From an uncultured Selenomonas sp. (GTDB lineage Bacteria; Bacillota; Negativicutes; Selenomonadales; Selenomonadaceae): a stretch of 64,000 bases of DNA. The notes beneath the pieces are model-generated. The model was given only the letters and a program-made list of their open reading frames with translations, ran no database searches and was not told the DNA's origin. Made by a program: the position numbers and the translations under genes. Below are positions 1-64,000 of this stretch, piece after piece; position 1 is the first letter of the stretch, and the number at the start of each line of letters is the position of its first letter. Location of the stretch: contig CAMVGU010000007.1 in the NCBI GenBank assembly GCA_947167105.1, positions 1 to 64,000 of the forward strand. Direction: 5' to 3'.

Positions 1-2
1 TA

Positions 3-59
3 TCTAAATTTTCGCTAGAAAAAATCGCTGAAGTTGGCAGGCTTCATGGGGTTCTATGA
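3..59 (+). pseudogene. C-terminal tail of an Rpn-family protein (left-truncated by window)
   Basis: Frame 3 reads a tail (SKFSLEKIAEVGRLHGVL, then TGA) that is nearly identical to the tail of the 397-1281 protein, so a second copy of that gene must lie to the left. Only the last 18 codons are inside the window, so it cannot be said whether the gene is intact. The close match suggests recent duplication of this Rpn-type gene. Confidence 0.6.
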
Positions 60-116
60 TGGCTTGGAGATTCGAGAACTCACCACAGGACTTAAGCATA
101 CCGAGAAGGTAGTTAT

Positions 117-320
117 ATGACTTATCAAATGAAGATTGCTGAAGAAAGGGACGAGGCCAGGGCAGAGGGCAAGGCAGAGGGCTTGAATGAAGGCATTCTT
201 TCTTTGATTGCCTCTTTCAAGGAATTATCCATAGGACAGCAGCAGGCCGTAGAGCAGCTGATGAAACGTTTTTCTCTTACTCACGATGAGGCTGTGGCTA
301 CAGTGCAATCCAACTGGTGA
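117..320 (+). pseudogene. C-terminal fragment of Rpn-family nuclease/transposase
   Basis: The 67-residue product matches the usual C-terminal part of Rpn/PD-(D/E)XK 'transposase' proteins: a charged E-A-R-A-E-G-K-A-E-G linker, then helices ending in a short alanine/valine-rich tail (SLTHDEAVATVQSNW). The nuclease core is missing, and a stop lies just upstream in frame. An ATG behind GAAGGT could still be translated as a free C-terminal domain. It sits between two other Rpn copies, so a decayed paralog is the simplest reading. Confidence 0.55.
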
Positions 321-396
321 TTGTGCTGTCTTCTGCTTGTAGCGTGCTGCAGGGAAATTGAAGAATTCAAAATCAGATGGTTGGGGGTAGGACTTC

Positions 397-1281
397 TTGG
401 GTGAGAAAGACGCAACGGAAAAGACGTTGGAAAGCTACGCCGACGTTTTCGCGGACATTGTGAACGTGTTGCTTTTTGAGGGACAGCCCCTCATAGTCCC
501 GGAAGACTTGCGGGACGCCCTGCCTCGCTCCGTCTACAAAGCCGATGGCAAACTTCACGAACAGGAACGAGACACAGCAAAATTCTGGCTGTCGGGGCAG
601 ATACGCATTGCTCTCCTTGGCTTGGAGAACCAGACGGAGATCGAGGAGGACATGGCACTGCGGGTCATAAGCTATGATGGTGCGGCCTATCGTGACCAGA
701 TGAACCGCGATCAGAAGGGGAAAACAAAGGAGCGTTATCCTGTGGTGACACTTGTCCTGTATTTCGGCTATCAAAAGCACTGGGACAAGCCACTGAGCCT
801 CAAAGAACGCCTCGACATCCCAAAAGAATTGGAGCCCTATGTCAATGACTACCGTGTGAATCTCTTTGAGATTGCCTGGTTGCCGGATGAAACGATAGCA
901 AAGTTTCGGAGCGACTTCCGCTTTGTAGCGGACTATTTCAGCCAGAGGAGGAAAAATCGGCAGTATAAAGCACCGGAAGGGGAACTGAGGCATGTAAAAG
1001 AGGTGCTGGAACTGCTTTCGGCTGTCACACAGGACACTCGTTTTATGGATGCGTACAATAAGCGGATAGAAGAAGGGAGAGCGGTGAATATGGAAGCATG
1101 GATAGATGAGGCTGAGAGTCGGGGGCGTGAGGAAGGCAAAAGCGAGATGGTGCTAGAGATGCTGCGGGAGAAACAACCATTAGACCTGATTGCCAAAGTA
1201 TCTAAGTTTTCTCCTGAGAAAATCGCTGAAGTTGGCAGGCTTCATGGTGTTTTAGCAAGCGATTGCTGGAAACGATCCTGA
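397..1281 (+). CDS. Rpn family recombination-promoting nuclease / putative transposase
   Basis: The 294-residue protein has the family layout: an N-terminal block (ESYADVFADIVNVLLFEG), a PD-(D/E)XK-like middle with the segment VVTLVLYFGYQKHW, and a helical charged C-terminal part (AESRGREEGKSEMVLEML). Characterised family members are DNA endonucleases that stimulate RecA-independent recombination; annotation as a transposase is traditional. The start is a TTG behind GGGGGTAGG, which fits better than any downstream ATG. Its C-terminal tail is repeated at the left edge of the window. No adjacent partner genes or terminal repeats are seen. Product family is fairly sure; activity is not. Confidence 0.75.
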   Translation: MGEKDATEKTLESYADVFADIVNVLLFEGQPLIVPEDLRDALPRSVYKADGKLHEQERDTAKFWLSGQIRIALLGLENQTEIEEDMALRVISYDGAAYRDQMNRDQKGKTKERYPVVTLVLYFGYQKHWDKPLSLKERLDIPKELEPYVNDYRVNLFEIAWLPDETIAKFRSDFRFVADYFSQRRKNRQYKAPEGELRHVKEVLELLSAVTQDTRFMDAYNKRIEEGRAVNMEAWIDEAESRGREEGKSEMVLEMLREKQPLDLIAKVSKFSPEKIAEVGRLHGVLASDCWKRS

Positions 1282-1330
1282 ATGTCAAAATCCGAAAGAC
1301 AAGTGAACAATTTGCAGAATACCAATCTTC

Positions 1331-1360
1331 TTGCGAAATCTTGAACAATGGCGTTATAAT
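1331..1360 (+). promoter_or_regulatory. Repeat-borne promoter (TTGCGA-N18-TATAAT)
   Basis: This is one copy of a repeat found also at 3721-3899 (minus strand) and 57979-58088. It holds TTGCGA, an 18-bp spacer and a perfect TATAAT. The left arm of the GATTTCGC/GCGAAATC hairpin is degenerate here. The 1360-1526 miniature element begins at the last base of the -10 box, so it was probably inserted just downstream of a promoter that served the 1558 gene. Confidence 0.6.
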
Positions 1361-1526
1361 TAAGGAAACGCTGATTAATTCCTCTTTGCCCTTGCCGAGT
1401 CTTTTTCCGCCATGCTGCGTCAGATGCCGTTCGACGTAGCTCTGCTACGACTTCACGGCATCTTCCTTGCCTGACGAAAAAATCCTTCGACAAAGACAAA
1501 AACTCATTTAATCATCGTTTCCTTAA
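1360..1526. mobile_element. 167-bp MITE-like element with TTAAGGAAACG terminal inverted repeats
   Basis: The ends are inverted repeats: TTAAGGAAACGCTGATTAA on the left and TTAATCATCGTTTCCTTAA on the right match with one mismatch over 19 bp. The interior is itself an imperfect palindrome: GATGCCGT and GACGTAGC near 1421-1440 pair with GCTACGACTTC and ACGGCATC near 1444-1464. There is no open reading frame. TA or TTAA at the edges may be the target duplication. A lone right end recurs at 12894-12912. This is what a non-autonomous miniature element looks like. Confidence 0.7.
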
Positions 1527-1557
1527 AACAGCAGCAGGTTCTGAAGGAGATGATGCC

Positions 1558-2379
1558 ATGAAGAAAGATATTCGTTTGCTGGGACTGGATTTTGACGGTA
1601 CGATTCTGGACAGCCAAAAGGAATTCCCGCCGGAGACTGTGCAAGCTATCCGGGAGCTGGAGGCGCGGGGGGTGGCGGTTTCCACGTCCACCGGGCGCGG
1701 GCTGGCGGAGCTTAGGGATTATGATGAAGAAGTCCGGGCTTTCCATTACGGTATTCTGGCCAGCGGCGGCCTGGTCTATGATTTCCGCAAGCAGGAAATC
1801 ATCTATAAGCATTGCCTGGATCTGGAGCTGGCCCTGGCGGTTATCGAGGCAGGCCGGGCGGAGCAGGCCATGGTGCATGTGCTGACCATTCATGGCTCCG
1901 GGGTGCTTCAGGATGATTTGGCCGATATGGGGCAGTTCCAGATGGGCATTTATCAGCCCATGTTCGAGCGCGTGGCCCTGCCGGTTACGGACGTTGCCGA
2001 CTTTGCCCGGGAGCATGCCGCGGAGATCAATAAGGTCAATCTCTACCATCGCAGCCCGGAGTCCCGCGAGCGCACCCGTGAGCGTCTGGCGGGTCTGGAT
2101 ATGGCTGCGGAGGATGCGGAGACTACCTCTCTGGAATACGCCCCCAAGGGGATTTCCAAGGCTCATGGCCTGCGTGTTCTGTGCCAGCATCTGGGGGTAG
2201 ATATCGCCAAATCCGCCGTGATCGGGGACGGCCCCAATGATATGGAGATCTTGCAGGCGGCGGGATTTTCCATTGCCATGGGCAATGCGGCGCCGGAGAT
2301 CCAGGCCTTGGCAGATGCCGTGACCCTGGACAATGACCATAATGGGGTAGTGGCTGCCATAAATAAGTATTTTCTGTGA
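1558..2379 (+). CDS. Cof-type HAD-IIB family phosphatase
   Basis: The protein opens with the HAD motif I DFDGT (residues 11-15). It carries the TSTGR-type motif II near residue 43, a conserved lysine in KGISKAHGL, and motif IV GDGPNDMEI near residue 222. Length (273) and the inserted C2B-type cap match Cof/YidA-like sugar-phosphate or nucleotide phosphatases, which act in the cytoplasm with Mg2+. Substrate cannot be told from sequence. Start ATG follows AAGGAGATGATGCC. The gene stands alone between a miniature element and a bidirectional terminator. Confidence 0.9.
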   Translation: MKKDIRLLGLDFDGTILDSQKEFPPETVQAIRELEARGVAVSTSTGRGLAELRDYDEEVRAFHYGILASGGLVYDFRKQEIIYKHCLDLELALAVIEAGRAEQAMVHVLTIHGSGVLQDDLADMGQFQMGIYQPMFERVALPVTDVADFAREHAAEINKVNLYHRSPESRERTRERLAGLDMAAEDAETTSLEYAPKGISKAHGLRVLCQHLGVDIAKSAVIGDGPNDMEILQAAGFSIAMGNAAPEIQALADAVTLDNDHNGVVAAINKYFL

Positions 2380-2390
2380 ATGCGCGTGAG

Positions 2391-2424
2391 AAATCCCCGC
2401 CGAACATTTCGACGGGGATTCTTT
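2391..2424. terminator. Bidirectional Rho-independent terminator
   Basis: AAATCCCCG and CGGGGATT arms around a short loop separate two convergent genes, with T-runs on both strands. Confidence 0.7.
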
Positions 2425-3049
2425 ATGCTTCGTAATGATGCTCCAGCAACAGCTGGCGGCAGGCGGCCTGCTCATCCTTGTCCAGGTGGCTGGCTGCCCA
2501 GACCAGCACGGAGATATCCTGCTGGTAATGGGTCGTGCCGGCCGTGAGGGGCCACTGCCCGCTCAGCATCTGGCGGGCGGCCCTGCTGCGTGCCTGGTTC
2601 AGCAGTTTCTGCACGGTGGTGGGGCTCATCTGGTATTCCCGGGCCAGCTTTTTGATGGACATGTTTTCGTAGAGGTGCCGGATAAAGATTTCCGTGCCTT
2701 CGTTGGCCAGGGAATACTTGGGTGGGCGTCCGGCGGGAACCCTCTGCCGGGGGAACAGCGGTGCCATCAGGGCTGACAGGGATTCCATGGCCTCTTCCGA
2801 AAGGGAGGTCTGGCGGTAGGCTTCCTCGCTGCCTGGCATGAGGGTGTCCTCGATGAGTACGAACTGCCCGGCGCTGGCCAGCAGGATAAGCAGGCGCGTA
2901 TGCTCCGGGTCAGTCCCCATGCTTTCCCTGGAGAGCAGCCAGGCTTCGCCGCCGGTCAGGTAAAGCATGGTGGAGAGCTGGGGCCGCAGATTGGCGTCGA
3001 TGTCCTCCGGTTTTATTTTCAGTTCGGGGCGCTCCTTGAGCTGGAACAT
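2423..3049 (-). CDS. Uncharacterised helix-turn-helix protein
   Basis: I do not recognise this family beyond its DNA-binding motif. Near residues 130-155 there is a resolvase/Hin-like helix-turn-helix (MSIKKLAREYQMSPTTVQKL), preceded by GRPPKYS, which resembles the hinge before the HTH of serine recombinases; no recombinase catalytic domain is present. The N-terminal half (LKERPELKIKPEDIDANLRP) is of unknown fold. ATG at 3049 is preferred over the GTG at 3058 because GAGGAA lies nine bases ahead of it. It follows the 3137-3679 gene, with a terminator between them. Confidence 0.6.
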   Translation of the reverse strand: MFQLKERPELKIKPEDIDANLRPQLSTMLYLTGGEAWLLSRESMGTDPEHTRLLILLASAGQFVLIEDTLMPGSEEAYRQTSLSEEAMESLSALMAPLFPRQRVPAGRPPKYSLANEGTEIFIRHLYENMSIKKLAREYQMSPTTVQKLLNQARSRAARQMLSGQWPLTAGTTHYQQDISVLVWAASHLDKDEQAACRQLLLEHHYEA

Positions 3050-3067
3050 ATGGTACACTTCCTCGCT

Positions 3068-3110
3068 ATCAAAAAGCCTCGCTGGTTGCAGGAATCAGCG
3101 GGGCTTTTGT
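3068..3110 (-). terminator. Rho-independent terminator after the 3137-3679 gene
   Basis: AAAAGCCTCGCTG and CAGCGGGGCTTTT arms around an 11-base loop form a strong stem in the gap between two minus-strand genes. The T-run on the minus strand suits the upstream (3137-3679) gene. Confidence 0.7.
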
Positions 3111-3136
3111 CGAATTCAAGCCAAATGGACAGGTGG

Positions 3137-3679
3137 TTACTCACTTGCGGTATTGACTTCCTGCAGGCCGCACAGGGCACCGGCGAAGGCGGCGGCCATG
3201 ATCTGGGCGTTGCGCCGCTTCAGTTTCCTGATGGCGGCCAGTCGGTTGGCAAAGCTTTCTCCACGCTTGAGCAGGCTGAGGTAGATGGCCAGGCTGAGAT
3301 CCCCCCGGAGGGAGGGGTCGGACTCGAAGGAGACCAGGAGCTTGCCCCGTTGCTTGGGCTTTTCGGCGGCAATCATGCCGTTGGAGACAGCCTGCACTAT
3401 GTCATCCTTGACCAGGTCGGCGGTCTGCCAGGCTTTGAAGCAGGCTTTCTTCACCTGCAGGCCGTCCCGCACCATAAAGAAGATGATCAGGGAGCAGACG
3501 GCAAGCACGCTGGGGTCGGCAGAGCTGCGGTGCAGGCAGAAGTCATAGAGCTCTGCCGGGTCGTCGCTTGTCCGCAGGCCAAGCTCGATGGTCTGGGCAA
3601 TGTCCTCGTAGCCTTTTTGGAAGAACATTCCCGCTGCCACCATGCAGCCCCTGGCCCGTTCCATGGTCTGTGCATCCAT
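3137..3679 (-). CDS. Hypothetical cytoplasmic protein
   Basis: A 180-residue, helix-rich protein with no signal peptide and no motif I can name with confidence. The end (RRNAQIMAAAFAGALCGLQ) faintly recalls the GD-hydrolase part of ADP-ribosylglycohydrolases, but the metal-binding aspartates are not there, so that link is weak. Start ATG is preceded by CAGGAGTGG. The -10 box TATAAT lies about 42 bases ahead of the start, inside the promoter-bearing repeat unit at 3721-3759, so expression probably depends on that repeat. Confidence 0.6.
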   Translation of the reverse strand: MDAQTMERARGCMVAAGMFFQKGYEDIAQTIELGLRTSDDPAELYDFCLHRSSADPSVLAVCSLIIFFMVRDGLQVKKACFKAWQTADLVKDDIVQAVSNGMIAAEKPKQRGKLLVSFESDPSLRGDLSLAIYLSLLKRGESFANRLAAIRKLKRRNAQIMAAAFAGALCGLQEVNTASE

Positions 3680-3720
3680 TTATACCACTCCTGTTTTATG
3701 TTTATGAGGTCATTTATTTG

Positions 3721-3899
3721 ATTATAACGCCATTGTTCAAGATTTCGCAAGGCGAAATCACACAGATTAGCGTTTCAACAGGCGAAGCTTGTTATAACGC
3801 CATTGTTCAAGATTTCGCAAGGCGAAATCACACAGATTAGCGTTTCGACGGCAAAGCCGTCCTAACGCCATTGTTCAAGATTTCGCAAGGCGAAATCGT
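3721..3899 (-). repeat. Three tandem copies of the promoter-bearing hairpin repeat
   Basis: Read on the minus strand, units of about 70 bp each contain the hairpin GATTTCGCcttGCGAAATC, then TTGAACAATGGCG and a -10-like box. The unit nearest gene 3679 has TATAAT (3721-3726), the middle one TATAAC, and the far one is degenerate, so only the proximal one or two should act as promoters. Between copies there is a shared AAACGCTAATCTGTG linker. The same unit is found upstream of the UDP-galactopyranose mutase gene and at 1331. Confidence 0.75.
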
Positions 3900-3925
3900 T
3901 TCTAATAACGAGGGAGGCATTGAAA

Positions 3926-4711
3926 ATGAAAAAGAACCTGCTAAAAGTCCTGGCCCTGGCCGGTGCGCTGTTCCTGCTGGCGCCGGCAGTCCCTGCAGCA
4001 GCGGCGGATTCGCAGCCGGAGCAGCCTGCGCCCCGGCAGGAGAAGCAGAAGCAGGACACGGAAAAGCCCAAAAAAGTCAAGGCCGTGCTGCCGAAGCACA
4101 AGCATACGGCGGGGTGCGAGAAGACCCAGGCGGAGCCGGTGCTTTTGGTCTGCATCCTGGATCGCTCCGGCTCCATGCACAGTCTGGCTGCCGATACCAT
4201 CGGCGGCTACAATTCCTTCCTGGCAAAGCAAAAGGCAGAGGAGGGCAAGGCCGAGCTTACCACGGTGCTGTTTGATGACCAGTATGAAGTCCTGCTGGAG
4301 CGCAAGCCCCTGGCAGAGGCCCCTGAGCTGACGGCGCGGGAATATTTCGCGCGGGGCACGACGGCTCTGCTTGACGCGGTGGGCAAGACCATTATGACTA
4401 CCGCAGGCAGCATGGAGAAGGAGGGCATTTGCCCCCAGCGCCGCAAGGTGCTGTTCATGATTATGACGGATGGCCTGGAAAATGCCAGCCGGGAGTACAA
4501 GCGCGAGAAGGTCAGGGACATGATCACCGAGGCCCAGGAGAAATACGGCTGGCAGTTCATCTTTATGGGCGCCAATATCGACTCCTTCGCAGAGGCACAG
4601 TCCCTGGGCATTGACAGAAAGAACGCCATGAACTACGAAGCCAGCGGCGAGGGTGTGCAGGCTTCCTTCCAGCAGATGGACAGGGCCGCCACCGCAGCCA
4701 GGAGAAATTAA
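3926..4711 (+). CDS. Exported von Willebrand factor A domain protein
   Basis: An N-terminal signal peptide (lysines, hydrophobic LAGALFLLAPAVPAAAA core) leads to a charged linker and a vWA domain. The MIDAS residues are visible: DRSGS, the later GTTAL threonine, and MTDG with its aspartate. Close relatives of this small vWA type are normally cytoplasmic, so the signal peptide is notable. Start ATG at 3926 is chosen over TTG 3920 because GGGAGG lies eight bases upstream. The ligand is unknown. It overlaps no gene; the next gene starts 20 bases later and may be co-transcribed. Confidence 0.8.
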   Translation: MKKNLLKVLALAGALFLLAPAVPAAAADSQPEQPAPRQEKQKQDTEKPKKVKAVLPKHKHTAGCEKTQAEPVLLVCILDRSGSMHSLAADTIGGYNSFLAKQKAEEGKAELTTVLFDDQYEVLLERKPLAEAPELTAREYFARGTTALLDAVGKTIMTTAGSMEKEGICPQRRKVLFMIMTDGLENASREYKREKVRDMITEAQEKYGWQFIFMGANIDSFAEAQSLGIDRKNAMNYEASGEGVQASFQQMDRAATAARRN

Positions 4712-4731
4712 GGAAACGGGAGGCAGGAATT

Positions 4732-5130
4732 TTGTCTGTAGAGATCGGCATGAAATATGAATCCAGGGAACTGGTGACGACGGAAAAAACTGCAAAGGCC
4801 ATGGGCAGCGGCTCCCTGCCGGTGTACGCCACCCCCGCCATGTCCTGCCTGATGGAGAAGGCAGCGGCGCAGCTTCTGGAGGCCCAGGCAGAGCCGGGCT
4901 GGACCAGCGTGGGCGGCGCCATCTCCATTCGCCATGAGGCCCCCACCCCTGTAGGCGCTGCTGTCCGGGCCGAGGCTGAGGTGACGGCGGCGGAGGGGCG
5001 CCGGGTGGAGTTTAAGGTGGCGGCCTTTGATGAGGCCGGGCAGATCGGACGGGGCACCCACACCCGCTTTATGGTACAGGCAGAGCCTTTCCTGGCCAAA
5101 GCCGGGGAGCGGCGGGATGGGGGAAAGTGA
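4732..5130 (+). CDS. Hotdog-fold thioesterase (FlK-like)
   Basis: The 132-residue protein resembles the fluoroacetyl-CoA-thioesterase-like hotdog family: a conserved VYATPAMSCLMEKAA helix, then GWTSVGGAISIRHEAPTPVG and a final RGTHTRFMV strand. Such enzymes hydrolyse acyl-CoA thioesters in the cytoplasm; here the substrate is unknown. TTG start follows GGGAGGCAGG. Its last codons overlap the start of the NusG-II gene, indicating co-translation with it. Confidence 0.8.
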   Translation: MSVEIGMKYESRELVTTEKTAKAMGSGSLPVYATPAMSCLMEKAAAQLLEAQAEPGWTSVGGAISIRHEAPTPVGAAVRAEAEVTAAEGRRVEFKVAAFDEAGQIGRGTHTRFMVQAEPFLAKAGERRDGGK

Positions 5131-5521
5131 AAAGGGTTCTTCCCTGTCATTGAAACGCGCCGATTGGGCGCTGCTTTCCATCCTGCTGGCCCTGTCCTTT
5201 TTGCCCCTGGCCTTTCCGGGGCAGCAGGGGGCCTGCTATGCGGATATCACCTTGAAGGGCGAGCTTTACCGCCGGGTGCTGCTGACAGGGCACCGGGGCA
5301 CGGAGCGCTTTGAGGTGGAGACAGAGGCGGGCAGGAATGTAATCGAGGTACGGGGGGAGAGCATTGCCGTGGTTGAGGCGGACTGTCCGGACAAGATTTG
5401 CGTGGGGTCAGGGGGGCTTTCCAGGCCCGGCGAGACTGCGGCCTGCCTGCCCCATGGCCTGCTGCTGGAAGTGAAGGGGGGCAGCTCCCCCGCACAGGAT
5501 GATGTGCTGATGGCTCATTGA
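5117..5521 (+). CDS. NusG domain II-containing membrane-anchored protein
   Basis: After a single transmembrane segment (WALLSILLALSFLPLAF) comes an extracytoplasmic NusG-II domain with the signature cysteines and loop (DCPDKICVGSGG, then CLPHGLLLEVKG). In many Firmicutes these proteins accompany FMN-dependent or redox membrane systems; no such partner is seen nearby. ATG at 5117 overlaps the thioesterase gene by 14 bases. The longer in-frame start at 5027 would lie inside that gene and is rejected. Confidence 0.85.
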   Translation: MGESEKGSSLSLKRADWALLSILLALSFLPLAFPGQQGACYADITLKGELYRRVLLTGHRGTERFEVETEAGRNVIEVRGESIAVVEADCPDKICVGSGGLSRPGETAACLPHGLLLEVKGGSSPAQDDVLMAH

Positions 5522-5542
5522 TGGTATGATAGAGGTGGGGCT

Positions 5543-6259
5543 TTGTTTAGGGAAGAAATGCTCGCGGCAGCCACGGCCTATGGGCTGGAGCTGACAGGGC
5601 AGCAACTGGAGCGCTTCGTGCGCTATGAGGAACTGCTGCTGGAGTGGAATGAAAAGATGAACCTCACGGCCATTACGGAGCCGGGGGAGATTGCCGTCAA
5701 GCATATGGTAGATTCCCTGTCCGCCTGGGACGGGGAGCTGATAAAGCCGGGCACGCGCTTGCTGGATGTGGGCACGGGGGCGGGCTTTCCCGGCCTGCCC
5801 CTGGCGATTTTCGTGCCTGGGCTCAGGCTGACGCTGATGGATTCCCTGGCCAAGCGGGTGGGCTTCCTGGAAGCCGTGGTGAGGGAACTGGGGCTTGAGG
5901 ATGTCACCTGTGTCCACGCACGGGCGGAGGATGCGGCCCGCAGGCAGGAGTACCGGGAGCAGTATGACCTGGCAGTCTCCCGGGCCGTTGCCCGCCTGCC
6001 GGTACTGGCGGAATTCGCCCTGCCCTTCGTGAGAACAGGGGGCTTTTTCCTGGCCCTGAAAGGTGCGGCCTGGCAGGAAGAAATGGCAGAGGCCGGGCGG
6101 GCTGTGAGCCTCCTGGGGGGCGGGCAGATGCAGGCGCGCCAGGTGCATTTGCCGGGGCTTGCAGACAGGCGGGCCATCATCACCATACCCAAGGTGAAGC
6201 CCACGCCGAAGTCCTACCCCAGAAAGGCAGGGACGCCTGCCAAAAAGCCCTTGGGCTAA
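5543..6259 (+). CDS. rsmG: 16S rRNA (guanine527-N7)-methyltransferase
   Basis: RsmG (GidB) methylates G527 in 16S rRNA with S-adenosylmethionine. The SAM loop DVGTGAGFPGLPLA lies near residue 75, and the family segments YEELLLEWNEKMNLTAI and DLAVSRAVARLPVL are present. Length (238) is typical. The TTG start follows GAGGTGGGG. RsmG is usually near gidA or parAB; here it follows a thioesterase and a NusG-II gene, which is an unremarkable but different setting. Confidence 0.95.
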   Translation: MFREEMLAAATAYGLELTGQQLERFVRYEELLLEWNEKMNLTAITEPGEIAVKHMVDSLSAWDGELIKPGTRLLDVGTGAGFPGLPLAIFVPGLRLTLMDSLAKRVGFLEAVVRELGLEDVTCVHARAEDAARRQEYREQYDLAVSRAVARLPVLAEFALPFVRTGGFFLALKGAAWQEEMAEAGRAVSLLGGGQMQARQVHLPGLADRRAIITIPKVKPTPKSYPRKAGTPAKKPLG

Positions 6260-6291
6260 CATAAATTTGACAGAGGAAAGGAAGCGCGCCC

Positions 6292-8004
6292 ATGAAACTC
6301 AAGTCCTACTTGCTTGATGATGTGGAAGATGAGGATGAACTCCGTGCCTGCCTGGAGGCGATGCAGGAGGAAGTGCCTGATCCTTTGCTGGTGACTGTCT
6401 ACGGCGTGGCGCTGGCTAAGGTTGAGGCTGCCTTTATTGCGCGCAAGATCAAGAAAATCTTTCCTGATGTGCATGTCATAGCCGGCTGCGTGGATGCCGT
6501 TATCAGCGGCGGGCGGGGCAACTCCAGGGGGGTCAGCCTGACCTTTATCTCCTTTGAGCATACGGAGCTGAAGCTGCTGGTCCAGCATGAAGGGCAGTCC
6601 AGGGAAGCCTACGGGGAAGAACTGCGGGCGGGTCTGGCGGCCCTTCCCGATCTGGTCTGCGTGATGGTGCTCTGGGGCGGGCAGATGAATGCCCTGCCTG
6701 CCGTCATATCCGAATTCAAGCAGCCCTTTTTCGGTGGCCTGCTCTACGACATCACGGCCAGCAAGCACGGCTTTATCTATGCCGACGGGGAGATCATAGA
6801 GAGCGGCGCGGTCTGCGTGGCTTTCTGCAGCACGGAGATGGAGGTCATGCTCAAGGTCTGCTCCAGTTGGCAGCCCATCGGCCCCAGCCTGCGGGTCACG
6901 GCTATTGATGGGCCTTATGTGGTCAAGGAGCTGGACGGGATGCCCTTTGACCAGGTCTATGATTATTACATTGGCAATGTGGCGGGGGAGAGCTTTATGG
7001 ACAAGTCCCTGTCCTTCCCCATCATCCTGCACAGGAACGGGCGGCATATTGCCAGGCAGCTCCTGGTATGCCGTAAGGATGGCGCGGCGGAGTTCGGGGC
7101 GGACTTTGAGCTGGGGGATGTGGTGCAGTTCGGCTATGGCGACCCGGCCAGGGTCATTTACGATACCCAGCGGAAGGAGAAGGAGATCAGCACCTTCCGT
7201 CCCCAGGCCCTGTTCCTCTTTGACTGCCTGAGCCGCTGGCTGCTGATGGAAGGGCAGATGGAGCATGAGCTGAAAAACTGCCGCCAGATAGCGCCTTCCT
7301 TCGGCTTTTACAGCTACGGTGAGCTGATAGGCGCGGAAGGGGATTTCTCCCTGCTGAATATGTCCCTGGTTCTGGTGGGCATGCGGGAGGGGAGCGGCGC
7401 GAATCTGCCCCAGGTGGAGCTGAATCTGGATGAGGTCATCTTCGCCCGCCATCAGCAGTTCCTGGCCCATCTGGTGCATCTGGTGCAGGTGACTACTGCG
7501 GCCTTGGAGCTGAAGAACGATCAGCTGGGCTATCAGGCCCGGACAGATGCCCTCACCGGCCTTTCTAACCGGGGAGCCATCGAGGCGGCCATCAAGGGCG
7601 CCCTGGAGGGAGGCAGAGACTTTGCAGTCATTATGCTGGATGTGGATAACTTCAAGGGCATCAATGACAATCTGGGCCATGATGTGGGGGATGAATCCCT
7701 GAAGACCCTGGCAGGGGCCATCCGCGACCAGATCCGTGCCGGGGATATTGCGGGGCGCTGGGGCGGCGACGAGTTCCTGGTGCTGCTGCCTGGGCAGGAT
7801 ATCCGCGGCGCCACGAAAGCGGCGGAGCGCATACGGCAGGTGGTGCGGGGCTATGCGCTGCCGGACGGCAGCCACTTCACCCTCAGCATCGGCATTACGG
7901 CCTATGCTCTGGGAGATGATGAGCTGTCCCTGTTCCGCCGGGTGGACAAGGCCCTGTACGCAGCCAAGTCCCAGGAGGGCAAGGATGCCATTGTCGTGCG
8001 CTAA
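6292..8004 (+). CDS. FIST sensor - GGDEF diguanylate cyclase
   Basis: The N-terminal about 390 residues form FIST-N and FIST-C domains (VIAGCVDAVISGGRGNSRG; GFYSYGELIG near the end of FIST-C), thought to bind small ligands such as amino acids. The C-terminal 165 residues are a GGDEF domain with ARTDALTGLSNR, DVDNFKGIND and an intact RWGGDEF active site near residue 490, so it should make cyclic di-GMP. No membrane segment is visible, so sensing is cytoplasmic. An RxxD inhibitory site is not obvious. Ends at a strong bidirectional terminator. Confidence 0.9.
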   Translation: MKLKSYLLDDVEDEDELRACLEAMQEEVPDPLLVTVYGVALAKVEAAFIARKIKKIFPDVHVIAGCVDAVISGGRGNSRGVSLTFISFEHTELKLLVQHEGQSREAYGEELRAGLAALPDLVCVMVLWGGQMNALPAVISEFKQPFFGGLLYDITASKHGFIYADGEIIESGAVCVAFCSTEMEVMLKVCSSWQPIGPSLRVTAIDGPYVVKELDGMPFDQVYDYYIGNVAGESFMDKSLSFPIILHRNGRHIARQLLVCRKDGAAEFGADFELGDVVQFGYGDPARVIYDTQRKEKEISTFRPQALFLFDCLSRWLLMEGQMEHELKNCRQIAPSFGFYSYGELIGAEGDFSLLNMSLVLVGMREGSGANLPQVELNLDEVIFARHQQFLAHLVHLVQVTTAALELKNDQLGYQARTDALTGLSNRGAIEAAIKGALEGGRDFAVIMLDVDNFKGINDNLGHDVGDESLKTLAGAIRDQIRAGDIAGRWGGDEFLVLLPGQDIRGATKAAERIRQVVRGYALPDGSHFTLSIGITAYALGDDELSLFRRVDKALYAAKSQEGKDAIVVR

Positions 8005-8019
8005 GAGGTATACACGGCC

Positions 8020-8058
8020 AAAAATCCCGTTGCCGACTGGATAGGCAACGGGATTTTT
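8020..8058. terminator. Bidirectional Rho-independent terminator
   Basis: A perfect 15-base inverted repeat (AAAAATCCCGTTGCC and its complement) with a 9-base loop between convergent genes. Confidence 0.85.
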
Positions 8059-8069
8059 GCTGTGTGCTG

Positions 8070-9554
8070 TCAGGATGTGGCACCCTTGCTGCTTTGGAAT
8101 TCCTCCAGAATCTTTCGCTTGGCAATCTTGCCCGTGGCGGTGCGGGGCAGATGAGCCACCTCATGGAATTCACGGGGAATCTTGAACAGAGCCAGGTTGG
8201 CCTGCAGGAATTTTTTCAGCTCGCGGATGTTGACGCTGGCGCCCTCGTGCAGGGAGTAGAAGCAGGCACCTGCCTGGCCCCGCAGCTTGTCCTCGATGCC
8301 CACCACGGCCACCTCGGCGATGCCTGGGAACTGGTAGATAAGCTCTTCCACCTCACGGGGGTAGATATTCTCACCCATGGAGATAATCATGTCCTTGATG
8401 CGATCCACGATGTAGATGTAGCCGTCCTCATCCACCCGGGCTACATCCGCCGTGTGGAACCAGCCCCCCCGGAGTGCTTCCAGTGAGGCTTCCGGCAGGT
8501 TCCAGTAACCGAGCATGACATTCTCCCCCCGGACGATTAGCTCGCCCGGCTCGCCCTGGGGCACATCATGGCCTTCGGGGTCCACGATGCGGAAGTCCAT
8601 CACGGCGGGGCCGGCGGAGCCTACCTTGCTCTTGCCCGGCGGATTCATCGTGACCACCGGGGAAGTCTCCGAAAGGCCGTAGCCTTCGCAGATTTCCAGG
8701 CCGAATTTCGCGATGAAGTCATCGGCAATCTTTTGCGGCAGGGTGGTGCCGCCGGAAACTACTAGGCGCAGGCTCTGCATATCCTCCTTGGTTGCCAGCT
8801 TCGTGAGCAGGGAGCAGATGGAGGGCACCACGTAGATGTCCGTGACCTTTTCCTCGCGGATGGTCCTGATGGTCTCTTTCGGCGTGAAGGAGTCCAGGAC
8901 AGTGACGGTGGCACCTGCGTGCAGGGAGTTCAGCACGGCGCAGGTCCAGCCGAAGGCGTGGTACATGGGCAGAACGCAGAGCACGTTGTGCTCCGCCCTG
9001 CAGCCCATGCGTGCCATCTGCTCGCAGTTGGCAACCAGGTTGCGATGGGAGAGCACCGCCCCCTTCGGATTGCCCGTAGTGCCGGAGGTGTAGAGCAGCG
9101 CCACCGGTGCATGCTCGTCCAGATGGGCGGGGAAGCCCGGTGCCTTTTCCAGGCCGTTCTTCTTTGTCGTGATGTTCTTCAGCTCCACCTGGGTGAGACG
9201 GATATCGCAGCGCAGTTGCGCCATCGCGTCCACCAGGTTCAAGAGCTCGTAGGTCAGCAGGAAACGGGAGCCGGCATCCTTGATGATGTAGGCAATCTCG
9301 CGGTTGGAGAGCTGGAAGTTGATGGGGATGACGATGGCGCCCAGGCTGGCAATGGCCATGTAGGCGCAGACGAACTCCGCACTGTTGCGGGAAAAGAGGC
9401 AGACACGATCCCCCGGCTTTACGCCCAGGGCATACAGGCGGTCGCGGCAGTTCCTGACGGACTCCTGCAATTCCTTATAGGTCAGGCGCCTGTTGCCGTC
9501 GATGAGGGCGAGAGCTTCGTCTGCCCCCTGGTTTATCAGTTCATGTAACAGCAT
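8070..9554 (-). CDS. Acyl-CoA ligase (AMP-dependent synthetase, class I)
   Basis: ANL-superfamily enzyme that activates a carboxylic acid with ATP to the acyl-AMP and then to acyl-CoA. The P-loop-like motif LLYTSGTTGNPKGAVLSH lies at residues 153-170, the A5 motif GYGLSETSP follows, and the hinge and C-terminal lysine region (YIVDRIKDMIISMGENIYP; TATGKIAKRKIL) is complete. Length 494 fits medium or long-chain acyl-CoA ligases. Chain length cannot be inferred. It is monocistronic, with no fatty-acid oxidation genes nearby. Confidence 0.88.
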   Translation of the reverse strand: MLLHELINQGADEALALIDGNRRLTYKELQESVRNCRDRLYALGVKPGDRVCLFSRNSAEFVCAYMAIASLGAIVIPINFQLSNREIAYIIKDAGSRFLLTYELLNLVDAMAQLRCDIRLTQVELKNITTKKNGLEKAPGFPAHLDEHAPVALLYTSGTTGNPKGAVLSHRNLVANCEQMARMGCRAEHNVLCVLPMYHAFGWTCAVLNSLHAGATVTVLDSFTPKETIRTIREEKVTDIYVVPSICSLLTKLATKEDMQSLRLVVSGGTTLPQKIADDFIAKFGLEICEGYGLSETSPVVTMNPPGKSKVGSAGPAVMDFRIVDPEGHDVPQGEPGELIVRGENVMLGYWNLPEASLEALRGGWFHTADVARVDEDGYIYIVDRIKDMIISMGENIYPREVEELIYQFPGIAEVAVVGIEDKLRGQAGACFYSLHEGASVNIRELKKFLQANLALFKIPREFHEVAHLPRTATGKIAKRKILEEFQSSKGATS

Positions 9555-9633
9555 ATTGCACGTCCTTTTCTAGCTTGCATTCAATAATCCCACTATGGAT
9601 TTTATAATGGGTCGGCTGCAATGTCAAAGCATT

Positions 9634-10371
9634 TTAATCCTGATGCCCTATCCATTTCCTGAAAGCCTCGGGGCTGGAATTGATGATAAGCTCCTCCGGG
9701 AAACCATGCTGCTGCACCAGCTCCAAGGCCGAGTCATGGCGGCCCACGTCGAACTCGATATGGGCATCGCTGCCCAGGATGACCATGGTGCCCTCGGCAC
9801 GGGCGGCAGCCATCAGCTCTCCTGCCAGCTCCCGTGAGCCCTGGCGGGAGCCTCCCGGTACATAGGAGGAATTATTAAGCTCCAGCAGCACATGCTGCTC
9901 CCTGGCGGCGCGGGCAAGAGCCCTGAAATCCACCGGGTATTTCGGATTATCCGGGTGGCCGATGATCTTGACCTTGGGATTTTTCATGGCTCCCAGCAGG
10001 GCAGCGGTATTCTGCTCGCAGGTGCCTGCCTTGATGCAGGGGTCATGGAGGCTGGCGATGGCGTAATCCATCCGCTCCAGGAAATCCCCCCGCAAATCGG
10101 TGCTGCCTGCATAATCAATAATGTCAAGCTCCACCCCCATAACCAGGTCGATGCCGTAGCCCAGGTCGGCCTCCCTGGGGATGACCTTGAAATTACAGAA
10201 ATAGAACTCGCCGAAGGTATCGGGCAGCTTCGGCCCGTGGTCGGCTATGCCTAAGAGTTTCAGGCCCTTGGCTTTAGCAGCCATGGCCATCTCCCGCAGG
10301 CTGCTGTAAGCATGGCCGCTGGCCAGTGTATGGGTATGTACGTCCAGAAGATCTTTCATATGGATGGTCAT
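9634..10371 (-). CDS. PHP-domain phosphatase (YcdX-like)
   Basis: A PHP-fold metal hydrolase of YcdX type: HTH metal ligands at residues 12-14, then GIADHGP, VELDI, SLHDP, GHPDNP and SDAHIEFDVG supply the remaining His and Asp ligands of the trinuclear zinc site. Length 245 is typical. Such enzymes are cytoplasmic phosphatases with poorly defined substrates. Two starts are possible (ATG at 10371 or ATG at 10359); the Shine-Dalgarno GAAAGGA is closest to the first. Confidence 0.85.
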   Translation of the reverse strand: MTIHMKDLLDVHTHTLASGHAYSSLREMAMAAKAKGLKLLGIADHGPKLPDTFGEFYFCNFKVIPREADLGYGIDLVMGVELDIIDYAGSTDLRGDFLERMDYAIASLHDPCIKAGTCEQNTAALLGAMKNPKVKIIGHPDNPKYPVDFRALARAAREQHVLLELNNSSYVPGGSRQGSRELAGELMAAARAEGTMVILGSDAHIEFDVGRHDSALELVQQHGFPEELIINSSPEAFRKWIGHQD

Positions 10372-10493
10372 TTCCTTTCTGTATCTTCAATAACCATGAC
10401 ATTATATGATAATATACTGAAAATTATCTAAAGAAGACTGAAAGCAGGAATATTTCGCCTGGGTGTTGAATATGGTGAAGAGAGAACAGAGAA

Positions 10494-10544
10494 AAGCCTT
10501 CCCCTCCGGGGAAGGTGGCAGCCGAAGGCTGACGGATGAGGTGG
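10494..10544. repeat. REP-like double-hairpin repeat
   Basis: AAGCCTTCCCCTCCGGGGAA is followed by GGTGG, a second small hairpin (CAGCCGAAGGCTG) and GGATGAGGTGG. The same arrangement, with CCGCGTAAGCGG as the second hairpin, occurs at 43240-43290, and a third version at 42712-42754. All lie between genes. Confidence 0.65.
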
Positions 10545-10576
10545 ATTGTAAATGCTGGAGGAAGTGAAGTTACTGT

Positions 10577-11419
10577 ATGACAAGGGGCAGTTTGCAAAGT
10601 GCCGCCGAATATTTGGCTCGCGCCTATGAAATCCCCGCCAGCCTGCCGCTACTTCCTCTGCCGGATGAATCCTTTGCCGGGAGGTGGCAGGAGGCACGGG
10701 GCAGGGAAGCGGCGGATTTTTTGGCCGATGAGCTGAAGCTGCCGGCCTATGACTTTGTGTGGCGGGAGAGGGAGAGCCTTGGGATTTCCTTTGCCCCTAC
10801 CCTGGGAGGCAGGCTGCCGGTGGTTGCCACGGGCTGCCACGAGGACTTTCGTGCCATGGAGGCGGTATTAAACGGACGGGAGGAGATAAGGGAGCTGCCC
10901 CTGACCGTCAACGCCTTCGCCATTGAGGCACGGGCAGCGCCTATTTACCGCCACCGGGTACTGCTGCTGAACCACGCCCCCTACAGCAATATCCCCGCAG
11001 CCAGTCTGGGACTCAGCGAGGAAGCTTGGCTGGAGCGCTCCCACAGGCTCAGGCTGCGGCATGAATGTGCCCACTATGAGACCCTGCGTCTGCTCTCCGG
11101 CATGAAAAACCATGCCCTGGATGAGATACTTGCCGATGCTCTGGGGCAAATCGCCGCTTTCGGGGATTTTGATGCCGACAGGCAGCGCTTGTTCTTCGGC
11201 TTGCAGAAGGGGCAGGCTGTTTGTACCGGGCGGCTCTCCTTCTATTGCCAAAAAGTCAGGCCGGAAGAACGTCCCGTGATTTATCGGGCAGTTGACAAGG
11301 CCCTTGATAGTGTGAGCGGGGAGCTGAAGGAACTGATTTCCGGGGGCAAGGGTGAGGCGGAGCTGCTTATGTTCCTGGCAGGCAGAAGTATTGCCGACAG
11401 AGCAGGCCCGACTGAATGA
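10577..11419 (+). CDS. Uncharacterised protein with HECAH metal-binding-like motif
   Basis: I cannot assign a family. Around residue 157 the protein has RLRHECAHYETLRLL, an HExxH-like site of the kind that binds zinc in metalloproteases, followed about 18 residues later by an acidic helix (LDEILADALGQ) that could supply a third ligand. No signal peptide or membrane segment is seen. ATG at 10577 is 14 bases from GGAGG, which is long. Another frame from ATG 10552 reads MLEEVKLLYDKGQFAKCRRI before stopping, so the true N-terminus may have been altered by a frameshift. Confidence 0.55.
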   Translation: MTRGSLQSAAEYLARAYEIPASLPLLPLPDESFAGRWQEARGREAADFLADELKLPAYDFVWRERESLGISFAPTLGGRLPVVATGCHEDFRAMEAVLNGREEIRELPLTVNAFAIEARAAPIYRHRVLLLNHAPYSNIPAASLGLSEEAWLERSHRLRLRHECAHYETLRLLSGMKNHALDEILADALGQIAAFGDFDADRQRLFFGLQKGQAVCTGRLSFYCQKVRPEERPVIYRAVDKALDSVSGELKELISGGKGEAELLMFLAGRSIADRAGPTE

Positions 11420-11463
11420 AGGAAAGCATAGGATAATTTTTTTAATCAGAAAGGATGATAAAC

Positions 11464-12315
11464 ATGCTTAACATGAAATCTGGCATCAAAAGGAAAATTA
11501 TGGCGGCTTCCATTGCGGGGCTGGTATCACTAAGCGCTGGGCTTGGCGCTTCCCAGGCTGATGCCGCCAAGGCGGATCGGGAGTGTGTGGCTCAGGTTGC
11601 ACTCCTGCAATCCCTGGCCCAGGGGTATTTCGGCGGCACGATTACAGCGGGAGAGCTTCGCACCCTTGGCGATACGGGAATCGGAACCTTCGAGGGTCTG
11701 AACGGAGAGATGATTGTGCTGGATGGCACGGTTTACCAGGCTCTGGGAGACGGGCGCGTGGTCGTTTGCCCCGATAAGACGATTATCCCCTTTTCCAACG
11801 TGACGTTCTTTGACAAGGATATTGCCCTTAAGCTGAATGACATAAAGGACAAAGCGGCCTTGGAGAAGACGCTGAACGAGGTCGTCCGGGAACACGGGGC
11901 CAACAGTTTTTACATGGTGAAGCTTCCCGCCGAATTTTCCTCCATCCTGTTCCGCAGCGAATACGGCAGCCAAAGGCCGTACCCCACCCTGGTGGAGGCT
12001 TTGAAGGATAAACAGACGGAGTTTACCGAGAAGAATATCAAAGGCACTATAGTAGGGCTCTATTGCCCAAGTTACATGGGTGAGCTGAATTCCGTGGGCT
12101 GGCATTTCCATTTCATATCGGATGATAAGAAAAAGGGCGGGCATGTTCTGGAGCTTTCCCTGAAAAATGCCACGGTCTACCTTGACCAGACAGACAGGTT
12201 CGCCATGCTCCTGCATGAGGACAAGGAGTTCCACGAGCTCAATCTTGCCAAGGATATGCGGGCCGATATCCAGAGCGCGGAGCAGGATACCAAGGGCAAG
12301 CTTGCCAGTAAATAA
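11464..12315 (+). CDS. budA: Alpha-acetolactate decarboxylase with signal peptide
   Basis: Converts acetolactate to acetoin. The family core is clear: ITAGELRTLGDTGIGTFEG, LDGTVYQALGDGRV, and the zinc-site segment GWHFHFISDDKKKGGHVLEL with its three histidines. The mature domain is preceded by a signal sequence (KRKIMAASIAGLVSLSAGLG, then AQADAA-type cleavage region), so the enzyme is probably exported, as in some bacilli. ATG at 11464 is chosen because AGAAAGG lies nine bases ahead; ATG 11455 directly abuts it. No alsS/ilvB gene is adjacent. Confidence 0.88.
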   Translation: MLNMKSGIKRKIMAASIAGLVSLSAGLGASQADAAKADRECVAQVALLQSLAQGYFGGTITAGELRTLGDTGIGTFEGLNGEMIVLDGTVYQALGDGRVVVCPDKTIIPFSNVTFFDKDIALKLNDIKDKAALEKTLNEVVREHGANSFYMVKLPAEFSSILFRSEYGSQRPYPTLVEALKDKQTEFTEKNIKGTIVGLYCPSYMGELNSVGWHFHFISDDKKKGGHVLELSLKNATVYLDQTDRFAMLLHEDKEFHELNLAKDMRADIQSAEQDTKGKLASK

Positions 12316-12336
12316 AATTTCCTGAAAAGGCATAGA

Positions 12337-12371
12337 AAATGGGCAGATGCGTCGCAATCTGCCCATTTTTT
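12337..12371 (+). terminator. Rho-independent terminator after budA
   Basis: AAATGGGCAGAT and ATCTGCCCATTT arms around GCGTCGCA, followed by a T-run. Confidence 0.8.
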
Positions 12372-12383
12372 ACTCATTGATGA

Positions 12384-12809
12384 TTTGGCGTCTACGATAT
12401 TAAGACTAAGTGCCAGCTCACGAACAAGCTGGAAATACATTTCCTTGAGCTTCTGAAGTTCAAGGGCAAGAACGTGAAGGACGTGAATCGCATGGAAAAA
12501 TGGGCGGCCTATTTCTCTTCCAGTACCACGGATGAGGAGTTGAAAGAGATAGCCGAGAGCGAGACCGCTATTCGTGAAGCGATGGAGGTGGAGGACATGT
12601 TCACCAAGGACGAAGTGACCAAAAGAGCCTATGAGAAGGCGGAGAAGTTCCACCGTGACCAGGCGGCACAGATTAGCTATGCTCATTTAAGTGAACGCTT
12701 GGACAACATCAAAAATATCATGAAGAATCTCCAGCTGCCAGCAGAAAAGGCAATGGAAGCGCTGGGCATACCGGCGGCTGATTTCCACAAGTATCGTAGC
12801 CAACTCTGA
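12384..12809 (+). pseudogene. 5'-truncated Rpn-family nuclease gene
   Basis: An open frame runs from just after a TGA at 12381 and reads the middle and C-terminal part of an Rpn protein (LTNKLEIHFLELLKFKGK, then MEKWAAYFSSSTTDEELKEIA, ending AMEALGIPAADFHKYRSQL). The N-terminal nuclease half is missing, and the frame enters immediately downstream of the budA terminator. Translation could start at GTG 12474, but the catalytic residues would be absent. It is followed by a second, shorter copy of part of the same region. Confidence 0.65.
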
Positions 12810-12899
12810 GAAAACCAGTCGTGAAGCATTGGAGGCAGCGGACGTGTTCACCAAGGACGAAGTGGCCAAAATCAGGGGTATGGACTTTGACATTTAATC
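12810..12899 (+). pseudogene. Second Rpn fragment, ended by a miniature-element terminus
   Basis: EKTSREALEAADVFTKDEVAKI duplicates the EVEDMFTKDEVTKR segment of the preceding fragment, then DFDI and TAA. The TAA lies at the edge of a 19-bp sequence identical to the right end of the 1360-1526 element, showing that element insertion or excision cut this gene. Confidence 0.55.
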
Positions 12900-12912
12900 A
12901 TCGTTTCCTTAA
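12894..12912. mobile_element. Solo right end of the TTAAGGAAACG element
   Basis: TTAATCATCGTTTCCTTAA is identical to bases 1508-1526. No left end is seen upstream within 500 bp, so only a terminus remains. Confidence 0.6.
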
Positions 12913-12930
12913 GATTTCCTCAATGGGGCG

Positions 12931-12941
12931 AATTGCGGAAA
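12931..12941. promoter_or_regulatory. Candidate half-operator upstream of the PRD regulator
   Basis: AATTGCGGAAA matches one arm of the perfect palindrome at 14956-14973. A weaker TTTCCTCAAT lies 11 bases to its left. Autoregulation is a possible reading. Confidence 0.4.
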
Positions 12942-13025
12942 GAAAAATGTCTATGAGTGCCATGTGATTGACTTTATAATGGGAGTAATAAGTATATTCA
13001 TACCTACAAAGAGGGTGAAACTCAC

Positions 13026-14954
13026 ATGGCAGACAAGATAAGCAAGCGTTGCTGCAGGATTATGGAAATGCTCCTGGAGTCTCCGGCGGGCCTGCGGGGG
13101 GAGGATATTGCCAAGCGGCTGGAGGTGTCTTCCCGCACCGTGCGCTCGGATATACGCAAGCTACAGGAGGTGCTGTCTTCATATAAAAGCGAGATCGTGG
13201 CCACCCCCAACCGCGGCTATCGGCTGGAGAACAGGGACGGCCATGAGGTGCTGATGGCCTTGATGTGCTTTGCGCCGGCCAAGACCAACCTGGACAGCAG
13301 GAACGAGAACAGGCGCTACCTCATGTCCCGCTTCCTGGATGCGGCTCTTTGCGATCGCAGCCTGACCCAGCTTGAATTGGCGGATGAAATGTACATGAGC
13401 CTGTCCAGTGTCAAGTCCTATCTTTCTGATTTTCGGGCGATAGTTTTAGAATATTCCCTTGATATAGTCCAGTACAAAAATGAGGGCCTGCGGCTCCAGG
13501 GGGAGGAGGCAGCCCTGCGGCGGCTGATAGTGGATCACATCCGGGAAACCGGGGATGAGAAAATGGGGGCATGTATTTACTCCCAGCTCTCCCGGAAGGA
13601 AATCAACAGCCTGATTTCCCAGGTAATGGAGGAGTGCAATCTCCAGCTGACAGATGTGGCACGGGAAAGCCTGTGCCTGAAGCTGGCCCTGTCCCTGCAC
13701 CGCTCTGCCGGGGGACATTTTGATGTCTGCCCCGCCAGCATGGCCCACAAGATGGCAGGCAGCTTTGAGTTCAGCATAGCCAAGGAGCTGGCCAATAAAA
13801 TCTTCACCAGCAAGGGCATAGATGTTGCCTATAATGAAGTCTTCTATATCACCCAATGCCTGATGACCAGCAAGAAGCTGGTGCCGCCCCCGGAGGATAA
13901 CTCCCGGGAGGAGCCTCTGGTGCGGCTGGTGGATGAGATACTGCGGGTGGTGAAGGTCAATTTCGGGCTGGATTTCATGGAGGATCTGTACCTCAGGGAA
14001 GGCTTGACCCTGCATCTGCGCATTGCCATTGCCCAGGTGAATTTCCGGGTGGGCATACGCAATGTCCTGCTGGACTCCATCAAGAAGGATTACCCTCTGG
14101 CCTTCCGCCTGGGAGTCCTGGCGGCGAAGGTGGTGTGGGAGCGGGAGCAGGTACACTTCAATGAAAGCGAAATCGGCTACCTGGCCCTCCACTTCGGCGC
14201 AGCCATGAGCCGCAACAATATAGAAGAAAAAGATGTGGTGAAAAACGTCCTGATTGTCTGCTCGGCAGGGCTGGGTGTCTCCATCCTGCTGAATGCCAAG
14301 GTCAAGGAGCATTTCCGCCATCGCCTGCACGTCCTGCGGGTGCTGCCGGCCTATGAGCTTACGGAGGAGGTTATCTCCCAGGCTGACTATGTGCTCTCCA
14401 CCATACCGCTGCCGGAGCTGGATGACAGCAAAGTGATTCATGTCAATCACATGCTGAGACAGGAGGATATCGAAAAAATAGAGCAGGTGATTTTCCATCA
14501 GCCTGTGCTCAGCAGTGAGCTGGTAAAGAGTTTCTTCGATGAACGGGCTTTTTTCTTGGATAAGGATTTCAGGACCCGGGAGGAATGCCTGGAGTTTCTC
14601 ACGGAGCAGGCTATCTCTCTGGGCTTTATGAGCCGTGATTCCAAGGCTTCCGTCTTTGAGCGGGAGAAACTTTCTCCCACCTCCATCGGTGACATGGCCG
14701 CCATTCCCCATTCCCTGGATGCCAATGCTGCCGTATCCAATATTTCCGTGCTGGTGCTGAAGCAGCCGATTCCCTGGGGGGACCTGCCGGTGCAGATTGT
14801 CTTTTTGCTGAATATCGAGCATGGCAAGTCCGCTCTGTGGGAAGAATTGTTCCTGAAGCTTTACGACTACATCAAGAAGCGGCACGGACTCGCTTCTATT
14901 CTGAAGAACCGCTCTTTTCCGCATTTCCTGGAAGAATTTGCAGGGCCGGAATGA
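13026..14954 (+). CDS. PRD-containing PTS-regulated transcriptional activator
   Basis: A MtlR/LicR-type activator of 642 residues. In order: an HTH_11 domain (residues 1-60), a second Mga-like HTH (about 85-150), two PTS regulation domains (about 185-400), an EIIB-like domain with CSAGLG near 413, and an EIIA-like domain with the IPHSLD phospho-histidine near 562. Phosphorylation by HPr and EIIB tunes such proteins to sugar supply. It precedes the pentitol PTS operon by 162 bp; a perfect palindrome begins two bases after its stop codon, and a half-site lies before its own start, consistent with control of both. Confidence 0.93.
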   Translation: MADKISKRCCRIMEMLLESPAGLRGEDIAKRLEVSSRTVRSDIRKLQEVLSSYKSEIVATPNRGYRLENRDGHEVLMALMCFAPAKTNLDSRNENRRYLMSRFLDAALCDRSLTQLELADEMYMSLSSVKSYLSDFRAIVLEYSLDIVQYKNEGLRLQGEEAALRRLIVDHIRETGDEKMGACIYSQLSRKEINSLISQVMEECNLQLTDVARESLCLKLALSLHRSAGGHFDVCPASMAHKMAGSFEFSIAKELANKIFTSKGIDVAYNEVFYITQCLMTSKKLVPPPEDNSREEPLVRLVDEILRVVKVNFGLDFMEDLYLREGLTLHLRIAIAQVNFRVGIRNVLLDSIKKDYPLAFRLGVLAAKVVWEREQVHFNESEIGYLALHFGAAMSRNNIEEKDVVKNVLIVCSAGLGVSILLNAKVKEHFRHRLHVLRVLPAYELTEEVISQADYVLSTIPLPELDDSKVIHVNHMLRQEDIEKIEQVIFHQPVLSSELVKSFFDERAFFLDKDFRTREECLEFLTEQAISLGFMSRDSKASVFEREKLSPTSIGDMAAIPHSLDANAAVSNISVLVLKQPIPWGDLPVQIVFLLNIEHGKSALWEELFLKLYDYIKKRHGLASILKNRSFPHFLEEFAGPE

Positions 14955-14955
14955 T

Positions 14956-14973
14956 TTTCCGCAATTGCGGAAA
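14956..14973. promoter_or_regulatory. Perfect 18-bp palindromic operator candidate
   Basis: TTTCCGCAATTGCGGAAA reads the same on both strands. It sits directly after the PRD activator gene and upstream of the PTS operon promoter. Together with the site at 15012 it is the likely binding site of that activator. Confidence 0.6.
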
Positions 14974-15011
14974 GGTTAGAGAACATTTAGTGAAAAATAA
15001 TAGGCAGGAGA

Positions 15012-15075
15012 GAATCGCTTCCGCATTTCGCGGAAGCGATTCCGTCTATGAGCAAAGGCTAATAAAGGATATAAT
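15012..15075 (+). promoter_or_regulatory. Inverted repeat and promoter of the pentitol PTS operon
   Basis: GAATCGCTTCCGC pairs perfectly with its complement across a 5-base loop (15012-15042) and contains the CTTCCGC/GCGGAAG core of the 14956 palindrome. TATAAT at 15070-15075 has no good -35 box at the expected distance, as in activator-dependent promoters. No T-run follows the hairpin, so termination is unlikely. Confidence 0.55.
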
Positions 15076-15116
15076 TCAATCATCAACAAGAACAAAACAA
15101 GCAAGGGTGTGAAAAG

Positions 15117-15587
15117 ATGAGTATTACATTGAATCAGGATTTGATCCTCCTGGATGTGGAGGCAGGAAGCCAGTATGAGCTTCTGAGCATTGCGGCAGAT
15201 AATCTGCATAAGCAGGGATTTGTGAAGGACAGCTACAGGGAGGCAGTGATTGCCAGGGAAAAGGTTTTTGCCACAGGGCTGCCCACCATGAATGGTGGGG
15301 GCGTGGCCATTCCCCACACGGACATCGAGCATGTGGAGCAGGCAGCTATCAGCTTCTGCACGCTGAAAAGTCCCGTGGAATTCGTGGTGATGGGGGATGA
15401 AAACAGCAGGGTTTCCGTAAGCATGATTTTCATGCTGGCTCTCAAGGAGGCCCACTCCCAGATTGAGATGCTGCAGGAGCTCATGGGGATTCTGCAGGAC
15501 GAGGAAGCCCTGGAATATCTCAAAGGAGAGACTGATAAGGAAAGTATATGCCGTTTCCTGCAGGGACGCCTGCCGGACGTTGCATAG
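15117..15587 (+). CDS. PTS system IIA component, galactitol/pentitol type
   Basis: EIIA of the fructose/mannitol fold, as found in galactitol-family systems. It accepts phosphate from HPr on His67 in GGGVAIPHTD and passes it to EIIB. Length 156 is typical. It is the first gene of the operon, 43 bases ahead of IIB. Sugar specificity lies in IIC; the operon content points to a pentitol. Confidence 0.9.
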   Translation: MSITLNQDLILLDVEAGSQYELLSIAADNLHKQGFVKDSYREAVIAREKVFATGLPTMNGGGVAIPHTDIEHVEQAAISFCTLKSPVEFVVMGDENSRVSVSMIFMLALKEAHSQIEMLQELMGILQDEEALEYLKGETDKESICRFLQGRLPDVA

Positions 15588-15630
15588 AGTAGGTTAAGGA
15601 ATTTATTTACATCAAGAAGGAGAGAGTATC

Positions 15631-15924
15631 ATGGCAGCAGGAAAGAAAGTTGTATTGGTGGCATGCGGCACGGGGATTGCAACCTCCACTGTGGTGAACA
15701 AGGCTGTGGAGAAAATTGCCAAGGAGAACAACCTGCAGGTGGAGATCATCCAGTGCAAGATGATGGAGGTGCCGGGCTATGCAGACAGGGCAAGCCTTTT
15801 GGTAACCACCACCGTGGTGGACAAGGACAAGTATTCCTTCCCCATTGTCAATGGCCGCCCCTTCCTCACCGGTGTGGGGAAGGCCAAGGCAGAGCAGGAA
15901 ATCAGGGATTATCTGGCAAACTAA
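15631..15924 (+). CDS. PTS system IIB component, galactitol/pentitol type
   Basis: A 97-residue EIIB with the phospho-cysteine at residue 12 in VACGTGIATST, matching GatB-like proteins. It phosphorylates the polyol during transport through EIIC. Preceded by AAGAAGGAGAG. Located between IIA and IIC as in other Gat-type operons. Confidence 0.92.
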   Translation: MAAGKKVVLVACGTGIATSTVVNKAVEKIAKENNLQVEIIQCKMMEVPGYADRASLLVTTTVVDKDKYSFPIVNGRPFLTGVGKAKAEQEIRDYLAN

Positions 15925-16012
15925 GATTTTTTAGCAGGCGTCCGGCAGCACGGGAGTGCTTCCTGTGCTGTCAGGGGTGCCGGGGGAAAAAAAGAGAGGA
16001 GAGAAAAGGAAA

Positions 16013-17287
16013 ATGGAAAATGCAACTCAGCTGGTTCAGGCCTTTCTGGCCCTGGGGCCTACTGTGATTCTTCCGGTATTTATCTTTATCATCGGTCTTG
16101 GCTTCGGCTGCGGCGTAGGGACAGCTTTCCGTTCCGGTCTGACCATCGGCGTGGGTTTTGTGGGAATCGGCTTGGTAGTAGGCCTGCTGGTGGATAATCT
16201 TGGTCCTGCGGCACAGGCCATGGTAGCAAACTTCGGCATACAGCTCAATATGATCGATGTGGGCTGGCCCGGCTCCGCCAGTATTTCCTGGGCTTCGCCC
16301 ATCGCGGCCATCATACTGCCCGTAGGGCTGCTGGTGAATGTGGTCATGCTGATGACCAAGACCACGAAGACCATGGATGTGGATATCTGGAACTACTGGC
16401 ATTTCACCTTCTGCGGGGCCTGCGTCTATGCTCTTTCCCAGAGCTTTGCCTTGGCCATTGTTGCTGCAGTGCTCTTTGAAATCGTGACCTTGAAGATTGC
16501 TGACTGGACTGCTCCTTACATGGAGAAGTATTTTGAGCTGGAGGGCGTTTCCGTTCCCACAGGCTCCACTTGCTCCTATGCGCCCATTGGCATTCCCCTT
16601 ATCTGGCTGATCCAGAAGATTCCCGTCATCAAGGATTTGAAGGCAGATCCTGACTACATTCAGCAGAAGTTCGGCATTTTCGGCGAGCCAATCTTTATGG
16701 GCCTGATTCTGGGCTGCGTACTGGGTGCCCTGGCAGGCTATGGGCCGGGTGAGATCGTCCATGTGGGCATGGCTATGGCAGGTGTCATGGTGCTGATGCC
16801 CCGCATGGTGAAGCTGCTGATGGAAGGCTTGATTCCTGTTTCTGAAGCCGCCCGCGAGTTTTTGCAGAAGCGTTTCGGAGAGGAGTCCGAGCAGGCCAAT
16901 ATCTACATCGGTCTTGATGCTGCTGTCACCACCGGCCATCCCGCCGTTATCGCCACGGCTCTGATCCTGGTACCGATTACCCTCTTTTTAGCGGTTATCC
17001 TGCCCGGCAACAATGTGCTGCCTTTCGGTGATCTGGCAACCATTCCCTTTATTGTGGCCATGATTGTGGCTGCGGCCCGGGGTAACATCGTCCATTCAGT
17101 GCTGGCCAGCGTGATTGTTATCAGCATGTCCCTCCTGATGGCCTCTGTGATGGGCCCCTTCGTGACGGAAATGGGTGTTACGGCTAACTTCAAGATGCCG
17201 GACGGTGCTGCCATGATTTCCGCCATCGACCAGGGCGGCAACCTCATCAACTTCGTTATCTTCGAGATCTTCCGTCTCTTCGCCTGA
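16013..17287 (+). CDS. PTS system IIC component, galactitol/pentitol type (membrane permease)
   Basis: GatC-type EIIC with about ten hydrophobic segments across 424 residues; the N-terminal stretch LGPTVILPVFIFIIGLGFG and the conserved EGVSVPTGSTCSYAPIGIP region are visible. It forms the polyol channel in the inner membrane. ATG 16013 is preferred over the longer start at 15956 because GGAGAGAAAAGG lies just ahead and family members begin at this point. Confidence 0.92.
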   Translation: MENATQLVQAFLALGPTVILPVFIFIIGLGFGCGVGTAFRSGLTIGVGFVGIGLVVGLLVDNLGPAAQAMVANFGIQLNMIDVGWPGSASISWASPIAAIILPVGLLVNVVMLMTKTTKTMDVDIWNYWHFTFCGACVYALSQSFALAIVAAVLFEIVTLKIADWTAPYMEKYFELEGVSVPTGSTCSYAPIGIPLIWLIQKIPVIKDLKADPDYIQQKFGIFGEPIFMGLILGCVLGALAGYGPGEIVHVGMAMAGVMVLMPRMVKLLMEGLIPVSEAAREFLQKRFGEESEQANIYIGLDAAVTTGHPAVIATALILVPITLFLAVILPGNNVLPFGDLATIPFIVAMIVAAARGNIVHSVLASVIVISMSLLMASVMGPFVTEMGVTANFKMPDGAAMISAIDQGGNLINFVIFEIFRLFA

Positions 17288-17401
17288 TTTTGATTGATCA
17301 AAACAAAATAGGAATGCGGCAGTTCCGCAGGGGAGAACTGCCGTGGGGACAAGAGCAAGCATAATACTTTAATTCTTTATCAATTTAAGGAGGAAAATAT
17401 A

Positions 17402-18454
17402 ATGAAAGCATTGGTAAAAATGGAGCCGGGTGCAGGACATTGGGAACTGATTGATAAGCCGGAGCCTTCCATCAATGACGACCAGGTGAAAATCAAGGTG
17501 GATTATATCGGTGTCTGCGGCAGCGATATCCATACCTTTGAGGGGCATTACAATGTAAATGCCAAGGGCCTTACCATCGGCCATGAGTTCGCGGGCGTTG
17601 CCGTGGAGGTAGGCAAGAACGTGAAGCATGTGAAGGTGGGGGACAAGGTCACCTCCGAGACTACCTTCGAGGTCTGCGGCAAGTGCCGTTACTGCAGGAC
17701 CGGGGAGTATAACCTCTGCGCCACCCGCAAGGGCCTGGGCACCCAGCAGGACGGGGCCATGACGGATTACATCATCGCCCGTGGAGCCAGCGTCCATGTG
17801 CTGCCGGAGAATGTGACCACCCGCGAGGCCTCCATCACCGAGGCGGCGGCCTGCGCTTACCACGGTGTCTATCAGGCGGAAGTGAAGCCGGGGGATGTGG
17901 TACTGGTGCTTGGCCCCGGTCCCATCGGTCTCCTGGTGGCTCAGATAGTCATGGCACGGGGAGGCAAGGTCATCATGACCGGTCTTACTCAGGATGCGGG
18001 CCGCCTGAAGATTGCCAAGGAAAAGTTCGGCGTGGAATACATTGTAGATGTGCAGCAGGATGACCTGGATGCACTGGTGAAGGATCTGACGGATGGCTAT
18101 GGCGCTGATGTGTGCTACGACTGCACCGGCGCCGTCCCCTCCATGCAGACGGGCCTCAAGCTGCTGCGGAAGCGGGGGCAGTATGTGCAGGTGGGACTCT
18201 TTGCCAGGGAAGTAGTTGATGTGAATTTCACGGATATAATCCAGAAGGAAATTACCGTCCGTGGCAGCCGCAGCCAGAATACCCATGACTGGGAGCCTAC
18301 CTTGAAGCTGATGAGCGAGAAGAAGATAGACGCAGACAAGATGATTACCCACGAGCTGGACATTGACCAGTGGGATGAGGCTTATCGCCTGATGAAGAGC
18401 GGCGAGGCTACCAAGGTGGTCATGCGTCCTCTGGGCGAGAAGAAAGGGGCATAA
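17402..18454 (+). CDS. Zinc-dependent polyol-phosphate dehydrogenase
   Basis: Medium-chain dehydrogenase of 350 residues. Catalytic zinc ligands C39 and HE at 61-62 are present, the structural zinc uses four cysteines (C92, C95, C98, C106), and the cofactor loop GPGPIG is near residue 174. In galactitol-family operons the enzyme oxidises the phosphorylated polyol. With transketolase next door, the likely product is a pentulose 5-phosphate. Its stop overlaps the start of the next gene (TAATG), so the two are co-translated. Confidence 0.9.
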
Positions 18455-19278
18455 TGATGACTACGGAAGAACTTCAGGCCAGGGCAAAAAATGTGCGGAA
18501 AAATATCATCCGCATGCTGGGCGAGGCAGGTTCCGGCCATCCGGGGGGCTCCCTTTCCATTGCAGATATTCTGGTGACCCTCTACTTTGAGGAAATGAAC
18601 ATCGACCCTGCGCAGCCGAAGCAGCCCGACAGGGATCGCTTCGTTCTCTCCAAGGGCCATTCCGCTCCGGCGCTTTATGCGACCCTGGCAGAGAGAGGCT
18701 ATTTCCCGGAGGAGGAACTGCTGCGGCTCCGCAAGACAGGAGCACTGTTGCAGGGCCATCCCGATATGAAGCATATTCCGGGTGTGGATATGTCCACCGG
18801 TTCCCTGGGGCAGGGACTCTCCGCCGCCAATGGCATGGCTCTGGCCCTAAGGCTGGATAAGAGTGCCGCCAGGGTTTACGCCATTGTGGGTGACGGCGAA
18901 ATCCAGGAGGGACAGATCTGGGAGGCAGCCATGAGTGCCGCCCATTATAAGCTGGATAATCTGGTGTGCTTTATCGACCACAATGGACTGCAGATTGACG
19001 GCAGCAACGAGGAAGTCATGAACGTTAATCCCGTAGGGGATAAGTTCTGGGCCTTTGGCTGGCATGTCATCTCTATCAACGGACACGACATAGAGGCCAT
19101 CAGAGAGGCTCTGCAGGTGGCCCGCACTGTGAAGGGACAGCCTACTGCCATCGTGGCGGAGACGGTGAAGGGCAAGGGCGTATCCTTTATGGAAAATCAG
19201 GCGGGCTGGCACGGCAAGGCACCGAATGCGGAGCAGTGCCGGCAGGCGCTCCTTGAACTGGAAGGAGAGTGCAAGTGA
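18454..19278 (+). CDS. Transketolase, N-terminal subunit
   Basis: The thiamine-diphosphate-binding half of a split transketolase. [13 protein letters not shown] and the [15 protein letters not shown] segment (diphosphate and Mg2+ binding) are intact, with [10 protein letters not shown] as expected. Length 274 is normal for the split form. It pairs with the following gene and would feed xylulose 5-phosphate and ribose 5-phosphate into the pentose phosphate pathway. Shares bases with genes on both sides. Confidence 0.95.
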
Positions 19279-20198
19279 TGGGGATAGCAACTAGAGAGGC
19301 TTACGGCAATGTGCTGAAAAATGAATTGGTGAAGAACCCGGATGTGGTGGTGCTGGATGCAGACCTGGGCAATGCCACCAAATCCATCACCTTCAAGTCC
19401 GTGGCGCCGGAGCGGTACTTTGATATGGGTATCTCCGAGCAGGATATGATGGGCACGGCGGCGGGGCTTGCCGCCTGCGGCAAGATTCCCTTTGCCAGCA
19501 CCTTTGCCATCTTTGCTGCCGGACGGGCCTTCGAGCAGGTGCGTAATTCCATTGCCTATCCTAAGCTAAACGTGAAGATTGCGGCCACCCATGCGGGCCT
19601 CACCGTGGGCGAGGACGGGGGCAGCCATCAGTCTGTGGAGGATATTTCCCTCATGCGTAGCCTGCCTAACATGACAGTGATTTCTCCCGCCGATGCCAGG
19701 GAGGCAGAGGAAGCCATCAAGGCAGCAGCCGGGTATGTCGGGCCTGTCTATATTCGCCTGGGCCGTGCTGCCGTGGAAGATATTCACCCAGAGGATTATA
19801 GATTCCAGTGGGGCAAGGGTGAAGTACTGCGGGAAGGTGCGGATGTGGGCATCATCGCCACGGGCATCATGGTGGCGAAAGCACTGGAAGCCGCAAAGCT
19901 ACTGGAGCAGGAGGGCATCCAGGCCCGGGTGGTAAACATCCATACCATCAAGCCTCTCGACCGGGAGCTGATTGCGGAAACTGCCGAAAAGACAGGTAAA
20001 ATCGTGACGGCAGAGGAGCACAGCGTTATTGGCGGCCTGGGCAGCGCAGTGGCCGAGGTACTGGTGCAGGAATGCCCTGTCAGGCAGGCCATGATAGGTG
20101 TGCGTGACAGCTTTGGCGAGTCCGGCAAGCCGGCAGAGCTTCTGGCCAAATACGGCCTCACGGCAGAGGATATTGTCCGGGCAGCAAAAGGGCTTTGA
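19278..20198 (+). CDS. Transketolase, C-terminal subunit
   Basis: Pyrimidine-binding and C-terminal domains of split transketolase: YFDMGISEQDMMGTAAGLA holds the conserved glutamate, and HAGLTVGEDGGSHQ the substrate-binding histidines. ATG 19278 overlaps the preceding TGA and follows GAAGGAGAG by nine bases; the upstream GTG at 19269 lacks this spacing. 306 residues, typical. Terminator follows. Confidence 0.95.
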   Translation: MGIATREAYGNVLKNELVKNPDVVVLDADLGNATKSITFKSVAPERYFDMGISEQDMMGTAAGLAACGKIPFASTFAIFAAGRAFEQVRNSIAYPKLNVKIAATHAGLTVGEDGGSHQSVEDISLMRSLPNMTVISPADAREAEEAIKAAAGYVGPVYIRLGRAAVEDIHPEDYRFQWGKGEVLREGADVGIIATGIMVAKALEAAKLLEQEGIQARVVNIHTIKPLDRELIAETAEKTGKIVTAEEHSVIGGLGSAVAEVLVQECPVRQAMIGVRDSFGESGKPAELLAKYGLTAEDIVRAAKGL

Positions 20199-20230
20199 GA
20201 AGGAGTTGCGTCCTTCCGTAACATAGGAAA

Positions 20231-20270
20231 GACAGCCGCTTCCTTTCCCCCTTCGGAAGCGGTTGTTTTC
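20231..20270 (+). terminator. Terminator of the pentitol operon
   Basis: CAGCCGCTTCC and GGAAGCGGTTG arms followed by TTTT, between transketolase and ndh. Confidence 0.7.
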
Positions 20271-20305
20271 GTATGAAGCAGTATTTGTGAAAGAGGTAGA
20301 TATTC

Positions 20306-21655
20306 ATGTCAAACAAGAGGCCCCATATTGTAGTGGTGGGCAGTGGCTTCGGTGGTATCAAGCTGTGCAAGATGCTGGCCGGGGAAGATGTGGAGGTCAC
20401 GCTGGTGGACAGGCATAACTTTCATCTGTTCCAGCCCCTGCTTTATCAGGTGTCCACTTCGGTGCTTTCTGTGGATGAGATAGCCTATCCCACCCGCAGT
20501 TTTTTCCGTGAAAACAGGAATATCAACTTCTTCATGGCCAAGGCCAAAGGGGTAGACCAGGAGCGCAATGTGCTCCTGACCAATCACGGGGAAATCTCCT
20601 ATGACTATCTGGTGCTGGCAGCCGGTGCTGCCACGAACTTCTTTGGCATGAAGTCGGTGGAAGAGAACGCATATGGCATGAAGACTGTCCAGGAAGCCAT
20701 TGCCATCCGCAATCATGTCATACATGAATTCGAGCGGGCGGATAAGCCTTACAGAAGCCCTGAGGAGCGGAAGCAGAAGCTGACCTTCGTGGTGGTGGGG
20801 GGCGGCCCCACGGGTATCGAGGAAGCGGGTGCCATCAGCGAACTGGTGGAGGTGCTGAAAAAAGAGTTCCATCATCTGGATTTCAGTGATGTCAGTATCA
20901 AGCTCATCGAGGCCACCGGCCATGTGCTGCCCATGATTACTCCCGACCTGCAGGAGTATACCGTCAAGACACTGCGGGAAAAGGGCGTGGAGGTCATGCT
21001 GAATACTCAGGTGGTGGACTATGACGGCAAGGTGCTGACCTTAAAATCCGGGGAGAAGATTCCCACCAGTACCGTTATCTGGGCCGCCGGTGTCAGGGCC
21101 GTGGACTTTATCAAGGACTGCGGCGGCGAATGTGCCAGGGACGGGCGTATCTGGGTGGAGGAGGATTTGCTGGTCAGGGGGGCAGTGCATCGTAATGTAT
21201 TCGCCATCGGCGACTGTGCCGCATTTATGCACGGGGATATGCAGCGCCCCCTTCCCACGGTGGCCCCGGTGGCTACCCAGGAAGCAGCAGTCTGCTGCCG
21301 GAATATCCTGAAGCTCATTCGCGGGGAAGCAAAGCTTACCAAATTCAAGTACAAGGATCTGGGAGCCATGGCCACCATCGGCAGGGGCAAGGCCGTGGTG
21401 AATTCCCCGAAAATGACGGGCTTTATAGCCTGGGTAGCCTGGATGTTCGTCCACCTCCTGCGCCTGGCCGGAGCACATACCAATTTCACCGTGGCCATCA
21501 AGTGGATCTGGAACCTCATGTCCGGTATCCGCCTGGGCCGCATTATCACCAGCATCAAGCTGGACAGCGGCAAGCTGACCATTCCCAAGATAGAAGAAGA
21601 TTTTTCCCATGTACGCAATGTGAATGAAGGTAAGCCGGTTATCTGGGATAAATAA
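20306..21655 (+). CDS. ndh: Type II NADH dehydrogenase (NDH-2)
   Basis: A non-proton-pumping NADH:quinone oxidoreductase. FAD motif VVVGSGFGGIKL at residues 9-20, NADH motif VVVGGGPTGIEEAG near 162, and the second FAD motif NVFAIGDCA are all present. Length 449 is slightly longer than average, with a hydrophobic C-terminal stretch (FIAWVAWMFVHLLRLAG) that anchors it to the inner face of the membrane. Following a pentitol operon it may serve to reoxidise NADH from polyol oxidation; this is inference. Confidence 0.93.
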   Translation: MSNKRPHIVVVGSGFGGIKLCKMLAGEDVEVTLVDRHNFHLFQPLLYQVSTSVLSVDEIAYPTRSFFRENRNINFFMAKAKGVDQERNVLLTNHGEISYDYLVLAAGAATNFFGMKSVEENAYGMKTVQEAIAIRNHVIHEFERADKPYRSPEERKQKLTFVVVGGGPTGIEEAGAISELVEVLKKEFHHLDFSDVSIKLIEATGHVLPMITPDLQEYTVKTLREKGVEVMLNTQVVDYDGKVLTLKSGEKIPTSTVIWAAGVRAVDFIKDCGGECARDGRIWVEEDLLVRGAVHRNVFAIGDCAAFMHGDMQRPLPTVAPVATQEAAVCCRNILKLIRGEAKLTKFKYKDLGAMATIGRGKAVVNSPKMTGFIAWVAWMFVHLLRLAGAHTNFTVAIKWIWNLMSGIRLGRIITSIKLDSGKLTIPKIEEDFSHVRNVNEGKPVIWDK

Positions 21656-21702
21656 CAGTGATTTCTGCATGATACTGCATAAATTCAAAGGAGGCGGAAA
21701 AA

Positions 21703-23400
21703 GTGGATCAATGGACAATACGGCAGAAGCTCTATGTTGTTTTCGGTACCCTGATTATGGTGTTCCTGTGTGTAAGCCTGTATTCGGTCTATGCCCTGCA
21801 CAGCATCAACGAAGGTGCCATGCGCATTGCCACGACACATCTGTACAGCGTCCTGGCCGCCAGCGACAATGGCAGGGCCATGGAGCAATATCGTCAGTTG
21901 GAATATGCCATCGTGACGGCTCCGACTCTCAGCAGCCGGGCTTATGCAGAAAAGAAGGCGTGGAAGCTGGGGGATCAGATAGATATTACCTTCGAGACAC
22001 TGGAGCAGAGTATGGCAGGCCAGGCGGATGATAACCTCCGGAATTTGCGGCAGAAGTGGGACAGCTATAAAGGAGAGCTGAAAAACGTCAGCACGCTGGC
22101 GGACAATCACCAGACAGACCGGGCCAGTGCCATGCTGGATGCCTCGTCGGGCGAATTCGAGGAACTGGTTGATGGCCTGTCCCGGGTCATAGATGCCCGC
22201 AAGGATTTCATCAATGAGGAAACCAAAGCCTCCAATGCAGCCTATGACCGCACCCGCAGCATCCTGATTTTCTCCCTTTTGCTGGTCATGCTGCTGTCAG
22301 GCTCCATGGCATATTATCTGAGCCGTTCCATCAATGCTTCCATCACCTATCTGATGGGCATTGCCAGGGAGATTGCCCAGGGCAACCTGACTGTGGATGT
22401 TACGCCCAAGACACGGGATGAGTTCGGCACTCTGACCAGTGCCTTCGCCGATACGGTACAGCATCTGAAGGGACTGATACAGGATATTTCCGGCACCTCG
22501 GAAAATCTGGCGGCCTTTTCAGAGGAACTGACGGCCAATGCAGACCAGTCGGCTCTGGCCACTCAGCAGGTGGCGGATTCCATCGGCAATGTGGCGGAAA
22601 GCATGAGCAAGCAGGAAGGTGAGGTCAAAACCTCCGCCGCGGGAATCCAGGACATGGCCGACGAGATGATTGCTTTTGAGCGGCTGTCGGAGGATTCTGC
22701 CAAGGCGGCACATAGGGTGGAGAAGATTGCCGGCGAGGGACGCAACGCCATTGCAGGGGCTGTTTCCCAGATGGAGGCCATAGCGGACTCCGTGACGGAG
22801 AGCGCGGAAGTCATTCGCAAGCTGGCCCGGCGCTCCGCCGAGATCAGCGATATCTCGGACACGATTTCCGATATTGCCGATCAGACCAATCTGCTGGCTC
22901 TGAATGCAGCCATAGAGGCGGCACGAGCGGGAGAGCAGGGCAGGGGCTTTGCCGTGGTGGCAGACGAAGTGCGCAAGCTGGCCGAAGGCAGCGGCAAGGC
23001 CGCAGGAGAGATTGCCGACCTTATCAGAACAATACAGACGGATACTGACCGGGCTGTGGAACGCATGGAAAAAGGCACGGCAGATGTAGAGGCCGGGAAA
23101 AAGGTGGTGGATGAGGCTGGAAAATCCTTTGGCACCATAGTGGAGGCTGTGTCGGGCCTGACGGAGAATGCGGAAAATATACTGGTGGCAGCTCAGGCTT
23201 TTGCCGGCAGTGCCAATGATCTGGTAGCTACCATGGACAGCCTGAACCGTACCGCCGGAGAAGTTTCCCAGGAAACTGAGTCTGTGTCGGCTGCCACGGA
23301 GGAGCTTTCCGCCTCCATGGACGAAATAGCCACAGCCAGCAAGAACATGGCAGAGATGGCTCAGAAATTGCAGAATTCGACTGCTCAGTTCCAGCTGTGA
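21703..23400 (+). CDS. Methyl-accepting chemotaxis protein
   Basis: Transmembrane chemoreceptor: TM1 ([21 protein letters not shown]), a periplasmic four-helix ligand domain of about 155 residues, TM2 ([21 protein letters not shown]), a HAMP domain, and the cytoplasmic signalling coiled coil with the hairpin tip ([20 protein letters not shown]). GTG start follows GGAGGCGG. The next gene, 16 bases later, encodes a sugar-binding lipoprotein without a transporter, so the two probably form a receptor and its ligand-loaded partner. Confidence 0.93.
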
Positions 23401-23415
23401 GGGGAGGGAACCGCC

Positions 23416-24450
23416 GTGAAGAGGATTATGACCATTTTTTTGCTGCTCTGCGGACTTATGCTGGCCGCTTTTGCTGCCGGCTGTGGCCAGGATGAAGGTG
23501 AGGGTAAGACCGTGGCCCTTTTGTTTCCCAATCCAAGTGCCGGAGGGCCATGGCAGTATATAGGGGATACCTGCAACAAGCAGATGCAGGAGGCAGGCTA
23601 CAAGACCAATTTCCAGTTTTGCAGTTCGCCGGAGAATCAGGTGCAGCAACTGCGAGAGGCTATCGCGGAAAATCCTGCCTGCATTGTAATTGCTGCCCAG
23701 GATACGGGCAATCTGGGAGAAGCCCTGGCAGAAGCCAAGGAGGCAGGCATTCCGGTTGTGGCCTATGACCGGGTTATTATGCACACGGATGCTATTTCCT
23801 ATTACGCCTCCTTCGAGAATTCCTCCGTGGGGGAATTTATGGCCCGCTATGTGGAGGAAAAGCTGAATCTCAAAGGGGGAGCAGGCCCCTTCAACATAGA
23901 GTTCCTGGCGGGTGACCCGGCAGATACCAACGCACCCCAGTTTTACGGAGGCGCTTACGACTACTTGAAGCCTTACATAGACAAGGGGCAGCTGGTGGTA
24001 CGCTCCGGGCAGGTCTCCTTTCAGGATGTGGCTACCCCTGGCTGGAGCGGCGAGAAAGCTCAGTCCCGTATGGAGGACATACTGCGCAGGTATTACAGCG
24101 GCGGGGAGGCTCTTAATATAGTCATTGCCTCCAATGATGACCTGGCAGCAGGAGTTTTGAAAGCACAGCGGTCTGTGGGCTACAGTGGCCCTGCCACTCT
24201 GCTGACCGGTCAGGATGCCAGCAGTGAAGCAGTGGAAAATATCCGCACGGGCAGGCAGGCCATGACCATCTATAAAGATCCGGCGGTGCTTTGCACCAAG
24301 ATTGTCCGCATGGTAAAAGCCATGGTAGAGGGCAGCCAGCCGGCGGTTAATGATGTGACCAATATCAGGAACGATAAAATAACCATACCGAGCTATTTGT
24401 GCATACCTGTTATTGTGGACAGGGAAAATTTGGATATAGTCAAAAATTGA
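23416..24450 (+). CDS. Sugar-binding periplasmic-type lipoprotein
   Basis: Substrate-binding protein of the ribose/xylose class (Peripla_BP_4). Signal peptide with lipobox ending at Cys23 (FAAGC). The mature part has the usual two-lobe pattern: VALLFPNPSAGGPWQ, CIVIAAQDTGNLGEAL, GIPVVAYDRV, VIASNDDLAAGVLKA. No ATPase or permease gene lies nearby. Wedged between a chemoreceptor and rpiB, it is more likely a sensor of a pentose or pentitol than an uptake component; this rests on context. GTG start. Confidence 0.85.
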   Translation: MKRIMTIFLLLCGLMLAAFAAGCGQDEGEGKTVALLFPNPSAGGPWQYIGDTCNKQMQEAGYKTNFQFCSSPENQVQQLREAIAENPACIVIAAQDTGNLGEALAEAKEAGIPVVAYDRVIMHTDAISYYASFENSSVGEFMARYVEEKLNLKGGAGPFNIEFLAGDPADTNAPQFYGGAYDYLKPYIDKGQLVVRSGQVSFQDVATPGWSGEKAQSRMEDILRRYYSGGEALNIVIASNDDLAAGVLKAQRSVGYSGPATLLTGQDASSEAVENIRTGRQAMTIYKDPAVLCTKIVRMVKAMVEGSQPAVNDVTNIRNDKITIPSYLCIPVIVDRENLDIVKN

Positions 24451-24473
24451 AGGCAATAAGGGAGGAATTCTTT

Positions 24474-24923
24474 ATGAAAATCACCATCGGCAGCGATCAC
24501 GGAGCAGTGGAACTGAAGGAAGAGGTAAAAAGGGTGCTGCAGGAATTTGCTGACATTCAGGTGACGGATGTTGGCACCTTCGGCACGGAGGCGGTGGATT
24601 ATCCGGATATTGCGGAGAAGGTGTGCGCAGATGTGGTAGGCGGCAGGGCAGACAGGGGCATAGTGCTCTGCGGCACGGGCCTGGGCATTTCCATGGCGGC
24701 CAACAAGATTCACGGCATCCGCTGCGCCCTCTGCAACGATGTCTTTTCGGCGCGCATGTCCAGGGAGCATAACGATGCCAATGTCCTGGCCATGGGCGGG
24801 CGGGTGCTGGGCTTTGGCCCCGCAGGAGAAATCCTGAGGGTCTGGCTTACCTCCGAATTTACGGGAGGCCGTCATGCCAGGCGGGTGGAGAAGATCATGG
24901 TCCTGGAGGATAGGGGGAAATGA
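24474..24923 (+). CDS. rpiB: Ribose-5-phosphate isomerase B
   Basis: Interconverts ribulose 5-phosphate and ribose 5-phosphate. RpiB/LacAB hallmarks: ITIGSDHGAVELKEEV at the N-terminus, the catalytic cysteine loop IVLCGTGLGISMAANK, and CALCNDVFSARMSREHNDAN. ATG 24474 follows GGAGGAATTCTTT; longer starts have no such signal. 149 residues. It completes a pentose route with the transketolase genes upstream. Confidence 0.93.
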   Translation: MKITIGSDHGAVELKEEVKRVLQEFADIQVTDVGTFGTEAVDYPDIAEKVCADVVGGRADRGIVLCGTGLGISMAANKIHGIRCALCNDVFSARMSREHNDANVLAMGGRVLGFGPAGEILRVWLTSEFTGGRHARRVEKIMVLEDRGK

Positions 24924-24965
24924 CAGCCATTATTCTCTGCAATATTGTCTAGCGTTGCTGTCCAT

Positions 24966-25008
24966 AGTAAAAGAGCAGGAGGCACAGTGGTGCTGCCTGC
25001 TCTTTACT
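24966..25008. other. Long hairpin without T-run
   Basis: AGTAAAAGAGCAGG and CCTGCTCTTTACT, with inner GGCAC/GTGC pairing, form a 40-base stem-loop downstream of rpiB. No U-run follows on the plus strand, so it may be a weak terminator or the relic of a repeat. The rest of 24924-25140 shows nothing else I can name. Confidence 0.5.
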
Positions 25009-25139
25009 GGTGCGCTAGGCGGCGCTCTTCTGACCTGACGGACAGAGATCAGAGGCTGTCATCCTTTTCTTTTCGTACTCAAACTTCCCACATCAACAAT
25101 AAGGCACAAGCCTTAGAAATAGCGAGGTTTTGCCGATAA

Positions 25140-25316
25140 AAAAGGCGAAAAGCCTCAAACTTTGGTACAATAGAAGGCTTGCGGTCTTTGTTAGATTGTG
25201 TGGAATCCATGGAACAGGATGATTTCCTGCTGAAGGACGGAACCCGCATTCCCATCAGCCGCCGCAAGCGGCAGGATGTAAAGATTGCCTATATGAACCA
25301 CCTGCTGGGGCTGTGA
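25140..25316 (+). pseudogene. C-terminal remnant of a LytTR response regulator
   Basis: An open stretch with no good start ends in VESMEQDDFLLKDGTRIPIS, then RRKRQDVKIAY and a short hydrophobic tail. This is the typical end of a LytTR DNA-binding domain (flexible DDFLLKDG hairpin, then IPISRRKR). The receiver domain and most of the LytTR fold are missing. It lies convergent to two sensor-kinase genes, so it is probably the remains of their cognate regulator. A terminator whose stem includes its stop codon is intact. Confidence 0.65.
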
Positions 25317-25339
25317 ATCTACTCACAGCCCCTTTTTTT
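25307..25339. terminator. Terminator between the LytTR remnant and the kinase genes
   Basis: GGGGCTGTGA and TCACAGCCCC arms with a 6-base loop and a run of seven T on the plus strand; the stem contains the LytTR remnant's stop codon. Confidence 0.8.
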
Positions 25340-26230
25340 GGCAGTTTCGTCTCCGGCTTCCTTTTCAAACCTCTCCTGCATGGCTCGGATGTGCCGGAGT
25401 GCATTTTCCTCATCTCCGGCTGTGAGCAAGGCGTGGATGAGACGGTAATTGTGGCGCAGGTCGTGGCGCAGGACGGAGATATGCCGCGTGTTTTCCTCCA
25501 GCCGTTTTGCCTCTTCCAGAAGCTCTTTGCGGTTCCTTTCCATGCGCAGGTTAGCCAAAACCAGTGCTCTTTGTTGCTGAGTCCTGCGATGGGCCTCGAC
25601 GATAAGGGAATAGAAAAGGAAAAAGAAGACGGGCAGGAAAAGGCGGGTCAGGCGACCGCCAAAACTGGGCAGGAAAGTCAGCCTGACAATGGGGAGAACG
25701 GTGCCCAGCCAGAAAGCAGAGGGAAGCAGGGCAACACATAGCCGGAGTACCCGGTCTTTTGGAAAAGGATCTTGCAAAAGCGCCGTGAAGATGTGTTTTG
25801 CCAGGGGAAAAACAAGGGCAAAGAGAAGGATATAGCACAGGAGATGGACAGTCAAAAGCTCGCTCCCGTTGCTGCCGTACCGCAGCCAAATCGCCATACC
25901 GGCAAAGGATTGGAGCATGAATGCCCAGAGTGCCTGCATCCCGAATACGAAGATGTGTGCCTGGGGAGGACGTCTGATGAGCCAAAGGGAGATAGCTACA
26001 TAGGGTATCCAGCCGAAGAAGAAAATCAGCTTGAATGTGCCGAGACTGAGTCCTGCCCAGTGCAGGAAGGTCAGAATGGCACCGAATCCTAGCAAACTCC
26101 AGCCGAGGAGATAGCACCACAGCCGCTGCCGTTCCCCGGAGAACATGCCTCTCCGAAAGGGTAGATAGCGAAGATAGGCTCCCGCCAACTGAATCAGAGT
26201 TGCCAGGACGGCAAAGGAAATCATCTGCAT
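25319..26230 (-). CDS. AgrC-like sensor kinase lacking an ATPase domain (phospho-acceptor half)
   Basis: About six hydrophobic segments (residues 1-210) are followed by a short coiled coil and a DHp-like helix with VLRHDLRHNYRLIHALL; His256 is the expected phospho-acceptor. The protein stops at residue 303, shortly after this helix, with no N, G1 or G2 boxes, so it cannot bind ATP. Its start overlaps the end of the upstream kinase gene by 10 bases, which couples their translation. The upstream partner has an ATPase domain but no acceptor histidine. The pair may work as a heterodimer. Confidence 0.75.
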   Translation of the reverse strand: MQMISFAVLATLIQLAGAYLRYLPFRRGMFSGERQRLWCYLLGWSLLGFGAILTFLHWAGLSLGTFKLIFFFGWIPYVAISLWLIRRPPQAHIFVFGMQALWAFMLQSFAGMAIWLRYGSNGSELLTVHLLCYILLFALVFPLAKHIFTALLQDPFPKDRVLRLCVALLPSAFWLGTVLPIVRLTFLPSFGGRLTRLFLPVFFFLFYSLIVEAHRRTQQQRALVLANLRMERNRKELLEEAKRLEENTRHISVLRHDLRHNYRLIHALLTAGDEENALRHIRAMQERFEKEAGDETAKKRGCE

Positions 26231-27552
26231 GGAGTTTCATCCCTCCAGTACATGAGCAGACGGACACAGCCATTTTCCTGAGTAAAGGCGGCATAGCCTT
26301 CGTATTTTTCCAGAAACATCTTGAGAGAAACCATGCCAGTGCCGTGTCCCGAGCGCTCGGTCATGGGCAGGCCATCATCTCCCAACCGGAGTGGGCGGGT
26401 GCATGGGTTAAGGGTGGAGAGGACGCACTTTTTTCCGTCATGCTGGACGGTCAGGGATATGCCTCTTTTGTCCCTGTTTTCCTGCTTGGCAGCCTCCATG
26501 GCATTTTCCAAGAGATTTGAGAGCAGCACGGCAAGATCGCTTTCCTCCACCTGAAGGGGGGCTGGGAGATTCACCTTCGTGCGAAAGGATAAGCCAATGG
26601 CATCGGCCTTTGTCTGATAGATGGAAATCGCAGCATTGACCAGGGGAGCATCGGAAATTTTTTTCAGGACGTGAGGCTGGATCCCGTTTGTCCGTTCCTC
26701 TACCAGTGCCAGTGTTTTCTGCCTTTGCCCCGACAGAAGCATGGTTTCCAGTGTCCGGCAGTCCCGGATGATGGCGTTCTCGAAGTCTTTCAGGAAGGTG
26801 AGCTCCTGCTGTTTTCTCGTTGCATCGTCCCGGATGGAGACGATTTCCTCCCGGAGGATCTGCGCCTTCCGTTTCCTTTGGGCAAACTCATGGAAGCTGT
26901 GGGCGGCCAACACCTGATACCGATAGAGGGCAAAAAACACCAAGGGCAAATACAGGCGGGAAAGCCTCTCTTCCCACGAGTGCCAGAGCCGGCCGTCCGC
27001 AAGCATCAGGAAAGGCGGCGCCATCAGCACCGCTGGCAAGAGAGCCAGAAAATTCCCCAGGGGGAGTTCGTCAAGAACTTCGGGGCAAGGCAGGAGACGG
27101 GAAAAAATCCATTTCTCCCAAGGAAGAAGCACCAAAAACCATAGGAGGTACAGAGTCCCATGAACCAGAATGACAGCGAGGTCGTTGCTGTCCGGCAGAA
27201 AAACAGCCACCAGGATACTGCTCCAGTTATGCTGCATGAGACTCCATAAGGCAGACATGCCGAAGACATAGATATGCTGGCGCACCATGTGGCGCAGGCT
27301 CCCCATGAAAATAGCCAAATAGGGAATCCAGCCCGCCAGCAGCAAGAGTTTGTAGGCGGCAGCAGTTTCAAGAGTGCGAAAGGCGAAGGTGTAGACGGGA
27401 AGGATAAGAATCGTCCAGAGAAGGAGCCGCTGCCAGTATGTGCGTCTTTCGGGGGGGGATATCTGTTTGCGGAATGCCAGGTATCTCAAATAGGCATCGG
27501 CAAGCTGTACAGAAGCAACAAGGAAAGAGAGAAGCAGGTTGAGATTATTCAT
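26221..27552 (-). CDS. AgrC-like sensor kinase with ATPase but no phospho-acceptor histidine
   Basis: The N-terminal membrane part is homologous to that of the neighbouring 25319-26230 protein (both contain QLA-AYLRYL-F near the start). A GHKL ATPase domain is complete: N-box LLSNLLENAMEAA near 343-355 and G-box SGHGTGM at 401-407. In the helix where the histidine should be (residues 257-272) it reads FENAIIRDCRTLETMLL, so both family histidines are replaced. ATG 27552 is preferred: GAGGT precedes it and it aligns with the partner's N-terminus. 443 residues. Confidence 0.78.
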   Translation of the reverse strand: MNNLNLLLSFLVASVQLADAYLRYLAFRKQISPPERRTYWQRLLLWTILILPVYTFAFRTLETAAAYKLLLLAGWIPYLAIFMGSLRHMVRQHIYVFGMSALWSLMQHNWSSILVAVFLPDSNDLAVILVHGTLYLLWFLVLLPWEKWIFSRLLPCPEVLDELPLGNFLALLPAVLMAPPFLMLADGRLWHSWEERLSRLYLPLVFFALYRYQVLAAHSFHEFAQRKRKAQILREEIVSIRDDATRKQQELTFLKDFENAIIRDCRTLETMLLSGQRQKTLALVEERTNGIQPHVLKKISDAPLVNAAISIYQTKADAIGLSFRTKVNLPAPLQVEESDLAVLLSNLLENAMEAAKQENRDKRGISLTVQHDGKKCVLSTLNPCTRPLRLGDDGLPMTERSGHGTGMVSLKMFLEKYEGYAAFTQENGCVRLLMYWRDETPCR

Positions 27553-27566
27553 AGGATACCTCATAT

Positions 27567-27600
27567 GACCACTTTTGCAAAAAATCGACCACTTTTGCAA
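27567..27600. promoter_or_regulatory. LytTR-type direct-repeat operator candidate
   Basis: GACCACTTTTGCAA occurs twice with a 20-bp period, which puts both copies on the same helix face as in AgrA/ComE-type sites. It lies between the divergent kinase and lipoprotein genes, and so could control both. A TTGAAA...TAAACT promoter for the lipoprotein side follows at 27607-27634. Confidence 0.6.
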
Positions 27601-27715
27601 CATCGGTTGAAATCTCGCAATGTTATGCTAAACTGAGGGTGTCTGTTATAGAGGTGCGTTTTCCGTACCTGAGTGTAACATGCAGAGAATTTTTTTACAA
27701 CAGGGAGATGATTCG

Positions 27716-28378
27716 ATGACAAAGAAAATGTCAAGGATTGCGCTGACAATGGTGGCTCTTCTGGCGGTTCTGTGCTTGGCTGGATGCGGAGCAGAGAAGC
27801 CTAAGGAGAGCGCGGACAAGGCAGTGCTGGGCTGGGCGGAAATGTATGCCTACGGCGTTTCGGACAACGAGTCTGCTACGGGCATGACCAAGGCACAGAG
27901 TGACCAGGTTTCGGAAAAGGTCATAGGAGATATGCTCAAGGCATTCAGCATGTTTCCTTTGAGCCAGCAGAATGTGGAGGCCATGACCACCGAATACATT
28001 ACCAAGCTTCAGGCGGCCATGGAAATCAAGACCAAAATCAAGAAGGACGATGCCGAGCATCCTGTCGTGGAAGTCAGTGCCGCTGTCATCGACCATCAGG
28101 GTGCGGACAAGCTTGCACAGACAAGTGAAGATATGATCGCTCTCGGCGTTGTTCTGGGACAGCTTCGCGCACAAGGATTCACCGACGAGCAACTGAAGGC
28201 AGACGCTGATTTTCAAAACGCTGTTATGGAGTGCGTCAGAAGCTATGTCGATGAAATCCCTTTGAAGGCAACCCAGACCTTCGAGGTGAATTGTTCTGCA
28301 GATAAGGGCGATGACGGCAAGATGTATTGGGTGCCAGAGGATCCGCAAGCCTTGATGAATTTCATTACAGGTATGTAA
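27716..28378 (+). CDS. Lipoprotein, DUF5105-like
   Basis: A signal peptide ending in the lipobox LCLAGC marks a surface lipoprotein of 220 residues. The mature part begins EKPKESADKAVLGWAEMYAYG, minus its lead, and resembles small Firmicute lipoproteins with a DUF5105 or DUF4878-like fold; this is a tentative match. ATG 27716 follows GGGAGATGATTCG. It is divergent from the sensor-kinase pair across direct repeats that look like a LytTR operator, so it may be the output gene. Confidence 0.65.
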   Translation: MTKKMSRIALTMVALLAVLCLAGCGAEKPKESADKAVLGWAEMYAYGVSDNESATGMTKAQSDQVSEKVIGDMLKAFSMFPLSQQNVEAMTTEYITKLQAAMEIKTKIKKDDAEHPVVEVSAAVIDHQGADKLAQTSEDMIALGVVLGQLRAQGFTDEQLKADADFQNAVMECVRSYVDEIPLKATQTFEVNCSADKGDDGKMYWVPEDPQALMNFITGM

Positions 28379-28426
28379 GACGACAGCTGGCCTTTGGAAG
28401 ATGTATTTTTAAGGAGGACGGTGAAC

Positions 28427-28642
28427 ATGAAGAAGCAGGTAAGTGCGATTTTGGCAGCGATGGTATTTGCAGTGGGAGCCCAGGGCGTAGCAAGTGCGGC
28501 TCCGATTGCCTCTATGGGCGTGGACAATCCGGCTTTTGTCATGCTGGATGATGACGAGGACGTGACTCTCGTGGTGGATGAGCCCGTAGAGTCCGGCGAC
28601 ATTCTCGTGGATGAGGATGGAGATGTCTGGGAAGTCCAGTAA
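28427..28642 (+). CDS. Small secreted acidic protein
   Basis: A 71-residue product with a clear signal peptide (KKQVSAILAAMVFAVGAQ, cleavage after ASA) and a mature part of about 45 residues that is very acidic (LDDDEDVTLVVDEPVESGD). ATG 28427 follows AAGGAGGACGGTGAAC. No family is recognised. It is 48 bases after the lipoprotein and ends at a terminator, so the two are probably one operon. A role as extracellular signal or metal/cation-binding peptide is possible but unsupported. Confidence 0.6.
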   Translation: MKKQVSAILAAMVFAVGAQGVASAAPIASMGVDNPAFVMLDDDEDVTLVVDEPVESGDILVDEDGDVWEVQ

Positions 28643-28665
28643 TACAAAATAAGTTCTGACGGATG

Positions 28666-28697
28666 ACACCCTCGCCTGATTTTGGGCGAGGGTGTTT
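28666..28697 (+). terminator. Rho-independent terminator
   Basis: ACACCCTCGCC and GGCGAGGGTGT arms with an 8-base loop, followed by TTT. Confidence 0.75.
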
Positions 28698-28755
28698 CAT
28701 TAGGTAAATGAGTTGGATATAACGAGAGACGTTTTGGACACAGGGAGTTTTTTTC

Positions 28756-29589
28756 ATGAATATGCTGCAAAATGTGCTTCATTGGAAATATACGCAAAGA
28801 ATCATCACTTTTGTTATTCTTCTTAATGCCGCAGTCCTGGGGTTATTGACCAATAAAGGGTTGTCGGCGGAAGAAACATTACTTTTAGAGATAATAGACA
28901 AATGCTGTTTGCTTGTTTTTGTGGTCGAACTAATTGCCAAGCTGCTGGCTTATCGTCGAAATTTTTGGTCGGATGGCTGGAATATTTTTGATTTTGTCGT
29001 TGTCGTAAGCTCCATCATCTTTATTTCCTCCAATGTTTCCGTCATACGGGCCTTCCGCATTTTCAGATTGCTCAAGGCATTGGCTGAATTTCCGGAATTG
29101 CAGGTGTTGGTTTCTGCAATGCTGAAGGCCATACCCAGCATGACCTGGGCTTTGCTTTTGCTGTTTATAATATTTTATATTTTTGCCGTTTTCGGAAGTA
29201 CCTTGTATGGAGATGCCTTCCCGGAGTTATTTGGGGATATTGGAGACTCTATTTTTACTCTGTTTCAAGTTATGACGTTTGAATCATGGGCAACAGCCGT
29301 GGCCAGGCCAATCATGGAAGTGCATCCTTATGCTTGGGTATTCTTTTTGGTGTTTATTCTCCTTACTTCCATTACGCTTCTGAATGTAATGGTGGGGATC
29401 GTAGTGGAAGCTGTTGCTCAAATTTCTGAAGCCAACAGGCAAAAACAGCTTTCTGCTGAGGCGAAAAATCTATTCTCTGATGTGCGCGATACCGAGAAGA
29501 TTGACAAGGAAATTCGTGAGCATATTGCAAAAATTGAAGAACTGCTCAAAGCAAGAGGACACACTCAGAAAACGGAGGTGGCAGAATGA
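28756..29589 (+). CDS. Bacterial voltage-gated sodium channel (NaChBac family)
   Basis: A one-domain, six-helix ion channel. S4 carries regularly spaced charges (R98, R101, R104, K107 in VIRAFRIFRLLKAL). The pore loop has TFESWA at 174-179, the NaChBac/NavAb TLESWS-type sodium filter, and S6 is followed by a long C-terminal coiled coil (residues 225-270) as in this family. 277 residues. Its stop overlaps the start of a clostripain-type lipoprotein gene (ATGA), which is an unusual partner. Local base composition is more AT-rich than in surrounding genes. Confidence 0.9.
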   Translation: MNMLQNVLHWKYTQRIITFVILLNAAVLGLLTNKGLSAEETLLLEIIDKCCLLVFVVELIAKLLAYRRNFWSDGWNIFDFVVVVSSIIFISSNVSVIRAFRIFRLLKALAEFPELQVLVSAMLKAIPSMTWALLLLFIIFYIFAVFGSTLYGDAFPELFGDIGDSIFTLFQVMTFESWATAVARPIMEVHPYAWVFFLVFILLTSITLLNVMVGIVVEAVAQISEANRQKQLSAEAKNLFSDVRDTEKIDKEIREHIAKIEELLKARGHTQKTEVAE

Positions 29590-31625
29590 TGGGGATTGAA
29601 GGAAGAAATATTTTTGGAAGACTCCTGAAATCGTTGCTGTTCCTGTTTTTCACTATGACAGCTTTTCTTATTTCCGGTTGCTTTGAGGATGAATCATCCG
29701 ACAAATTTATCACATCTAAATTTGCCAATGCCTATGGGGCGGAGGACAGTTGGCTCGTTTACTGGTATGTGTGCGGTACGGATTTGGAAACCGGGTTGGG
29801 AGCTGCCACGATGGACATGGAAGAATTGTTTGAAGTGGGTCTACCCTCCAATGTGAAAGTCCTCATCCAGACGGGAGGGGCGCAAGAGTGGCAGAACGAT
29901 ACCATGGAAGCTCATGCCATCGGTCGTTATCTCTATGACGCGGACGGCCTCCACGAACTGGCCCAGGTAGAAGATGCCGACATGGGAAGCCCGGAGACAT
30001 TGGCGGATTTCCTGCAATATGGAAAGGACAACTTCACGGCAGACCATCGGGCATTTGTCTTCTGGGATCACGGTGGAGGCAGCGCCGCCGGAGTCTGTCT
30101 GGATGAACGCACGGGCAACAGTCTCAAGCTGAACGACATCCGCCAGGCCTTTACCGCCGTGCATCCTGCTGTCCCGGAAAATCCTCCCTTCGAGCTCATC
30201 GGATTCGATGCCTGTCTCATGGCAACTTACGATGTGGCGAATACGCTACATGGCCTTGGCCGTTACATGGTGGCCTCGGAGGAAATAGAGCCAGGCAACG
30301 GCTGGGAGTACACGGGCTGGGTCAGAACATTGGGGAAGAATCCCGCCATGGGCGGTGCAGCTCTGGGGCAGGTCATCTGCGATAGCTATATGGAAGGATG
30401 CGTAGAATACGGCACAGAGGATGCGGTCACTCTTTCCGTCATAGATTTGGCTCAGATGCCCGCATTGCGTTCAGCTTATGAGAATTTTGGTCTGGAGGCT
30501 CTTCGCCATGCTCGGGAAAATCCCCGCGGTTTTTTTTCCTCCTTCGGCCGGGAAGCCAGGCAAGCGGAAAACTACGGTGGCAATACCCGTGACCAAGGCT
30601 TTGCCAATATGGTGGATTTGGGGGATCTTGCCAAAGAAACGGCAAACTTGTTGCCAGATACGTCCCGCAGTCTCATCGGCAGCATCGAACACGCCGTTAT
30701 CTACAAAGTTCATGGCGATTATAGAGAAAAGAGCAGCGGCATATCCGGCTTTTATTCCTATAACGGCGATGCGGAGAACTTCGCGATATATGCGGCGCAG
30801 GATGCGGCACCCCTGTCAATCAAATGCCTGTATCACTACCTAATCTATGGGGAAATGCCGCCGGAAGCCGGGACACTCCTCTCCGGCGGCTCACCGGGAA
30901 GCCCCGCTCTCTCCCTTCCCTCCTCTGGTCACCCCTCCCAAAGTATTTTTTCTGTGGCCTCCTTGGAAGATCTGGTCGTGGATGTGGACGGGGATGGCAA
31001 TTCCTTTGTGCGCTTGTCCGAAGAACAGATGGAACTTCTGGCGAGTATCCATTGCCAGCTCATCTACATAGATGATGAGGATGATGTCATACTATATCTC
31101 GGCAGCGATGCCGATATTGATGCCGATTGGGAGAGGGGCATATTCAAGGATAATTTCCGAGGCGTTTGGCCAATGCTTGACGGTCATCCAGTATATATTG
31201 AAATTACAGCGGAGGGTGATGACTACAACATCTATTCCGTCCCCATCAAGTTGAATGGCATGGAGTGCAATCTGCAGGTGGCCTACACCTATGGGGATGG
31301 CAAGTATCACATTCTGGGAGCCAGAAAGGGCATCGGCGATAGCGGCATGGGAGATCGTAATCTCATCAAACTGAAACGGGGAGATACCATCACCACCATT
31401 CACTACGGCATGACGATTTCCGGCGATGATGAGGATTTCACGGCGGTAGATGTGGACACCTTCACTGTCGGTGACGCCCCTGTGTTCCAGGAGGAGGAAC
31501 TGGGCAACGGCGTGTACGGCTATTGTTTTGAATTTGTAACGCCCCTAGATGACAGCGCAATGTCCCGTATGGTACAATTTACGCTGGAGAACGGAAAAAT
31601 TACAACAACGATAGAAGAAATCTGA
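29586..31625 (+). CDS. Clostripain-type (C11) cysteine peptidase lipoprotein
   Basis: A lipobox (LISGC, Cys32) anchors the protein outside the membrane. The C11 domain follows: WYVCGTDLE, then the catalytic histidine in FWDHGGG (His162) and cysteine in GFDACLMA (Cys210). Such peptidases usually cut after arginine and self-process. After about residue 430 there is a proline/serine-rich linker and a C-terminal region of unknown fold. Translation is coupled to the sodium-channel gene by a 4-base overlap, behind GGAGGTGGCAG. Confidence 0.85.
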   Translation: MMGIEGRNIFGRLLKSLLFLFFTMTAFLISGCFEDESSDKFITSKFANAYGAEDSWLVYWYVCGTDLETGLGAATMDMEELFEVGLPSNVKVLIQTGGAQEWQNDTMEAHAIGRYLYDADGLHELAQVEDADMGSPETLADFLQYGKDNFTADHRAFVFWDHGGGSAAGVCLDERTGNSLKLNDIRQAFTAVHPAVPENPPFELIGFDACLMATYDVANTLHGLGRYMVASEEIEPGNGWEYTGWVRTLGKNPAMGGAALGQVICDSYMEGCVEYGTEDAVTLSVIDLAQMPALRSAYENFGLEALRHARENPRGFFSSFGREARQAENYGGNTRDQGFANMVDLGDLAKETANLLPDTSRSLIGSIEHAVIYKVHGDYREKSSGISGFYSYNGDAENFAIYAAQDAAPLSIKCLYHYLIYGEMPPEAGTLLSGGSPGSPALSLPSSGHPSQSIFSVASLEDLVVDVDGDGNSFVRLSEEQMELLASIHCQLIYIDDEDDVILYLGSDADIDADWERGIFKDNFRGVWPMLDGHPVYIEITAEGDDYNIYSVPIKLNGMECNLQVAYTYGDGKYHILGARKGIGDSGMGDRNLIKLKRGDTITTIHYGMTISGDDEDFTAVDVDTFTVGDAPVFQEEELGNGVYGYCFEFVTPLDDSAMSRMVQFTLENGKITTTIEEI

Positions 31626-31772
31626 TGGTATGTAGCTGTCATCGGTATGATTATCACGCTGCTTTGTGGTGGGATGTGGTAGGAACTGCAAAGCTAAGTA
31701 AGCTCACCAGCATTTTGCCGATGGGCTTTTGTTGCGTACTGCAACATGAATCAAGTCTGCACCACAAGCAGC

Positions 31773-31812
31773 AAAAAGGCAGATGCGCACCCGTCGCAAT
31801 CTGCCTTTCTTT
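31773..31812. terminator. Bidirectional terminator between convergent genes
   Basis: AAAAAGGCAGAT and ATCTGCCTTT arms separated by a 14-base loop; T-runs on both strands. Confidence 0.7.
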
Positions 31813-33377
31813 CACTGCATATACTTCCTGATAAAATAAGCCGGTGTACCGCTCCAGGCGTGGCAAAAGCTATTGGCCAGGCGGTCGCCGTAGGGGGAAG
31901 CGGCCTTGTTTTCCGGGTCGTAGAGCTCATAGAAGGTGTCCGCCCCGTCCTCCAGCATCCTTCCCCAATAGCCTTGCAGGTATTTTTTTGCCAGTTCGGG
32001 GAGGTCGCTTTGGAAAAGAGCTTCGATGAAATGGTGGTACATATAGGGTGTCACCATGGAGAGGGGAGGGTTTTCCGCAATGAGGTGCTTCAGGAGGGCG
32101 GCGTTCTTTTCCCTGGGGAAAACTCCTGCCAGAACGAACCAGACCTGGGAGGCCCAGGAAATTTGCCCCTCACTGCCGCTGAGGAAAAAGCCCTTGCCTT
32201 CATCCCACAGCTTTTCCAGGGCCCCCTGGGTTGTGCGCTCTATCCAGTCTGCATATGCCGCAGCTTTCCGCTCGTCCCCCAGCCACTTGGCCATGAGCCT
32301 GGCCTGCTTTAGTGCATAGATAAGGATTGCCTGGGCACCGGCCTGTTTATTTAGTCCCTCAGCCCAGTCCAGGAAGCACCACCAGGTATTTTTATCCTTG
32401 ACCACATAGCTATCATCCAGCTCTTGCAGGGAGAGCTCAATCTGCCTGTCTGCGGTGGGGAAGAGCTCCTGCAGGGTAGCGGCGTCATGGGTGGCTTCGT
32501 AGTAATCATGGAGGCAGGACACGAAAAAGAGGGAGTAGTCGAACAGGGAGGTATCATCCACTTGCAGTTTCGGCTCCAAGAACAGGCAGGCTCCCACCCG
32601 GCCCTCATTTTGAGTCAGCCCCGCAAAGAGGTACAGGCAGCGCTTGACCAGGTCATTATTGCGAAAGCTCACGTAATTGGTCAGGGCCTGCAGGCGCAGA
32701 TCCCCGATCCAAAGCCTGCGGTCCCGCTTCGGCCCGTCCTCGAAGACAAGCTGCATGCAGTCCTGCATGGTCTTGAGAGAAACCTGATCCATGCGGAGCA
32801 GGGCAGGGTCAGTGGTGGGAAGGGGCGTTACTGCCGCCGGGTCTGCCGAGGACACGCTCACGCAGCGTACATCTCCCAGAAGCAACTGGTATTTGGGCGA
32901 GGTGTCGATAACATACAGCTCCATATAGCGGAAGGCATAGCGCCTGGGCAGGGAGATGACAGCGGGGAAGCTGTCCACATGCAGAAATTCCTCTTGAATC
33001 CAGCCCTTGGCAATGCTACCATGATAGGCAGATGAGTCGGCGGCGATTTCGTAGGGAATTTCGCCGAATTTCAGGCGCACCCAGGCGGGGGCATCCGGGG
33101 GGCTGCCCGTGGCTGTCAAGCGCAAGGAAACATAGCCCACCTGATGGTCGCCGAAATCCAGGCAGACCCGGCCTCCCCGGCCCAGGGGCATAGTGCCCAG
33201 AGCCTCAGCAGGAGCGGCGTATTCGGCCCGGTAATCCTCCCCCTGGGGCAGGATTTTTACCAGCCGCCGGGGCGTCACCTCTTTTTCCAGGAGCCTAGGG
33301 CGCAGCGCCTCGGCTTTGTTTACGAAGGCTTCATTTACCTGCATCCGGAAATTTTCAATCTTGTTGGTGATAGCCAT
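31812..33377 (-). CDS. GH78-like alpha-L-rhamnosidase catalytic protein
   Basis: The (alpha/alpha)6-barrel core of family 78 is recognisable: FEDGPKRDRRLWIGDLRLQA carries the conserved acidic catalytic site, and DKNTWWCFLDWAEG and FCHAWSGTPAYF follow. At 521 residues it lacks the extra beta-domains of large extracellular rhamnosidases, and no signal peptide is seen, so it likely acts inside the cell on short rhamnosides. It is preceded by a GPH-type symporter gene three bases upstream, which suggests import then hydrolysis. Specificity for rhamnose is inferred from the family. Confidence 0.8.
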   Translation of the reverse strand: MAITNKIENFRMQVNEAFVNKAEALRPRLLEKEVTPRRLVKILPQGEDYRAEYAAPAEALGTMPLGRGGRVCLDFGDHQVGYVSLRLTATGSPPDAPAWVRLKFGEIPYEIAADSSAYHGSIAKGWIQEEFLHVDSFPAVISLPRRYAFRYMELYVIDTSPKYQLLLGDVRCVSVSSADPAAVTPLPTTDPALLRMDQVSLKTMQDCMQLVFEDGPKRDRRLWIGDLRLQALTNYVSFRNNDLVKRCLYLFAGLTQNEGRVGACLFLEPKLQVDDTSLFDYSLFFVSCLHDYYEATHDAATLQELFPTADRQIELSLQELDDSYVVKDKNTWWCFLDWAEGLNKQAGAQAILIYALKQARLMAKWLGDERKAAAYADWIERTTQGALEKLWDEGKGFFLSGSEGQISWASQVWFVLAGVFPREKNAALLKHLIAENPPLSMVTPYMYHHFIEALFQSDLPELAKKYLQGYWGRMLEDGADTFYELYDPENKAASPYGDRLANSFCHAWSGTPAYFIRKYMQ

Positions 33378-33380
33378 GAT

Positions 33381-34766
33381 TCAGGCCTCCTGTGCTGCTT
33401 TGGCGTTCCTGCGGCGTTCCTCCAGCTCGGCCTGGATCTGGGGGAATTGCTGATCCAGGCGGTAGAAGGACATGATGATAATGGAGCAAATCAGAAGAGC
33501 CATGGGCAGATAGAGGTACATGGCCTTGATGGCCAGCAGGGAATCCGCTGTCTGGACTGCCGCACTGGCATCATAGGAGCCCCAGGCCAGGAGAACCCCC
33601 GAGAGCCCTCCCGCCAGTGCCTGGGAGACCTTGCCCAGGAAGCCGTTGACGGAGGAAAGGGTGCCGGCTGCCTGGACGCCGGTTTTCCACTCGCCGTAAT
33701 CCACGGGGTCAGCCTGCATGGAGAAGTAAATGCTTTCCTTTACCCCATAGCCTGCGGCGGAGATAAAGGCACCGGCCAGAATGCCGTTGGTGCTCAGGTC
33801 CGCCAGCATGATGATGACCAGTCCGAAGAACTGCACGGCAGCCGAGAGGGAATACAGATTGCGCTTGCCCAGGCGCTTGGCCAGGAAAGGCACGGTGAGA
33901 TTGGCCACCATGGGCACCAGGGACATGATGGTGGCCACCACGGAGGCCATTTCCGTGCTGCCTACATAGTATTTATAGTAATAGACCAGGGCGCTGGACT
34001 GGATAAAGAAGCCCGTCCACATAAAGAGGATATTGAGGGCGAAAAGCTTCCAGGGAGTATTGTGGGCCAGGGAGGCAACGGTCTCCTTCAAGGTGGCGGA
34101 TTTTTCCGTTTCCTGGAGATTCGTTTCTCGTACCAGGGCGAAGGTCAGCAGGAAGCAGAGGCAGCCCACCAGGCCGAAGATGCCCATGACTACTCGGAAA
34201 CCAAGCACCTCGTCACCCTGCCCGATCATCTCCACCAGCTTAAAGGCTGTGGCGGAGACAATGGTGGCCCCCAGGAAGGCCAGGAACTTCCTCCAGGTGG
34301 CCAGCACCGTGCGCTCGTGCATATCGCTGGTCAGTGCAGGCAGGATGGAAGCCAGGGGTATATTGACCACGGTGTACATGAAGGAAAGGAAAATATAGGT
34401 AGCATAGGCGTAGGTCAGCTTCCCGTCAGGGGAGATATCTGGCACGCTGAAGGCCAGGAAGGCCGCCAGGGCGAAGGGGAAGGCGCCGAAAAGGAACCAG
34501 GGGCGGCTCTTGCCCCAGCGGCTGTGGGTCTTGTCGATGGCAAAGCCCACCAGCACATCCGTAATCGCGTCTATAAAGCGGCAGACCACGAACATGGCCG
34601 CAATATCTATGGCGCTGAGCTTCATGACATCTGTGTAGAAATACAGCAGATACAGGGAAATGACCTGCCAAATCAGATTGCAGGCAAAATCTCCCAGGCC
34701 GTAGCCGAAACGCTGCTTGTACAGCGCCCCCGCCAGGGTCTTGTTTGACGAAAACAGGGAACTCAT
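33381..34766 (-). CDS. GPH-family sugar:cation symporter (MFS)
   Basis: Twelve hydrophobic segments over 461 residues and the family markers FGYGLGDFACNLIWQ at the start and FAIDKTHSRWGKSRPWFLFG after TM2 identify a glycoside-pentoside-hexuronide transporter. It should import a glycoside together with a cation. It forms an operon with the GH78-like gene, divergent from an AraC-type regulator across a 137-bp gap. Confidence 0.88.
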   Translation of the reverse strand: MSSLFSSNKTLAGALYKQRFGYGLGDFACNLIWQVISLYLLYFYTDVMKLSAIDIAAMFVVCRFIDAITDVLVGFAIDKTHSRWGKSRPWFLFGAFPFALAAFLAFSVPDISPDGKLTYAYATYIFLSFMYTVVNIPLASILPALTSDMHERTVLATWRKFLAFLGATIVSATAFKLVEMIGQGDEVLGFRVVMGIFGLVGCLCFLLTFALVRETNLQETEKSATLKETVASLAHNTPWKLFALNILFMWTGFFIQSSALVYYYKYYVGSTEMASVVATIMSLVPMVANLTVPFLAKRLGKRNLYSLSAAVQFFGLVIIMLADLSTNGILAGAFISAAGYGVKESIYFSMQADPVDYGEWKTGVQAAGTLSSVNGFLGKVSQALAGGLSGVLLAWGSYDASAAVQTADSLLAIKAMYLYLPMALLICSIIIMSFYRLDQQFPQIQAELEERRRNAKAAQEA

Positions 34767-34903
34767 ATAAATCCCGTCCTTTCTACCTGTTGTGATGATG
34801 ACAGTTTCATTATAGGGAAAGTACGGGCCTTTGGTAATTGGCTTTTTTGCGGTTTCGGTTGACTTTTTTTGTTTTAGGTTGTTTTGGGAGGGCAGAAAAG
34901 AGC

Positions 34904-35929
34904 ATGGTTCCCTTCAATGAGGATGAAATCTTTTACCGTGACTATTACCGGGCCTCCCAGGCGCCGGAGGAGCTGCAAGCCTTCCTGGCCCGCCTCGACC
35001 CTGGGGAGGCCCTGGAGCGCCGCCTGATTATACCCGAGCTGTTCCCGGACAGGATTTCTTATAATATGGAGGACAGCGAATACTTCTCCCAGGGGGATGG
35101 CCGCAGCATCTTTCTGACCCGGCACAACCGCTATACCCCTGCCTTCCTGCACCGCCATGCCTTTTTTGAAATCGCCTATGTATGCTCCGGCCACTGTGCC
35201 CAGAGCATCGGCCTGGAGCGCCTGGAAATGGGGGCAGGGGACATCAGCTTTATCGCCCCGGGGACCTTTCACACCATGGAAGTCTTTGCAGAAGATGGCA
35301 TTGTCTACAATATCCTCCTGCGCCACGGCACCTTTTATGAAATGTTCGCGCCCCTCATCAAGGGGAAAGGCCGCATCAGCGAATTCTTCTCCGAGGGAAT
35401 GCATGAGGGGAGCAGGCTGAGATACCTGCTGTTCCGCACCGACGGGGACGAGACCCTGCGGGAAAACGTGCTGCGCATGTACGAGGACCAGGAGCGGGGG
35501 GACGCATACACGGATCAGTTCCTGATCGGCTGCCTGACCATGAGCCTGGCCTACCTGATGCGCTATTACCACGGCACCCTGGAAAGCTCCGTCTCCAAGC
35601 AGGTCAACCTGCCGGATAACTTCCTGGTCATGAACTACATCCAGGAACACCTGACGGAAGTCACCCTGGCAGATGTAGCCAGGCACTTCTCCTTCTCCGT
35701 TTCCTACTGCTCACGCCTGATTAAAAGCTCCACGGGCCTGGGCTTCCACGACTGGAAACGCGTCCTGCGCCTGCGCCGGGCAGAACATCTGCTGCGGCAC
35801 ACCGACCGCACCGTAGCGGAAATCGGCACCTCCCTGGGCTACGTAAACCCCGAAACCTTCATCCGCGCCTTCCGCAAGGAATTCCACATGAGCCCCACAC
35901 AGTACCGCAGACAGGCGGGGAAGGTTTAG
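34904..35929 (+). CDS. AraC-family transcriptional regulator
   Basis: An N-terminal cupin-like ligand domain (FLHRHAFFEIAYVCSGH; FIAPGTFHTMEVF) and a C-terminal pair of HTH motifs (VTLADVARHFSFSVSYCSRL; VAEIGTSLGYVNPETFIRAF). 341 residues from ATG 34904, behind GGGAGGG. Divergent from the symporter-glycosidase operon, it is the likely activator of that operon in response to a rhamnoside or its sugar. An 11-base run of G follows immediately after the stop. Confidence 0.88.
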   Translation: MVPFNEDEIFYRDYYRASQAPEELQAFLARLDPGEALERRLIIPELFPDRISYNMEDSEYFSQGDGRSIFLTRHNRYTPAFLHRHAFFEIAYVCSGHCAQSIGLERLEMGAGDISFIAPGTFHTMEVFAEDGIVYNILLRHGTFYEMFAPLIKGKGRISEFFSEGMHEGSRLRYLLFRTDGDETLRENVLRMYEDQERGDAYTDQFLIGCLTMSLAYLMRYYHGTLESSVSKQVNLPDNFLVMNYIQEHLTEVTLADVARHFSFSVSYCSRLIKSSTGLGFHDWKRVLRLRRAEHLLRHTDRTVAEIGTSLGYVNPETFIRAFRKEFHMSPTQYRRQAGKV

Positions 35930-36051
35930 GGGGGGGGGGAGGTTGTGATTCCAAAATCCGCACCAGTGGCGCGGAAATATCAATCACCCTTTTAAAAAAG
36001 ATAGTTTACGCTACTTCGCTTTATAATGGCAATGAGAGTCACACACAATTT

Positions 36052-36366
36052 TCACGTTCCATACAACAATACCCCTTTATGCGCAACTTCATTTTCAATT
36101 CCTATACGATTTTTTCGACTCTCAAATCTGCTTTCTGTACCGATGATGATATCCACCGCGCGACTGCGCACGTCACGAATGGCTTTATATGCCTCGGCAG
36201 TCAGATCCATCAGGTTTTCTGTACCATCTTTGACAATGATGTAGAAGTCAAAGTCACTGTCATCGGTGGCAGTTCCTTTCGCATAGGAGCCAAACAGATA
36301 GATTTTTTTAGGTGATAATCTATGAATGAATTTTTCCTTAATTAAATTGATTTCCGCTTCAGGCAT
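36052..36366 (-). CDS. MNT-type nucleotidyltransferase (antitoxin-like), orphan
   Basis: A minimal nucleotidyltransferase of 104 residues with the GSYAKGTATDDSDFDFYIIV signature (GSxxxGxxxxDSDxD) and a third acidic residue in AVDIIIG. Such MNT proteins usually pair with a HEPN toxin, which they AMPylate; no HEPN gene is adjacent here. ATG 36366 is preferred to ATG 36402 because GGGGAGATGGAG precedes it. Confidence 0.78.
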   Translation of the reverse strand: MPEAEINLIKEKFIHRLSPKKIYLFGSYAKGTATDDSDFDFYIIVKDGTENLMDLTAEAYKAIRDVRSRAVDIIIGTESRFESRKNRIGIENEVAHKGVLLYGT

Positions 36367-36402
36367 TGTAACCACTCCATCTCCCCTACGGGTGCCACTC
36401 AT

Positions 36403-36744
36403 TTGCTTTGTCGTTTCGGTCGTTTCGACGAGCTCATGTTTTTTTCCTGCCTGAATCTGATATTTTGGTGCATTATTTCCATTTTTGTCGTAGAATCACT
36501 TTTTCGACAGTAGAAGAATGCCCAAGAGCCGAACCACCTTGCTTTCCCTGGGGTTCGGCTCTTGTTTCGGTTGGAAAAGGTGTATGGAGAAATTGCTGTG
36601 AAAATTCTTAAAATGCTTATCCACAAGAAACCTCAATAAAGCACAAATAAACAAAGAAAAACTCTTGCTTTTCTCTGTATTTGTGCTTATAATAGAATCA
36701 TCAAGAACAAAGAACAACGCAGATGAATGCACAGGAGGTTCATT
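36403..36744. other. Intergenic region upstream of the rhamnose operon
   Basis: No gene is seen in about 340 bp. It contains the rhamnose promoter and its inverted repeat at 36639-36693, listed separately. The remainder is AT-rich without features I can name. Confidence 0.5.
36639..36693 (+). promoter_or_regulatory. Rhamnose operon promoter with inverted-repeat operator
   Basis: TTGCTT (36665) and TATAAT (36688) are 17 bp apart. A perfect 11-bp inverted repeat, AAGCACAAATA at 36639 and TATTTGTGCTT at 36678, has one arm between -35 and -10 and one arm upstream, which suits a repressor. The core is repeated at the MFS-rhaM promoter (41178). Confidence 0.65.
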
Positions 36745-38166
36745 ATGTTAGTTGAAACGAAAGCAAGAGTCGGTGTCTTCTCCATCGCCCTGGGGGCTTA
36801 TCTGCCCCAGTTCCCCCAGTTGGTGCCGGAATTTGAGGCCCAGTACGGGGCTTTCAAGGAGACTTTGCCGGATACGGTGGAGCTGATTGACGGCGGGCTG
36901 GTCACTACGAAGGAGCAGGCCATGGCGGCGGGGGACAAGTTCCGGGCGGCGGATGTGGATTTGGTGCTCCTGCAGATGCTGACCTATGCCACCAGCTACA
37001 ATGTGCTGCCTGCCATCCGTGATTTGGATGTGCCGGTGGTGGTGGTGAATTTGCAGAAGAAAAAGGCTCCTGACTATGAGAGGACGGATATTCCCACCTG
37101 GCTGGGAGAGCTTTACGCCTGCGGTGCCACGGGCGAGGCTGTGGCGGATCTGGAGCGGGCCGGCAAGCGCCATGCGGTCATCACCGGCGTCGTGGAAGGC
37201 GGGGATGAGGCTGCTGCGGCGGAGATTGCGGACTGGTGCAGGGCCGCTCAGGTGCGCCGCCGTTTCCGGGATACGAATATCGCCCAGATCGGCAGGCCCT
37301 ATCCCGGCATGATGGATCTCTACATTGATGAAACGAATCTTTACAACAGGATGTTCCTCTACACGAAGCAGTTCGACTGGGAGAAGATGTGGGCCATTGC
37401 CGACGATATCACGGACGAGGCCGCCATCAGGGCCAAGGCCGAGGATATCCTGGCCACCTTCGATATCGAGGGCGGCGCCACAGTGGAGACTGTCTGGGAG
37501 ATGGCCAGGTATGTGGTGGCCTTCGAGCAGTGGGTGAAGGACGAGCATCTGGGACTCATCGCCTCCCATTATGACGGCTTTGCCAAGGGCCAGGCCGGGA
37601 AGCTGGACAGTATGCTGATACCGGCCTTCTCCATGCTGATTAAGCAGGGCACGGCCTGCGCGGTGGAGGGTGATATCAAGGTTGCCATGGCCATGTCCAT
37701 CCTGAAGACCATTGCCGGTACGGGCCAGCTCTCCGAGATGTATTCCATCGACTTCAACGAAGATATCTGCATCATCGGTCATTCCGGCTCCGGCGATGCG
37801 GCCATTTCCCAGGCGAAGAAGCCTACCATGAAGATTGTGCCTGTTTTCCACGGCAAGGCGGGGGGCGGCTACCTCACCCAGTTCTACCCGCCTACGGGGG
37901 ATATTACCTATCTCGCCATCACCCAGGACAAGGACGGCAATTTCAAGTTCGTGGCAGCGGAGGGCGTCAATGAGGAAGGCCCCATCTTCACCTTTGGCGA
38001 TACGAATATGCGTACCCGCTTCTCCTGCGGGGCCAGGGAGTTCGTGAACAGGTGGAGCGAGGCAGGCCCCACCCATCACATGGCTGCCGCAGTGGGCCGC
38101 CATATCGACACCATCAGGAAGGTGGCCAAGATTTTGAATGTTCCCTGTGAAGTTGTATGCAGATGA
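36745..38166 (+). CDS. L-fucose/L-arabinose isomerase-family protein, probable L-rhamnose isomerase
   Basis: The 473-residue sequence belongs to the FucI/AraA-like fold (VGVFSIALGAYLPQFPQL, GRPYPGMMDLYIDETN, HGKAGGGYLTQFYPPTGD) and not to the TIM-barrel RhaA family. It is the first gene of an operon with rhamnulokinase and rhamnulose-1-phosphate aldolase, and no rhaA is seen in the window, so it probably converts L-rhamnose to L-rhamnulose. Function is inferred from position; family placement is seen. ATG 36745 follows CAGGAGGTTCATT. Confidence 0.75.
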   Translation: MLVETKARVGVFSIALGAYLPQFPQLVPEFEAQYGAFKETLPDTVELIDGGLVTTKEQAMAAGDKFRAADVDLVLLQMLTYATSYNVLPAIRDLDVPVVVVNLQKKKAPDYERTDIPTWLGELYACGATGEAVADLERAGKRHAVITGVVEGGDEAAAAEIADWCRAAQVRRRFRDTNIAQIGRPYPGMMDLYIDETNLYNRMFLYTKQFDWEKMWAIADDITDEAAIRAKAEDILATFDIEGGATVETVWEMARYVVAFEQWVKDEHLGLIASHYDGFAKGQAGKLDSMLIPAFSMLIKQGTACAVEGDIKVAMAMSILKTIAGTGQLSEMYSIDFNEDICIIGHSGSGDAAISQAKKPTMKIVPVFHGKAGGGYLTQFYPPTGDITYLAITQDKDGNFKFVAAEGVNEEGPIFTFGDTNMRTRFSCGAREFVNRWSEAGPTHHMAAAVGRHIDTIRKVAKILNVPCEVVCR

Positions 38167-38178
38167 GTGAGGCAGAAA

Positions 38179-39585
38179 ATGGCGAATAAATATTATCTGG
38201 CTGTGGATATCGGTGCCTCCAGCGGGCGGCATATCCTGGGCTGGCTGGAAAAGGGCAAGATACGCCTGGAGGAAATCTACCGCTTCGAGAACAAGCTGGT
38301 GAAGCAAAGCGGGCATCTGTGCTGGGATTTGGAGCACCTTTTCCACGAGGTCACAGCCGGCATGAAGAAATGCGGGGAGCTGGGCCGTGTGCCCGTGAGC
38401 GTGGGCATCGACACCTGGGGCGTGGATTTCGTGCTGCTGGATGAGGGGGGCAACGTCCTGGGCCCCACGGTGGCTTACCGTGACGGGCGCACCAAGGGCA
38501 TGGACGAAGAAGTCTATAAGCTGATACCCGAGGAAAAGCTCTACGCCCGCAACGGCATCCAGAAACAGCTCTTTAACTCCGTTTACCAGTTGATGGCCAT
38601 TAAGCGCGATACCCCCCAGCTTCTGGAAAAAGCCCGGAGCTTCCTGATGGTGCCGGAGTACCTGAATTTCCTTCTGACGGGTCAGAGGGCCAATGAATAC
38701 ACCAATGCCACCACCAGCCAGCTGGTGAATGCCCAGACCCAGGATTGGGACTGGGAACTCATGGATATTTTAGGGCTCCCCCGTAAGCTCTTTGGCAAAC
38801 TGAACATGCCCAAGACCGTGGTGGGGCCCCTTACGGACAAAATGGCGGAGACCATCGGCTACCAGACCGAGGTGGTGCTGCCCGCCACCCATGATACCGG
38901 CTCGGCAGTCATGGCTGTGCCCACCATGTCCGAGGACAGCATTTACCTTTCCTCCGGCACCTGGTCCCTTATGGGCATCGAGCGCCTGATACCGGACTGC
39001 ACGGAGCAGAGCCGCAAGCACAATTTCACCAATGAGGGGGGCTACCACTGCCGCTACAGGTATCTGAAAAACATCATGGGCATGTGGATGATGCAATCCC
39101 TCCGCAGGGAATTCAAGCATGCCTACAGCTTTGAGGAATTGTATCAACTGGCCCATATCGGGCGCTATTTCACCTCGGTGGTGGATGTGAACGACGCCTC
39201 CTTCCTGGCGCCGGACAGCATGATAAAGGCGGTGCAGGACTACTGCGAAAAGACCGGGCAGGAAAAGCCGGAGACGGAATGTGAGCTTCTGTACTGCATC
39301 TACAAGAGCCTGGCCAAGTGCTATGCCCAGACCGTGGCGGAAATCGAGGAAGTCACGGGCAAGCAGTACGATACCATTCATGTGGTGGGCGGCGGCTGCC
39401 AGGACAGATTCCTGAACAAGCTGCTGGCCCAGGCCACGGGGAAGGCGGTCTTTGCGGGGCCGGTGGAGGCTACCGCCATTGGCAACCTCCTGGCCCAGAT
39501 GCTGAAAGACAAGGTGTTCAGCGACCTGCCGGAGGCCCGCGCCGCTGTGGCGAAATCCTTTGATGTGAAACAGGTTGAGATTTAA
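38179..39585 (+). CDS. rhaB: Rhamnulokinase
   Basis: FGGY-type kinase that phosphorylates L-rhamnulose at C1. Phosphate 1 motif AVDIGASSGRHI at the N-terminus, the rhamnulokinase segment GIDTWGVDFVLLD, ATHDTGSAVMAVP, and the adenosine motif VVGGGCQDRFLNKLLAQATG are all present. Length 468 is normal. ATG 38179 is used, 12 bases after the preceding gene's stop; the GTG at 38167 lacks its own ribosome site. Confidence 0.95.
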   Translation: MANKYYLAVDIGASSGRHILGWLEKGKIRLEEIYRFENKLVKQSGHLCWDLEHLFHEVTAGMKKCGELGRVPVSVGIDTWGVDFVLLDEGGNVLGPTVAYRDGRTKGMDEEVYKLIPEEKLYARNGIQKQLFNSVYQLMAIKRDTPQLLEKARSFLMVPEYLNFLLTGQRANEYTNATTSQLVNAQTQDWDWELMDILGLPRKLFGKLNMPKTVVGPLTDKMAETIGYQTEVVLPATHDTGSAVMAVPTMSEDSIYLSSGTWSLMGIERLIPDCTEQSRKHNFTNEGGYHCRYRYLKNIMGMWMMQSLRREFKHAYSFEELYQLAHIGRYFTSVVDVNDASFLAPDSMIKAVQDYCEKTGQEKPETECELLYCIYKSLAKCYAQTVAEIEEVTGKQYDTIHVVGGGCQDRFLNKLLAQATGKAVFAGPVEATAIGNLLAQMLKDKVFSDLPEARAAVAKSFDVKQVEI

Positions 39586-39602
39586 AAGATAGGAGCAGAC
39601 CC

Positions 39603-40421
39603 ATGAAAATCGAAGAAAGCAAATTCCTGGAAGGCTTTGTGCGTTTGACGGCGGATGCCTTCAAAAAAGGCTGGCATGAGCGCAACGGCGGCAATCTGAG
39701 CTATCGCATACCCCAGGAGGAAATCGAGTCCGTCCGCCAGTCCCTGCATGAAGTGCAAGAGTGGCAGGACATCGGCAACACAGTGCCGGAGCTGGCGGGA
39801 GAATACTTCCTGGTGACGGGCAGCGGCAAGTATATGCGCAATGTGGAGCTTTCCCCGGAGGAAAATGTGGCCGTTATCCAGGTGGATGCCGAGGGCAAGA
39901 AATACGGCATCGTCTGGGGCCTCACAGCCGGTGGCCGTCCCACCAGCGAACTGCCCACCCATCTGGCCGCCCATGAACTGAAGAAAAAAATGACAGGGGG
40001 CAGAAATAAGGTTATCTACCACGCCCACCCCACCAACCTCATCGCCCTGACCTTTGTCCTGCCCCTCAAGGACAAGGAATTCACCCATGAACTGTGGGAA
40101 ATGGCCACGGAAGATCCCGTTATCTTCCCGGAGGGCATCGGCGTGGTGCCCTGGATGGTGCCGGGGGGCAAGGAGATTGCCGATGCCTCCGTCAAGCTGA
40201 TGGAAAAATACCGGGTAGTGGTCTGGGCACATCATGGCCTTTTCGTCTGCGGTGACGACTTCGATGAAGCCTTCGGCCTCATGGACACCGTGGAAAAAGC
40301 TGCGGAAATCTGCGTAAAAGTCCGTTCCATGGGCGGCAAGCAGCAGACCATCCCCGAAGACGGCTTCCGCCAACTGGCCAAGGATTTCAAGATTGATTTG
40401 AACCAGGATTTTTTGAAGTGA
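39603..40421 (+). CDS. rhaD: Rhamnulose-1-phosphate aldolase
   Basis: Class II zinc aldolase giving dihydroxyacetone phosphate and L-lactaldehyde. Zinc-site histidines are visible in IYHAHPTNLIAL (near 141-143) and in WAHHGLFVCG (near 212); the catalytic region ERNGGNLSYR is near residue 24. Length 272 matches the enterobacterial enzyme. It is 17 bases after rhaB and ends at a terminator. Confidence 0.95.
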   Translation: MKIEESKFLEGFVRLTADAFKKGWHERNGGNLSYRIPQEEIESVRQSLHEVQEWQDIGNTVPELAGEYFLVTGSGKYMRNVELSPEENVAVIQVDAEGKKYGIVWGLTAGGRPTSELPTHLAAHELKKKMTGGRNKVIYHAHPTNLIALTFVLPLKDKEFTHELWEMATEDPVIFPEGIGVVPWMVPGGKEIADASVKLMEKYRVVVWAHHGLFVCGDDFDEAFGLMDTVEKAAEICVKVRSMGGKQQTIPEDGFRQLAKDFKIDLNQDFLK

Positions 40422-40436
40422 ATTGCATATGAAAGG

Positions 40437-40484
40437 AACGGCCGTGATGCCTGGTGTAAACTGTGGCATCATGGCTGTTTTTTA
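40437..40484 (+). terminator. Terminator of the rhamnose operon
   Basis: AACGGCCGTGATGCC and GGCATCATGGCTGTT arms, then TTTTTT. Confidence 0.75.
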
Positions 40485-40555
40485 TAGTCGCGCCTCAACT
40501 TGCTAACTACTATTATATAGTAGTATAATAGTGGTGGAGGCGTGTGAATGAAGAT

Positions 40556-40683
40556 AATTCGTAAATTCATATTGGGAACTATTGGCAGTGTTTGCCAAAA
40601 ATGAGCAGGAAAATCTCAGCAAGGCAGAGCGTAACGAACTGAAAAAGAAAATTGACGTATTGGAGAAGTGTTTGCAGGGGTGA
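40556..40683 (+). pseudogene. HigB/RelE-type toxin remnant
   Basis: An open stretch without a start reads LLAVFAKNEQENLSKAERNE, then LKKKIDVLEKCLQG and stop. This is the usual C-terminus of HigB-like toxins (FAKNEKENLS...). The N-terminal two thirds are gone, and the ATG at 40549 reads a different frame that stops after 18 codons. It directly precedes an intact antitoxin gene. Confidence 0.6.
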
Positions 40684-40688
40684 TAAGC

Positions 40689-40994
40689 ATGAGCAAGGCA
40701 TTTGATATTTTGTCATCGGCATTGGATGAAGCTGCTGAAAGCAGCAGATCTGAGAAGAAATTTCTACGAGAAGAAACAATGTCAATCGAAATTGAACCTT
40801 TGATCGAATATACGGCTGCGGATATCAAGGAGATACGCTCCAAAACCGGGTTGACGCAATCGTTATTTGCCAAGTGGTTCGGAGTATCGACAAGGACGGT
40901 AGAAGCATGGGAGTCAGGAAGAAACAAGCCATCCGGGCCAAGTAGCCGTCTGCTGGGATTGCTGAAAAACAATCGGCTGTCGATTGCACATTAA
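40689..40994 (+). CDS. HigA-type antitoxin (XRE helix-turn-helix)
   Basis: A 101-residue protein whose C-terminal half is an XRE HTH (TAADIKEIRSKTGLTQSLFA, then VSTRTVEAWESGRNKPSGPS). This is the form of HigA-2/NadS antitoxins. It follows the truncated toxin by five bases. With no toxin left it may simply be retained as a repressor. Confidence 0.8.
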   Translation: MSKAFDILSSALDEAAESSRSEKKFLREETMSIEIEPLIEYTAADIKEIRSKTGLTQSLFAKWFGVSTRTVEAWESGRNKPSGPSSRLLGLLKNNRLSIAH

Positions 40995-41049
40995 GTTACA
41001 GGCTGGGGAAAGGGCAAAAGTCCTAAGGTAATCCCAGCCCCTTTGTCTG

Positions 41050-41084
41050 TCCTCCCGCTTACAGAAGTGGGGGATATTTTTTTG
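41050..41084 (+). terminator. Terminator after the higA-like gene
   Basis: CCCGCTT and AAGTGGG arms around ACAG, then a run of T. Confidence 0.55.
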
Positions 41085-41177
41085 CCCAGTTACGCCGTCA
41101 TTATTCGCACCCAGGCCGAATTTAACGAGCAAGTACAGAAGAACACATAAAAACAAAAGAAAAACAAGAAAACATAC

Positions 41178-41206
41178 TTGCTTTTCTTTGCTATTCGTGC
41201 TATCAT
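41178..41206 (+). promoter_or_regulatory. Promoter of the MFS transporter-rhaM operon
   Basis: TTGCTT, 17 bp, TATCAT. The segment CTTGCTTTTCTTTG-C-TATTCGTGCT closely matches the promoter of the rhamnose isomerase operon at 36664-36688, so the two operons are probably co-regulated. The rest of 40995-41308 holds only the preceding terminator and AT-rich DNA. Confidence 0.6.
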
Positions 41207-41308
41207 AAGAGCATAAACAAAGGCAATCAAATGACAAGCAACAAAATTGCCTTGTGTTTCAGCAATCATCTTATGTATGATCTGTACTGTATGAAAGGGT
41301 GGTATGCA

Positions 41309-42664
41309 ATGTTAGGCGTGAAAGTTGACTATCACATGTCTGCGTGGAAGAAGACATTGATAGCTGGCCTCATCAGCTACATCGATGCCGGCTCCATCGT
41401 GGCCGGTGCCTCCGGCCTCTCCATGTGGGCCGATTACCTGGGCATGTCCAGCGTCCAGATGGGCCTTTTGGCGGCGCTTTCCTCCAATACGGGCGGTGCA
41501 GCCCTGGGCGCACTTATCGGAGGCCGCATCTGCGACAAGTACGGCCGCAAGTTCGTTTATAACTGGGCACTGCTCATCTACATGTTGGGGGTTCTGCTTA
41601 TCTGCCTGGCCACGAATTATCCCATGTTCCTGCTGGGCTATGTGATAGTGGGCCTTACCGTGGGGGCGGATGTGGTTGCCTCCTGGACCTTCATCGCTGA
41701 GGAAGCCCCCTCCAAGAACCGGGCCAAGCATTGCGGCTCTGCCCAGATTGCCTGGATGCTGGGGCCTGTGGTGGTGTTCCTGGCCTCCATTCCCCTGAAT
41801 GCAGCCTTCGGTCTCCTGGGCAACCGCATCATCTTTGCCCATCTTATCGTGGTGGCGGCCTGGATTTGGTATCAGCGCCTGAAGATGCCGGAGTCCACGG
41901 AGTGGGTCGAGGCACGGAAGAAGGAGCAGGAGCTGGAAGCTGCCGGTATCAAGGTACGCAAGGCCAGCTACGGCGACATCCTGCGGGGCACGGCTTTCAA
42001 GACAGTCCTCATGTGCTGCGGCGTTTACATGCTGTGGAACCTGGCTGCCAGCACCAACGGTTTCTTCATGCCCTACATCTATGAGCATGTGGGCAACCTC
42101 TCCAATGCCGCTTCCCTGGCGCTGACCGCCGGTAACTTTGCGGTGTGCATCCTGACCACTGTTATCTTCATGTTCACGGCTGACAAGTTCAACCGTCGCA
42201 AGGTTTACGGCATCTTCTCCGGCCTTGGGGTTATTTCCTGGTTCGTCTGGGTGCTGCCTGCTGATATGTTGCAGATGTGGATGCTGGTCTTCTTCACGGT
42301 GGTCTGGGGCCTGTCCATGCAGCAGCAGTTCTATCAGCTCTGGAGCTCCGAGCTTTTCCCGGTGCGCTACCGTGCCACCGCCCAGGGCTTCACCTTCTTC
42401 GTGACCCGCTTCTCCGCCGCCATCTGGGGCTTCGCGGTGCCTATCCTGATGGAAATGGTGGGCTTCCGCGTGGCAGCAGCCTGCATGATTGGCTTCTGTG
42501 TCCTCTCCTGGCTGGCTGGTACCTTCTTCGGCGGTGATGACCGGGGCAAGACCCTGGACGAAATCACCAGGGATCGCTACGGCGATGAAATTGACGAGAA
42601 CGGCTGGCTGGTAGAGCCTGGCCATGCCCATGCCCATGCAGCGGTGGTTACGGATAACAAGTAA
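41309..42664 (+). CDS. MFS sugar transporter, probable L-rhamnose permease
   Basis: A 12-helix major facilitator of the sugar-porter type; GGRICDKYGRKFVYNWALL is the signature between TM2 and TM3. About 451 residues, ending in a histidine-rich tail (HAHAHAA). Its promoter resembles that of the rhamnose operon and the next gene is rhamnose mutarotase, so rhamnose is the likely substrate. ATG 41309 lies behind AAAGGGTGG; earlier starts would add a non-conserved leader. Confidence 0.85.
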   Translation: MLGVKVDYHMSAWKKTLIAGLISYIDAGSIVAGASGLSMWADYLGMSSVQMGLLAALSSNTGGAALGALIGGRICDKYGRKFVYNWALLIYMLGVLLICLATNYPMFLLGYVIVGLTVGADVVASWTFIAEEAPSKNRAKHCGSAQIAWMLGPVVVFLASIPLNAAFGLLGNRIIFAHLIVVAAWIWYQRLKMPESTEWVEARKKEQELEAAGIKVRKASYGDILRGTAFKTVLMCCGVYMLWNLAASTNGFFMPYIYEHVGNLSNAASLALTAGNFAVCILTTVIFMFTADKFNRRKVYGIFSGLGVISWFVWVLPADMLQMWMLVFFTVVWGLSMQQQFYQLWSSELFPVRYRATAQGFTFFVTRFSAAIWGFAVPILMEMVGFRVAAACMIGFCVLSWLAGTFFGGDDRGKTLDEITRDRYGDEIDENGWLVEPGHAHAHAAVVTDNK

Positions 42665-42711
42665 TCAATATCTAACATACTGGATTACAGTAGACTATGC
42701 CCAGTTAAGTG

Positions 42712-42754
42712 TCCGCCCCCTTGGGGGCGGGGGACCGCGTAAGCGGTGGTGGGG
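42712..42754. repeat. REP-like double hairpin
   Basis: CCGCCCCCTTGGGGGCGG followed by GGGACCGCGTAAGCGGTGG. The second hairpin is identical to that at 43240-43290. Lies between the transporter and rhaM. Confidence 0.65.
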
Positions 42755-42787
42755 GAAATGGCATACTCTGTGGTTCGTCAATAAAAC

Positions 42788-42812
42788 AGGGGCGCAGCAA
42801 TGCGCCCCTTTA
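42788..42812 (+). terminator. Hairpin ahead of rhaM (terminator or attenuator)
   Basis: AGGGGCGCA and TGCGCCCCT arms with a GCAA tetraloop and TTTA, 23 bases before the rhaM start. May reduce read-through into rhaM. Confidence 0.55.
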
Positions 42813-42834
42813 TGTAAGAAAGGAAGTATGCAAA

Positions 42835-43152
42835 ATGGAAAGATTTGCCTGGAAAGCCACCGTCAAGGAGGGCAAGCTGGAAGAATACAAGCGCCGCCAT
42901 GACAACATCTGGCCGGAAATGAAGCAGGTGCTGAAGGAAGCCGGCATTTCCAACTACACCATCTGGAACGTGGGCAATGAGCTGTTCGGCTATTTTGAGT
43001 GCGAAAAGGGCGTGGCCTATGCCGAAAAGCATCAGGCAGACAGCCCCGTGGTGGACAAGTGGAATGAATACATGAAGGATGTCATGGTCATGGAAATGGA
43101 CCCTGAAACCGGCGCCCAGCCGAAGCTGCAGCAGGTATTCTTCCTGGCGTAA
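42835..43152 (+). CDS. rhaM: L-rhamnose mutarotase
   Basis: Interconverts the anomers of L-rhamnose. The 105-residue protein has the expected EYKRRHDNIWPEM (catalytic His22), GISNYTIW, and KWNEYMKDVM segments. ATG 42835 follows AAGGAAG; the longer frame upstream runs through the repeat and is rejected. Encoded with the MFS transporter. Confidence 0.95.
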   Translation: MERFAWKATVKEGKLEEYKRRHDNIWPEMKQVLKEAGISNYTIWNVGNELFGYFECEKGVAYAEKHQADSPVVDKWNEYMKDVMVMEMDPETGAQPKLQQVFFLA

Positions 43153-43168
43153 AGATTTTCATAGACAG

Positions 43169-43206
43169 AAGTGCCGAGAAAACCCTTGTGTTCTCGGCAC
43201 TTTTTT
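43169..43206 (+). terminator. Terminator after rhaM
   Basis: AAGTGCCGAGAA and TTCTCGGCACTT arms and a T-run. Similar stems occur at 55792 and, degenerately, at 56999. Confidence 0.8.
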
Positions 43207-43239
43207 GTTGATTTCGTGTAGTTATACTCGTTGACGAAA

Positions 43240-43290
43240 AAGCCTTCCCCTCTGGGGAAGGGGGACCGCGTAAGCGGTGGATGAGGTTCG
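43240..43290. repeat. REP-like double hairpin
   Basis: AAGCCTTCCCCTCTGGGGAA, GGGGGA, then CCGCGTAAGCGG and TGGATGAGGTT. Same layout as 10494-10544. Confidence 0.65.
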
Positions 43291-43396
43291 CTGGAAGTCA
43301 GGAGAAAAAGTTTACTTGCTGAAAATATGGAATGTAATCCATATTTATGATAGAATAATAAAAAGATGGATAATAACGCGCAAAGAGGTGAGCACC

Positions 43397-44611
43397 GTGA
43401 AACTCTTGGAAAGAAAAGAATATCTGGATTTTTTGCGGCGCCATAAGGACAGGCATATCATCAAGGTCGTTTCCGGGGTCAGGCGCTGCGGAAAATCGAA
43501 GCTTTTCGAGCTTTTCCAAAACTATTTGCTGGAACAGGGCATATCCAGGGAACATATCATCAGCATTAACTTTGAGGATTTGGCCTTTGAGGATTTGCAG
43601 GAGTATCATGCCCTGTATAAGTATGTCATATCGCGTATGCAGCCTGAGGGCATGAATTACATTCTTCTGGATGAAATACAGCATGTCCCGGAGTTTGAAA
43701 AGGCCGTGGACAGTCTTTTTATCAGGGAAAATGCCGATGTCTACATCACCGGCTCCAATGCCTACTTTATGTCCGGGGAGCTGGCAACTCTGCTTTCAGG
43801 CCGTTATGTGGAGCTGAAAATGCTGCCCTTATCTTTCAAGGAGTATTACAGGGCCTGCGGTCTGGCTGCTAACCATACCTTGCAGGAGATATATGAGCGC
43901 TACATTACGGAAAGTTCCTTCCCCTATACCTTGCAGCTTTCTGGCAGGCAGCAGGATATAAATGAGTATTTGCTGGGCTTGTATAACACAGTAATCCTCA
44001 AAGATGTGGTGGGGCGCTTGCGTATAGCAGATGTGAAGATGCTGGAGAGCATAGTCAAATATTTATTTGCCAATGTCGGGAGCCTTCTGTCCATCCGCAA
44101 AATTGCTGATTCCATGACAAGCGCCGGACGGAAAATCGACAGCAAGACGGTGGAAAAATATCTGACCGGACTGCAGGACAGTATGCTTATCTATCAGGCA
44201 GAGCGTTACGATATCCGGGGGAAGGATATTTTGAAGATTAACCCCAAGTATTATGTGGCCGACGCAGCGCTTCGCTATTTGAAGATTGGCAGACGCGGGC
44301 TTGATACGGGGCATATTCTGGAAAATACCGTCTATCTGGAGCTATTGCGGAGAGGATATGAGGTGTATGTAGGTTCTATGGCAAATGGTGAAGTTGATTT
44401 TGTGGCCAAAAATGAACATGGCCTCACCTATTATCAGGTGGCCGAATCTGCCCTGCAGCCTGAGGTTATGGAAAGGGAGTTAAAACCCCTGCAGCGGATA
44501 AAGGACAATTACCCGAAAATCCTGCTTACCCTGGATGAAGTAGGGGCCGTGGCAGATTATGACGGCATACGCAAGCAGAATGTATTGAAGTGGCTGCTGG
44601 CTGGGGAGTGA
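43397..44611 (+). CDS. ATPase with DUF4143 domain
   Basis: An AAA-type ATPase of the AAA_14/DUF4143 family. Walker A is GVRRCGKS (residues 27-34), Walker B is YILLDEIQ (near 85), and the sensor ITGSNAYFMSGELATLLSGR follows. The C-terminal DUF4143 part contains GEVDFVAKN, a PD-(D/E)XK-like motif. The role of this widespread family is not settled. GTG start behind GAGGTGAG; 404 residues. Confidence 0.88.
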   Translation: MKLLERKEYLDFLRRHKDRHIIKVVSGVRRCGKSKLFELFQNYLLEQGISREHIISINFEDLAFEDLQEYHALYKYVISRMQPEGMNYILLDEIQHVPEFEKAVDSLFIRENADVYITGSNAYFMSGELATLLSGRYVELKMLPLSFKEYYRACGLAANHTLQEIYERYITESSFPYTLQLSGRQQDINEYLLGLYNTVILKDVVGRLRIADVKMLESIVKYLFANVGSLLSIRKIADSMTSAGRKIDSKTVEKYLTGLQDSMLIYQAERYDIRGKDILKINPKYYVADAALRYLKIGRRGLDTGHILENTVYLELLRRGYEVYVGSMANGEVDFVAKNEHGLTYYQVAESALQPEVMERELKPLQRIKDNYPKILLTLDEVGAVADYDGIRKQNVLKWLLAGE

Positions 44612-44626
44612 CCTGACGGGGATTTA

Positions 44627-45058
44627 TCATCCCAGAAATTCTGTTTCCGCGAGAGAAGCCAGAAGTTCATTCGTTTCCCGGACGGTGAGTCCGCGCTCCA
44701 ATGCGTGCCAAATGATGCTGTCCCAGGAATTTCGCACATAAAGCTGTTCTGCTCCCGCATAGTAGAGAAGATGCTGTGTCTCCCTGTGGGTCAGCTTCAT
44801 GGCAAGTGCAAGAGCTATTATCTTGCTGCGGGCAGGTTTTCGCTTTCGCCCGGCGAATATATGGTAAGCATAGACTTCGTCAATCTCTGCGTGCTCAATG
44901 ACAGTCTTCTTGGCAAGGTGCTTCTCCTCTAGCAAATTTGAGAGATACTCTGAGAGGGTGAAATGGCGCATGTGTTCCTGATTGGCTGCAAGATATTCCT
45001 TTACAGTATCGGCAGAACTCAACTCATGCTGCAACTGCTCCGTATCCTTTTCGCTCAT
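44627..45058 (-). CDS. Small XRE-like helix-turn-helix protein divergent from the Ser/Thr kinase
   Basis: 143 residues. The second half contains an HTH (VIEHAEIDEVYAYHIFAGRK, then KPARSKIIALALAMKLTHRE). ATG 45058 has AAAGGAGTGG ahead of it. It is divergent from a membrane Ser/Thr kinase gene with only 70 bp between starts; such pairs recur in Firmicutes by my recollection, so the protein may be the kinase's regulator or substrate. That is inference. Confidence 0.7.
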   Translation of the reverse strand: MSEKDTEQLQHELSSADTVKEYLAANQEHMRHFTLSEYLSNLLEEKHLAKKTVIEHAEIDEVYAYHIFAGRKRKPARSKIIALALAMKLTHRETQHLLYYAGAEQLYVRNSWDSIIWHALERGLTVRETNELLASLAETEFLG

Positions 45059-45128
45059 GACAGGCCACTCCTTTCTTATTTGGCTGTAGGATACAACAGA
45101 TGGCACGAAAAAGCAAGGTGATGCGGGA

Positions 45129-46601
45129 ATGAAGGCAGAAACGCTTGCCTATCTGGAAAATCGCTTCGAGAAAATACGCAAGCTGCGCCAGACGGCCAAG
45201 GGGGAGGTCTGGCTGGCAACAGACCCGGAGGGGAAACCGATCGTATGGAAGACCATAAATCTGACGGAGCTGCCATACGCTGCCATCAAAAAAATACCCC
45301 ATCCCCTTCTGCCGGAAGTCATCCATGTAGCAGAGGATGAGGAAAGCACCATCGTCATAGAAGAATATGTACAGGGGCAGCCCCTGTCCGAACTGGTAGC
45401 CCGGAAGCGCTTTCTCCGGGAAGCGGAAGTCCGAAGGATTCTGCTCCAGCTATGCAGCGGACTTGCCCTGCTGCACGGGAAGGGTATCATTCACAGGGAC
45501 ATCAAGCCCTCCAACCTCATCCTGCAGAAAAACGGCGATGTGCGGCTGATTGACTTCGATGCCGCCCGTGTGGTGAAGGAGGACGGCGAGGAAGATACCC
45601 GCCTCCTGGGAACAAAGGGCTATGCTCCCCCGGAACAGTTTGGCTATGGACAGACCGATGCCCGCAGCGACATTTATTCCCTCGGCGTCACCCTGAAAAA
45701 GCTTCTTGCTCCCGATTACAAAGGCTATCTTCGCAGGATTCTGGATAAGTGCACGGAAGTGGATGCCAAGCGCCGCTATGATTCCATGGCGGCATTAGAG
45801 CGTGCCGTGCGCTATGGGAGTCGCTGGCAGAAACTGCGGTGGCTGGTTGCAGGCATTGCCGTCCTTGCCCTGGGTGCAGCGCTACATCTCTTCCAAAGGG
45901 AACCTCCCCCGGTGCAGATTCCGCCCCCGCAAGAAGAAATACAGGAACATACAGAGGAGAGCAAGGCAGAGGAACCAATCGCTGCAGGAGAGGCTCCGGC
46001 TGAAAAAGACGCGGCAAAAAAAGAGACTGCTCCCCCCACGGAGCAGCCCTCGCCACAAAAAACGCATGAGCCAAAAACCGTGGAAACTCCAAAAAAGCAG
46101 CAACCGGCACAGGAGAACACGGAGGAGCAGCCCCGGAGCGAAAACCGCATTTACATCACGATTTACGGCAACGGAGAAGTCTGGTGGCGCGGGCGCAACG
46201 CATTCAATATCCCCATCAATAACATGAGCAAGATGCTCTACATTCCCAAAGCCCTGTGGCAGACCTGGGATAAACCTGGCGGAGAGGGAACACAAACCGT
46301 CACATTTCCCGCCGACTGGAACCTTAAGCTGCAGGTCCAGAACGTCTCGGAGCAGCCTTGGGAGCATCCGAGCCTGGAGCTGACATACAACGACCATGGC
46401 TCAATCCGTAGTGAGGTGCTTTATGGAGAAACACTGCAAGCGGGCGGGAGTATGGATTTCTCGATTCCCCTGGGGGGCTACACCGTTGAACGCCCGGATA
46501 TCGAGTCTCCTTCCAGAGAATTGAGAATGAACCTCTCCGGAGACGGGCCTCAGGAAGTATTCAACAACAGATATAATGTTACCTTTGTCTTTGAACAGTA
46601 A
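45129..46601 (+). CDS. Membrane Ser/Thr protein kinase with extracytoplasmic domain
   Basis: An N-terminal Hanks-type kinase (residues 10-230): Lys41 in VWKTI, catalytic loop IIHRDIKPSNLIL (HRD at 122-124), metal motif DFD at 142-144 in place of DFG, and GTKGYAPPEQ activation segment. A transmembrane helix at about 237-255 is followed by a Pro/Glu/Lys-rich linker of about 90 residues and a C-terminal beta-rich domain outside the cell. No PASTA repeats. The glycine-rich loop is poor (RQTAKGEVWLA). 490 residues, ends at a terminator. Confidence 0.88.
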   Translation: MKAETLAYLENRFEKIRKLRQTAKGEVWLATDPEGKPIVWKTINLTELPYAAIKKIPHPLLPEVIHVAEDEESTIVIEEYVQGQPLSELVARKRFLREAEVRRILLQLCSGLALLHGKGIIHRDIKPSNLILQKNGDVRLIDFDAARVVKEDGEEDTRLLGTKGYAPPEQFGYGQTDARSDIYSLGVTLKKLLAPDYKGYLRRILDKCTEVDAKRRYDSMAALERAVRYGSRWQKLRWLVAGIAVLALGAALHLFQREPPPVQIPPPQEEIQEHTEESKAEEPIAAGEAPAEKDAAKKETAPPTEQPSPQKTHEPKTVETPKKQQPAQENTEEQPRSENRIYITIYGNGEVWWRGRNAFNIPINNMSKMLYIPKALWQTWDKPGGEGTQTVTFPADWNLKLQVQNVSEQPWEHPSLELTYNDHGSIRSEVLYGETLQAGGSMDFSIPLGGYTVERPDIESPSRELRMNLSGDGPQEVFNNRYNVTFVFEQ

Positions 46602-46614
46602 AATTTTCCGATTT

Positions 46615-46647
46615 ACCCCGCGGGTAAGGACTTTCCGCGGGGTTTTT
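46615..46647 (+). terminator. Terminator after the kinase gene
   Basis: ACCCCGCGG and CCGCGGGGT arms, 11-base loop, T-run. Confidence 0.8.
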
Positions 46648-46675
46648 GCTATACTCAAAGAAGATGGCAAGAACC

Positions 46676-46909
46676 TCACCGTGACTGCCTGGAGGATGGG
46701 TAGGGCTCCTTCTGATCCGTCAGGCCAAGGAGGTAATCCGTGCTTGTGCGGTGATAGCGGGCAAGCCGGATAAGGATTTCCGTGGGAATGCTGCGTGAAC
46801 CAAGCTCGTAGTAGGAGTAAGATACCTGACTGCATTTCAGGTAATCAGCCATATCCTTCTGCGTCAAGTCCTTGTCTTCGCGCATTTCGCGGATACGTGA
46901 ATAGCGCAT
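46676..46909 (-). CDS. Small XRE-family repressor
   Basis: A 77-residue single HTH protein (REMREDKDLTQKDMADYLKC, then YELGSRSIPTEILIRLARY). Start ATG 46909 is nine bases after AAAGG; ATG 46915 is possible. Divergent from another small XRE gene, with a TTTTAAAA direct repeat between them. Confidence 0.8.
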   Translation of the reverse strand: MRYSRIREMREDKDLTQKDMADYLKCSQVSYSYYELGSRSIPTEILIRLARYHRTSTDYLLGLTDQKEPYPSSRQSR

Positions 46910-46958
46910 GGGCATCAACCTTTCATAGGGAAAGTATACCCAAAGAGCTAGTTTCGGA

Positions 46959-46987
46959 TTGACTTTTAAAACAAATCGTTTTAAAAT
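46959..46987 (+). promoter_or_regulatory. Promoter with XRE operator candidate
   Basis: TTGACT and TAAAAT are 17 bp apart, directing the 47078 gene. Two TTTTAAAA boxes at 46964 and 46979 lie over the spacer and -10, where a repressor would block RNA polymerase. Confidence 0.6.
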
Positions 46988-47077
46988 TGAGATGATTAGG
47001 TGCAGTAGGTCAGGAGAAGCCTTTAGGGTGAAGTGTCCTTCAAAAGGTGAGATATTGTCACGAGAGGGAGGTGCCCC

Positions 47078-47266
47078 ATGAATCCGATTCGCGAATATCG
47101 CACAAGGCGCGATATGTCCCAGGAGGAACTGGCCAGACTGGTGGGGGTTGACCGCTCCAACGTGGCCAAGTGGGAAGCCGGGGTACATAGGCCCAGGGCT
47201 GATATGCTGATTTTACTGGCAAAAGTTTTGCAATGTTCTGTGGACGAGCTGCTGAGAGAGGGTTGA
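47078..47266 (+). CDS. Small XRE-family repressor
   Basis: 62 residues, almost entirely one XRE HTH (YRTRRDMSQEELARLVGVDR, SNVAKWEAGVHRPRADML). Start ATG behind GGGAGGTG. It is transcribed towards the AAA+ gene cluster, with a 181-bp miniature element between, and may once have controlled it. Confidence 0.82.
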   Translation: MNPIREYRTRRDMSQEELARLVGVDRSNVAKWEAGVHRPRADMLILLAKVLQCSVDELLREG

Positions 47267-47277
47267 ATGTAATTTGC

Positions 47278-47458
47278 GGCGTGTTTCATTGACGGCCTAT
47301 TTAGGTTGACAAGTTTTTGTGCAGATTTTAGGCAGGATTCCATCCAATGCGTACATTTATGACGATTTTACTGGACACAGAGAGTGTATTACTTGGATAA
47401 GGTCCGTCTATGGTAGACAAAACCTGTCAACCTAAAACAACGCTATTTGAAACACGCC
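47278..47458. mobile_element. 181-bp MITE with 8-bp target-site duplication
   Basis: The termini are inverted repeats (GGCGTGTTTCA ... TGAAACACGCC), extended inward by TTTAGGTTGACAAGTTTTTG and its near-complement ending at 47435, so most of the element can fold on itself. TAATTTGC flanks it exactly on both sides (47270-47277 and 47459-47466), a perfect 8-bp duplication. No reading frame inside. It is therefore a recently inserted non-autonomous element. Confidence 0.85.
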
Positions 47459-47512
47459 TAATTTGCTCAGTAAAATCGTGCACGAGCTGTAACAAGTATG
47501 GAGGGATATGTA

Positions 47513-49198
47513 ATGACAGAACCGCGCCATTCTGTGGAAAAACACCTGTCAGATCTTTGCCGAGCCAGATTCCCTATGATATACCTGCCCACTTGGGAAG
47601 AAGAAAGAGCCCTCAAAACATTATTCCGTATAGGAAAAGATACTGCCTTTATCAAAACCGCTCGGGTAATTTTTATCTGGCGCATTACGGCTGGCATAGA
47701 ACTCATAGAAAACGAAAGCGAAATATCCACTGGCGGGAAAATCGAAAAGGATACAGTGGATCCCTTAAAGGCGTTGGAATTTATACAAAAGTATGATAAA
47801 CCAGCTTTGCTGGTCCTGCTGGACTTTCATGTATACTTCGACAGCCGAAAGCCGGAGTCGAAGGTTATACGTAAAATAAGGGATACCGTAAATATGCTCA
47901 AAGGAGGTATGGTTCCCAAAAACGTAATTCTGTTATCTCCCCGCCTGATATTACCAAATGAACTGCAAAAAGATATTACCATTGTAGACTTTGACTTGCC
48001 AGACTACCGAGACATCAAGCAAAGCCTTAAAAGAATTATAAATGACAATCGTGGCAATACCAAGATTCGTTTCGACCTTGACGAGAACAGCAGCGAGGAA
48101 CTTGCCAGGGCCGCTCAGGGACTTACCTTGCAAGAGGCTGAAAATGCCTTTGCCAGGGCCATTGTTGAGCGCGGATGCCTGGACAAGGACAGCAGAGATA
48201 TTATAGTGGAGGAAAAGAGACAGATTATCAAAAAAACAGGTGTTCTGGAGTATATTCAAAGCGATTTGAATCTTGATGATGTGGGAGGCTTGGGCAATCT
48301 AAAAAAATGGCTGCTGAAAAGAAATAATTCCTGGCAAGCCAGGGCAGCCAAGTACAGTCTGCCAGCTCCCAAGGGTGTTCTCATTACCGGTGTTCCAGGC
48401 TGTGGAAAAAGTCTCACAGCCAAGGCTATCAGCGCCATGTGGAAACTGCCGCTTTTGCGTATGGATGTTGGCAAGATTTTCAGTGGCATCGTAGGCAGTA
48501 GCGAGGAGAACATGCGCAATGCCATCAAAACGGCTGAAGCAGCTGCACCAAGCATACTTTGGATTGATGAAATAGAAAAAGGCTTTAGCGGTGTCAGCGG
48601 CTCCGGTGACAGTGGTACTTCCACCCGCGTATTTGGTACCTTTCTCACCTGGATGCAGGAGAAGAAAAATCCTGTCTTTGTAGTTGCAACTGCCAACAAT
48701 ATACACGCATTGCCATCGGAAATGATGAGGAAAGGACGTTTTGATGAGATTTTCTTTGTAGACCTTCCTACGACTTCCGAAAGGAAAGCAATTTTTAAGG
48801 TACATTTAATGCGAAGGCTTAAAGATGCCGATGTCAAAGGTTCCTTCGAGTGGTCAGAAGATGCGCTTGAACATCTGGCTGCAGAAACCGAAGGCTTTGT
48901 TGGAGCGGAAATAGAAAATGCCGTTATCAGCGGCCTGTTTGAAGCTTTCTGCGATAATCGTGCCATCCGCATGGAAGATTTTGATAAAGCTATTGCCAAT
49001 ACAGTTCCTTTGGTGGTAACACAGGCAGAGCAGATATCCGCCATAAGGACCTGGGCAAATGTCAGGGCCGTAGCCGCCACCGCTCCAGAGGATAGGCAGG
49101 ATTATGTGAAGGAAAGTCAGACTCAGATTAAAAGCGATGCTCCAGGAAAAAAAGATGATGTCTTTCAGCAGAGGGGCGGCAGAACCATAGATATTTAG
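47513..49198 (+). CDS. Ycf46-like AAA+ ATPase
   Basis: 561 residues. A non-ATPase N-terminal half (residues 1-250; YLPTWEEERAL, LDFHVYFDSRK, LPDYRDIKQSLKRII) precedes an AAA+ module with Walker A GVPGCGKS near 293, Walker B ILWIDEIEKG near 348, sensor 1 VVATANN and arginine-finger region MRKGRFDEIFF. This is the organisation of Ycf46 proteins. ATG 47513 follows GGAGGG. The C-terminus ends GGRTIDI, which resembles the RFIDF tails of two proteins downstream. First gene of a close-packed cluster that includes Ycf35-like and DUF2997 proteins. Confidence 0.85.
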   Translation: MTEPRHSVEKHLSDLCRARFPMIYLPTWEEERALKTLFRIGKDTAFIKTARVIFIWRITAGIELIENESEISTGGKIEKDTVDPLKALEFIQKYDKPALLVLLDFHVYFDSRKPESKVIRKIRDTVNMLKGGMVPKNVILLSPRLILPNELQKDITIVDFDLPDYRDIKQSLKRIINDNRGNTKIRFDLDENSSEELARAAQGLTLQEAENAFARAIVERGCLDKDSRDIIVEEKRQIIKKTGVLEYIQSDLNLDDVGGLGNLKKWLLKRNNSWQARAAKYSLPAPKGVLITGVPGCGKSLTAKAISAMWKLPLLRMDVGKIFSGIVGSSEENMRNAIKTAEAAAPSILWIDEIEKGFSGVSGSGDSGTSTRVFGTFLTWMQEKKNPVFVVATANNIHALPSEMMRKGRFDEIFFVDLPTTSERKAIFKVHLMRRLKDADVKGSFEWSEDALEHLAAETEGFVGAEIENAVISGLFEAFCDNRAIRMEDFDKAIANTVPLVVTQAEQISAIRTWANVRAVAATAPEDRQDYVKESQTQIKSDAPGKKDDVFQQRGGRTIDI

Positions 49199-49212
49199 AG
49201 GGAGAGATTGAT

Positions 49213-49938
49213 ATGTCCATCTGTTTATTGGTAATTCCCATAGCCCTTGGTATGAGAGCCATTATGGGGGAGAAAAAATTCAACGAGTGGGTTGAGTCAA
49301 ATACTATGCGAATGGCTACGAATTTTAAGGACGAGAAGGATTTGCTGCAAACCGTCAAAGGTGCTGGGCACGATGCAGAACCCTGGGGGGAAATGTATAA
49401 AACACATATAGATAAGGAATTATGGTTTCTATGGGAAAAATACGAGGGGAAATGGCAGGCTAATTTCAGTAAGAGCGATGATATGAGTAAAATCAAGACA
49501 TTTTTTCACAATCTGCAGAAAAGTGCCAACAGGCAGATTCTGTACGTAGAGCCAAGTGCCGTGAAGGTAGAACCCAAAATAGAGGGCACCTTGCCGACCA
49601 TCTACACCAATAAGGAACTGCTGGAAGAGACCTTGCTGAAATATGGTGCAAAGAAGAAACTATATCGTAAGAATCGTACTCTCATCTGCGAGATGGAAGG
49701 CTTTACACTTGAATTCCGGCAGAAAGAGCCAGGGATTCCTTATGAACTCAGCTTTACAGGCTACAAGGACACCCGTGCCATCTTTGATGCCATGAGACAG
49801 TTAGATGAAGGCTACAGAAGTAATGTTCAGGAACATACGTATATGAGTGTAAAGAAGAAATTAGAAGAAAAGAAACTGACAGTAGAAAACGAAGAAATCT
49901 TAGATGACAATTCCATCGTCCTGACGGTGGCTATCTGA
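49213..49938 (+). CDS. Ycf35/DUF1257-like protein
   Basis: 241 residues. The second half has the DUF1257 pattern: TIYTNKELLEETLLKYGAKK, a central LEFRQKEPGIPYELSF, and the end YRSNVQEHTYMSVKKKL, then a beta strand SIVLTVAI. The first half, with a hydrophobic start (ICLLVIPIALGMRAIM), is not familiar. It follows the AAA+ gene by 14 bases. In other bacteria DUF1257 genes neighbour Ycf46-like ATPase and DUF2997 genes, as here. Function unknown. Confidence 0.65.
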   Translation: MSICLLVIPIALGMRAIMGEKKFNEWVESNTMRMATNFKDEKDLLQTVKGAGHDAEPWGEMYKTHIDKELWFLWEKYEGKWQANFSKSDDMSKIKTFFHNLQKSANRQILYVEPSAVKVEPKIEGTLPTIYTNKELLEETLLKYGAKKKLYRKNRTLICEMEGFTLEFRQKEPGIPYELSFTGYKDTRAIFDAMRQLDEGYRSNVQEHTYMSVKKKLEEKKLTVENEEILDDNSIVLTVAI

Positions 49939-49951
49939 GGGGGCAAGAAAG

Positions 49952-50527
49952 ATGGGAATGGCTAAAAAAATTTTTTGGTGGATTTTCTGGTATGCGATTA
50001 TCTGGTTTGCCTTTCTTTGCTTGATTGGAGGCTTGAGTGATATTGTTACAGCCAAACCTCTGCAGGCAATTCTTATATTTGCCATGTTCATAGTTCCGGG
50101 TTGGTACGCAACTCGCAAGGTAAAACAAAAAGCATTGAAGGCAGAGATGGAACAACGTATTGCTGCTGCCCCTCCGCAGCAGCAATACCCTCAACCAACG
50201 TCGCCACCCGTCAAGGAAAGCATAAAGCCTCCCCAGCCCAGGCCAGCAATCCAACACACCGCTGATGTTACCCCTGCCGTATCAGTACAACCTGTGCCCA
50301 AGGCGCTTCCAAACTTGAATGATGCTTCAGCAGATGATTTAGCAAAATTATCCGGTGTGAACCGAATTCTGGCTATGAAAATAATATCGGTCAAAGAAAA
50401 GGACGGCCCCTATAGTTCCATTGAGGATCTCTTTGCACGTGTCCAGCTTACCCCGCAGGTACAAGAGGAAGTACGCTGCCATTTTACCATAGCATCAAGT
50501 GGTGAAGGCCGTTTCATAGATTTCTAG
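49952..50527 (+). CDS. Membrane-anchored helix-hairpin-helix protein
   Basis: Two N-terminal membrane segments (IFWWIFWYAIIWFAFLCLIG; LQAILIFAMFIVPGWYA), a proline-rich linker (about 74-120), then a ComEA-like helix-hairpin-helix domain (LNDASADDLAKLSGVNRILA onward). The tail reads GEGRFIDF. Such HhH domains bind DNA or proteins; with the termini in the cytoplasm it could tether nucleic acid or partner proteins at the membrane. 191 residues, behind GGGGGCAAGAAAG. Confidence 0.75.
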   Translation: MGMAKKIFWWIFWYAIIWFAFLCLIGGLSDIVTAKPLQAILIFAMFIVPGWYATRKVKQKALKAEMEQRIAAAPPQQQYPQPTSPPVKESIKPPQPRPAIQHTADVTPAVSVQPVPKALPNLNDASADDLAKLSGVNRILAMKIISVKEKDGPYSSIEDLFARVQLTPQVQEEVRCHFTIASSGEGRFIDF

Positions 50528-50543
50528 GCAAGAGGTGATATCA

Positions 50544-50783
50544 TTGGTAATTTCCATAAACACGGCAGAGAAAGCAGACTTGCTGCTGCTGCCAGGAATC
50601 AATCTGAGTGAAGCCGAAGCCATAATACGAGAGCGCGATAGAGTTTCCGGCTTTACTTCAAGGGATGAATTCATGTCCTATGTAGCCGGTTTGGATGTGC
50701 AGCCTCATTTCTACACACAAATAGAGCGCACAATAAAGGTGGAACCAATAGCATCCAATTCTGCCCGTTTCATTGATTTCTAA
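50544..50783 (+). CDS. Small helix-hairpin-helix protein
   Basis: About 79 residues: INTAEKADLLLLPGINLSEA, then IIRERDRVSGFTSRDEFMSY, a soluble HhH domain similar to that of the preceding protein. It ends SARFIDF, the same tail as its neighbour. TTG 50544 with AGAGGTG six bases ahead is preferred over GTG 50535. Its partner and ligand are unknown. Confidence 0.72.
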   Translation: MVISINTAEKADLLLLPGINLSEAEAIIRERDRVSGFTSRDEFMSYVAGLDVQPHFYTQIERTIKVEPIASNSARFIDF

Positions 50784-50804
50784 AAACAGGGAGTGAGAAA
50801 AACA

Positions 50805-51041
50805 GTGGCTACCATGCAAATTCGCATTTATCCTGATGGAAAAGTCCAAGGCGATATAGATGGAATTAAAGGAAAACGATGTACAGATTACATAGGTATT
50901 ATAGAAGAACTGACTGAAGGGCGCACCTGGCAATCCAATTTCACAGAAGAATTCTATGAAACCGAGTCAGTGCAGTTCAGACAGGAGCAACGGGACTATG
51001 AGGAGGAAGAATTAAGGGAAGGACAGCATCATGGTTGGTAA
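50805..51041 (+). CDS. DUF2997 family protein
   Basis: About 78 residues. MQIRIYPDGKVQGDIDGIKG and KRCTDYIGIIEELTEG match DUF2997, with its dG-x-V and G-x-x-C core, followed by an acidic C-terminal extension. DUF2997 genes are commonly neighbours of DUF1257 (Ycf35) genes. GTG 50805, GTG 50793 and ATG 50814 are all possible starts. It overlaps the next gene by 11 bases. Confidence 0.72.
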   Translation: MATMQIRIYPDGKVQGDIDGIKGKRCTDYIGIIEELTEGRTWQSNFTEEFYETESVQFRQEQRDYEEEELREGQHHGW

Positions 51042-51666
51042 GCTTCGCCTATACCACTTTATTTCCTCTACTCTCACCGAAGGACCGGGATTGCGGGCAG
51101 GATTATGGGTACAAGGATGCCCACGGCACTGCCCCGGCTGCGCCGCCCCGGAAACATGGGATTTCGATGGAGGATTCGACAAAGACGTTGCTGTGTTGGC
51201 TAAGGAGATTCTTGCCGTTCCGAAGCTGGAGGGCGTTACCTTTGCCGGAGGGGAGCCGTTTTGCCAAGCCGGTGCACTGGCATCTTTGGCAAGGCTCCTG
51301 CGGCAGGGAAATCCCGCCCTTTCCGTTATCTGCTTTACCGGGTGGACGATGGGAGAATTGCTCGCATCTCGCGATCCGGACAAGAAAGCACTGCTGGGGG
51401 AAACCGACCTCCTAATCGACGGCCCCTACATCGAATCCCTTGCCGAAAATGACCGTCCCCTAGTCGGATCCTCCAACCAGGAATTCCACTTCCTGACGCC
51501 GCGACTGAGGGATTGGAAGAAGGGATGGGGCGCATCCAAACATCGGCTGGAAATCCGCATTTCCCCGGACGGAAGCATTGCTGCCAACGGAATGATGCCG
51601 GGGGATGTGTTGCGGGAGATTGTGAACAAAATAAGGAATGGAGCGATGGAAAATGAAATACTGTGA
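51031..51666 (+). CDS. NrdG-like radical-SAM protein
   Basis: A 211-residue 4Fe-4S protein. The cluster cysteines are C30, C34 and C37 in QGCPRHCPGCAAPETWDF, followed by the GGEP motif in FAGGEPFCQAGAL and DLLIDGPYI. These are features of anaerobic reductase activases (NrdG), but no NrdD-type gene is near and the C-terminal part (EIRISPDGSIAANGMMPG) is longer than in NrdG. It more likely activates or modifies a partner in this cluster, for instance through glycyl-radical or peptide chemistry; unproven. Confidence 0.78.
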   Translation: MVGKLRLYHFISSTLTEGPGLRAGLWVQGCPRHCPGCAAPETWDFDGGFDKDVAVLAKEILAVPKLEGVTFAGGEPFCQAGALASLARLLRQGNPALSVICFTGWTMGELLASRDPDKKALLGETDLLIDGPYIESLAENDRPLVGSSNQEFHFLTPRLRDWKKGWGASKHRLEIRISPDGSIAANGMMPGDVLREIVNKIRNGAMENEIL

Positions 51667-52348
51667 AATATGCGGAAAGGAATTTGGAGACGGAGTAAGT
51701 TTCTGCCCTTCCTGCGGAGCGAAATTGTCCGAAAGGGCGCAAGGATTCATCGATCTGGACGAAACAACAGAAACATCGGTGCCCACAGCGCCTTCTGTAT
51801 CCACTGTTCCTGCTGTGCAACCTGGACAGCCGCCTGTGCCGACAATGACATCAAATGCGCCTCCCGATGCCGTCGTATTGAAATCCTCGGCGCCGATTCC
51901 AAGCAAGACCGGATGGACGAAGTGGGGATACATTGCTTCCCTTGTGTTGGCGGTTGTGACTGCCGGTGTTGGGCTATTGGGAGTTTTCTTTGTATTTATT
52001 ATCGAGCATCTTCAGATGGAGCACCATCGCGGGAAAATAAGGAGAATAAAGTTCAAGTTTGTAGATGGTGCAAGCTCTGACGACATATACAACAGATTAC
52101 AGCCGGTTCTCTCACGAAAATACGGGGACAAAATGGAAATTGACCGGGAAGGCGACACAATTGCTGTACACTACAACAGCATCATTTATGACATCAATCT
52201 CAAAGATGACAGCACTTTCTGCGTTTGGTGGAGAAAATCGATTGCAGGTGCTTTTTTCAGCTTCAATGAGTGGAAGCTGTACAAGAAGGTTCGCACCGGA
52301 ACGGCAATTATCGCCTATGAATTGCAACAGGCATTTGGAATCAAGTGA
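51653..52348 (+). CDS. Zinc-ribbon membrane protein
   Basis: An N-terminal zinc ribbon (YCEICGKEFGDGVSFCPSCG; Cys4, 7, 18, 21), a linker rich in Thr/Pro/Val, one transmembrane helix (YIASLVLAVVTAGVGLLGVF near 92-115), and a C-terminal domain of about 110 residues of unknown fold. After the ribbon it has GFIDLDE, which recalls the FIDF tail of neighbouring proteins. ATG 51653 overlaps the radical-SAM gene by 14 bases. About 231 residues. Confidence 0.75.
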   Translation: MKYCEICGKEFGDGVSFCPSCGAKLSERAQGFIDLDETTETSVPTAPSVSTVPAVQPGQPPVPTMTSNAPPDAVVLKSSAPIPSKTGWTKWGYIASLVLAVVTAGVGLLGVFFVFIIEHLQMEHHRGKIRRIKFKFVDGASSDDIYNRLQPVLSRKYGDKMEIDREGDTIAVHYNSIIYDINLKDDSTFCVWWRKSIAGAFFSFNEWKLYKKVRTGTAIIAYELQQAFGIK

Positions 52349-52380
52349 ATTTTGATAGCAAGCAAAGGAGTGAAGCGAAA

Positions 52381-52812
52381 ATGATGTATTCAGCGTTTCA
52401 AAAAAAGTTTGTGGCTCTGTTGGCAGCAACGTTGATTTTCTTCGGATTGCAAGTACAAGTGGAGGCCGCAGATTATTATCTGGGGGAATATCCGGACGGA
52501 AGTGTAGCATATCTTGATACATCGTCCATACGGGTCACAACGCATTATAGCAATGGTTGTTATGATGGACAAACCTATGCGTGCTCTGTGAAGGCTGTCT
52601 ACTCAAATTCAGACCAATACGATAGAGTGCCGTATGAGATCTACGTTGGCCAAAACTGCAGCATCACCAAAAACGGGAAAAAGGTTTGGCACTCATTTCG
52701 TGCGGAGGATCCCGGTTACATAGAGAGAAATCCTGTGGAGAAGAAATTGGTCGATTATTTTATTCAAGTCAACAAGGTGGATTCGCGCAAGGTGCCACAA
52801 CAGATCGATTAG
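52381..52812 (+). CDS. Secreted protein, paralog of the 55325 gene product
   Basis: Signal peptide (KKFVALLAATLIFFGLQVQV, cleavage after EAA) and a mature domain of about 115 residues with DYYLGEYPDGSVAYLDTSSI, RVTTHYSNGCYDGQTYAC and IERNPVEKKLVDYF. The same blocks occur in the 55325-55753 protein, so the two are paralogs. No known family comes to mind. Start ATG behind AAAGGAGTGAAG. It follows the zinc-ribbon gene by 32 bases. Confidence 0.7.
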   Translation: MMYSAFQKKFVALLAATLIFFGLQVQVEAADYYLGEYPDGSVAYLDTSSIRVTTHYSNGCYDGQTYACSVKAVYSNSDQYDRVPYEIYVGQNCSITKNGKKVWHSFRAEDPGYIERNPVEKKLVDYFIQVNKVDSRKVPQQID

Positions 52813-52824
52813 GAGGTATCATGC

Positions 52825-53682
52825 ATGACCACAATTCCCCGAAATTTAGTGGCGTTTCTGTTATTGACGTTAATGGCCGCAGTCCTGTTTTGCGGTTGCA
52901 GTACCGGCGCAGCCCTTCAAAATGACGTGGAATCCCTGTTCGATGACAAATATGTGTCAACGGTCAAACAGGGATATTTGCAGATGGCGCCCAACCGCGC
53001 CATCGGTGAGGCGTTTGGAAACTTCTTCGGCAATCCGAAATGGCGCTCCTTCGAATCCACCGATCATCAACGTGTGGTGGAATTTACCGGGCAATGCACT
53101 TGGGACAACAAGCCCGCTGATTGCAAAATGCAGTTCGTGTTCAAAGACGAAACGGAATTTGAAACGGGCGCTGTGAGCATCAACGGAACCGACCTGAACG
53201 TCTTGCAGACTGCTGTGATCATGGCAAAGATTATGGGAACCGGCAGTTCGGGCGGTGCGGCGGAAACAGCCGACACGTCCACCTCCGTCCATCCGGACAC
53301 GAGCCAACCGTCCGGTGCATCGAACCAAGCGGAACCTGCCGCCAATCCACCGGCGCCCGTGGCAGTGCCACCCGGCGAAAGCGCGGCTCCCCCTGTGCCG
53401 GATTTCTCCCATTGGATCGAGGACAGCCGCACGGGTGTCTATCTCTGGAATCCCGAACCAGCCGAAGGGGAGAGCATTGTCTGGAGCGGCGGATTCGTGA
53501 CGGACGGAAACATTCGATACGCAGAAGGCTCCGGCGTTGTCACATGGTATCGCAATGGGGAGGTTATCCAGATCGACGAGGGAGGATTTTCCCACGGAAG
53601 GCATCACGGGCATTTCTCGCACAAATTCCCAAGCGGCAGGATTATTTACAGCAACTGGGATCACGGAAGGGAAATTGAGTGA
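52825..53682 (+). CDS. Lipoprotein with C-terminal MORN-like repeats
   Basis: A lipobox (VLFCGC) leads to an N-terminal domain (about residues 30-140, FGNFFGNPKWRSFESTDHQR), a low-complexity Pro/Ser/Ala linker (140-195) and a C-terminal part with G-x-Y-x-W patterns (GVYLWNPEPAEGE; GSGVVTWYRNGEVIQIDEGG) that resembles MORN repeats. 285 residues. The last codons (WDHGREIE) and the next 65 bases recur as a direct repeat after the following gene. Confidence 0.65.
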   Translation: MTTIPRNLVAFLLLTLMAAVLFCGCSTGAALQNDVESLFDDKYVSTVKQGYLQMAPNRAIGEAFGNFFGNPKWRSFESTDHQRVVEFTGQCTWDNKPADCKMQFVFKDETEFETGAVSINGTDLNVLQTAVIMAKIMGTGSSGGAAETADTSTSVHPDTSQPSGASNQAEPAANPPAPVAVPPGESAAPPVPDFSHWIEDSRTGVYLWNPEPAEGESIVWSGGFVTDGNIRYAEGSGVVTWYRNGEVIQIDEGGFSHGRHHGHFSHKFPSGRIIYSNWDHGREIE

Positions 53683-53744
53683 CAGAGCAGAACGCAATGT
53701 CATTGATTTAAACCTTAATCCGAGAAGTTCATCGATGCACTCCC
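53656..53744 (+). repeat. 88-bp direct repeat, left copy
   Basis: TGGGATCACGGAAGGGAA onward through TTCATCGATGCACT matches 55011-55100 with roughly 90% identity. It contains the 3' end of the lipoprotein gene plus downstream DNA. The 53785-54987 gene lies between the two copies. Confidence 0.8.
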
Positions 53745-53784
53745 ACGCACTGTTAGCGTTGTAATAAAATTAGGGGTGATTGTT

Positions 53785-54987
53785 GTGCTGGGGCTTATTT
53801 CTGTATTGTCTTTCCTGGCATTCTCTTGTTCACTGGTTGCAAGTGTTTATTTTACCTACAAAGTCTGGCGGTACAGGTCTACTGCACATGGCAACTATCT
53901 AAACGACGATGAGTATATAAAATTAAAAAAACGACGCGAAATGTCTTGGGTTTCAATACCTATTATTGTTGTTATTTTTATGGGCATTGAAGGTAAAGTA
54001 GGAAAAGAACTTAAAGAAAAAGAAATTTTAATAAAGGCAGAAAATTATGTTGGAGGAGATAAAGAAGTATTTGAGAAGAAATTTGCTGAGTACTCTAAAA
54101 CAATGAAGGAGAGTACTGCGAGAGAAAAGGCTGTAATTTACACGGATAAAATCATGGAAATGAATGAACGTATCAATGGCTTGGAAGGGGAAGATAAGCA
54201 AATCTATTTATCAAAATTTGAAGAATACAAAAAAGAAATGGATGATATAAGCGCGAAAGAAAAAGCACTAAATGCTATGGAAAAGGAAATCGTCAGACGT
54301 AACAAGGAGTTACAAAAGAAATATGACGACCAAAAGCAGTATGAAGAATGGATAGCTTGGCAAGAAGCTGAGAAAGAAAAAACTGAAAAGGCAGAGCTCC
54401 AAAAGAAATATGACGACCAAAAGAAGTATGAAGAGTGGATAGCCTGGCAAGAAGCTGAGAAAGAAAAAGCTGAAAAAGCAGAACTTCAAAAGAAATACGA
54501 TGACCAAAAGAAGTATGAAGAATGGATGGCGTGGAAAAAAAGCGAGGAAGAAAAGAAACAAAAAGCAGAAGAAAAAAAGAGAGCCGGGTTGACGGAACTC
54601 GAAAGAGCCGGTAAAATCACATATTATAATATTGGAAATGATAGTTACAATGTCGTAATCACAGATTCAATCAATCTAACAAATTCTGCATTTGAACGTG
54701 GCGGTATTGATGGCTTGCTTAATATGGCCACACATAACGAGCATGAAAGAAACGCCATACGCGCATCATATCAATGCATGAAACTGGTCGAAACAGTGAA
54801 AGAGGCAAATGTTAATGTCAATCAATTTACTATCAATTTGAGAGGAACTGTAACGGATATGTATGGTAATCGAGGACAAGATAATGTAGTTATCTGTGAG
54901 ATAGGGGGAGGGACAGCATACACCCACGGTGATCCATACGACTTCTACAATAAATGCAGTCGTTTTTGGATGATAAATGGTATGTAG
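53785..54987 (+). CDS. Membrane-anchored coiled-coil protein with 29-residue repeats
   Basis: One or two N-terminal membrane helices (LISVLSFLAFSCSLVASVYF; WVSIPIIVVIFMGI), a long charged coiled coil, then three tandem 29-residue repeats beginning ELQKKYDDQK and containing YEEWIAWQEAEKEK, and a C-terminal globular domain of about 130 residues (AGKITYYNIGNDSYNVVITD onward). The codon usage is clearly AT-richer than its neighbours, and the gene is bracketed by 88-bp direct repeats, which points to acquisition or rearrangement. GTG 53785 behind AGGGGTG; GTG 53776 is also possible. Function unknown. Confidence 0.68.
   Translation: MLGLISVLSFLAFSCSLVASVYFTYKVWRYRSTAHGNYLNDDEYIKLKKRREMSWVSIPIIVVIFMGIEGKVGKELKEKEILIKAENYVGGDKEVFEKKFAEYSKTMKESTAREKAVIYTDKIMEMNERINGLEGEDKQIYLSKFEEYKKEMDDISAKEKALNAMEKEIVRRNKELQKKYDDQKQYEEWIAWQEAEKEKTEKAELQKKYDDQKKYEEWIAWQEAEKEKAEKAELQKKYDDQKKYEEWMAWKKSEEEKKQKAEEKKRAGLTELERAGKITYYNIGNDSYNVVITDSINLTNSAFERGGIDGLLNMATHNEHERNAIRASYQCMKLVETVKEANVNVNQFTINLRGTVTDMYGNRGQDNVVICEIGGGTAYTHGDPYDFYNKCSRFWMINGM
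54310..54570 (+). repeat. Three tandem 87-bp repeats inside the coiled-coil gene
   Basis: GAGTTACAAAAGAAATATGA, GAGCTCCAAAAGAAATATGA and GAACTTCAAAAGAAATACGA start successive units of 87 bp. The first two are nearly identical and the third has diverged. Copy number could change by slippage or recombination without breaking the frame. Confidence 0.8.
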
Positions 54988-55324
54988 AAAGCATTTTCCC
55001 GACCGCATTATGGGATCACGGAAGGGAACTTGAGTGATGGAGCAGAACGCAATATCATTGACTTAAACCTTAATCTGTGAAGTTCATCGATGCACTTCCC
55101 CCCCCCCCCCCCCCTCATTGAAAAGGAGGGCAAACGTGAGCTAGACGATCCTATGCCTCCCCAGAACGGTTGCGAGCTTGCGAGCCACAAAGGGCAGAGG
55201 TGGTTCTAATTTCACGGATTTAGGTGTATCTCTCTAATAATGCGCTTAGACCTTATGTTTCCAGATTTATGTCGAATATAAGAATTTAGGGAATGTTACA
55301 GGAAAAGGAAAGGAAGAAACGCTA
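54988..55324. other. Intergenic region with repeat copy and C17 tract
   Basis: It contains the right 88-bp direct repeat (55011-55100), which includes the tail of a second, lost copy of the lipoprotein gene (WDHGRELE then TGA), and a run of 17 C at 55098-55114. No complete gene is seen; ORFs are short and out of keeping with the neighbours. Confidence 0.7.
55098..55114. repeat. Homopolymeric C17 tract
   Basis: Seventeen consecutive C, right at the end of the direct repeat where the left copy has only TCCC. Such tracts are prone to slippage; it is not inside a convincing gene, and assembly error is possible. Confidence 0.7.
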
Positions 55325-55753
55325 ATGACGAAAAGTTTCTTATTCAAATTGCCAATACTCTTCTTATTCATTTTACTTATTCAATTAGGCAATCAATCTA
55401 ATGCAAGTGCAAGCGATTTTTATATGGGCGAATATTCTAGCGGACAAATCGCCTATCTTGATACATCATCTATACGTAAACAAAACCATTACTCGAACGG
55501 ATATCACGATGCAGATACATATAGTTGTCGAGTAAAGGCTGTATGGCCTGACACTAACCAATATGACTGGATTTCATACGATTTTTATATGGGACAAAAT
55601 GTAAGCATAAACAAGAATGGAAAGCAAGTTTATCATTCAAGGAAAGGCCCCCTAGATTATCTTGATAATAATCCTGTAGAAAAAAAATTATGGTTATTTT
55701 TTGAAAGGAAACGTGGACAAGATTGGGGTCAAGTTCCAGAGAGAATATATTGA
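55325..55753 (+). CDS. Secreted protein, paralog of the 52381 gene product
   Basis: Signal peptide (FKLPILFLFILLIQLGNQ, cleavage after ASA), then DFYMGEYSSGQIAYLDTSSI and NNPVEKKLWLFFERK, which correspond block by block to the 52381-52812 protein. The DNA is markedly more AT-rich than that paralog, so they have separate histories. RBS AAGGAAAGGAAG. 142 residues. Ends before a terminator. Confidence 0.7.
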   Translation: MTKSFLFKLPILFLFILLIQLGNQSNASASDFYMGEYSSGQIAYLDTSSIRKQNHYSNGYHDADTYSCRVKAVWPDTNQYDWISYDFYMGQNVSINKNGKQVYHSRKGPLDYLDNNPVEKKLWLFFERKRGQDWGQVPERIY

Positions 55754-55791
55754 AACTTGTATCAGCACTCTAAATCCTTTTGTTATATGCC

Positions 55792-55831
55792 AAAAAGTGC
55801 CGGGAACGCAAGCGGTTTCTCGGCACTTTTT
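55792..55831 (+). terminator. Terminator closing the cluster
   Basis: AAAAAGTGCCG and CGGCACTTTTT arms. The CGCAAGCGGTTT loop region recurs at about 56999-57040 in a degenerate copy. The remaining DNA up to 56079 shows nothing I can name. Confidence 0.75.
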
Positions 55832-56079
55832 GGCTATAGATTTTGTGGTGTAACTCGGCAAAATATTTCCCATGTGTCAGATTGCTTTTTTATTGGTTGG
55901 TCGTGGCTATGGAACTATGTATTTGAGACGGCAATCCGGTACCACACACGATATCTTTCGCTTTTATGAAGGAGTTTATTATGATGTAAAATTGCGATAA
56001 TTCAATCATGCGGCTACCTGTATTTTATATTGATTTATCCGAGCATTCATTGTAAAATACGGGAAAAGGAGTGTTTCGT

Positions 56080-56868
56080 TTGGACAACACAAAACAGTAG
56101 CAAGCCGTTGGCAGGCTGCCGGATTATTGCCTGATGGACAACATCTTCTTCCACAAGTGCCTTGACCAGAACAAGGCGGGAATTGAGAGAATGTTGCGGG
56201 TCATCACATGCAAGGATGATCTAGTGGTGACAGAATTCCTCAACGAGAAGGACATTTTCACCCTCGTGGGACGTGGCGTCCGTTTTGACGTGTTCGCTAT
56301 CGACGGTAGCGGCAAAAAGTACGACTTCGAAATCCAGAAAGGGGACGAGGGCGCTGTACCGCAGCGGGCAAGGTACAATGCCAGCATGCTGGACTACCTG
56401 TCCGTGGATAAAGGCACTGACTGGAAAGACCTGCCGAATACCTGTGTCATTATGATTACCGAAAATGATGTCCTGGGGTTCGGAGATCCGCTGTATACCA
56501 TCAGGCGAGCAATCGTCAGTCATGGCAATGCCCCGTTTAAGGACGGGCAGGAAATACTTTACGTCAACGGACAGTACCGTGGTGATGATCCCTTGGGAAA
56601 GCTGGTACATGATCTGTGGTGCAGGAATCCAGATGACATGTATTATCCTGAACTGGCCGAGAAGGTCAGGTACTACAAGACTACTGAGAAAGGACGTGAG
56701 GAAATGAGTGAAATTGAAAGGGAACTCATCCAACAGGGCAAGGACGAGGCAATGATTTTTTCGATAAGGAACCTGATGCAGTCTCTGAAGCTTTCCGTCC
56801 AGCAGGCCATGGATGCTTTGGGCATTCCTGCCGAGGAACAGCCCAAATACGCTGCGCAAATCCAGTGA
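56080..56868 (+). pseudogene. Rpn-family nuclease with premature amber codon
   Basis: The natural start is TTG 56080 behind AAGGAG. The frame reads MDNTKQ, TAG at 56098, then QAVGRLPDYCLMDNIFFHKC and a full Rpn protein with its nuclease core (RFDVFAIDGSGKKYDFEIQK; an Asp and the ExQ pair). CAG to TAG is the likely change. Translation from ATG 56134 would give 244 residues and still contain the core, so an N-terminally shortened protein might be made, though no ribosome site precedes it. C-terminus ends ALGIPAEEQPKYAAQIQ. Confidence 0.72.
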
Positions 56869-56881
56869 TTAGTCCTGACTG

Positions 56882-56918
56882 AAAAGAGAGCTTATCCGCT
56901 ACGGGATAGGCTCTTTTT
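56882..56918 (+). terminator. Terminator after the Rpn gene
   Basis: AAAAGAGAGCTTATCC and GGATAGGCTCTTTTT arms. Confidence 0.7.
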
Positions 56919-57064
56919 GTCGTCCTGTATCAGCATTCAGCCTCTGCCTGCAGAGGAAGGAAGCTTCCTGCCTGGTATGAACCGATTTCTGTTACATGTC
57001 AAAAGTGTCGAGAACGCAAGCGGTTTTTGGCGTTTTTTGGCTATGTAATTTGCGGAGCAGCCCC

Positions 57065-57820
57065 TCAGTCAATCAGCCTGACCTCTTTCTCGGCCAGGAA
57101 TTGCTGCCAGTCCGGTGCGGGGGGGATGTCAGTGACCAGGGTTTCTATTTCCTCGAAACCGGCGAAGCGGACGAAGGCAGTTTTGCCCCATTTGGAGTGG
57201 TCGGCCAGGAGGATGGTCTTCCGGGCTTGCTGCATCATCTGGGTCTTGATTTCGCCTTCGCTCTCGTTGGATTCCATCAGGCCCTTCTGCTGATCCAGGC
57301 CCTTGCAGGAGATAAGGGCAAAATCAACATAATAACCGGCCAGGCCACGGCAGGCCAGAGGGCCTGTGAGGGCGCAGGAATTCGGGCGCAGGTCGCCGCC
57401 GGTGCAGATGAGGGTGAAGCCGGAGCCTGCGAAGTCGTTCATCACCCGCACGGAGTTGGTGATGACGGTGAGCTGCTTGCGGCTTTTTAGCTGCTGCAGC
57501 AGGGCGTAGCAGGTGGTGCTGGCATCTACCATGACAGTGTCGCCGCTGCTGATGAGGGGGACGGCCTTCTGGGCAATGGCGAGCTTGCTTTCGCTGTTGA
57601 TATTGCTGCGCTTGGCGTAGGATAGATCTTCATTGGTGCGCTCCGTCAGCATGGCGCCGCCGTAGCTGCGGCGCAGCAGATCCTGGGCTTCCAGCTTTTC
57701 CAGGTCGCGGCGGATGGTCTCCTCCGTCACCTTAAAGAGCTTGGCCAGTTCGCTTACATAGACTTTTTGTTCCAGGCGCAGCTTTTCCATGATTTTCTGC
57801 CGCCGTTCCAATCCCAGCAT
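57065..57820 (-). CDS. DeoR-family transcriptional regulator
   Basis: A DeoR repressor of 251 residues. The N-terminal HTH reads ERRQKIMEKLRLEQKVYVSE, then LAKLFKVTEETIRRDLEKLE, followed by a DeoR sensor domain (VMVDASTTCYALLQQL; GLDQQKGLMESNESEGEIK; LLADHSKWGKTAFVRFA) that binds phosphosugars. ATG 57820 follows GGAGGGGCTGTT. No sugar operon is adjacent; its target could be remote, for instance the rhamnose genes in this window, but the operators do not match. Confidence 0.88.
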   Translation of the reverse strand: MLGLERRQKIMEKLRLEQKVYVSELAKLFKVTEETIRRDLEKLEAQDLLRRSYGGAMLTERTNEDLSYAKRSNINSESKLAIAQKAVPLISSGDTVMVDASTTCYALLQQLKSRKQLTVITNSVRVMNDFAGSGFTLICTGGDLRPNSCALTGPLACRGLAGYYVDFALISCKGLDQQKGLMESNESEGEIKTQMMQQARKTILLADHSKWGKTAFVRFAGFEEIETLVTDIPPAPDWQQFLAEKEVRLID

Positions 57821-57891
57821 AACAGCCCCTCCGTGTTCCGTTAATCTTTGTCTTTGCATACAATAATATCATTGTAAAGGAAAAAAGGGGA

Positions 57892-57921
57892 TAAATCAAC
57901 AGCTAACATAGTAAATCAACA
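57892..57921. promoter_or_regulatory. Direct-repeat operator upstream of the DeoR gene
   Basis: TAAATCAACA occurs at 57892 and 57912, exactly two helical turns apart. A similar sequence in the opposite orientation (TGTTGAGTTTT) lies at 57950. These suit autoregulation by the DeoR-type protein. Confidence 0.55.
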
Positions 57922-57978
57922 TCAATTATCTTGCATCTGAGAGGGAAAATGTTGAGTTTTCTCGCTGGAAACTGGAAT

Positions 57979-58088
57979 GATTTCGCGTTGCGAAATCTTG
58001 AACAATGGCGTTATAACTCGTTATAACTCGTCGAAACGCTGATTGGAATGATTTCGCGTTGCGAAATCTTGAACAATGGCGTTATAAT
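57979..58088 (+). repeat. Two copies of the promoter-bearing hairpin repeat ahead of glf
   Basis: Each copy has GATTTCGCgttGCGAAATC followed by TTGAACAATGGCGTTATAA. The downstream copy gives TTGCGA (58059) and TATAAT (58083) with an 18-bp spacer, 45 bases before the glf start. The upstream copy ends TATAAC. The same unit lies at 1331 and 3721-3899. Confidence 0.75.
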
Positions 58089-58132
58089 ATTCCTGAAATA
58101 TCGGGACAGTCTAGGGCAGGAGGATGAAACAT

Positions 58133-59260
58133 ATGTATGATTACCTGATTGTGGGCAGCGGTCTTTTCGGTGCTGTCTTTGCCCATGAGATGCGGGCGCG
58201 GGGGAAGTCCGTGCTGGTGCTGGAGAGGCGCCCTCACACGGGGGGCAATATCTACTGTGAGGAGCGGGACGGCATCCGGCTGCATAAGTACGGCGCCCAT
58301 ATTTTTCACACTTCCTATCAGGATGTCTGGGAGTATGTGAATAAATTCGTGGAATTCAATAACTATGTGAATTCGCCGGTGGCAAATTTCCGGGGGGAGC
58401 TTTACAACCTGCCCTTCAATATGAATACCTTTACAAAGCTCTGGCCGGATGTGCGCACCCCCGCTGAGGCCGAGGCGAAAATCGCGGCGGAGCGTGAAGC
58501 GGCGGGCATCGGCGAGCCGGAAAATCTGGAGGAACAGGCCATCAGCCTGATCGGACGCACCATCTTCGAGAAGCTTATCCGGGGCTACACGGAAAAGCAG
58601 TGGGGACGTAGCTGCAAGGAACTGCCGGCCTTCATCATCAAGCGCCTGCCTGTGCGCCTGACTTTCGATAATAATTATTTCAACGATCGCTGGCAGGGCA
58701 TTCCCATGGGAGGCTACAATAAGCTGACGGAGGCGCTGCTGGAGGGCGTGGAAGTGCGCACGGGAGTGGACTATAATGAGCCGGCCGTGCGGGCGGCCTA
58801 TCAGGGACAGGCGCAGACAGTGGTCTACACGGGCCTGATTGATGAGTATTTCGGCGGGCGCCTGGGCCGCCTGGAGTACCGGGGCCTGCGCTTTGAGACG
58901 GAGGGGCTGCCGGAGCAGAACCATCAGGGCGTGGCGGTGATGAACTACACGGAGCGGGAGGTGCCCTACACCCGCAGCATCGAGCACAAGCATTTCGAGC
59001 CGGAGGACAGGAAAGCCTTCGAGCAGGCCGTGACCTATGTCACCCGTGAATACCCTGCCGACTGGCAGCCGGGGCAGGAAGCCTACTATCCGGTGAATGA
59101 CGCCCGCAACCAGGAGCTCTACCGGCAGTACGCGCAACTCGCCGCAAACGAGCAGGGCGTTATCTTCGGCGGCCGCCTGGCGGAGTATCGCTACTACGAT
59201 ATGGACGATGTGGTCAAGAGCGCCCTGGAGTGCGTGGAGAAGTTTGTCCAAATTTCTTGA
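58133..59260 (+). CDS. glf: UDP-galactopyranose mutase
   Basis: Converts UDP-galactopyranose to UDP-galactofuranose with reduced FAD. The flavin motif YDYLIVGSGLFGAVFAHEM starts the protein, and GGNIYCEERDGIRLHKYGAH, IRGYTEKQWGRSCKEL and EYRYYDMDDVV are family segments. 375 residues from ATG 58133; AGGAGG lies eight bases upstream, while ATG 58124 abuts it. It should provide precursor for cell-surface galactofuranose. No glycan genes are adjacent. Confidence 0.95.
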   Translation: MYDYLIVGSGLFGAVFAHEMRARGKSVLVLERRPHTGGNIYCEERDGIRLHKYGAHIFHTSYQDVWEYVNKFVEFNNYVNSPVANFRGELYNLPFNMNTFTKLWPDVRTPAEAEAKIAAEREAAGIGEPENLEEQAISLIGRTIFEKLIRGYTEKQWGRSCKELPAFIIKRLPVRLTFDNNYFNDRWQGIPMGGYNKLTEALLEGVEVRTGVDYNEPAVRAAYQGQAQTVVYTGLIDEYFGGRLGRLEYRGLRFETEGLPEQNHQGVAVMNYTEREVPYTRSIEHKHFEPEDRKAFEQAVTYVTREYPADWQPGQEAYYPVNDARNQELYRQYAQLAANEQGVIFGGRLAEYRYYDMDDVVKSALECVEKFVQIS

Positions 59261-59285
59261 CAAATCCCATAATTTATACTAATAT
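59257..59285 (+). promoter_or_regulatory. Promoter of the riboswitch-mut operon
   Basis: TTGACA, 17 bp, TAATAT. The -35 box overlaps the stop codon of glf. Confidence 0.75.
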
Positions 59286-59307
59286 TGTAATGCAAACTGA
59301 ATATGGT

Positions 59308-59472
59308 AGGAAGCAGGTGCTCACAGAGCTTAATAGGGAATCCGGTGCAAAGCCGGAGCGGTCCCGCCACTGTGAGGGGGAGTCTTGCGCATTATGTCAC
59401 TGGGGTAGATATGCGTACCTTGGGAAGGCGTGCAGGGCGATGAAGCCAAGCCAGGAGAACTGCCTGCTTTAG
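59308..59472 (+). ncRNA. Cobalamin riboswitch
   Basis: The conserved core is present: AATAGGGAATCCGGTGCAA, AGCCGGAGCGGTCCCGCCAC, TGTGAG, then later GAAGCCAAGCCAGGAGAACT. P1 is closed by AAGCAGG (59311) with CCTGCTT (59463). It controls a cobalamin-dependent mutase operon, so repression or alternative regulation by adenosylcobalamin is expected. Confidence 0.93.
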
Positions 59473-59639
59473 CATCACCGTTGGCGCATCGGTTGTCTGG
59501 TGCGTCGTGCCTGCGAGCGATGGGTAGGGGATTGAATCTAGGCGTTATGGTCCTGGCAAGGGAGCGTTTATTCGGGGGAGCACTGCGTTTGTGGCAGTGC
59601 TTTTCGGAGGTGCTCCCGGGGTTGGGCTGCAAGCATGAG

Positions 59640-59684
59640 AGGCAACCTGTCTGCGTTTTTCGCGGGCAGGTTGCTATTTTTTTT
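59640..59684 (+). terminator. Riboswitch expression-platform terminator
   Basis: GGCAACCTG and CAGGTTGC arms followed by TATTTTTTTT, 27 bases before mutA. Between it and the aptamer are further stems (GAGCACTGC/GCAGTGCT) that could act as antiterminators. Confidence 0.75.
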
Positions 59685-59711
59685 CAAAATATCTCATAAG
59701 GAGGCTGTATT

Positions 59712-61901
59712 ATGAGCAGTGGAACTGGCGGACAGGGCGAGCTTGACCTTCAGGCAATCCTGAAAAAGGCCGAGCAGCAGACGGATTTTCCCGATGTGCC
59801 CCTGGATGAATTCACCCCTCCCACCTATGAGGAGTGGAAGGAGGCATGCATTACTCTTTTGAAGGGGGCGCCCTTCGATAAGAAGATGTATACCAGGACC
59901 TATGAGGGCATTACCTTTGATCCCATGTATTTCCGCAAGGACACGGAGGATATTCTGCCGCGAGACTCTTTCCCCGGCATGGGGGATTTCCTGCGGGGGG
60001 CCCAGGAGAACGGCTATGTGGGCAAGCCCTGGGGTATTGCCCAGTCCTGTGACGAGACGCTGCCCAGGGAGAACAATGAGCTTTTGCGCCACGAGCAGGA
60101 GAAAGGCTCCACTATTTACAATATCCGCCTGGACAGTGCCACCCTGGCGGCCAGGGATGTTCGCGAGGCAGAGGTTCCAGGGGATCAGGGCGTTTCCGTG
60201 ACCACCATGGATGATATGCACGTCCTGCTGGAGGGGCTGAAGCTGGATAAGTTCCCACTGTACATCTATGCAGGTGCCTCGGCTCTGCCCATGCTGGCCC
60301 TGACCATGGGCAGCCTCAAGGCCTCCGGCAGGGATTTGCAGCAGCTAAGGGGCTTTATCGGCGCCAATCCCATCGGCGAGCTGGCCGAGCATGGCACTCT
60401 GCCTGTATCTTTGGAAAAGCTCTATGACGAGCTGGCAATTTGCGCGAAATGGGTGCAGGAGCATGCGCCGGATCTTAAGACCATTTTCGTCCGCAGCGAT
60501 GTATTCAGCCGGGGCGGGGCCAATGATGTCCAGGAGGCGGCTTATACGCTGGCCATGGCGGTTGCCTATATCCGCGCCCTCATAAAGCGGGGCCTCAGCA
60601 TTGACGAGGCGGCAAAGCAGATTGTCTTTGGCTTTTCCATGGGGGCCAATTTCTTCCTGCAGATTGCTAAATTGCGGGCGCTGCGCCCCATCTGGGCGCA
60701 GATTGTGGAGGCTTTTGGGGGCAGCAAGGAGGCGCAGCGCATGCACATTCATGCGAAGCCTGCCCTGTTCTTCAAGACCGTCTACGACCCCTATGTGAAT
60801 ATGCTCCGCAATACCACGGAGATTTTCTCCGGCGTGGTAGGCGGGCTGGATTCCTTTGAGAGCAGCCCCTTTGATGAGCCCATCCGCAAGGGGGATGAAT
60901 TCTCCCGCCGCATTGCCCGCAATGTGCAGATCATCTTGCAGGAGGAATTCGGCCTCCTGCAGCCCATCGACCCGGCGGGCGGCTCCTGGGCTGTGGAAAC
61001 TCTCACCAAACAGATGAAGGAAAAGATTTGGGAGGAGTTTCAGGCCATTGAGGGCAAGGGCGGCATTGCCCAGGCCCTTGCGGCAGGCTATCCCCAGGAG
61101 GCTGTCGCCTCTGTCCTGGAGTCCCGCTTTAAGGCCGCCGAGCTGCGCCGTGACCGCATCGTGGGCAACAATATGTACCCGAATATGACGGAAAAGCTGC
61201 TGAACCCCAGGACGGAAGACGCAGAAGAACTGAAGCGGCAGAGAACAGCCGATGTGGAGGCCTACCTTTCCGATTTGGATGAGGTCTTCAAGCAGGAGAA
61301 GCTGGCGGCCCTGCAAGGGGCAGGAGCCGGCGCAGATGCTGCCATTGCCGCCGCCCAGGCAGGGGCCACTATTGCCGAGATTGCAGATGCTCTGCACGGT
61401 GACAGCCGGGAGGCGGAGAAGGTTGCCCCCATTGCGCCCCATCGCTGGAGCGAGCGTTTCGAGGCTCTGCGGCAGACCACGGAGGCATATAGGGATAAGC
61501 ATCAGGATAATGTGAAAATCTTCCTGGCCAATATGGGGCCTATCCCACAGCATAAGGCCCGGGCGGACTTCACCACAGGCTTTTTGCAGGTTGGTGCCTT
61601 TGAGGTGCTGACGAATAACGGCTTTGCCACTGTGGAGGAAGCTGCCGCTGCCGCCAGGGAGTCAGGAGCGGATGCCGTGGTCATTTGCTCCACTGATGCC
61701 ACCTATCCTGACATAGTTCCCCAGCTTGCGCCGAAGCTTCACGCAGCGCTGCCCCAGGCTACGGTGTTCCTGGCAGGCGCGGCTCCCAAGGAGCTTCTGG
61801 ACACCTACAAGGAAGCGGGCATTGACGAGTACATTTCTGTCCGTGCCAACTGTTACCAGATCCTGCAGCTTTTACAGAAAAAGAAAGGGATGATTGCATA
61901 A
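59712..61901 (+). CDS. mutA: Methylmalonyl-CoA mutase, small subunit
   Basis: The non-cobalamin-binding beta subunit, 729 residues. It has the mutase TIM barrel ([40 protein letters not shown]) and a C-terminal flavodoxin-like domain in which the cobalamin motif is lost ([20 protein letters not shown] instead of DGHDRG). With MutB it interconverts succinyl-CoA and methylmalonyl-CoA in propionate formation. RBS AAGGAGGC. Its stop overlaps the mutB start (TAATG). Confidence 0.95.
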
Positions 61902-64000
61902 TGGCAGCCTACACCAATGCTCAGGGCCAAGACCCTGATTTCACTAAAATCAGCTTGCAGGATGCTCCCAAGGCCGATGCCGGGGAGTGGAAGAAGCGGT
62001 TCGAGGCCAAGGCCGGGGCGGAGTTTGACTCCCTCACCCGCCGCACCATGGAGCATATTCCCGTCAAGCCCCTTTACAACCACGATGAATACGACCACAT
62101 GAATCATCTGGATTTTGCCAGCGGCATTCCGCCCTGCCTCCGGGGGCCTTATTCCACTATGTATGTGTTCCGTCCCTGGACTGTGCGCCAGTATGCGGGC
62201 TTTTCCACGGCGGAGGAATCCAATGCCTTTTATCGCAGGAACCTGGCCGCAGGACAGAAGGGGCTTTCCATTGCCTTCGACCTGCCTACCCATCGCGGCT
62301 ATGATGCGGACAATCCCCGGGTGGTGGGTGATGTGGGCAAGGCAGGGGTGTCCGTCTGCTCCATGCTGGATATGAACATCCTGTTCTCCGGCATACCTTT
62401 GGATCAGATGTCCGTGTCCATGACCATGAACGGCGCTGTCCTGCCCATCCTGGCCTTCTTTATCCAGTCCGGCGTTGAGCAGGGGGTGGACAAGAAGATT
62501 ATGGCGGGCACCATCCAGAACGATATCCTGAAAGAGTTTATGGTGCGCAATACCTACATCTATCCGCCTGATATGTCCATGCGCATCATCGGGGATATTT
62601 TCGAGTACACCACGAAATACATGCCGAAGTTCAACAGCATTTCCATCTCCGGCTACCATATGCAGGAGGCAGGTGCCCCGGCGGATATCGAGCTGGGCTA
62701 TACCCTGGCGGACGGCCTGGAGTACATCCGCACGGGCATCAAGGCGGGGCTGCCCGTGGATGCCTTTGCCAAGCGGCTCTCCTTCTTCTGGGCCATCGGC
62801 AAGAACTACTTTATGGAAGTGGCCAAGATGCGGGCGGCCCGGGTGCTCTGGGCGAAGATTGTCAAGTCCTTCGGGGCTAAGGACCCGAAGTCCATGGCCC
62901 TGCGTACCCACTGCCAGACCTCCGGCTGGTCCCTGACGGCCCAGGACCCCTTCAACAACATTTCCCGCACGGCTATGGAGGCCATGGGGGCAGCCCTGGG
63001 CCACACCCAGTCCCTGCACACCAATGCGCTGGATGAGGCCATTGCCCTGCCCACGGATTTCTCCGCCCGTATTGCCCGCAATACCCAGCTCTACATCCAG
63101 GATGAGACCAGCGTCTGCAAGATTATCGATCCCTGGGGCGGCTCCTACTATGTGGAAGCCCTCACCAATGAGATTATCCGCCGGGCCTGGGCTCATATCC
63201 AGGAGGTGGAGGCCCTGGGCGGCATGGCGAAAGCCATTTCCACGGGCCTGCCCAAGATGCGCATTGAGGAAGCGGCGGCCCGCCGCCAGGCCCAGATCGA
63301 CTCCGGCAATGAGACCATTGTGGGGCTCAACAAGTACCGCCTGGAGAAGGAAGATCCCCTGGAGATTCTTGCCATCGACAATACCGCTGTCCGCAATGCC
63401 CAGGTAGAGCGCCTGGAGAAGCTGCGCCGGGAGCGCAACGAAGATGATGTGCGCGCCGCCCTGGAGGCCATTACCAAGGCGGCGGAAAGCCGTGACAACG
63501 GCAATCTCCTGGAATGTGCCGTGGAAGCCGCGCGGGTGCGCGCGTCTTTGGGCGAGATTTCCGATGCGGTGGAGAAGGTTTCGGGACGTTATCAGGCCGT
63601 TATCCACACCATTTCCGGCGTGTACTCCGCCGAGTTTACGGACAAGACGGAGCTGGACAAGGCCAGAAGCATGGCGGATGAGTTCGAGCAGCTTACCGGG
63701 CGCCGCCCCCGCATCTTCGTGGCGAAGATGGGCCAGGACGGTCACGACCGGGGCCAGAAGGTCATCGCTTCTTCCTTTGCGGATATGGGCTGGGATGTGG
63801 ATGTGGGGCCACTTTTCCAGACCCCGGAGGAGACTGCCCAGGATGCGGTGGACAACGATGTGCATATGGTAGGCTTCAGTTCCCTGGCTGCCGGGCACAA
63901 TACCCTCTTGCCGCAGCTCGTTGATGAGCTGAAGAAGCTGGGCCGCGAGGACATCATGGTCTGCATCGGCGGCGTTATCCCCGTGCAGGATTATGACAAT
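61901..64000 (+). CDS. mutB: Methylmalonyl-CoA mutase, large subunit (truncated by window)
   Basis: The cobalamin-binding alpha subunit. The substrate barrel ([38 protein letters not shown]) and the base-off cobalamin motif in [20 protein letters not shown] (near 607-626) are present, with the histidine that ligates cobalt. The frame is open to the last base; about 700 residues are inside the window. Co-translated with mutA. A methylmalonyl-CoA epimerase or meaB gene may follow outside. Confidence 0.95.

Follow-up and report, generated by a model that had tools for sequence, protein, structure and literature searches.

The repeats that recur in the window (the whole 64-kb stretch of Selenomonas DNA analysed here) probably belong to a family of small, non-autonomous, TATAA-bounded elements with two hairpins, of which the insertions that supplied a promoter would have been kept. 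The strongest result, and the one least expected, is an apparent capture of native -10 boxes seen by sequence comparison: the terminal TATAA of the element lies on the native -10 of the orthologous promoter, with the leader intact, at five genes (murE, cheY, tsaE, ACT and activase).

Aligned copies give the full element as TATAA-L-GA-R-TATAA, in which L and R are two hairpins and the ends are TATAACG and CGTTATAA. Two sizes occur, about 70 bp (A type, the form found in tandem in the window) and 140 bp (B type). The R module is a two-step hairpin, AACGCT-GATTGGAAT-GATTTCGC-NTT-GCGAAATC-TTGAACAAT-GGCGTT, and the L hairpin, 5' of it across the GA joint, is short in the A type (e.g. AACAAGCTTCGCCTGTT); in the B type it forms, by computed fold, a long branched structure (AACGAGGC...CCCCCACTTCTACAAGTGGGGG...GCGGGAGCATATCTCCCGCCTCGTT). 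Among 91 two-ended copies, for which the search patterns fixed some of the letters counted, T precedes the left ATAA in 85 and the right end reads TATAA in 90. Single-module palindromic forms were found at C25:13268 and C3:1453 of the source genome, and a lone left module at C2:46966. At three further loci of that genome (G000:C9:1137, C16:16404 and C13:24099), an extra module (AGGGACTAGCTTTCGCGTCG) splits the R module ahead of GCGTTATAA.

The R hairpin is well supported by covariation. In an alignment of 98 matches, 67 of them distinct rows, standard pairs fill 96% of the pair cells, and cells altered on both sides number 112, where shuffled controls give 30.6 and slid ones no more than 12. 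Being fitted to the model, this alignment is biased in its favour; an earlier, unfitted alignment with fewer rows agrees. The outer stem takes either of two forms, AACGC./.GCGTT or AAGGC./.GCCTT, the inner stem occurs as GATTTCGC, GATTTGCC, GCTTTGTC, TTTTGCC and others, and G-U pairs are tolerated on the element strand. No known RNA family reached its gathering threshold over the repeats.

In the window, the core TTGAACAATGGCGTTATAA gave six matches, one of them with 2 mismatches, and none in 100 dinucleotide shuffles, confirming the repeat at the three places where a sequence-only reading had seen it: 1341-1359, 57998-58016 and 58069-58087 on the plus strand, and 3722-3740, 3792-3810 and 3860-3878 (the last with the 2 mismatches) on the minus strand. 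The 39-bp unit with an 8-bp stem proposed in that reading forms part of a longer repeating unit that holds two hairpins, the tandem spacing being 70/68 bp and 71 bp. On the minus strand, the gene-proximal R module (3721..3776), with TATAAT at 3721-3726 and the -35-like TTGCGA at 3745-3750, faces a minus-strand gene (3137-3679) whose start lies 42 nt beyond the -10. It is joined by the short L hairpin AACAAGCTTCGCCTGTT (3777..3793) to a middle R module (3791..3846) that ends in the junction TATAAC, and a second short L hairpin, GACGGCTTTGCCGTC (3847..3861), leads to a distal partial R module (3859..3910) ending in TAGGAC. On the plus strand, a distal R module without its outer 5' arm (57962..58017, ending in TATAAC) is joined by the short L segment TCGTTATAACTCGTC (58018..58032) to a gene-proximal R module (58033..58088), with TTGCGA at 58059-58064 and a TATAAT (58083-58088) 44 nt upstream of the start of glf (58133-59260). 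At the third place, what remains of an R module is its right half (1330..1360, plus strand; 3' arm, core and TATAAT): the core and TATAAT reported for the copy at 1331 are there, but the hairpin is not, because the 5' stem arm is missing, and another inverted-repeat element of about 167 bp separates this copy from its gene. At every place the copy nearest a gene does carry a TATAAT directed towards it. The distal boxes (TATAAC, TAGGAC and TATAAC), however, had been misread as degenerate -10 boxes: since tandem copies share a TATAA and the ATAAC pairs with GTTGA, TATAAC is the normal junction to the following hairpin and not a decayed -10.

The description of the repeat as dispersed, amplified and mobile is borne out by copy counts, by sharp copy-number variation within a genus and by filled and empty sites. 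In the source genome (3.15 Mb in 66 contigs), where copies were gathered by search and region by region, we counted 13 exact cores, 44 matches to a 26-nt version of the core with at most 3 mismatches (none for the reversed-pattern control), and 81 matches at E<=0.1 or 71 at E<=0.001 to an R-module covariance model that stops short of the -10 box. The five other genomes of the genus that were searched hold 18-76 matches each. A survey of 81 genomes of the order, from 23 genera, found the element in 30 of the genomes and 10 of the genera, at 0 to 70 copies per genome, and among the matches listed the exact core in named genomes is mainly from Anaerovibrio and Selenomonas ruminantium. Near-identical (young) copies occur together with diverged (old) ones. 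Phage seems an unlikely vector, with only 5 exact-core matches in viral contigs. We found no earlier description of the repeat in Selenomonas or Anaerovibrio in the open-access literature, subscription papers being outside the scope of the search.

Mobility is seen in two related Anaerovibrio genomes, in which the filled site of RM50, ...CCAGCAA-TATAA-(135 nt)-TATAA-TAATTC, corresponds to the empty site ...CCAGCAA-TATAA-TAATTC of LB2005, with 96% identity and the element as the only gap. In three further filled/empty pairs the empty relative reads TATCA, TGTTA and AATAA; therefore one element is added per event, at a 5-mer like TATAA. The element has TATAA on both flanks even where the relative's target differs, so part of the TATAA may be borne by the element, and a plain duplication of a 5-bp target is only one possible reading. 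Short, non-coding, multi-copy and mobile, the element has the general features of a MITE. Terminal inverted repeats in common with a parent IS were not found, the two ends sharing only about ATAACG/CGTTAT. Neither inverted pairs nor the left end led to an autonomous IS with these ends: no transposase lay between right-end pairs in the loci retrieved, and the left-end search reached no larger element. An IS200/IS605 Y1 transposase found no support as the mobiliser: the family has no match in G003, G008, G009 and G010, which carry copies, and is missing from several genomes rich in copies. The sole Y1 transposase of the source genome is part of an element of IS605 type that also has TnpB. An excised circle would carry the joint CGTTATAACG.

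A consensus scan found TTGCGA-18-TATAAT (10/12 positions) at 3750-3721 on the minus strand and 58059-58088 on the plus strand, the sole promoter-like site on the relevant strand near either repeat, and its spacer of 18 bp falls within the 16-18 bp of sigma-70 hexamers. The earlier suggestion that the hairpin overlaps the -35 box holds for TTGCGA, which overlaps the hairpin loop and 3' arm; TTGAAC cannot be the -35, because it lies just 8 bp from TATAAT. Among 39 distinct variants in the source genome, 74% match TTGACA at four or more of six positions at spacer 18, and the other spacers between 12 and 23 reach no more than 8% each; the hexamers themselves differ (TTGCGA, TCGACA, ATGGCA, and TTGACA itself in the C53 copy). 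The common Anaerovibrio variant has GAAGAA at this position, which is not promoter-like, and many of its copies lie just past stop codons, ahead of terminators. As judged from these hexamers, the right end of the element resembles a sigma-70 promoter.

Palindromes that overlap -35 regions are typical of operators, and the repeat might accordingly be read as the operator of a single regulator, spread across a regulon by selection instead of transposition. We regard this as very improbable, as the stem varies with compensation (GATTTCGC, GATTTGCC, GCTTTGTC, TTTTGCC) in a manner that a sequence-reading protein would not tolerate, the downstream genes are functionally unrelated, and the empty sites show insertion of the whole element. 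It also seems improbable, if somewhat less so, that the hairpins act in RNA, in processing, stability or attenuation of read-through, and that the likeness to a promoter is secondary. The strong covariation, the tolerance of G-U on the element strand and the many RM50 copies after stop codons would all suit such a role, but a promoter-like gene-proximal -10 some 30-60 nt ahead of the start codon would leave the hairpin outside an mRNA begun there, and no T run follows the hairpin at 58033-58088.

The promoter-like reading of the right end gains support from the orthologous promoters. At murE, the genomes that lack the element have in common a native TATAAT, behind which the leader contains ACGGyCCGC, and in G012, G017, G011, G023 and G030 the terminal TATAA of the element sits on this box, followed by ACGG..CGC or ACGGTTyGC. 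At this gene G011 and G017 have lost the L hairpin and kept the -35/-10 part, and G023 and G030 have kept both, L with a compensatory change from ACGAG/CTCGT to CCGAG/CTCGG. At tsaE, G004 reads GTGCTACAATAATAAATTAAACGGAGACT, and G001, G002 and G003 carry differing element variants that end in TATAAT, with leaders 3' of the element closely resembling that of G004. The elements of the source genome 5' of the ACT-domain gene and the activase gene lie on the native -10 of relatives, and the cheY element lies on the native -10 with a small shift. When leaders alone were aligned, with the -10 excluded from the alignment, a native -10-like box was found within 3 nt in 4/4 relatives for ACT, 3/3 for activase, 4/4 filled genomes for tsaE, 3/4 for cheY and 16/18 pairs for murE of G012/G017/G011; the check fails at typA and at the murE copies of the source genome and G103.

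Placement relative to genes, called with a simple in-house caller, was also informative. In spacers between genes of the same direction, the element is oriented towards the downstream start in 22 of 25 cases in the source genome and 43 of 54 in its relatives (p = 8e-5 and 7e-6 against 50%). Antisense copies in equal number, which the sequence-only reading had named among the things that would refute it, are hence not what is seen, but the ratios do not exceed a leading-strand bias of 75% (p = 0.10 and 0.27), and we rejected orientation alone as proof of a promoter because such a bias could account for it. Start-codon spacing, TATAAT status and the capture of native -10 boxes support a promoter more strongly. 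With distance windows chosen after the data were seen, 18 copies out of the 35 that have TATAAT and face a start are 30-65 nt from the start codon, a position that random placement within the same spacers would give to 5.9, and 24 of 36 TATAAT copies lie 30-100 nt from the start, compared with none of the 8 copies without the final T (p = 7e-4). Young copies have TATAAT in 13/24 cases and promoter position in 4/22, with 7 in convergent spacers; the figures for old copies are 35/42, 20/32 and none. This contrast is as expected if the elements landed broadly and those insertions that made promoters were then retained.

The same young copies, mostly off promoter position and several of them in convergent spacers, would also fit a purely selfish hairpin element favouring AT-rich intergenic TATAA, whose promoter likeness would be a by-product of the target motif and whose placement would follow solely from its removal from genes, as would the Anaerovibrio variant without a -35-like box. 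We consider this unlikely, though it is the rival reading to which we give most weight: TATAAT at promoter distance is overrepresented among old copies, the -35-like hexamer is held at spacer 18 across differing loop sequences, and the R part has outlasted the L hairpin at murE. The mobile promoter cassette of the sequence-only reading was largely right in outcome, the repeat being mobile and its promoter-like end directed at genes, and wrong in its unit and in the meaning given to the distal boxes.

We propose that the family, an L hairpin, GA and an R hairpin with TATAA on either side, patchy across Selenomonadaceae-type genomes, would insert at TATAA-like 5-mers, and tandems would arise when a new element enters an older copy at its TATAA end. 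At the right end, a -35-like hexamer precedes the terminal TATAA by 18 bp. Because a two-hairpin element of this kind targets TATAA, the -10 may often pre-exist: where the target is an existing -10, the gene would keep its own -10 and leader and receive a new upstream half from the element; at any other target that has T as the following base, a new promoter could form. Many insertions would decay, and those giving a useful promoter would be retained. The sequences establish structure, mobility, a TATAA-like target, placement and the coincidence with native -10 boxes; use of these promoters by RNA polymerase, and their retention by selection, are what we infer. It is possible, though we put it forward only tentatively, that the -10 box of promoters is the very target of the element, and that its TATAA end and spaced -35 swap the upstream half while the promoter is spared. 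If true, this would be a promoter-sparing and promoter-rewiring strategy of transposition. Small promoter-bearing repeats are already known, usually as adding promoters; in this case the ends of the element match the commonest bacterial promoter motif, and at five genes it lies on the native -10 with the old leader kept. It would offer a testable case of a parasite entering housekeeping promoters (murE) without killing its host, and of promoter swaps in evolution.

Among known systems, the CREE of Neisseria are mobile repeats of about 105-155 bp, with about 120-250 copies per genome, many of them 5' of genes, whose ends can form sigma-70 promoters and which have long terminal inverted repeats from TATAG[CT]GGATTAA and a TA target (PMC2649163, PMC10969869). 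The present element is likewise a short mobile repeat, and consensus and placement would fit a promoter formed at its end. It lacks the CREE ends and the TA target, having TATAACG and CGTTATAA with only about ATAACG/CGTTAT shared and a TATAA-like 5-mer as target; its body consists of two hairpins that differ from each other, and it leaves the native -10 in place. PATEs of Haloquadratum are short and transposase-free, with near-terminal palindromes that match IS605-type ends and no long terminal inverted repeats (PMC3119063). Near-terminal palindromes without long terminal inverted repeats are found here too, but a match to IS605 ends is not established and several carriers lack the Y1 transposase family. 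The element would be Correia-like in working and is PATE-like in build, with full membership of neither. MITEAba12, BrickBuilt and QMITE1 are short mobile repeats with sigma-70-like promoter sequences (reviewed in PMC10969869); they differ in ends and host group, and no parent IS was found for ours. REP/BIME sequences with RAYT transposases are dispersed intergenic hairpins, sometimes arrayed (PMC2817692), as are the present repeats at times, whereas the source genome has no RAYT candidate, its only Y1 being of the IS605 type with TnpB.

Several other repeats and features were noticed. The element of about 167 bp right behind the TATAAT of the 1331 copy spans 1362-1528 of the window, is distinct, and has the terminal inverted repeats GGAAACGCTGATTAA / TTTAATCATCGTTTCC; a B copy at G000:C8:38762-39056 has a nested element like it (GGGCGTGTTGATTAA...TTAATCAACACGCCC, with TA on either side). 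Two adjacent related genes occupy 1-305 and 397-1281, the second of which, a YhgA-like gene (PF04754), adjoins the 1331 repeat and repeats positions 1-56 of the window in its 3' end (1199-1254). A cobalamin riboswitch lies at 59298-59481, in the interval between glf and the next gene, and a partial glf copy, 99% identical, was found about 8 kb downstream of the first (G000:C7:66149-66980). Three 87-bp tandem repeats at 54307-54567 are apparently coding. A different dispersed, GC-rich hairpin repeat (CCCCCTTGGGGGCGGGGGACCGCGTAAGCGGTGG) occurs at 42716-42749 and 43247-43280 and also adjoins several copies of the main element.

Follow-up and report, generated by a model that had tools for sequence, protein, structure and literature searches.

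Two overlapping genes in a 64,000-nucleotide stretch of DNA from an uncultured Selenomonas sp. (the window; Table 1) probably encode the two subunits of an obligate split sensor kinase of the HPK10/AgrC-like type, derived from tandem duplication of a whole kinase. What can be observed directly is that the losses in the two genes are complementary, that the pattern recurs among relatives, with the roles swapped in some of them, and that it comes with coupled translation, purifying selection in the relatives and an adjacent regulator. Because such half-pairs evolved several times, sometimes with opposite roles, the sequences suggest that their members very probably function only jointly.

Table 1. 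Features of the kinase pair and the adjoining regulator remnant in the window.
Feature	Position	Strand	Details
Gene A, membrane sensor; DHp without histidine, ATPase (CA) domain intact	26221..27552	-	443 aa; ORF
Gene B, membrane protein; acceptor histidine on a DHp hairpin, ATPase domain absent	25319..26230	-	303 aa; ORF
Gene A G box GHGTGM	26332..26349	-	Sequence and motif alignment
Gene A N box NLLENAMEA	26492..26518	-	Sequence and motif alignment
Gene A degenerate H box KDFENAIIRDCR, histidine absent	26755..26790	-	Motif alignment
Gene B H box HDLRHN	25448..25465	-	His256 codon at 25463-25465; sequence and motif alignment
A/B coding overlap	26221..26230	-	ORFs; read as translational coupling
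Remnant of convergent LytTR response regulator	25176..25317	+	Last ~44 codons and stop
Apparent DDE-transposase element end, abutting the regulator remnant	25077..25176	+	Resembles element elsewhere in the genome
Terminator-like hairpin and T7	25307..25332	+	End of regulator remnant, spans gene B stop

An earlier note on this DNA had described two overlapping genes for homologous membrane sensors, the second with VLRHDLRHN and no ATPase boxes, the first with N and G boxes and FENAIIRDC replacing the histidine, and our analysis bears out each part of this description. Both reading frames are intact, they overlap by 10 bp, and their products share 31-32% identity across ~280 aa. Gene A matches HATPase_c_5 (GHKL) in a domain search (E 1e-11) with both boxes present, and the motif alignment places an N in the column where its relatives carry the acceptor histidine. 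In gene B the same domain search detects neither HATPase_c_5 nor any other ATPase domain; the protein matches the DHp profile in a search of the ORFs, has His256 within VLRHDLRHNYR, and extends little beyond the DHp helices. The RHD-type H box is thus found on gene B alone and not on the ATPase-bearing chain A. Gene A starts with an ATG at 27552, with GAGG 5 nt upstream, and if gene B started at Met3 instead, the overlap would be a 4-nt ATGA. A single kinase split by a frameshift is rejected as the origin of the pair, since A and B each have a complete homologous N-terminal sensor and the relatives are tandem paralogues; the earlier note would have taken a recently frameshifted full-length kinase at this locus as evidence against its reading, and none was found among the relatives.

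To place the pair among its relatives, 60 of these were searched and then 189 genomes of the host's bacterial family; 113 loci were fetched, and sensor, DHp and ATPase profiles were run on all of their ORFs. The query was gene A, which over-samples ATPase-bearing genes, but complete kinases were found equally readily, so the reciprocity is not forced by the search. Counting a tandem pair as strictly reciprocal when one gene has the histidine without an intact ATPase and the other has N and G boxes without the histidine, 38 of the 49 pairs qualify, or 41 of 49 if we include one with an altered G-box glycine (L075) and two cut by contig ends (L170 and L172). Among single-gene relatives, by comparison, 59 of 63 keep the histidine and both boxes (Fisher p 9e-14, computed on genes that are not independent). 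A reciprocal pattern seen at 38 of 49 tandem loci goes far beyond chance. The earlier note proposed a search for orthologous pairs showing these same losses; such pairs are present in many genera, and a sequencing or assembly artefact is unlikely given the identical pattern across many genomes. Overlaps of 4-13 nt between the two genes are the rule among relatives.

The His partner takes three forms in the 38 loci. In the majority (23) it is a protein of 286-317 aa with the sensor present and the ATPase domain absent; in 12 it is an ORF of only 100-170 aa, with at most one membrane helix and the DHp; and in 3 it retains remnants of the ATPase. All B proteins tested score under the Pfam cut-offs and are therefore easily overlooked. 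Elsewhere in the survey we find a pair, L171, whose two tandem genes are both complete, intermediate pairs (L071, L093, L102, L105, L112 and L117), a gene A that still has a histidine (LRHDLKESY, in G031) and a histidine persisting in an altered box (HNFLDGY, in G070). Pairs L069, L110, L115 and L126 deviate from the clean reciprocal pattern. The first of these (G000:C25:22000-32500, 3409-6077 on the minus strand) is a third tandem pair in the host genome; the histidine is absent from both of its genes, and in place of a LytTR regulator it has a HisKA hybrid kinase, an HD-domain regulator and a Bmp binding protein next to it.

A tree built on the sensor and DHp columns separates first genes from second genes in two clades (support 100/98 and 99/97). 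His-only members occur within the gene-1 clade (10 rows, 100/100) and within the gene-2 clade (8 rows, 100/99), and ATPase-only members are likewise found in both: in the window's lineage gene 1 provides the ATPase and gene 2 the histidine, while in another lineage it is the reverse. Constraining all ATPase-only genes to one clade, as for a single origin, is rejected (AU p 8e-60), as is a single clade of all His-only genes (AU p 5e-98). Taken together, this points to one old tandem duplication in which the roles were assigned oppositely by lineage. Independent contrasts are few, with 0 the same way and 3-4 opposite, and the sign test is not significant. The same split also exists outside the main group but within the class, in genus g10 and families f15 and f4, where B has LRHDSRHQLR and A has YREKRDH with NLVENALIA and GHGIGM; L194 is an intermediate of this separate duplication in which the ATPase has decayed. 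Because these pairs sit in a separate part of the tree (100/99), the number of independent role assignments comes to at least three. On balance we favour the view that, within the host's class, tandem duplicates of membrane HPK10-type kinases have repeatedly been resolved into obligate two-subunit kinases. The roles would have been assigned independently three times or more: with the ATPase on gene 1 and the histidine on gene 2, with the opposite order, and once again in the separate duplication of the other families; in some lineages the His subunit would afterwards have shrunk to ~100 aa.

A side observation concerns DHp position +24 (His280 of gene B), which is a histidine in 21 of 25 long B rows versus 6 of 59 others. 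His-only subunits from either gene lineage carry this histidine, as do some B's from the separate duplication, whereas ATPase subunits mostly have an aromatic residue there. The histidine is possibly a convergent mark of the acceptor role, which with so few independent contrasts is suggestive only.

The role swap also bears on a different reading, which seems to us highly improbable: that A is a regulatory pseudokinase and B only an accessory inhibitor or phosphatase, both serving a third, complete kinase. Pseudokinases such as DivL do control complete kinases, and B by itself could dephosphorylate a regulator. However, each half retains exactly the part that the other has lost, in both role orders; A keeps all its ATPase boxes, which would be superfluous in a scaffold; and the loci have one adjacent regulator each and no third kinase of the same family.

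Selection among the relatives acts on both halves. Comparisons of close relatives gave dN/dS values of 0.08-0.26 (A), 0.08-0.27 (B) and 0.04-0.19 (the His-less DHp domain of A alone); these are relative-versus-relative values, the window genes being too distant from every relative for a value of their own. The earlier note had suggested dN/dS as a check, and purifying selection on both genes in the relatives, together with the recurrent orthologous pairs, supports its view of the reciprocal loss as subfunctionalisation rather than simple decay. The histidine is kept in 44 of 44 B-type genes (partly by the definition of the type) and in 59 of 59 complete single kinases. In A-type genes the H-box positions are randomised, with ~2.4-3.2 bits at the histidine and the surrounding charged residues, while the DHp core positions remain conserved. 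This combination argues that the DHp of A is still needed, as it would be in a dimer, but no longer as an acceptor.

Structure predictions are in keeping with these assignments. The AlphaFold models have pLDDT of 88.5 (A) and 88.8 (B), and for the DHp and ATPase part of A the best PDB match is AgrC (6e52, 6e95 and 4bxi, Z 15.4-15.7), best supported in the CA domain (4bxi, 134 residues, rmsd 2.7). The model of B has helices at 190-270 and 274-299, after which the chain ends. The best Pfam match of gene B is SPOB_a, under the cut-off (13.2 bits versus 28.1, E 0.07). We rejected gene B as a Spo0B phosphotransferase, as this match is sub-threshold and the chain ends after the hairpin, without the degenerate ATPase-like C domain.

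From sequence we infer that the pair works as follows. After tandem duplication of the whole kinase, A and B would each be anchored in the membrane through related multi-helix sensor domains that perceive the signal. The catalytic domain of A would bind ATP and phosphorylate His256 of the DHp hairpin of B in trans, most likely inside an A:B heterodimer joined via the DHp four-helix bundle, and B would hand the phosphate to a LytTR response regulator. Alternatively, there may be no heterodimers, with A homodimers acting as the ATPase and phosphorylating Spo0B- or CheA3-like B homodimers on encounter. We regard such transient transfer as unlikely, even though B proteins of the short form (one membrane helix and DHp in ~100 aa) resemble minimal phosphotransfer modules, B has SPOB_a as its best if sub-cut-off match, and CheA3/CheA4 operates through brief P1-P4 contact (PMC3591291). 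The purifying selection on the hydrophobic core of A's His-less DHp speaks against it but is not decisive, because an A:A dimer predicts likewise; in fact, the sequences would look alike for an A2 plus B2 arrangement and for an A:B heterodimer. The coupling of translation at almost every locus fits co-assembly.

An intact LytTR response regulator adjoins most pairs in the relatives' loci. At the orthologous locus of G025, which has lipoprotein, small secreted protein and ion channel genes in common with the window, it is convergent to gene B. The window holds a fragment in the same arrangement, which aligns with residues 197-241 of the intact G025 regulator at 64-67.5% identity (E 5e-15). Within the element end that abuts it, 25135-25176 is a 42-bp repeat with 92-93% alike copies on contigs C6, C25 and C44 of the host genome, and these three other copies lie at intact or broken DDE transposase genes. 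To judge by these sequences, a transposon-linked deletion has left only the C-terminal part of the window pair's regulator. The host genome has only one further regulator of the subfamily that is intact, on contig C6 next to its own short-B pair. The nearest pair of G031 also has an unlinked regulator.

With the loss of the adjacent regulator, signalling by the window pair is uncertain: this copy may be re-wired to the paralogous C6 regulator or may have been recently orphaned. No end branches in the tree are longer than those of the window genes (1.15 for A and 0.92 for B, against a median of 0.36), and together with the truncated regulator this makes relaxed selection on them possible. One could go further and take the window pair as a decaying relic, in which both genes were released when the regulator was lost and their complementary losses no longer have a function. 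We are inclined to doubt this, while giving it some weight. In its favour, the regulator is down to ~44 codons beside a transposon end, the branches are long, and neither gene of the C25 pair, in the same genome, has the histidine any more. Against it, both window reading frames are intact, and conserved columns are retained as in functional relatives, 34 of 37 in the CA domain of gene A and 11 of 13 in the DHp of gene B; the unlinked regulator of G031's nearest pair and the intact paralogue on C6 also speak against decay. Whatever the fate of this copy, the split is shared in the tree with lineages that retain the regulator, and the split architecture itself, as read from these comparisons, is old and maintained.

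Near the window pair there are also genes on the plus strand for a lipoprotein (27680-28378), a small secreted protein (28394-28642) and a clostripain (Peptidase_C11, 29586-31625). C11 homologues lie near the A/B kinase family in 19 loci, single-kinase loci among them, and the three genes may belong to a peptide-signal or regulon unit. Inspection of the ORFs neighbouring the window pair revealed no AgrB/AgrD-like peptide genes.

Split kinases are already known, and what appears to be new is their repeated, role-swapped origin from tandem HPK10 paralogues; a literature search for heterodimeric HPK10 kinases or such an origin found no paper, which, given its incomplete coverage, is weak evidence of absence. 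The family amounts to a natural repeated experiment in how, once duplicated, a homodimeric enzyme turns into an obligate heteromer, with one duplicated locus resolved in opposite directions and with intermediates that range from both genes intact, through loss of the histidine while the partner's ATPase decays, to truncated and minimal forms. It also provides natural one-way kinase pairs on which to test trans-phosphorylation and the switch-like behaviour predicted for split kinases, and it reveals a class of small His-only proteins that escapes standard domain-library cut-offs.

Among the closest known systems are AgrC, ComD and BlpH of the HPK10 (GHKL) type, which share with the A/B family a polytopic N-terminus, an RHD-motif DHp, HATPase_c_5 and a LytTR regulator. 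These form homodimers in which each chain carries all the boxes, whereas in A/B they are divided between two proteins. Cisar et al. reportedly studied laboratory-made complementing AgrC mutants as dimers in 2009, in work that PMC6755735 cites. In HK1/HK2/TcrA, adjacent ATP-binding and His-bearing proteins with one regulator are regarded as one kinase divided over two genes, and on these generally known roles the system is like A/B; unlike HK1 and HK2, however, A and B have a homologous N-terminal sensor in both halves, the mark of duplication followed by reciprocal loss. This Mycobacterium tuberculosis system (Rv0600c-Rv0602c) is listed in PMC8965865. Hik36/Hik43 (PilL-N/PilL-C) of Synechocystis (PMC7656254) similarly spreads one kinase function over two genes with a dedicated regulator, but consists of a cheA homologue whose two parts lie at distant loci, not of paralogues with complementary losses. 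In CheA3/CheA4 of Rhodobacter sphaeroides (PMC3591291), as in A/B, the ATPase and the phosphoacceptor histidine are on separate proteins, neither of which autophosphorylates alone, as is predicted for A and B from their sequences. There the ATPase protein phosphorylates the separate His protein in vitro and theory predicts switch-like responses, and the separated domains of EnvZ also work as a split kinase in vitro (PMC3591291). CheA3 and CheA4 are cytoplasmic CheA-type (P1/P4) proteins of chemotaxis clusters, whereas A and B are membrane HPK10-type tandem paralogues in one operon, and, unlike CheA3/CheA4, pairs of the A/B type have arisen repeatedly and with their roles swapped.

Follow-up and report, generated by a model that had tools for sequence, protein, structure and literature searches.

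Ycf46, Ycf35 and DUF2997 proteins are retained in cyanobacteria, the first two also in algal plastids, and have no agreed function. In cyanobacteria, duf2997, ycf35 (DUF1257) and fed7 form a cluster (cluster g) that contains neither an AAA+ ATPase nor a radical-SAM (rSAM) gene (PMC4284462). We analyzed a window of 64,000 nucleotides from an uncultured Selenomonas sp. (contig CAMVGU010000007.1), in which a cassette places relatives of all three families in a defined, mobile, compact system, together with an rSAM enzyme and helix-hairpin-helix (HhH) proteins. We found no paper in the literature describing such an AAA+/DUF1257/DUF2997/HhH/rSAM system. The motor and the membrane proteins of the cassette share a short C-terminal tail. 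This new finding suggests a hitherto undescribed membrane machine that the tail either holds together or feeds.

Layout and conservation of the cassette

The cassette comprises seven closely packed ORFs on the plus strand, and our ORF calls agree with the order given by the sequence-only reading. Gaps of 14, 13, 7 and 9 nt follow one another 5' to 3' from the AAA+ gene, after which the genes overlap, DUF2997 and rSAM by 11 nt and rSAM and the zinc-ribbon gene by up to 29 nt (14 nt with the zinc-ribbon start at 51653). Among the six-frame ORFs, no fusions of components were found. The first gene (47513..49198) encodes a 561-aa AAA+ ATPase (Pfam AAA PF00004, 3.1e-30, 105.7 bits) with Walker A/B, sensor and Arg-finger motifs recognizable by eye. 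Its ATG at 47513 lies just 3' of a GGAGGG Shine-Dalgarno site, and the start of the longer ORF, at 47498, falls upstream of that site. Farther upstream, an inverted repeat (47278-47458) considered as an invertible promoter proved to be a MITE-like element, which is repeated and shows a target duplication of 8 bp. The host protein is 42% identical over residues 18-524 to an AAA+ protein of a cyanobacterial plasmid, and "Ycf46-like" serves here as a provisional label. The relatives that we analyzed (80 of 567 reported) are 40-62% identical and lie in 80 contigs.

The second protein (49213..49938, 241 aa) has no direct Pfam match, and its DUF1257/Ycf35 membership comes through its homologs, 13 of 62 aligned sequences matching PF06868 (best 7.4e-30). 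Hydropathy indicates an N-terminal hydrophobic stretch, and two alpha/beta repeats are predicted; the AlphaFold2 model (pLDDT 87.5) had no significant match in the PDB at E 0.001, with weak TBP and appendage-like matches only. Two HhH proteins follow, one of 191 aa (49952..50527; HHH_3, 4.1e-11) with transmembrane (TM) segments predicted by hydropathy at residues 7-25 and 31-49, and a small one of 82 aa (50535..50783; HHH_3, 6.7e-9) with none. The DUF2997 protein (50793..51041, 82 aa) belongs to its family (PF11211, 2.4e-13, 50.2 bits against a curated cutoff of 24.1), and Cys30 is invariant in 52 aligned homologs; its model (pLDDT 75) had no PDB match. The rSAM protein (51031..51666, 211 aa; Fer4_12, 1.4e-33; Radical_SAM, 5e-7) is placed in the Radical SAM superfamily by a CxxxCxxC motif invariant in 36 sequences, and GGEP is likewise invariant in the alignment. 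The last gene (51653..52348, with a longer ORF start at 51638) encodes a zinc-ribbon protein (Zn_ribbon_3, 5.7e-5, below cutoff) with one predicted TM segment and the sequence GFIDLDE inside the chain. Its homologs occur only in Selenomonadaceae-like loci, outside the conserved set, and the gene, which had been counted as part of the cassette, is a lineage-specific extra.

The remaining genes co-occur far beyond the host genome. AAA+, DUF1257, DUF2997 and the NrdG-like rSAM protein are found with at least one membrane protein in at least seven phyla, and the set including HhH is seen again, too regularly for chance, in the majority of the 88 loci analyzed. These gene neighborhoods lend good support to the earlier proposal of a multipart, ATP-using, membrane-linked machine. 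The membrane proteins usually carry HhH domains, some having TPR or GYF domains, and TM segments are predicted in 80 of 94 partner proteins.

A C-terminal tail common to motor and partners

The strongest clue to the cassette, a tail common to the AAA+ and membrane proteins, was missed in the sequence-only reading. The host AAA+ protein ends in QRGGRTIDI-COOH (tail R-T-I-D-I, 49181..49195), and both the TM-HhH and the small HhH proteins end in R-F-I-D-F (50510..50524 and 50766..50780, respectively). Pattern searches of the whole host genome found the tail on these three cassette genes only. Across loci the consensus is R-x-[I/L/V]-[D/E]-hydrophobic-COOH, with constant positions for R and [D/E] and a variable stretch ahead of them, and it is shared by AAA+ proteins and partners that are otherwise unrelated. 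It is present on every one of the 82 called HhH partners (78/78 TM-HhH and 4/4 small HhH) and on 60 of 87 AAA+ proteins, compared to 0/67 DUF1257, 0/57 DUF2997 and 0/64 rSAM proteins. Among 7,485 unlabeled ORFs there were 10 matches, nine of which are cassette proteins in which no HhH domain was detected, and the tail was not found on other HhH_3 proteins outside the cassette. The AAA+ proteins that bear the tail group together in a single clade (SH-aLRT 99), and plasmid-borne copies of the cassette retain their tails.

In the 62 loci with a GGR-tailed AAA+ protein, DUF1257 and DUF2997 are each present in 56, rSAM in 53, and HhH and a tailed partner in 55 each, the tailed partner being strongly associated with these loci relative to other AAA+ loci (Fisher, 4.6e-10). 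Most missing components fall on short contigs; in one locus (L051) the rSAM and tailed HhH genes are on another contig, and in another (L043) the partner ends in GRRVD, one residue short of a tail. In Nakamurella and one Actinomycetota metagenome-assembled genome (MAG), the AAA+ protein is tailed and no tailed partner was found. In Sanguibacter and Flavimobilis, an AAA+ protein and a tailed TM protein are kept, and DUF1257, DUF2997 and the cassette rSAM are absent (the last being judged in Flavimobilis with the NrdG family model only), which leaves AAA+ as the sole cassette partner there. As the AAA+ protein ends in RKVVF in Sanguibacter and has no tail in Flavimobilis, these modules may be decaying.

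A proposed remodeling machine and its rivals

We propose, with a probability of roughly 0.42, that the cassette encodes a membrane-associated AAA+ remodeling machine acting on proteins with the common C-terminal tail. The AAA+ ring, aided by DUF1257 and DUF2997, would recognize the tail on membrane-anchored partners with HhH, TPR or GYF scaffolds and use ATP to pull on or rearrange them, with DUF1257, whose N terminus is hydrophobic, as the probable adaptor. Bearing this tail as well, the AAA+ protein could either compete with the partners for one site or itself be tethered to their assembly. The rSAM protein would be a usual but dispensable accessory, perhaps modifying or redox gating the complex. 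More tentative, and on balance somewhat doubtful, is a fuller reading of an undescribed, widespread membrane machine in which the motor and variable membrane scaffolds share one recognition peptide that the rSAM enzyme modifies or gates. Such a C-terminal tag system would in effect be new and would have a motor, adaptors and a modifying enzyme of its own.

Two alternatives concern the tail itself. It might instead be the substrate site of the rSAM enzyme, the modified C termini of AAA+ and membrane proteins then assembling or becoming active. The presence of rSAM correlates strongly with the tail (53/62 GGR-tail loci versus 10/26 others; p 2e-5), the partner gene often overlaps the rSAM gene by 1-4 nt, and a nearly invariant RGG precedes the tail of AAA+ proteins. 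However, the tail is kept without the cassette rSAM in Sanguibacter, Flavimobilis (by the NrdG family model only), Nakamurella and the Actinomycetota MAG, and four Sporomusaceae-like loci (L012-L015) have the rSAM gene and no tail. Partner tails often have ER instead of GR, so that Gly is no conserved residue in them, which argues against a glycyl radical there. We consider it rather unlikely that the tail is a modification site of the rSAM enzyme. Somewhat less plausible still is a structural docking peptide, by which DUF1257 (or DUF2997) would gather AAA+ and membrane proteins on one scaffold with no threading by AAA+. The two DUF proteins are indeed the most constant companions of the tail (56/62 each), and the alpha/beta repeats of the DUF1257 model weakly resemble TBP and folds that serve as platforms for peptide binding, among them AP2 appendages (Z 8.9); yet Z values near 8 are common among unrelated folds, the reduced modules keep a tail without either DUF protein, and cyanobacterial and other nontailed loci have both DUF proteins and no tail.

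Other explanations look beyond the tail. Conflict defense, raised in the sequence-only reading, would have membrane HhH proteins sensing nucleic acid and the AAA+/rSAM machine responding. The patchy occurrence in the host's class (DUF2997 in 9 of 200 genomes) and carriage on conjugative plasmids are in keeping with this, as is a weak similarity of the AAA+ protein to the defense AAA IetA, but in a PADLOC search with the seven cassette proteins this similarity was of a general AAA-level kind, and there was no specific match for the other six. Furthermore, the large flanking proteins examined in Bacillota look like housekeeping proteins, the cassette has a fixed place in Gastranaerophilales, with an LptF/G-like gene on one side and the ATP synthase operon on the other, and 29 of 35 parsed HhH hairpins lack the second Gly; a defense role is thus unsupported and very improbable. 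That the rSAM protein is an ordinary NrdG activase in a chance cluster is scarcely credible. NrdG is its nearest family, but the score (TIGR02491, 99.4 bits) is below the equivalog cutoff of 126.1, and conservation of the cassette across phyla already contradicts chance clustering. The genome has NrdD on contig C5 and a separate NrdG (176 aa) on C16, adjoining a 97-aa glycyl-radical-like ORF; NRDD matches were confined to these two contigs, with no match to NRDD or a glycyl-radical protein on the cassette contig, C7, on which ground a glycyl-radical partner within the cassette was rejected. The earlier description of an NrdG-like enzyme without a reductase nearby therefore stands, and such an enzyme needs a new substrate.

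As a short, testable motif, the tail links the motor to its membrane partners. If the tag-system reading is true, it would provide a functional handle on Ycf46, Ycf35 and DUF2997 in plastids and cyanobacteria.

Comparison with known systems

In the cyanobacterial duf2997-ycf35-fed7 cluster, DUF1257 and DUF2997 are grouped with an iron-sulfur protein (PMC4284462), as they are here, although that protein is a ferredoxin and the one in the cassette is an NrdG-like rSAM enzyme. A Planktothrix plasmid encodes an AAA+ protein 42% identical to that of the cassette, with DUF2997 and DUF1257 genes nearby; its AAA+ protein, however, has no tail, and there is no HhH membrane partner near. The four Sporomusaceae-like loci encode the same core of DUF1257, AAA+, DUF2997 and rSAM, joined by a WD40 protein and an MreB/Hsp70-like ATPase, but lack an HhH membrane protein and a tail on AAA+. 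NrdG, the activase of class III ribonucleotide reductase, resembles the cassette rSAM protein in size and in its CxxxCxxC, GGEP and GSxNQ-type motifs, from which the cassette enzyme is set apart by its subcutoff score, the lack of a reductase near it and its fixed place in the cassette. Vps4, katanin and CbbX are AAA+ remodelers that engage the C-terminal tails of their clients, and proteasomal ATPases carry HbYX tails. These pair an AAA+ ATPase with short C-terminal peptides, as proposed here, and the clients of Vps4 are membrane associated. The cassette, by contrast, contains no ESCRT, tubulin, Rubisco or proteasome, and its motor and putative clients bear the same tail.

Conservation and setting of the cassette

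The genes at 47513-52348 encode a Ycf46-like AAA+ protein, a DUF1257 protein, a transmembrane (TM) and a small HhH protein, DUF2997, an NrdG-like radical-SAM protein and a zinc ribbon. A sequence-only reading had proposed that these seven genes form a multi-part machine using ATP and radical chemistry, perhaps at the membrane. All seven open reading frames are present, tightly packed in one direction, and profile searches of the window cassette matched the AAA+ core, two HHH_3 proteins, DUF2997 and a radical-SAM/Fer4_12 protein, the closest named relative of which is NrdG (99 bits against a cutoff of 126). Pfam does not match the product of the second gene directly; the Ycf35 assignment holds through intermediates, because 13 members of its alignment match DUF1257.

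To address conservation, the AAA+ protein was scanned against one genome per species, giving 567 relatives; 80 loci were kept, and with relatives from a separate search and the window they made 88, the six-frame ORFs of which were searched sensitively. The AAA+ protein carries a GGR-type C-terminal tail at 62 of the 88, and DUF1257, DUF2997, the radical-SAM protein and an HhH protein lie within 7 kb of it at 56, 56, 53 and 55 of these 62 loci, respectively. Short contigs account for many of the missing components; at one locus, L051, the radical-SAM and tailed HhH genes are on a separate contig. The expected co-occurrence beyond the window genome is therefore borne out at most loci, and the cassette is a real unit. 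The original interpretation stands in part: the unit recurs, but the zinc-ribbon gene, which overlaps the radical-SAM gene and has homologues seen only in Selenomonadaceae-like relatives, is treated here as a local extra. The zinc-ribbon proteins of the window (51653-52348) and of loci L018 and L019 carry FIDL[DE] shortly after the ribbon, tail-like but internal.

Hosts span Bacillota, Actinomycetota, Gastranaerophilales (Melainabacteria), Bacteroidota (Tenacibaculum), Fusobacteriota (Sebaldella), Planctomycetota and Armatimonadota. Contigs labelled Methanosphaera, Acinetobacter and Betaproteobacteria (L035, L056 and L026) carry cassettes that nest among Bacillota or Gastranaerophilales; such isolated MAG contigs, with a Pseudomonadota or Methanosphaera label, may have been binned wrongly. 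Distribution of DUF2997 is patchy in the window's own class (9/200 genomes). Conjugative plasmids of Rhodococcus and Arthrobacter carry intact cassettes, and in several Gastranaerophilales species the cassette has an LptF/G-like gene on one side and the ATP synthase operon on the other, as judged by gene names read from sequence. Immediately upstream of the AAA gene in the window is a 181-bp inverted-repeat element (47270-47466) with ends GGCGTGTTTCA/TGAAACACGCC and a flanking 8-bp direct repeat, TAATTTGC; the genome holds more copies at 69-99% identity, and the element is a MITE-like insertion. Elsewhere in the window are two paralogous small secreted-looking proteins (52345-52812 and 55325-55753), flanking one lipoprotein-like and one repeat-rich coiled protein, and a methylmalonyl-CoA mutase-like gene preceded by a cobalamin riboswitch (Rfam RF00174, 59298-59481, 105 bits).

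A shared C-terminal tail

The new and strongest point is a C-terminal tail shared by three window proteins: the AAA+ protein ends RGGRTIDI, the TM-HhH protein GEGRFIDF and the small HhH protein NSARFIDF. A strict pattern, R-x-[VILM]-[DE]-[FILVYWM] at the extreme C terminus, is expected from composition alone at a rate of about 5 in 10,000. It occurs in 60 of 87 AAA+ proteins, 4/4 small HhH proteins and 78/78 called TM-HhH proteins, the HhH proteins having been selected by profile rather than by tail, with a whole-protein profile that may include tail columns. None of 67 DUF1257, 57 DUF2997 or 64 radical-SAM proteins has it, and it ends only 10 of 7,485 unlabelled ORFs, nine of which are cassette proteins without a profile-detected HhH. 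R and D/E are fixed and the residues upstream vary; as R and D/E were among the selection criteria there, the independent support is the 78/78 count. In the window's own 3.15-Mb genome, R-x-[ILV]-D-[FILM] ends genes only at the three cassette genes, the remaining matches being fragments of 5-73 residues, and the other HhH_3 proteins of this genome are without the tail.

Cassettes with any tailed partner have one to seven, and 80 of 94 partners have predicted TM segments; TPR or GYF domains precede the tail in others. GGR-tailed AAA+ proteins form one clade (SH-aLRT 99) in a tree from which the last 12 residues were left out, and among the seven rows of this clade that miss the strict pattern are a truncated contig, an internal tail and near-variants. 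Two tailed TM proteins (L081, 9623-10393; L094, 9401-10177) also contain GRVL[DE]P internally, which may be a second, degenerate copy of the motif. In a Paenibacillus polymyxa plasmid variant (L112) the AAA+ protein has no tail, and the C termini of its two membrane proteins, SRVIHF and KRVIRL, are drifted forms of it.

Proposed recognition of the tail

One explanation is that the tail serves solely as a substrate for the radical-SAM enzyme, which predicts its loss wherever the enzyme is lost. In Sanguibacter and Flavimobilis, nevertheless, a gene for a tailed TM protein comes directly after the AAA+ gene and is the one plausible gene among exact tail matches in these genomes, yet no cassette-type radical-SAM was found in either (Flavimobilis was checked with the NrdG model alone). 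DUF1257 and DUF2997 are absent genome-wide from both, and their AAA+ proteins have lost the exact tail. Nakamurella and one Actinomycetota MAG have a tailed AAA+ protein alone, the other cassette components being absent, and a Sporomusaceae-like variant (L012-L015) has DUF1257, DUF2997 and radical-SAM and no tail. The AAA+ clade itself is the simplest common denominator of the loci that have the tail, and for this reason recognition by the AAA+ complex is favored over the substrate explanation. We propose a membrane AAA+ remodeling machine in which the AAA+ complex would recognize the tail on membrane partners, a tentative mechanism to which we assign a probability of about 0.4.

The DUF1257 model (pLDDT 87.5, pTM 0.57) has an N-terminal helix and then two alpha/beta repeats; Foldseek against the PDB gave weak matches to TBP and the spermine synthase N-domain, and VIA-align gave AP2 appendage and KA1 domains at Z 8-9, a range common among unrelated folds. 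DUF2997 gave a low-confidence model and no structural match; all 52 sequences compared share its Cys30.

Relation to known systems

The NrdG reading is ordinary at the family level only, because other contigs of the genome encode an NrdG and an NrdD of its own. A 772-aa NrdD on contig C5 (locus L020, 4301-6619) is missing its C-terminal glycyl-radical part, and on C16 an NrdG and a 97-aa ORF containing RRITGYLVG lie side by side (locus L021, 5359-6225); the class III ribonucleotide reductase looks split over these contigs. In the Sporomusaceae-like variant, DUF1257, AAA+, DUF2997 and radical-SAM are preceded by WD40 and MreB/Hsp70-like proteins, and on a Treponema succinifaciens plasmid (L111) a contractile-injection-like locus, which includes a VgrG/Pvc8 family protein and baseplate assembly protein V, contains a related AAA+ together with a 4Fe-4S radical-SAM protein.

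No paper describing the cassette was found among the open-licence literature. A duf2997-ycf35-fed7 cluster occurs in cyanobacteria (PMC4284462), and a Planktothrix plasmid has, close to DUF1257 and DUF2997, an AAA+ of 42% identity, although both tail and HhH partner are absent. The DUF1257/DUF2997/AAA+ core is therefore broader than the cassette. Each component family is known, and the whole fits no described kind that we found; the tail, the membrane partners and the NrdG-like protein together mark off a distinct system.
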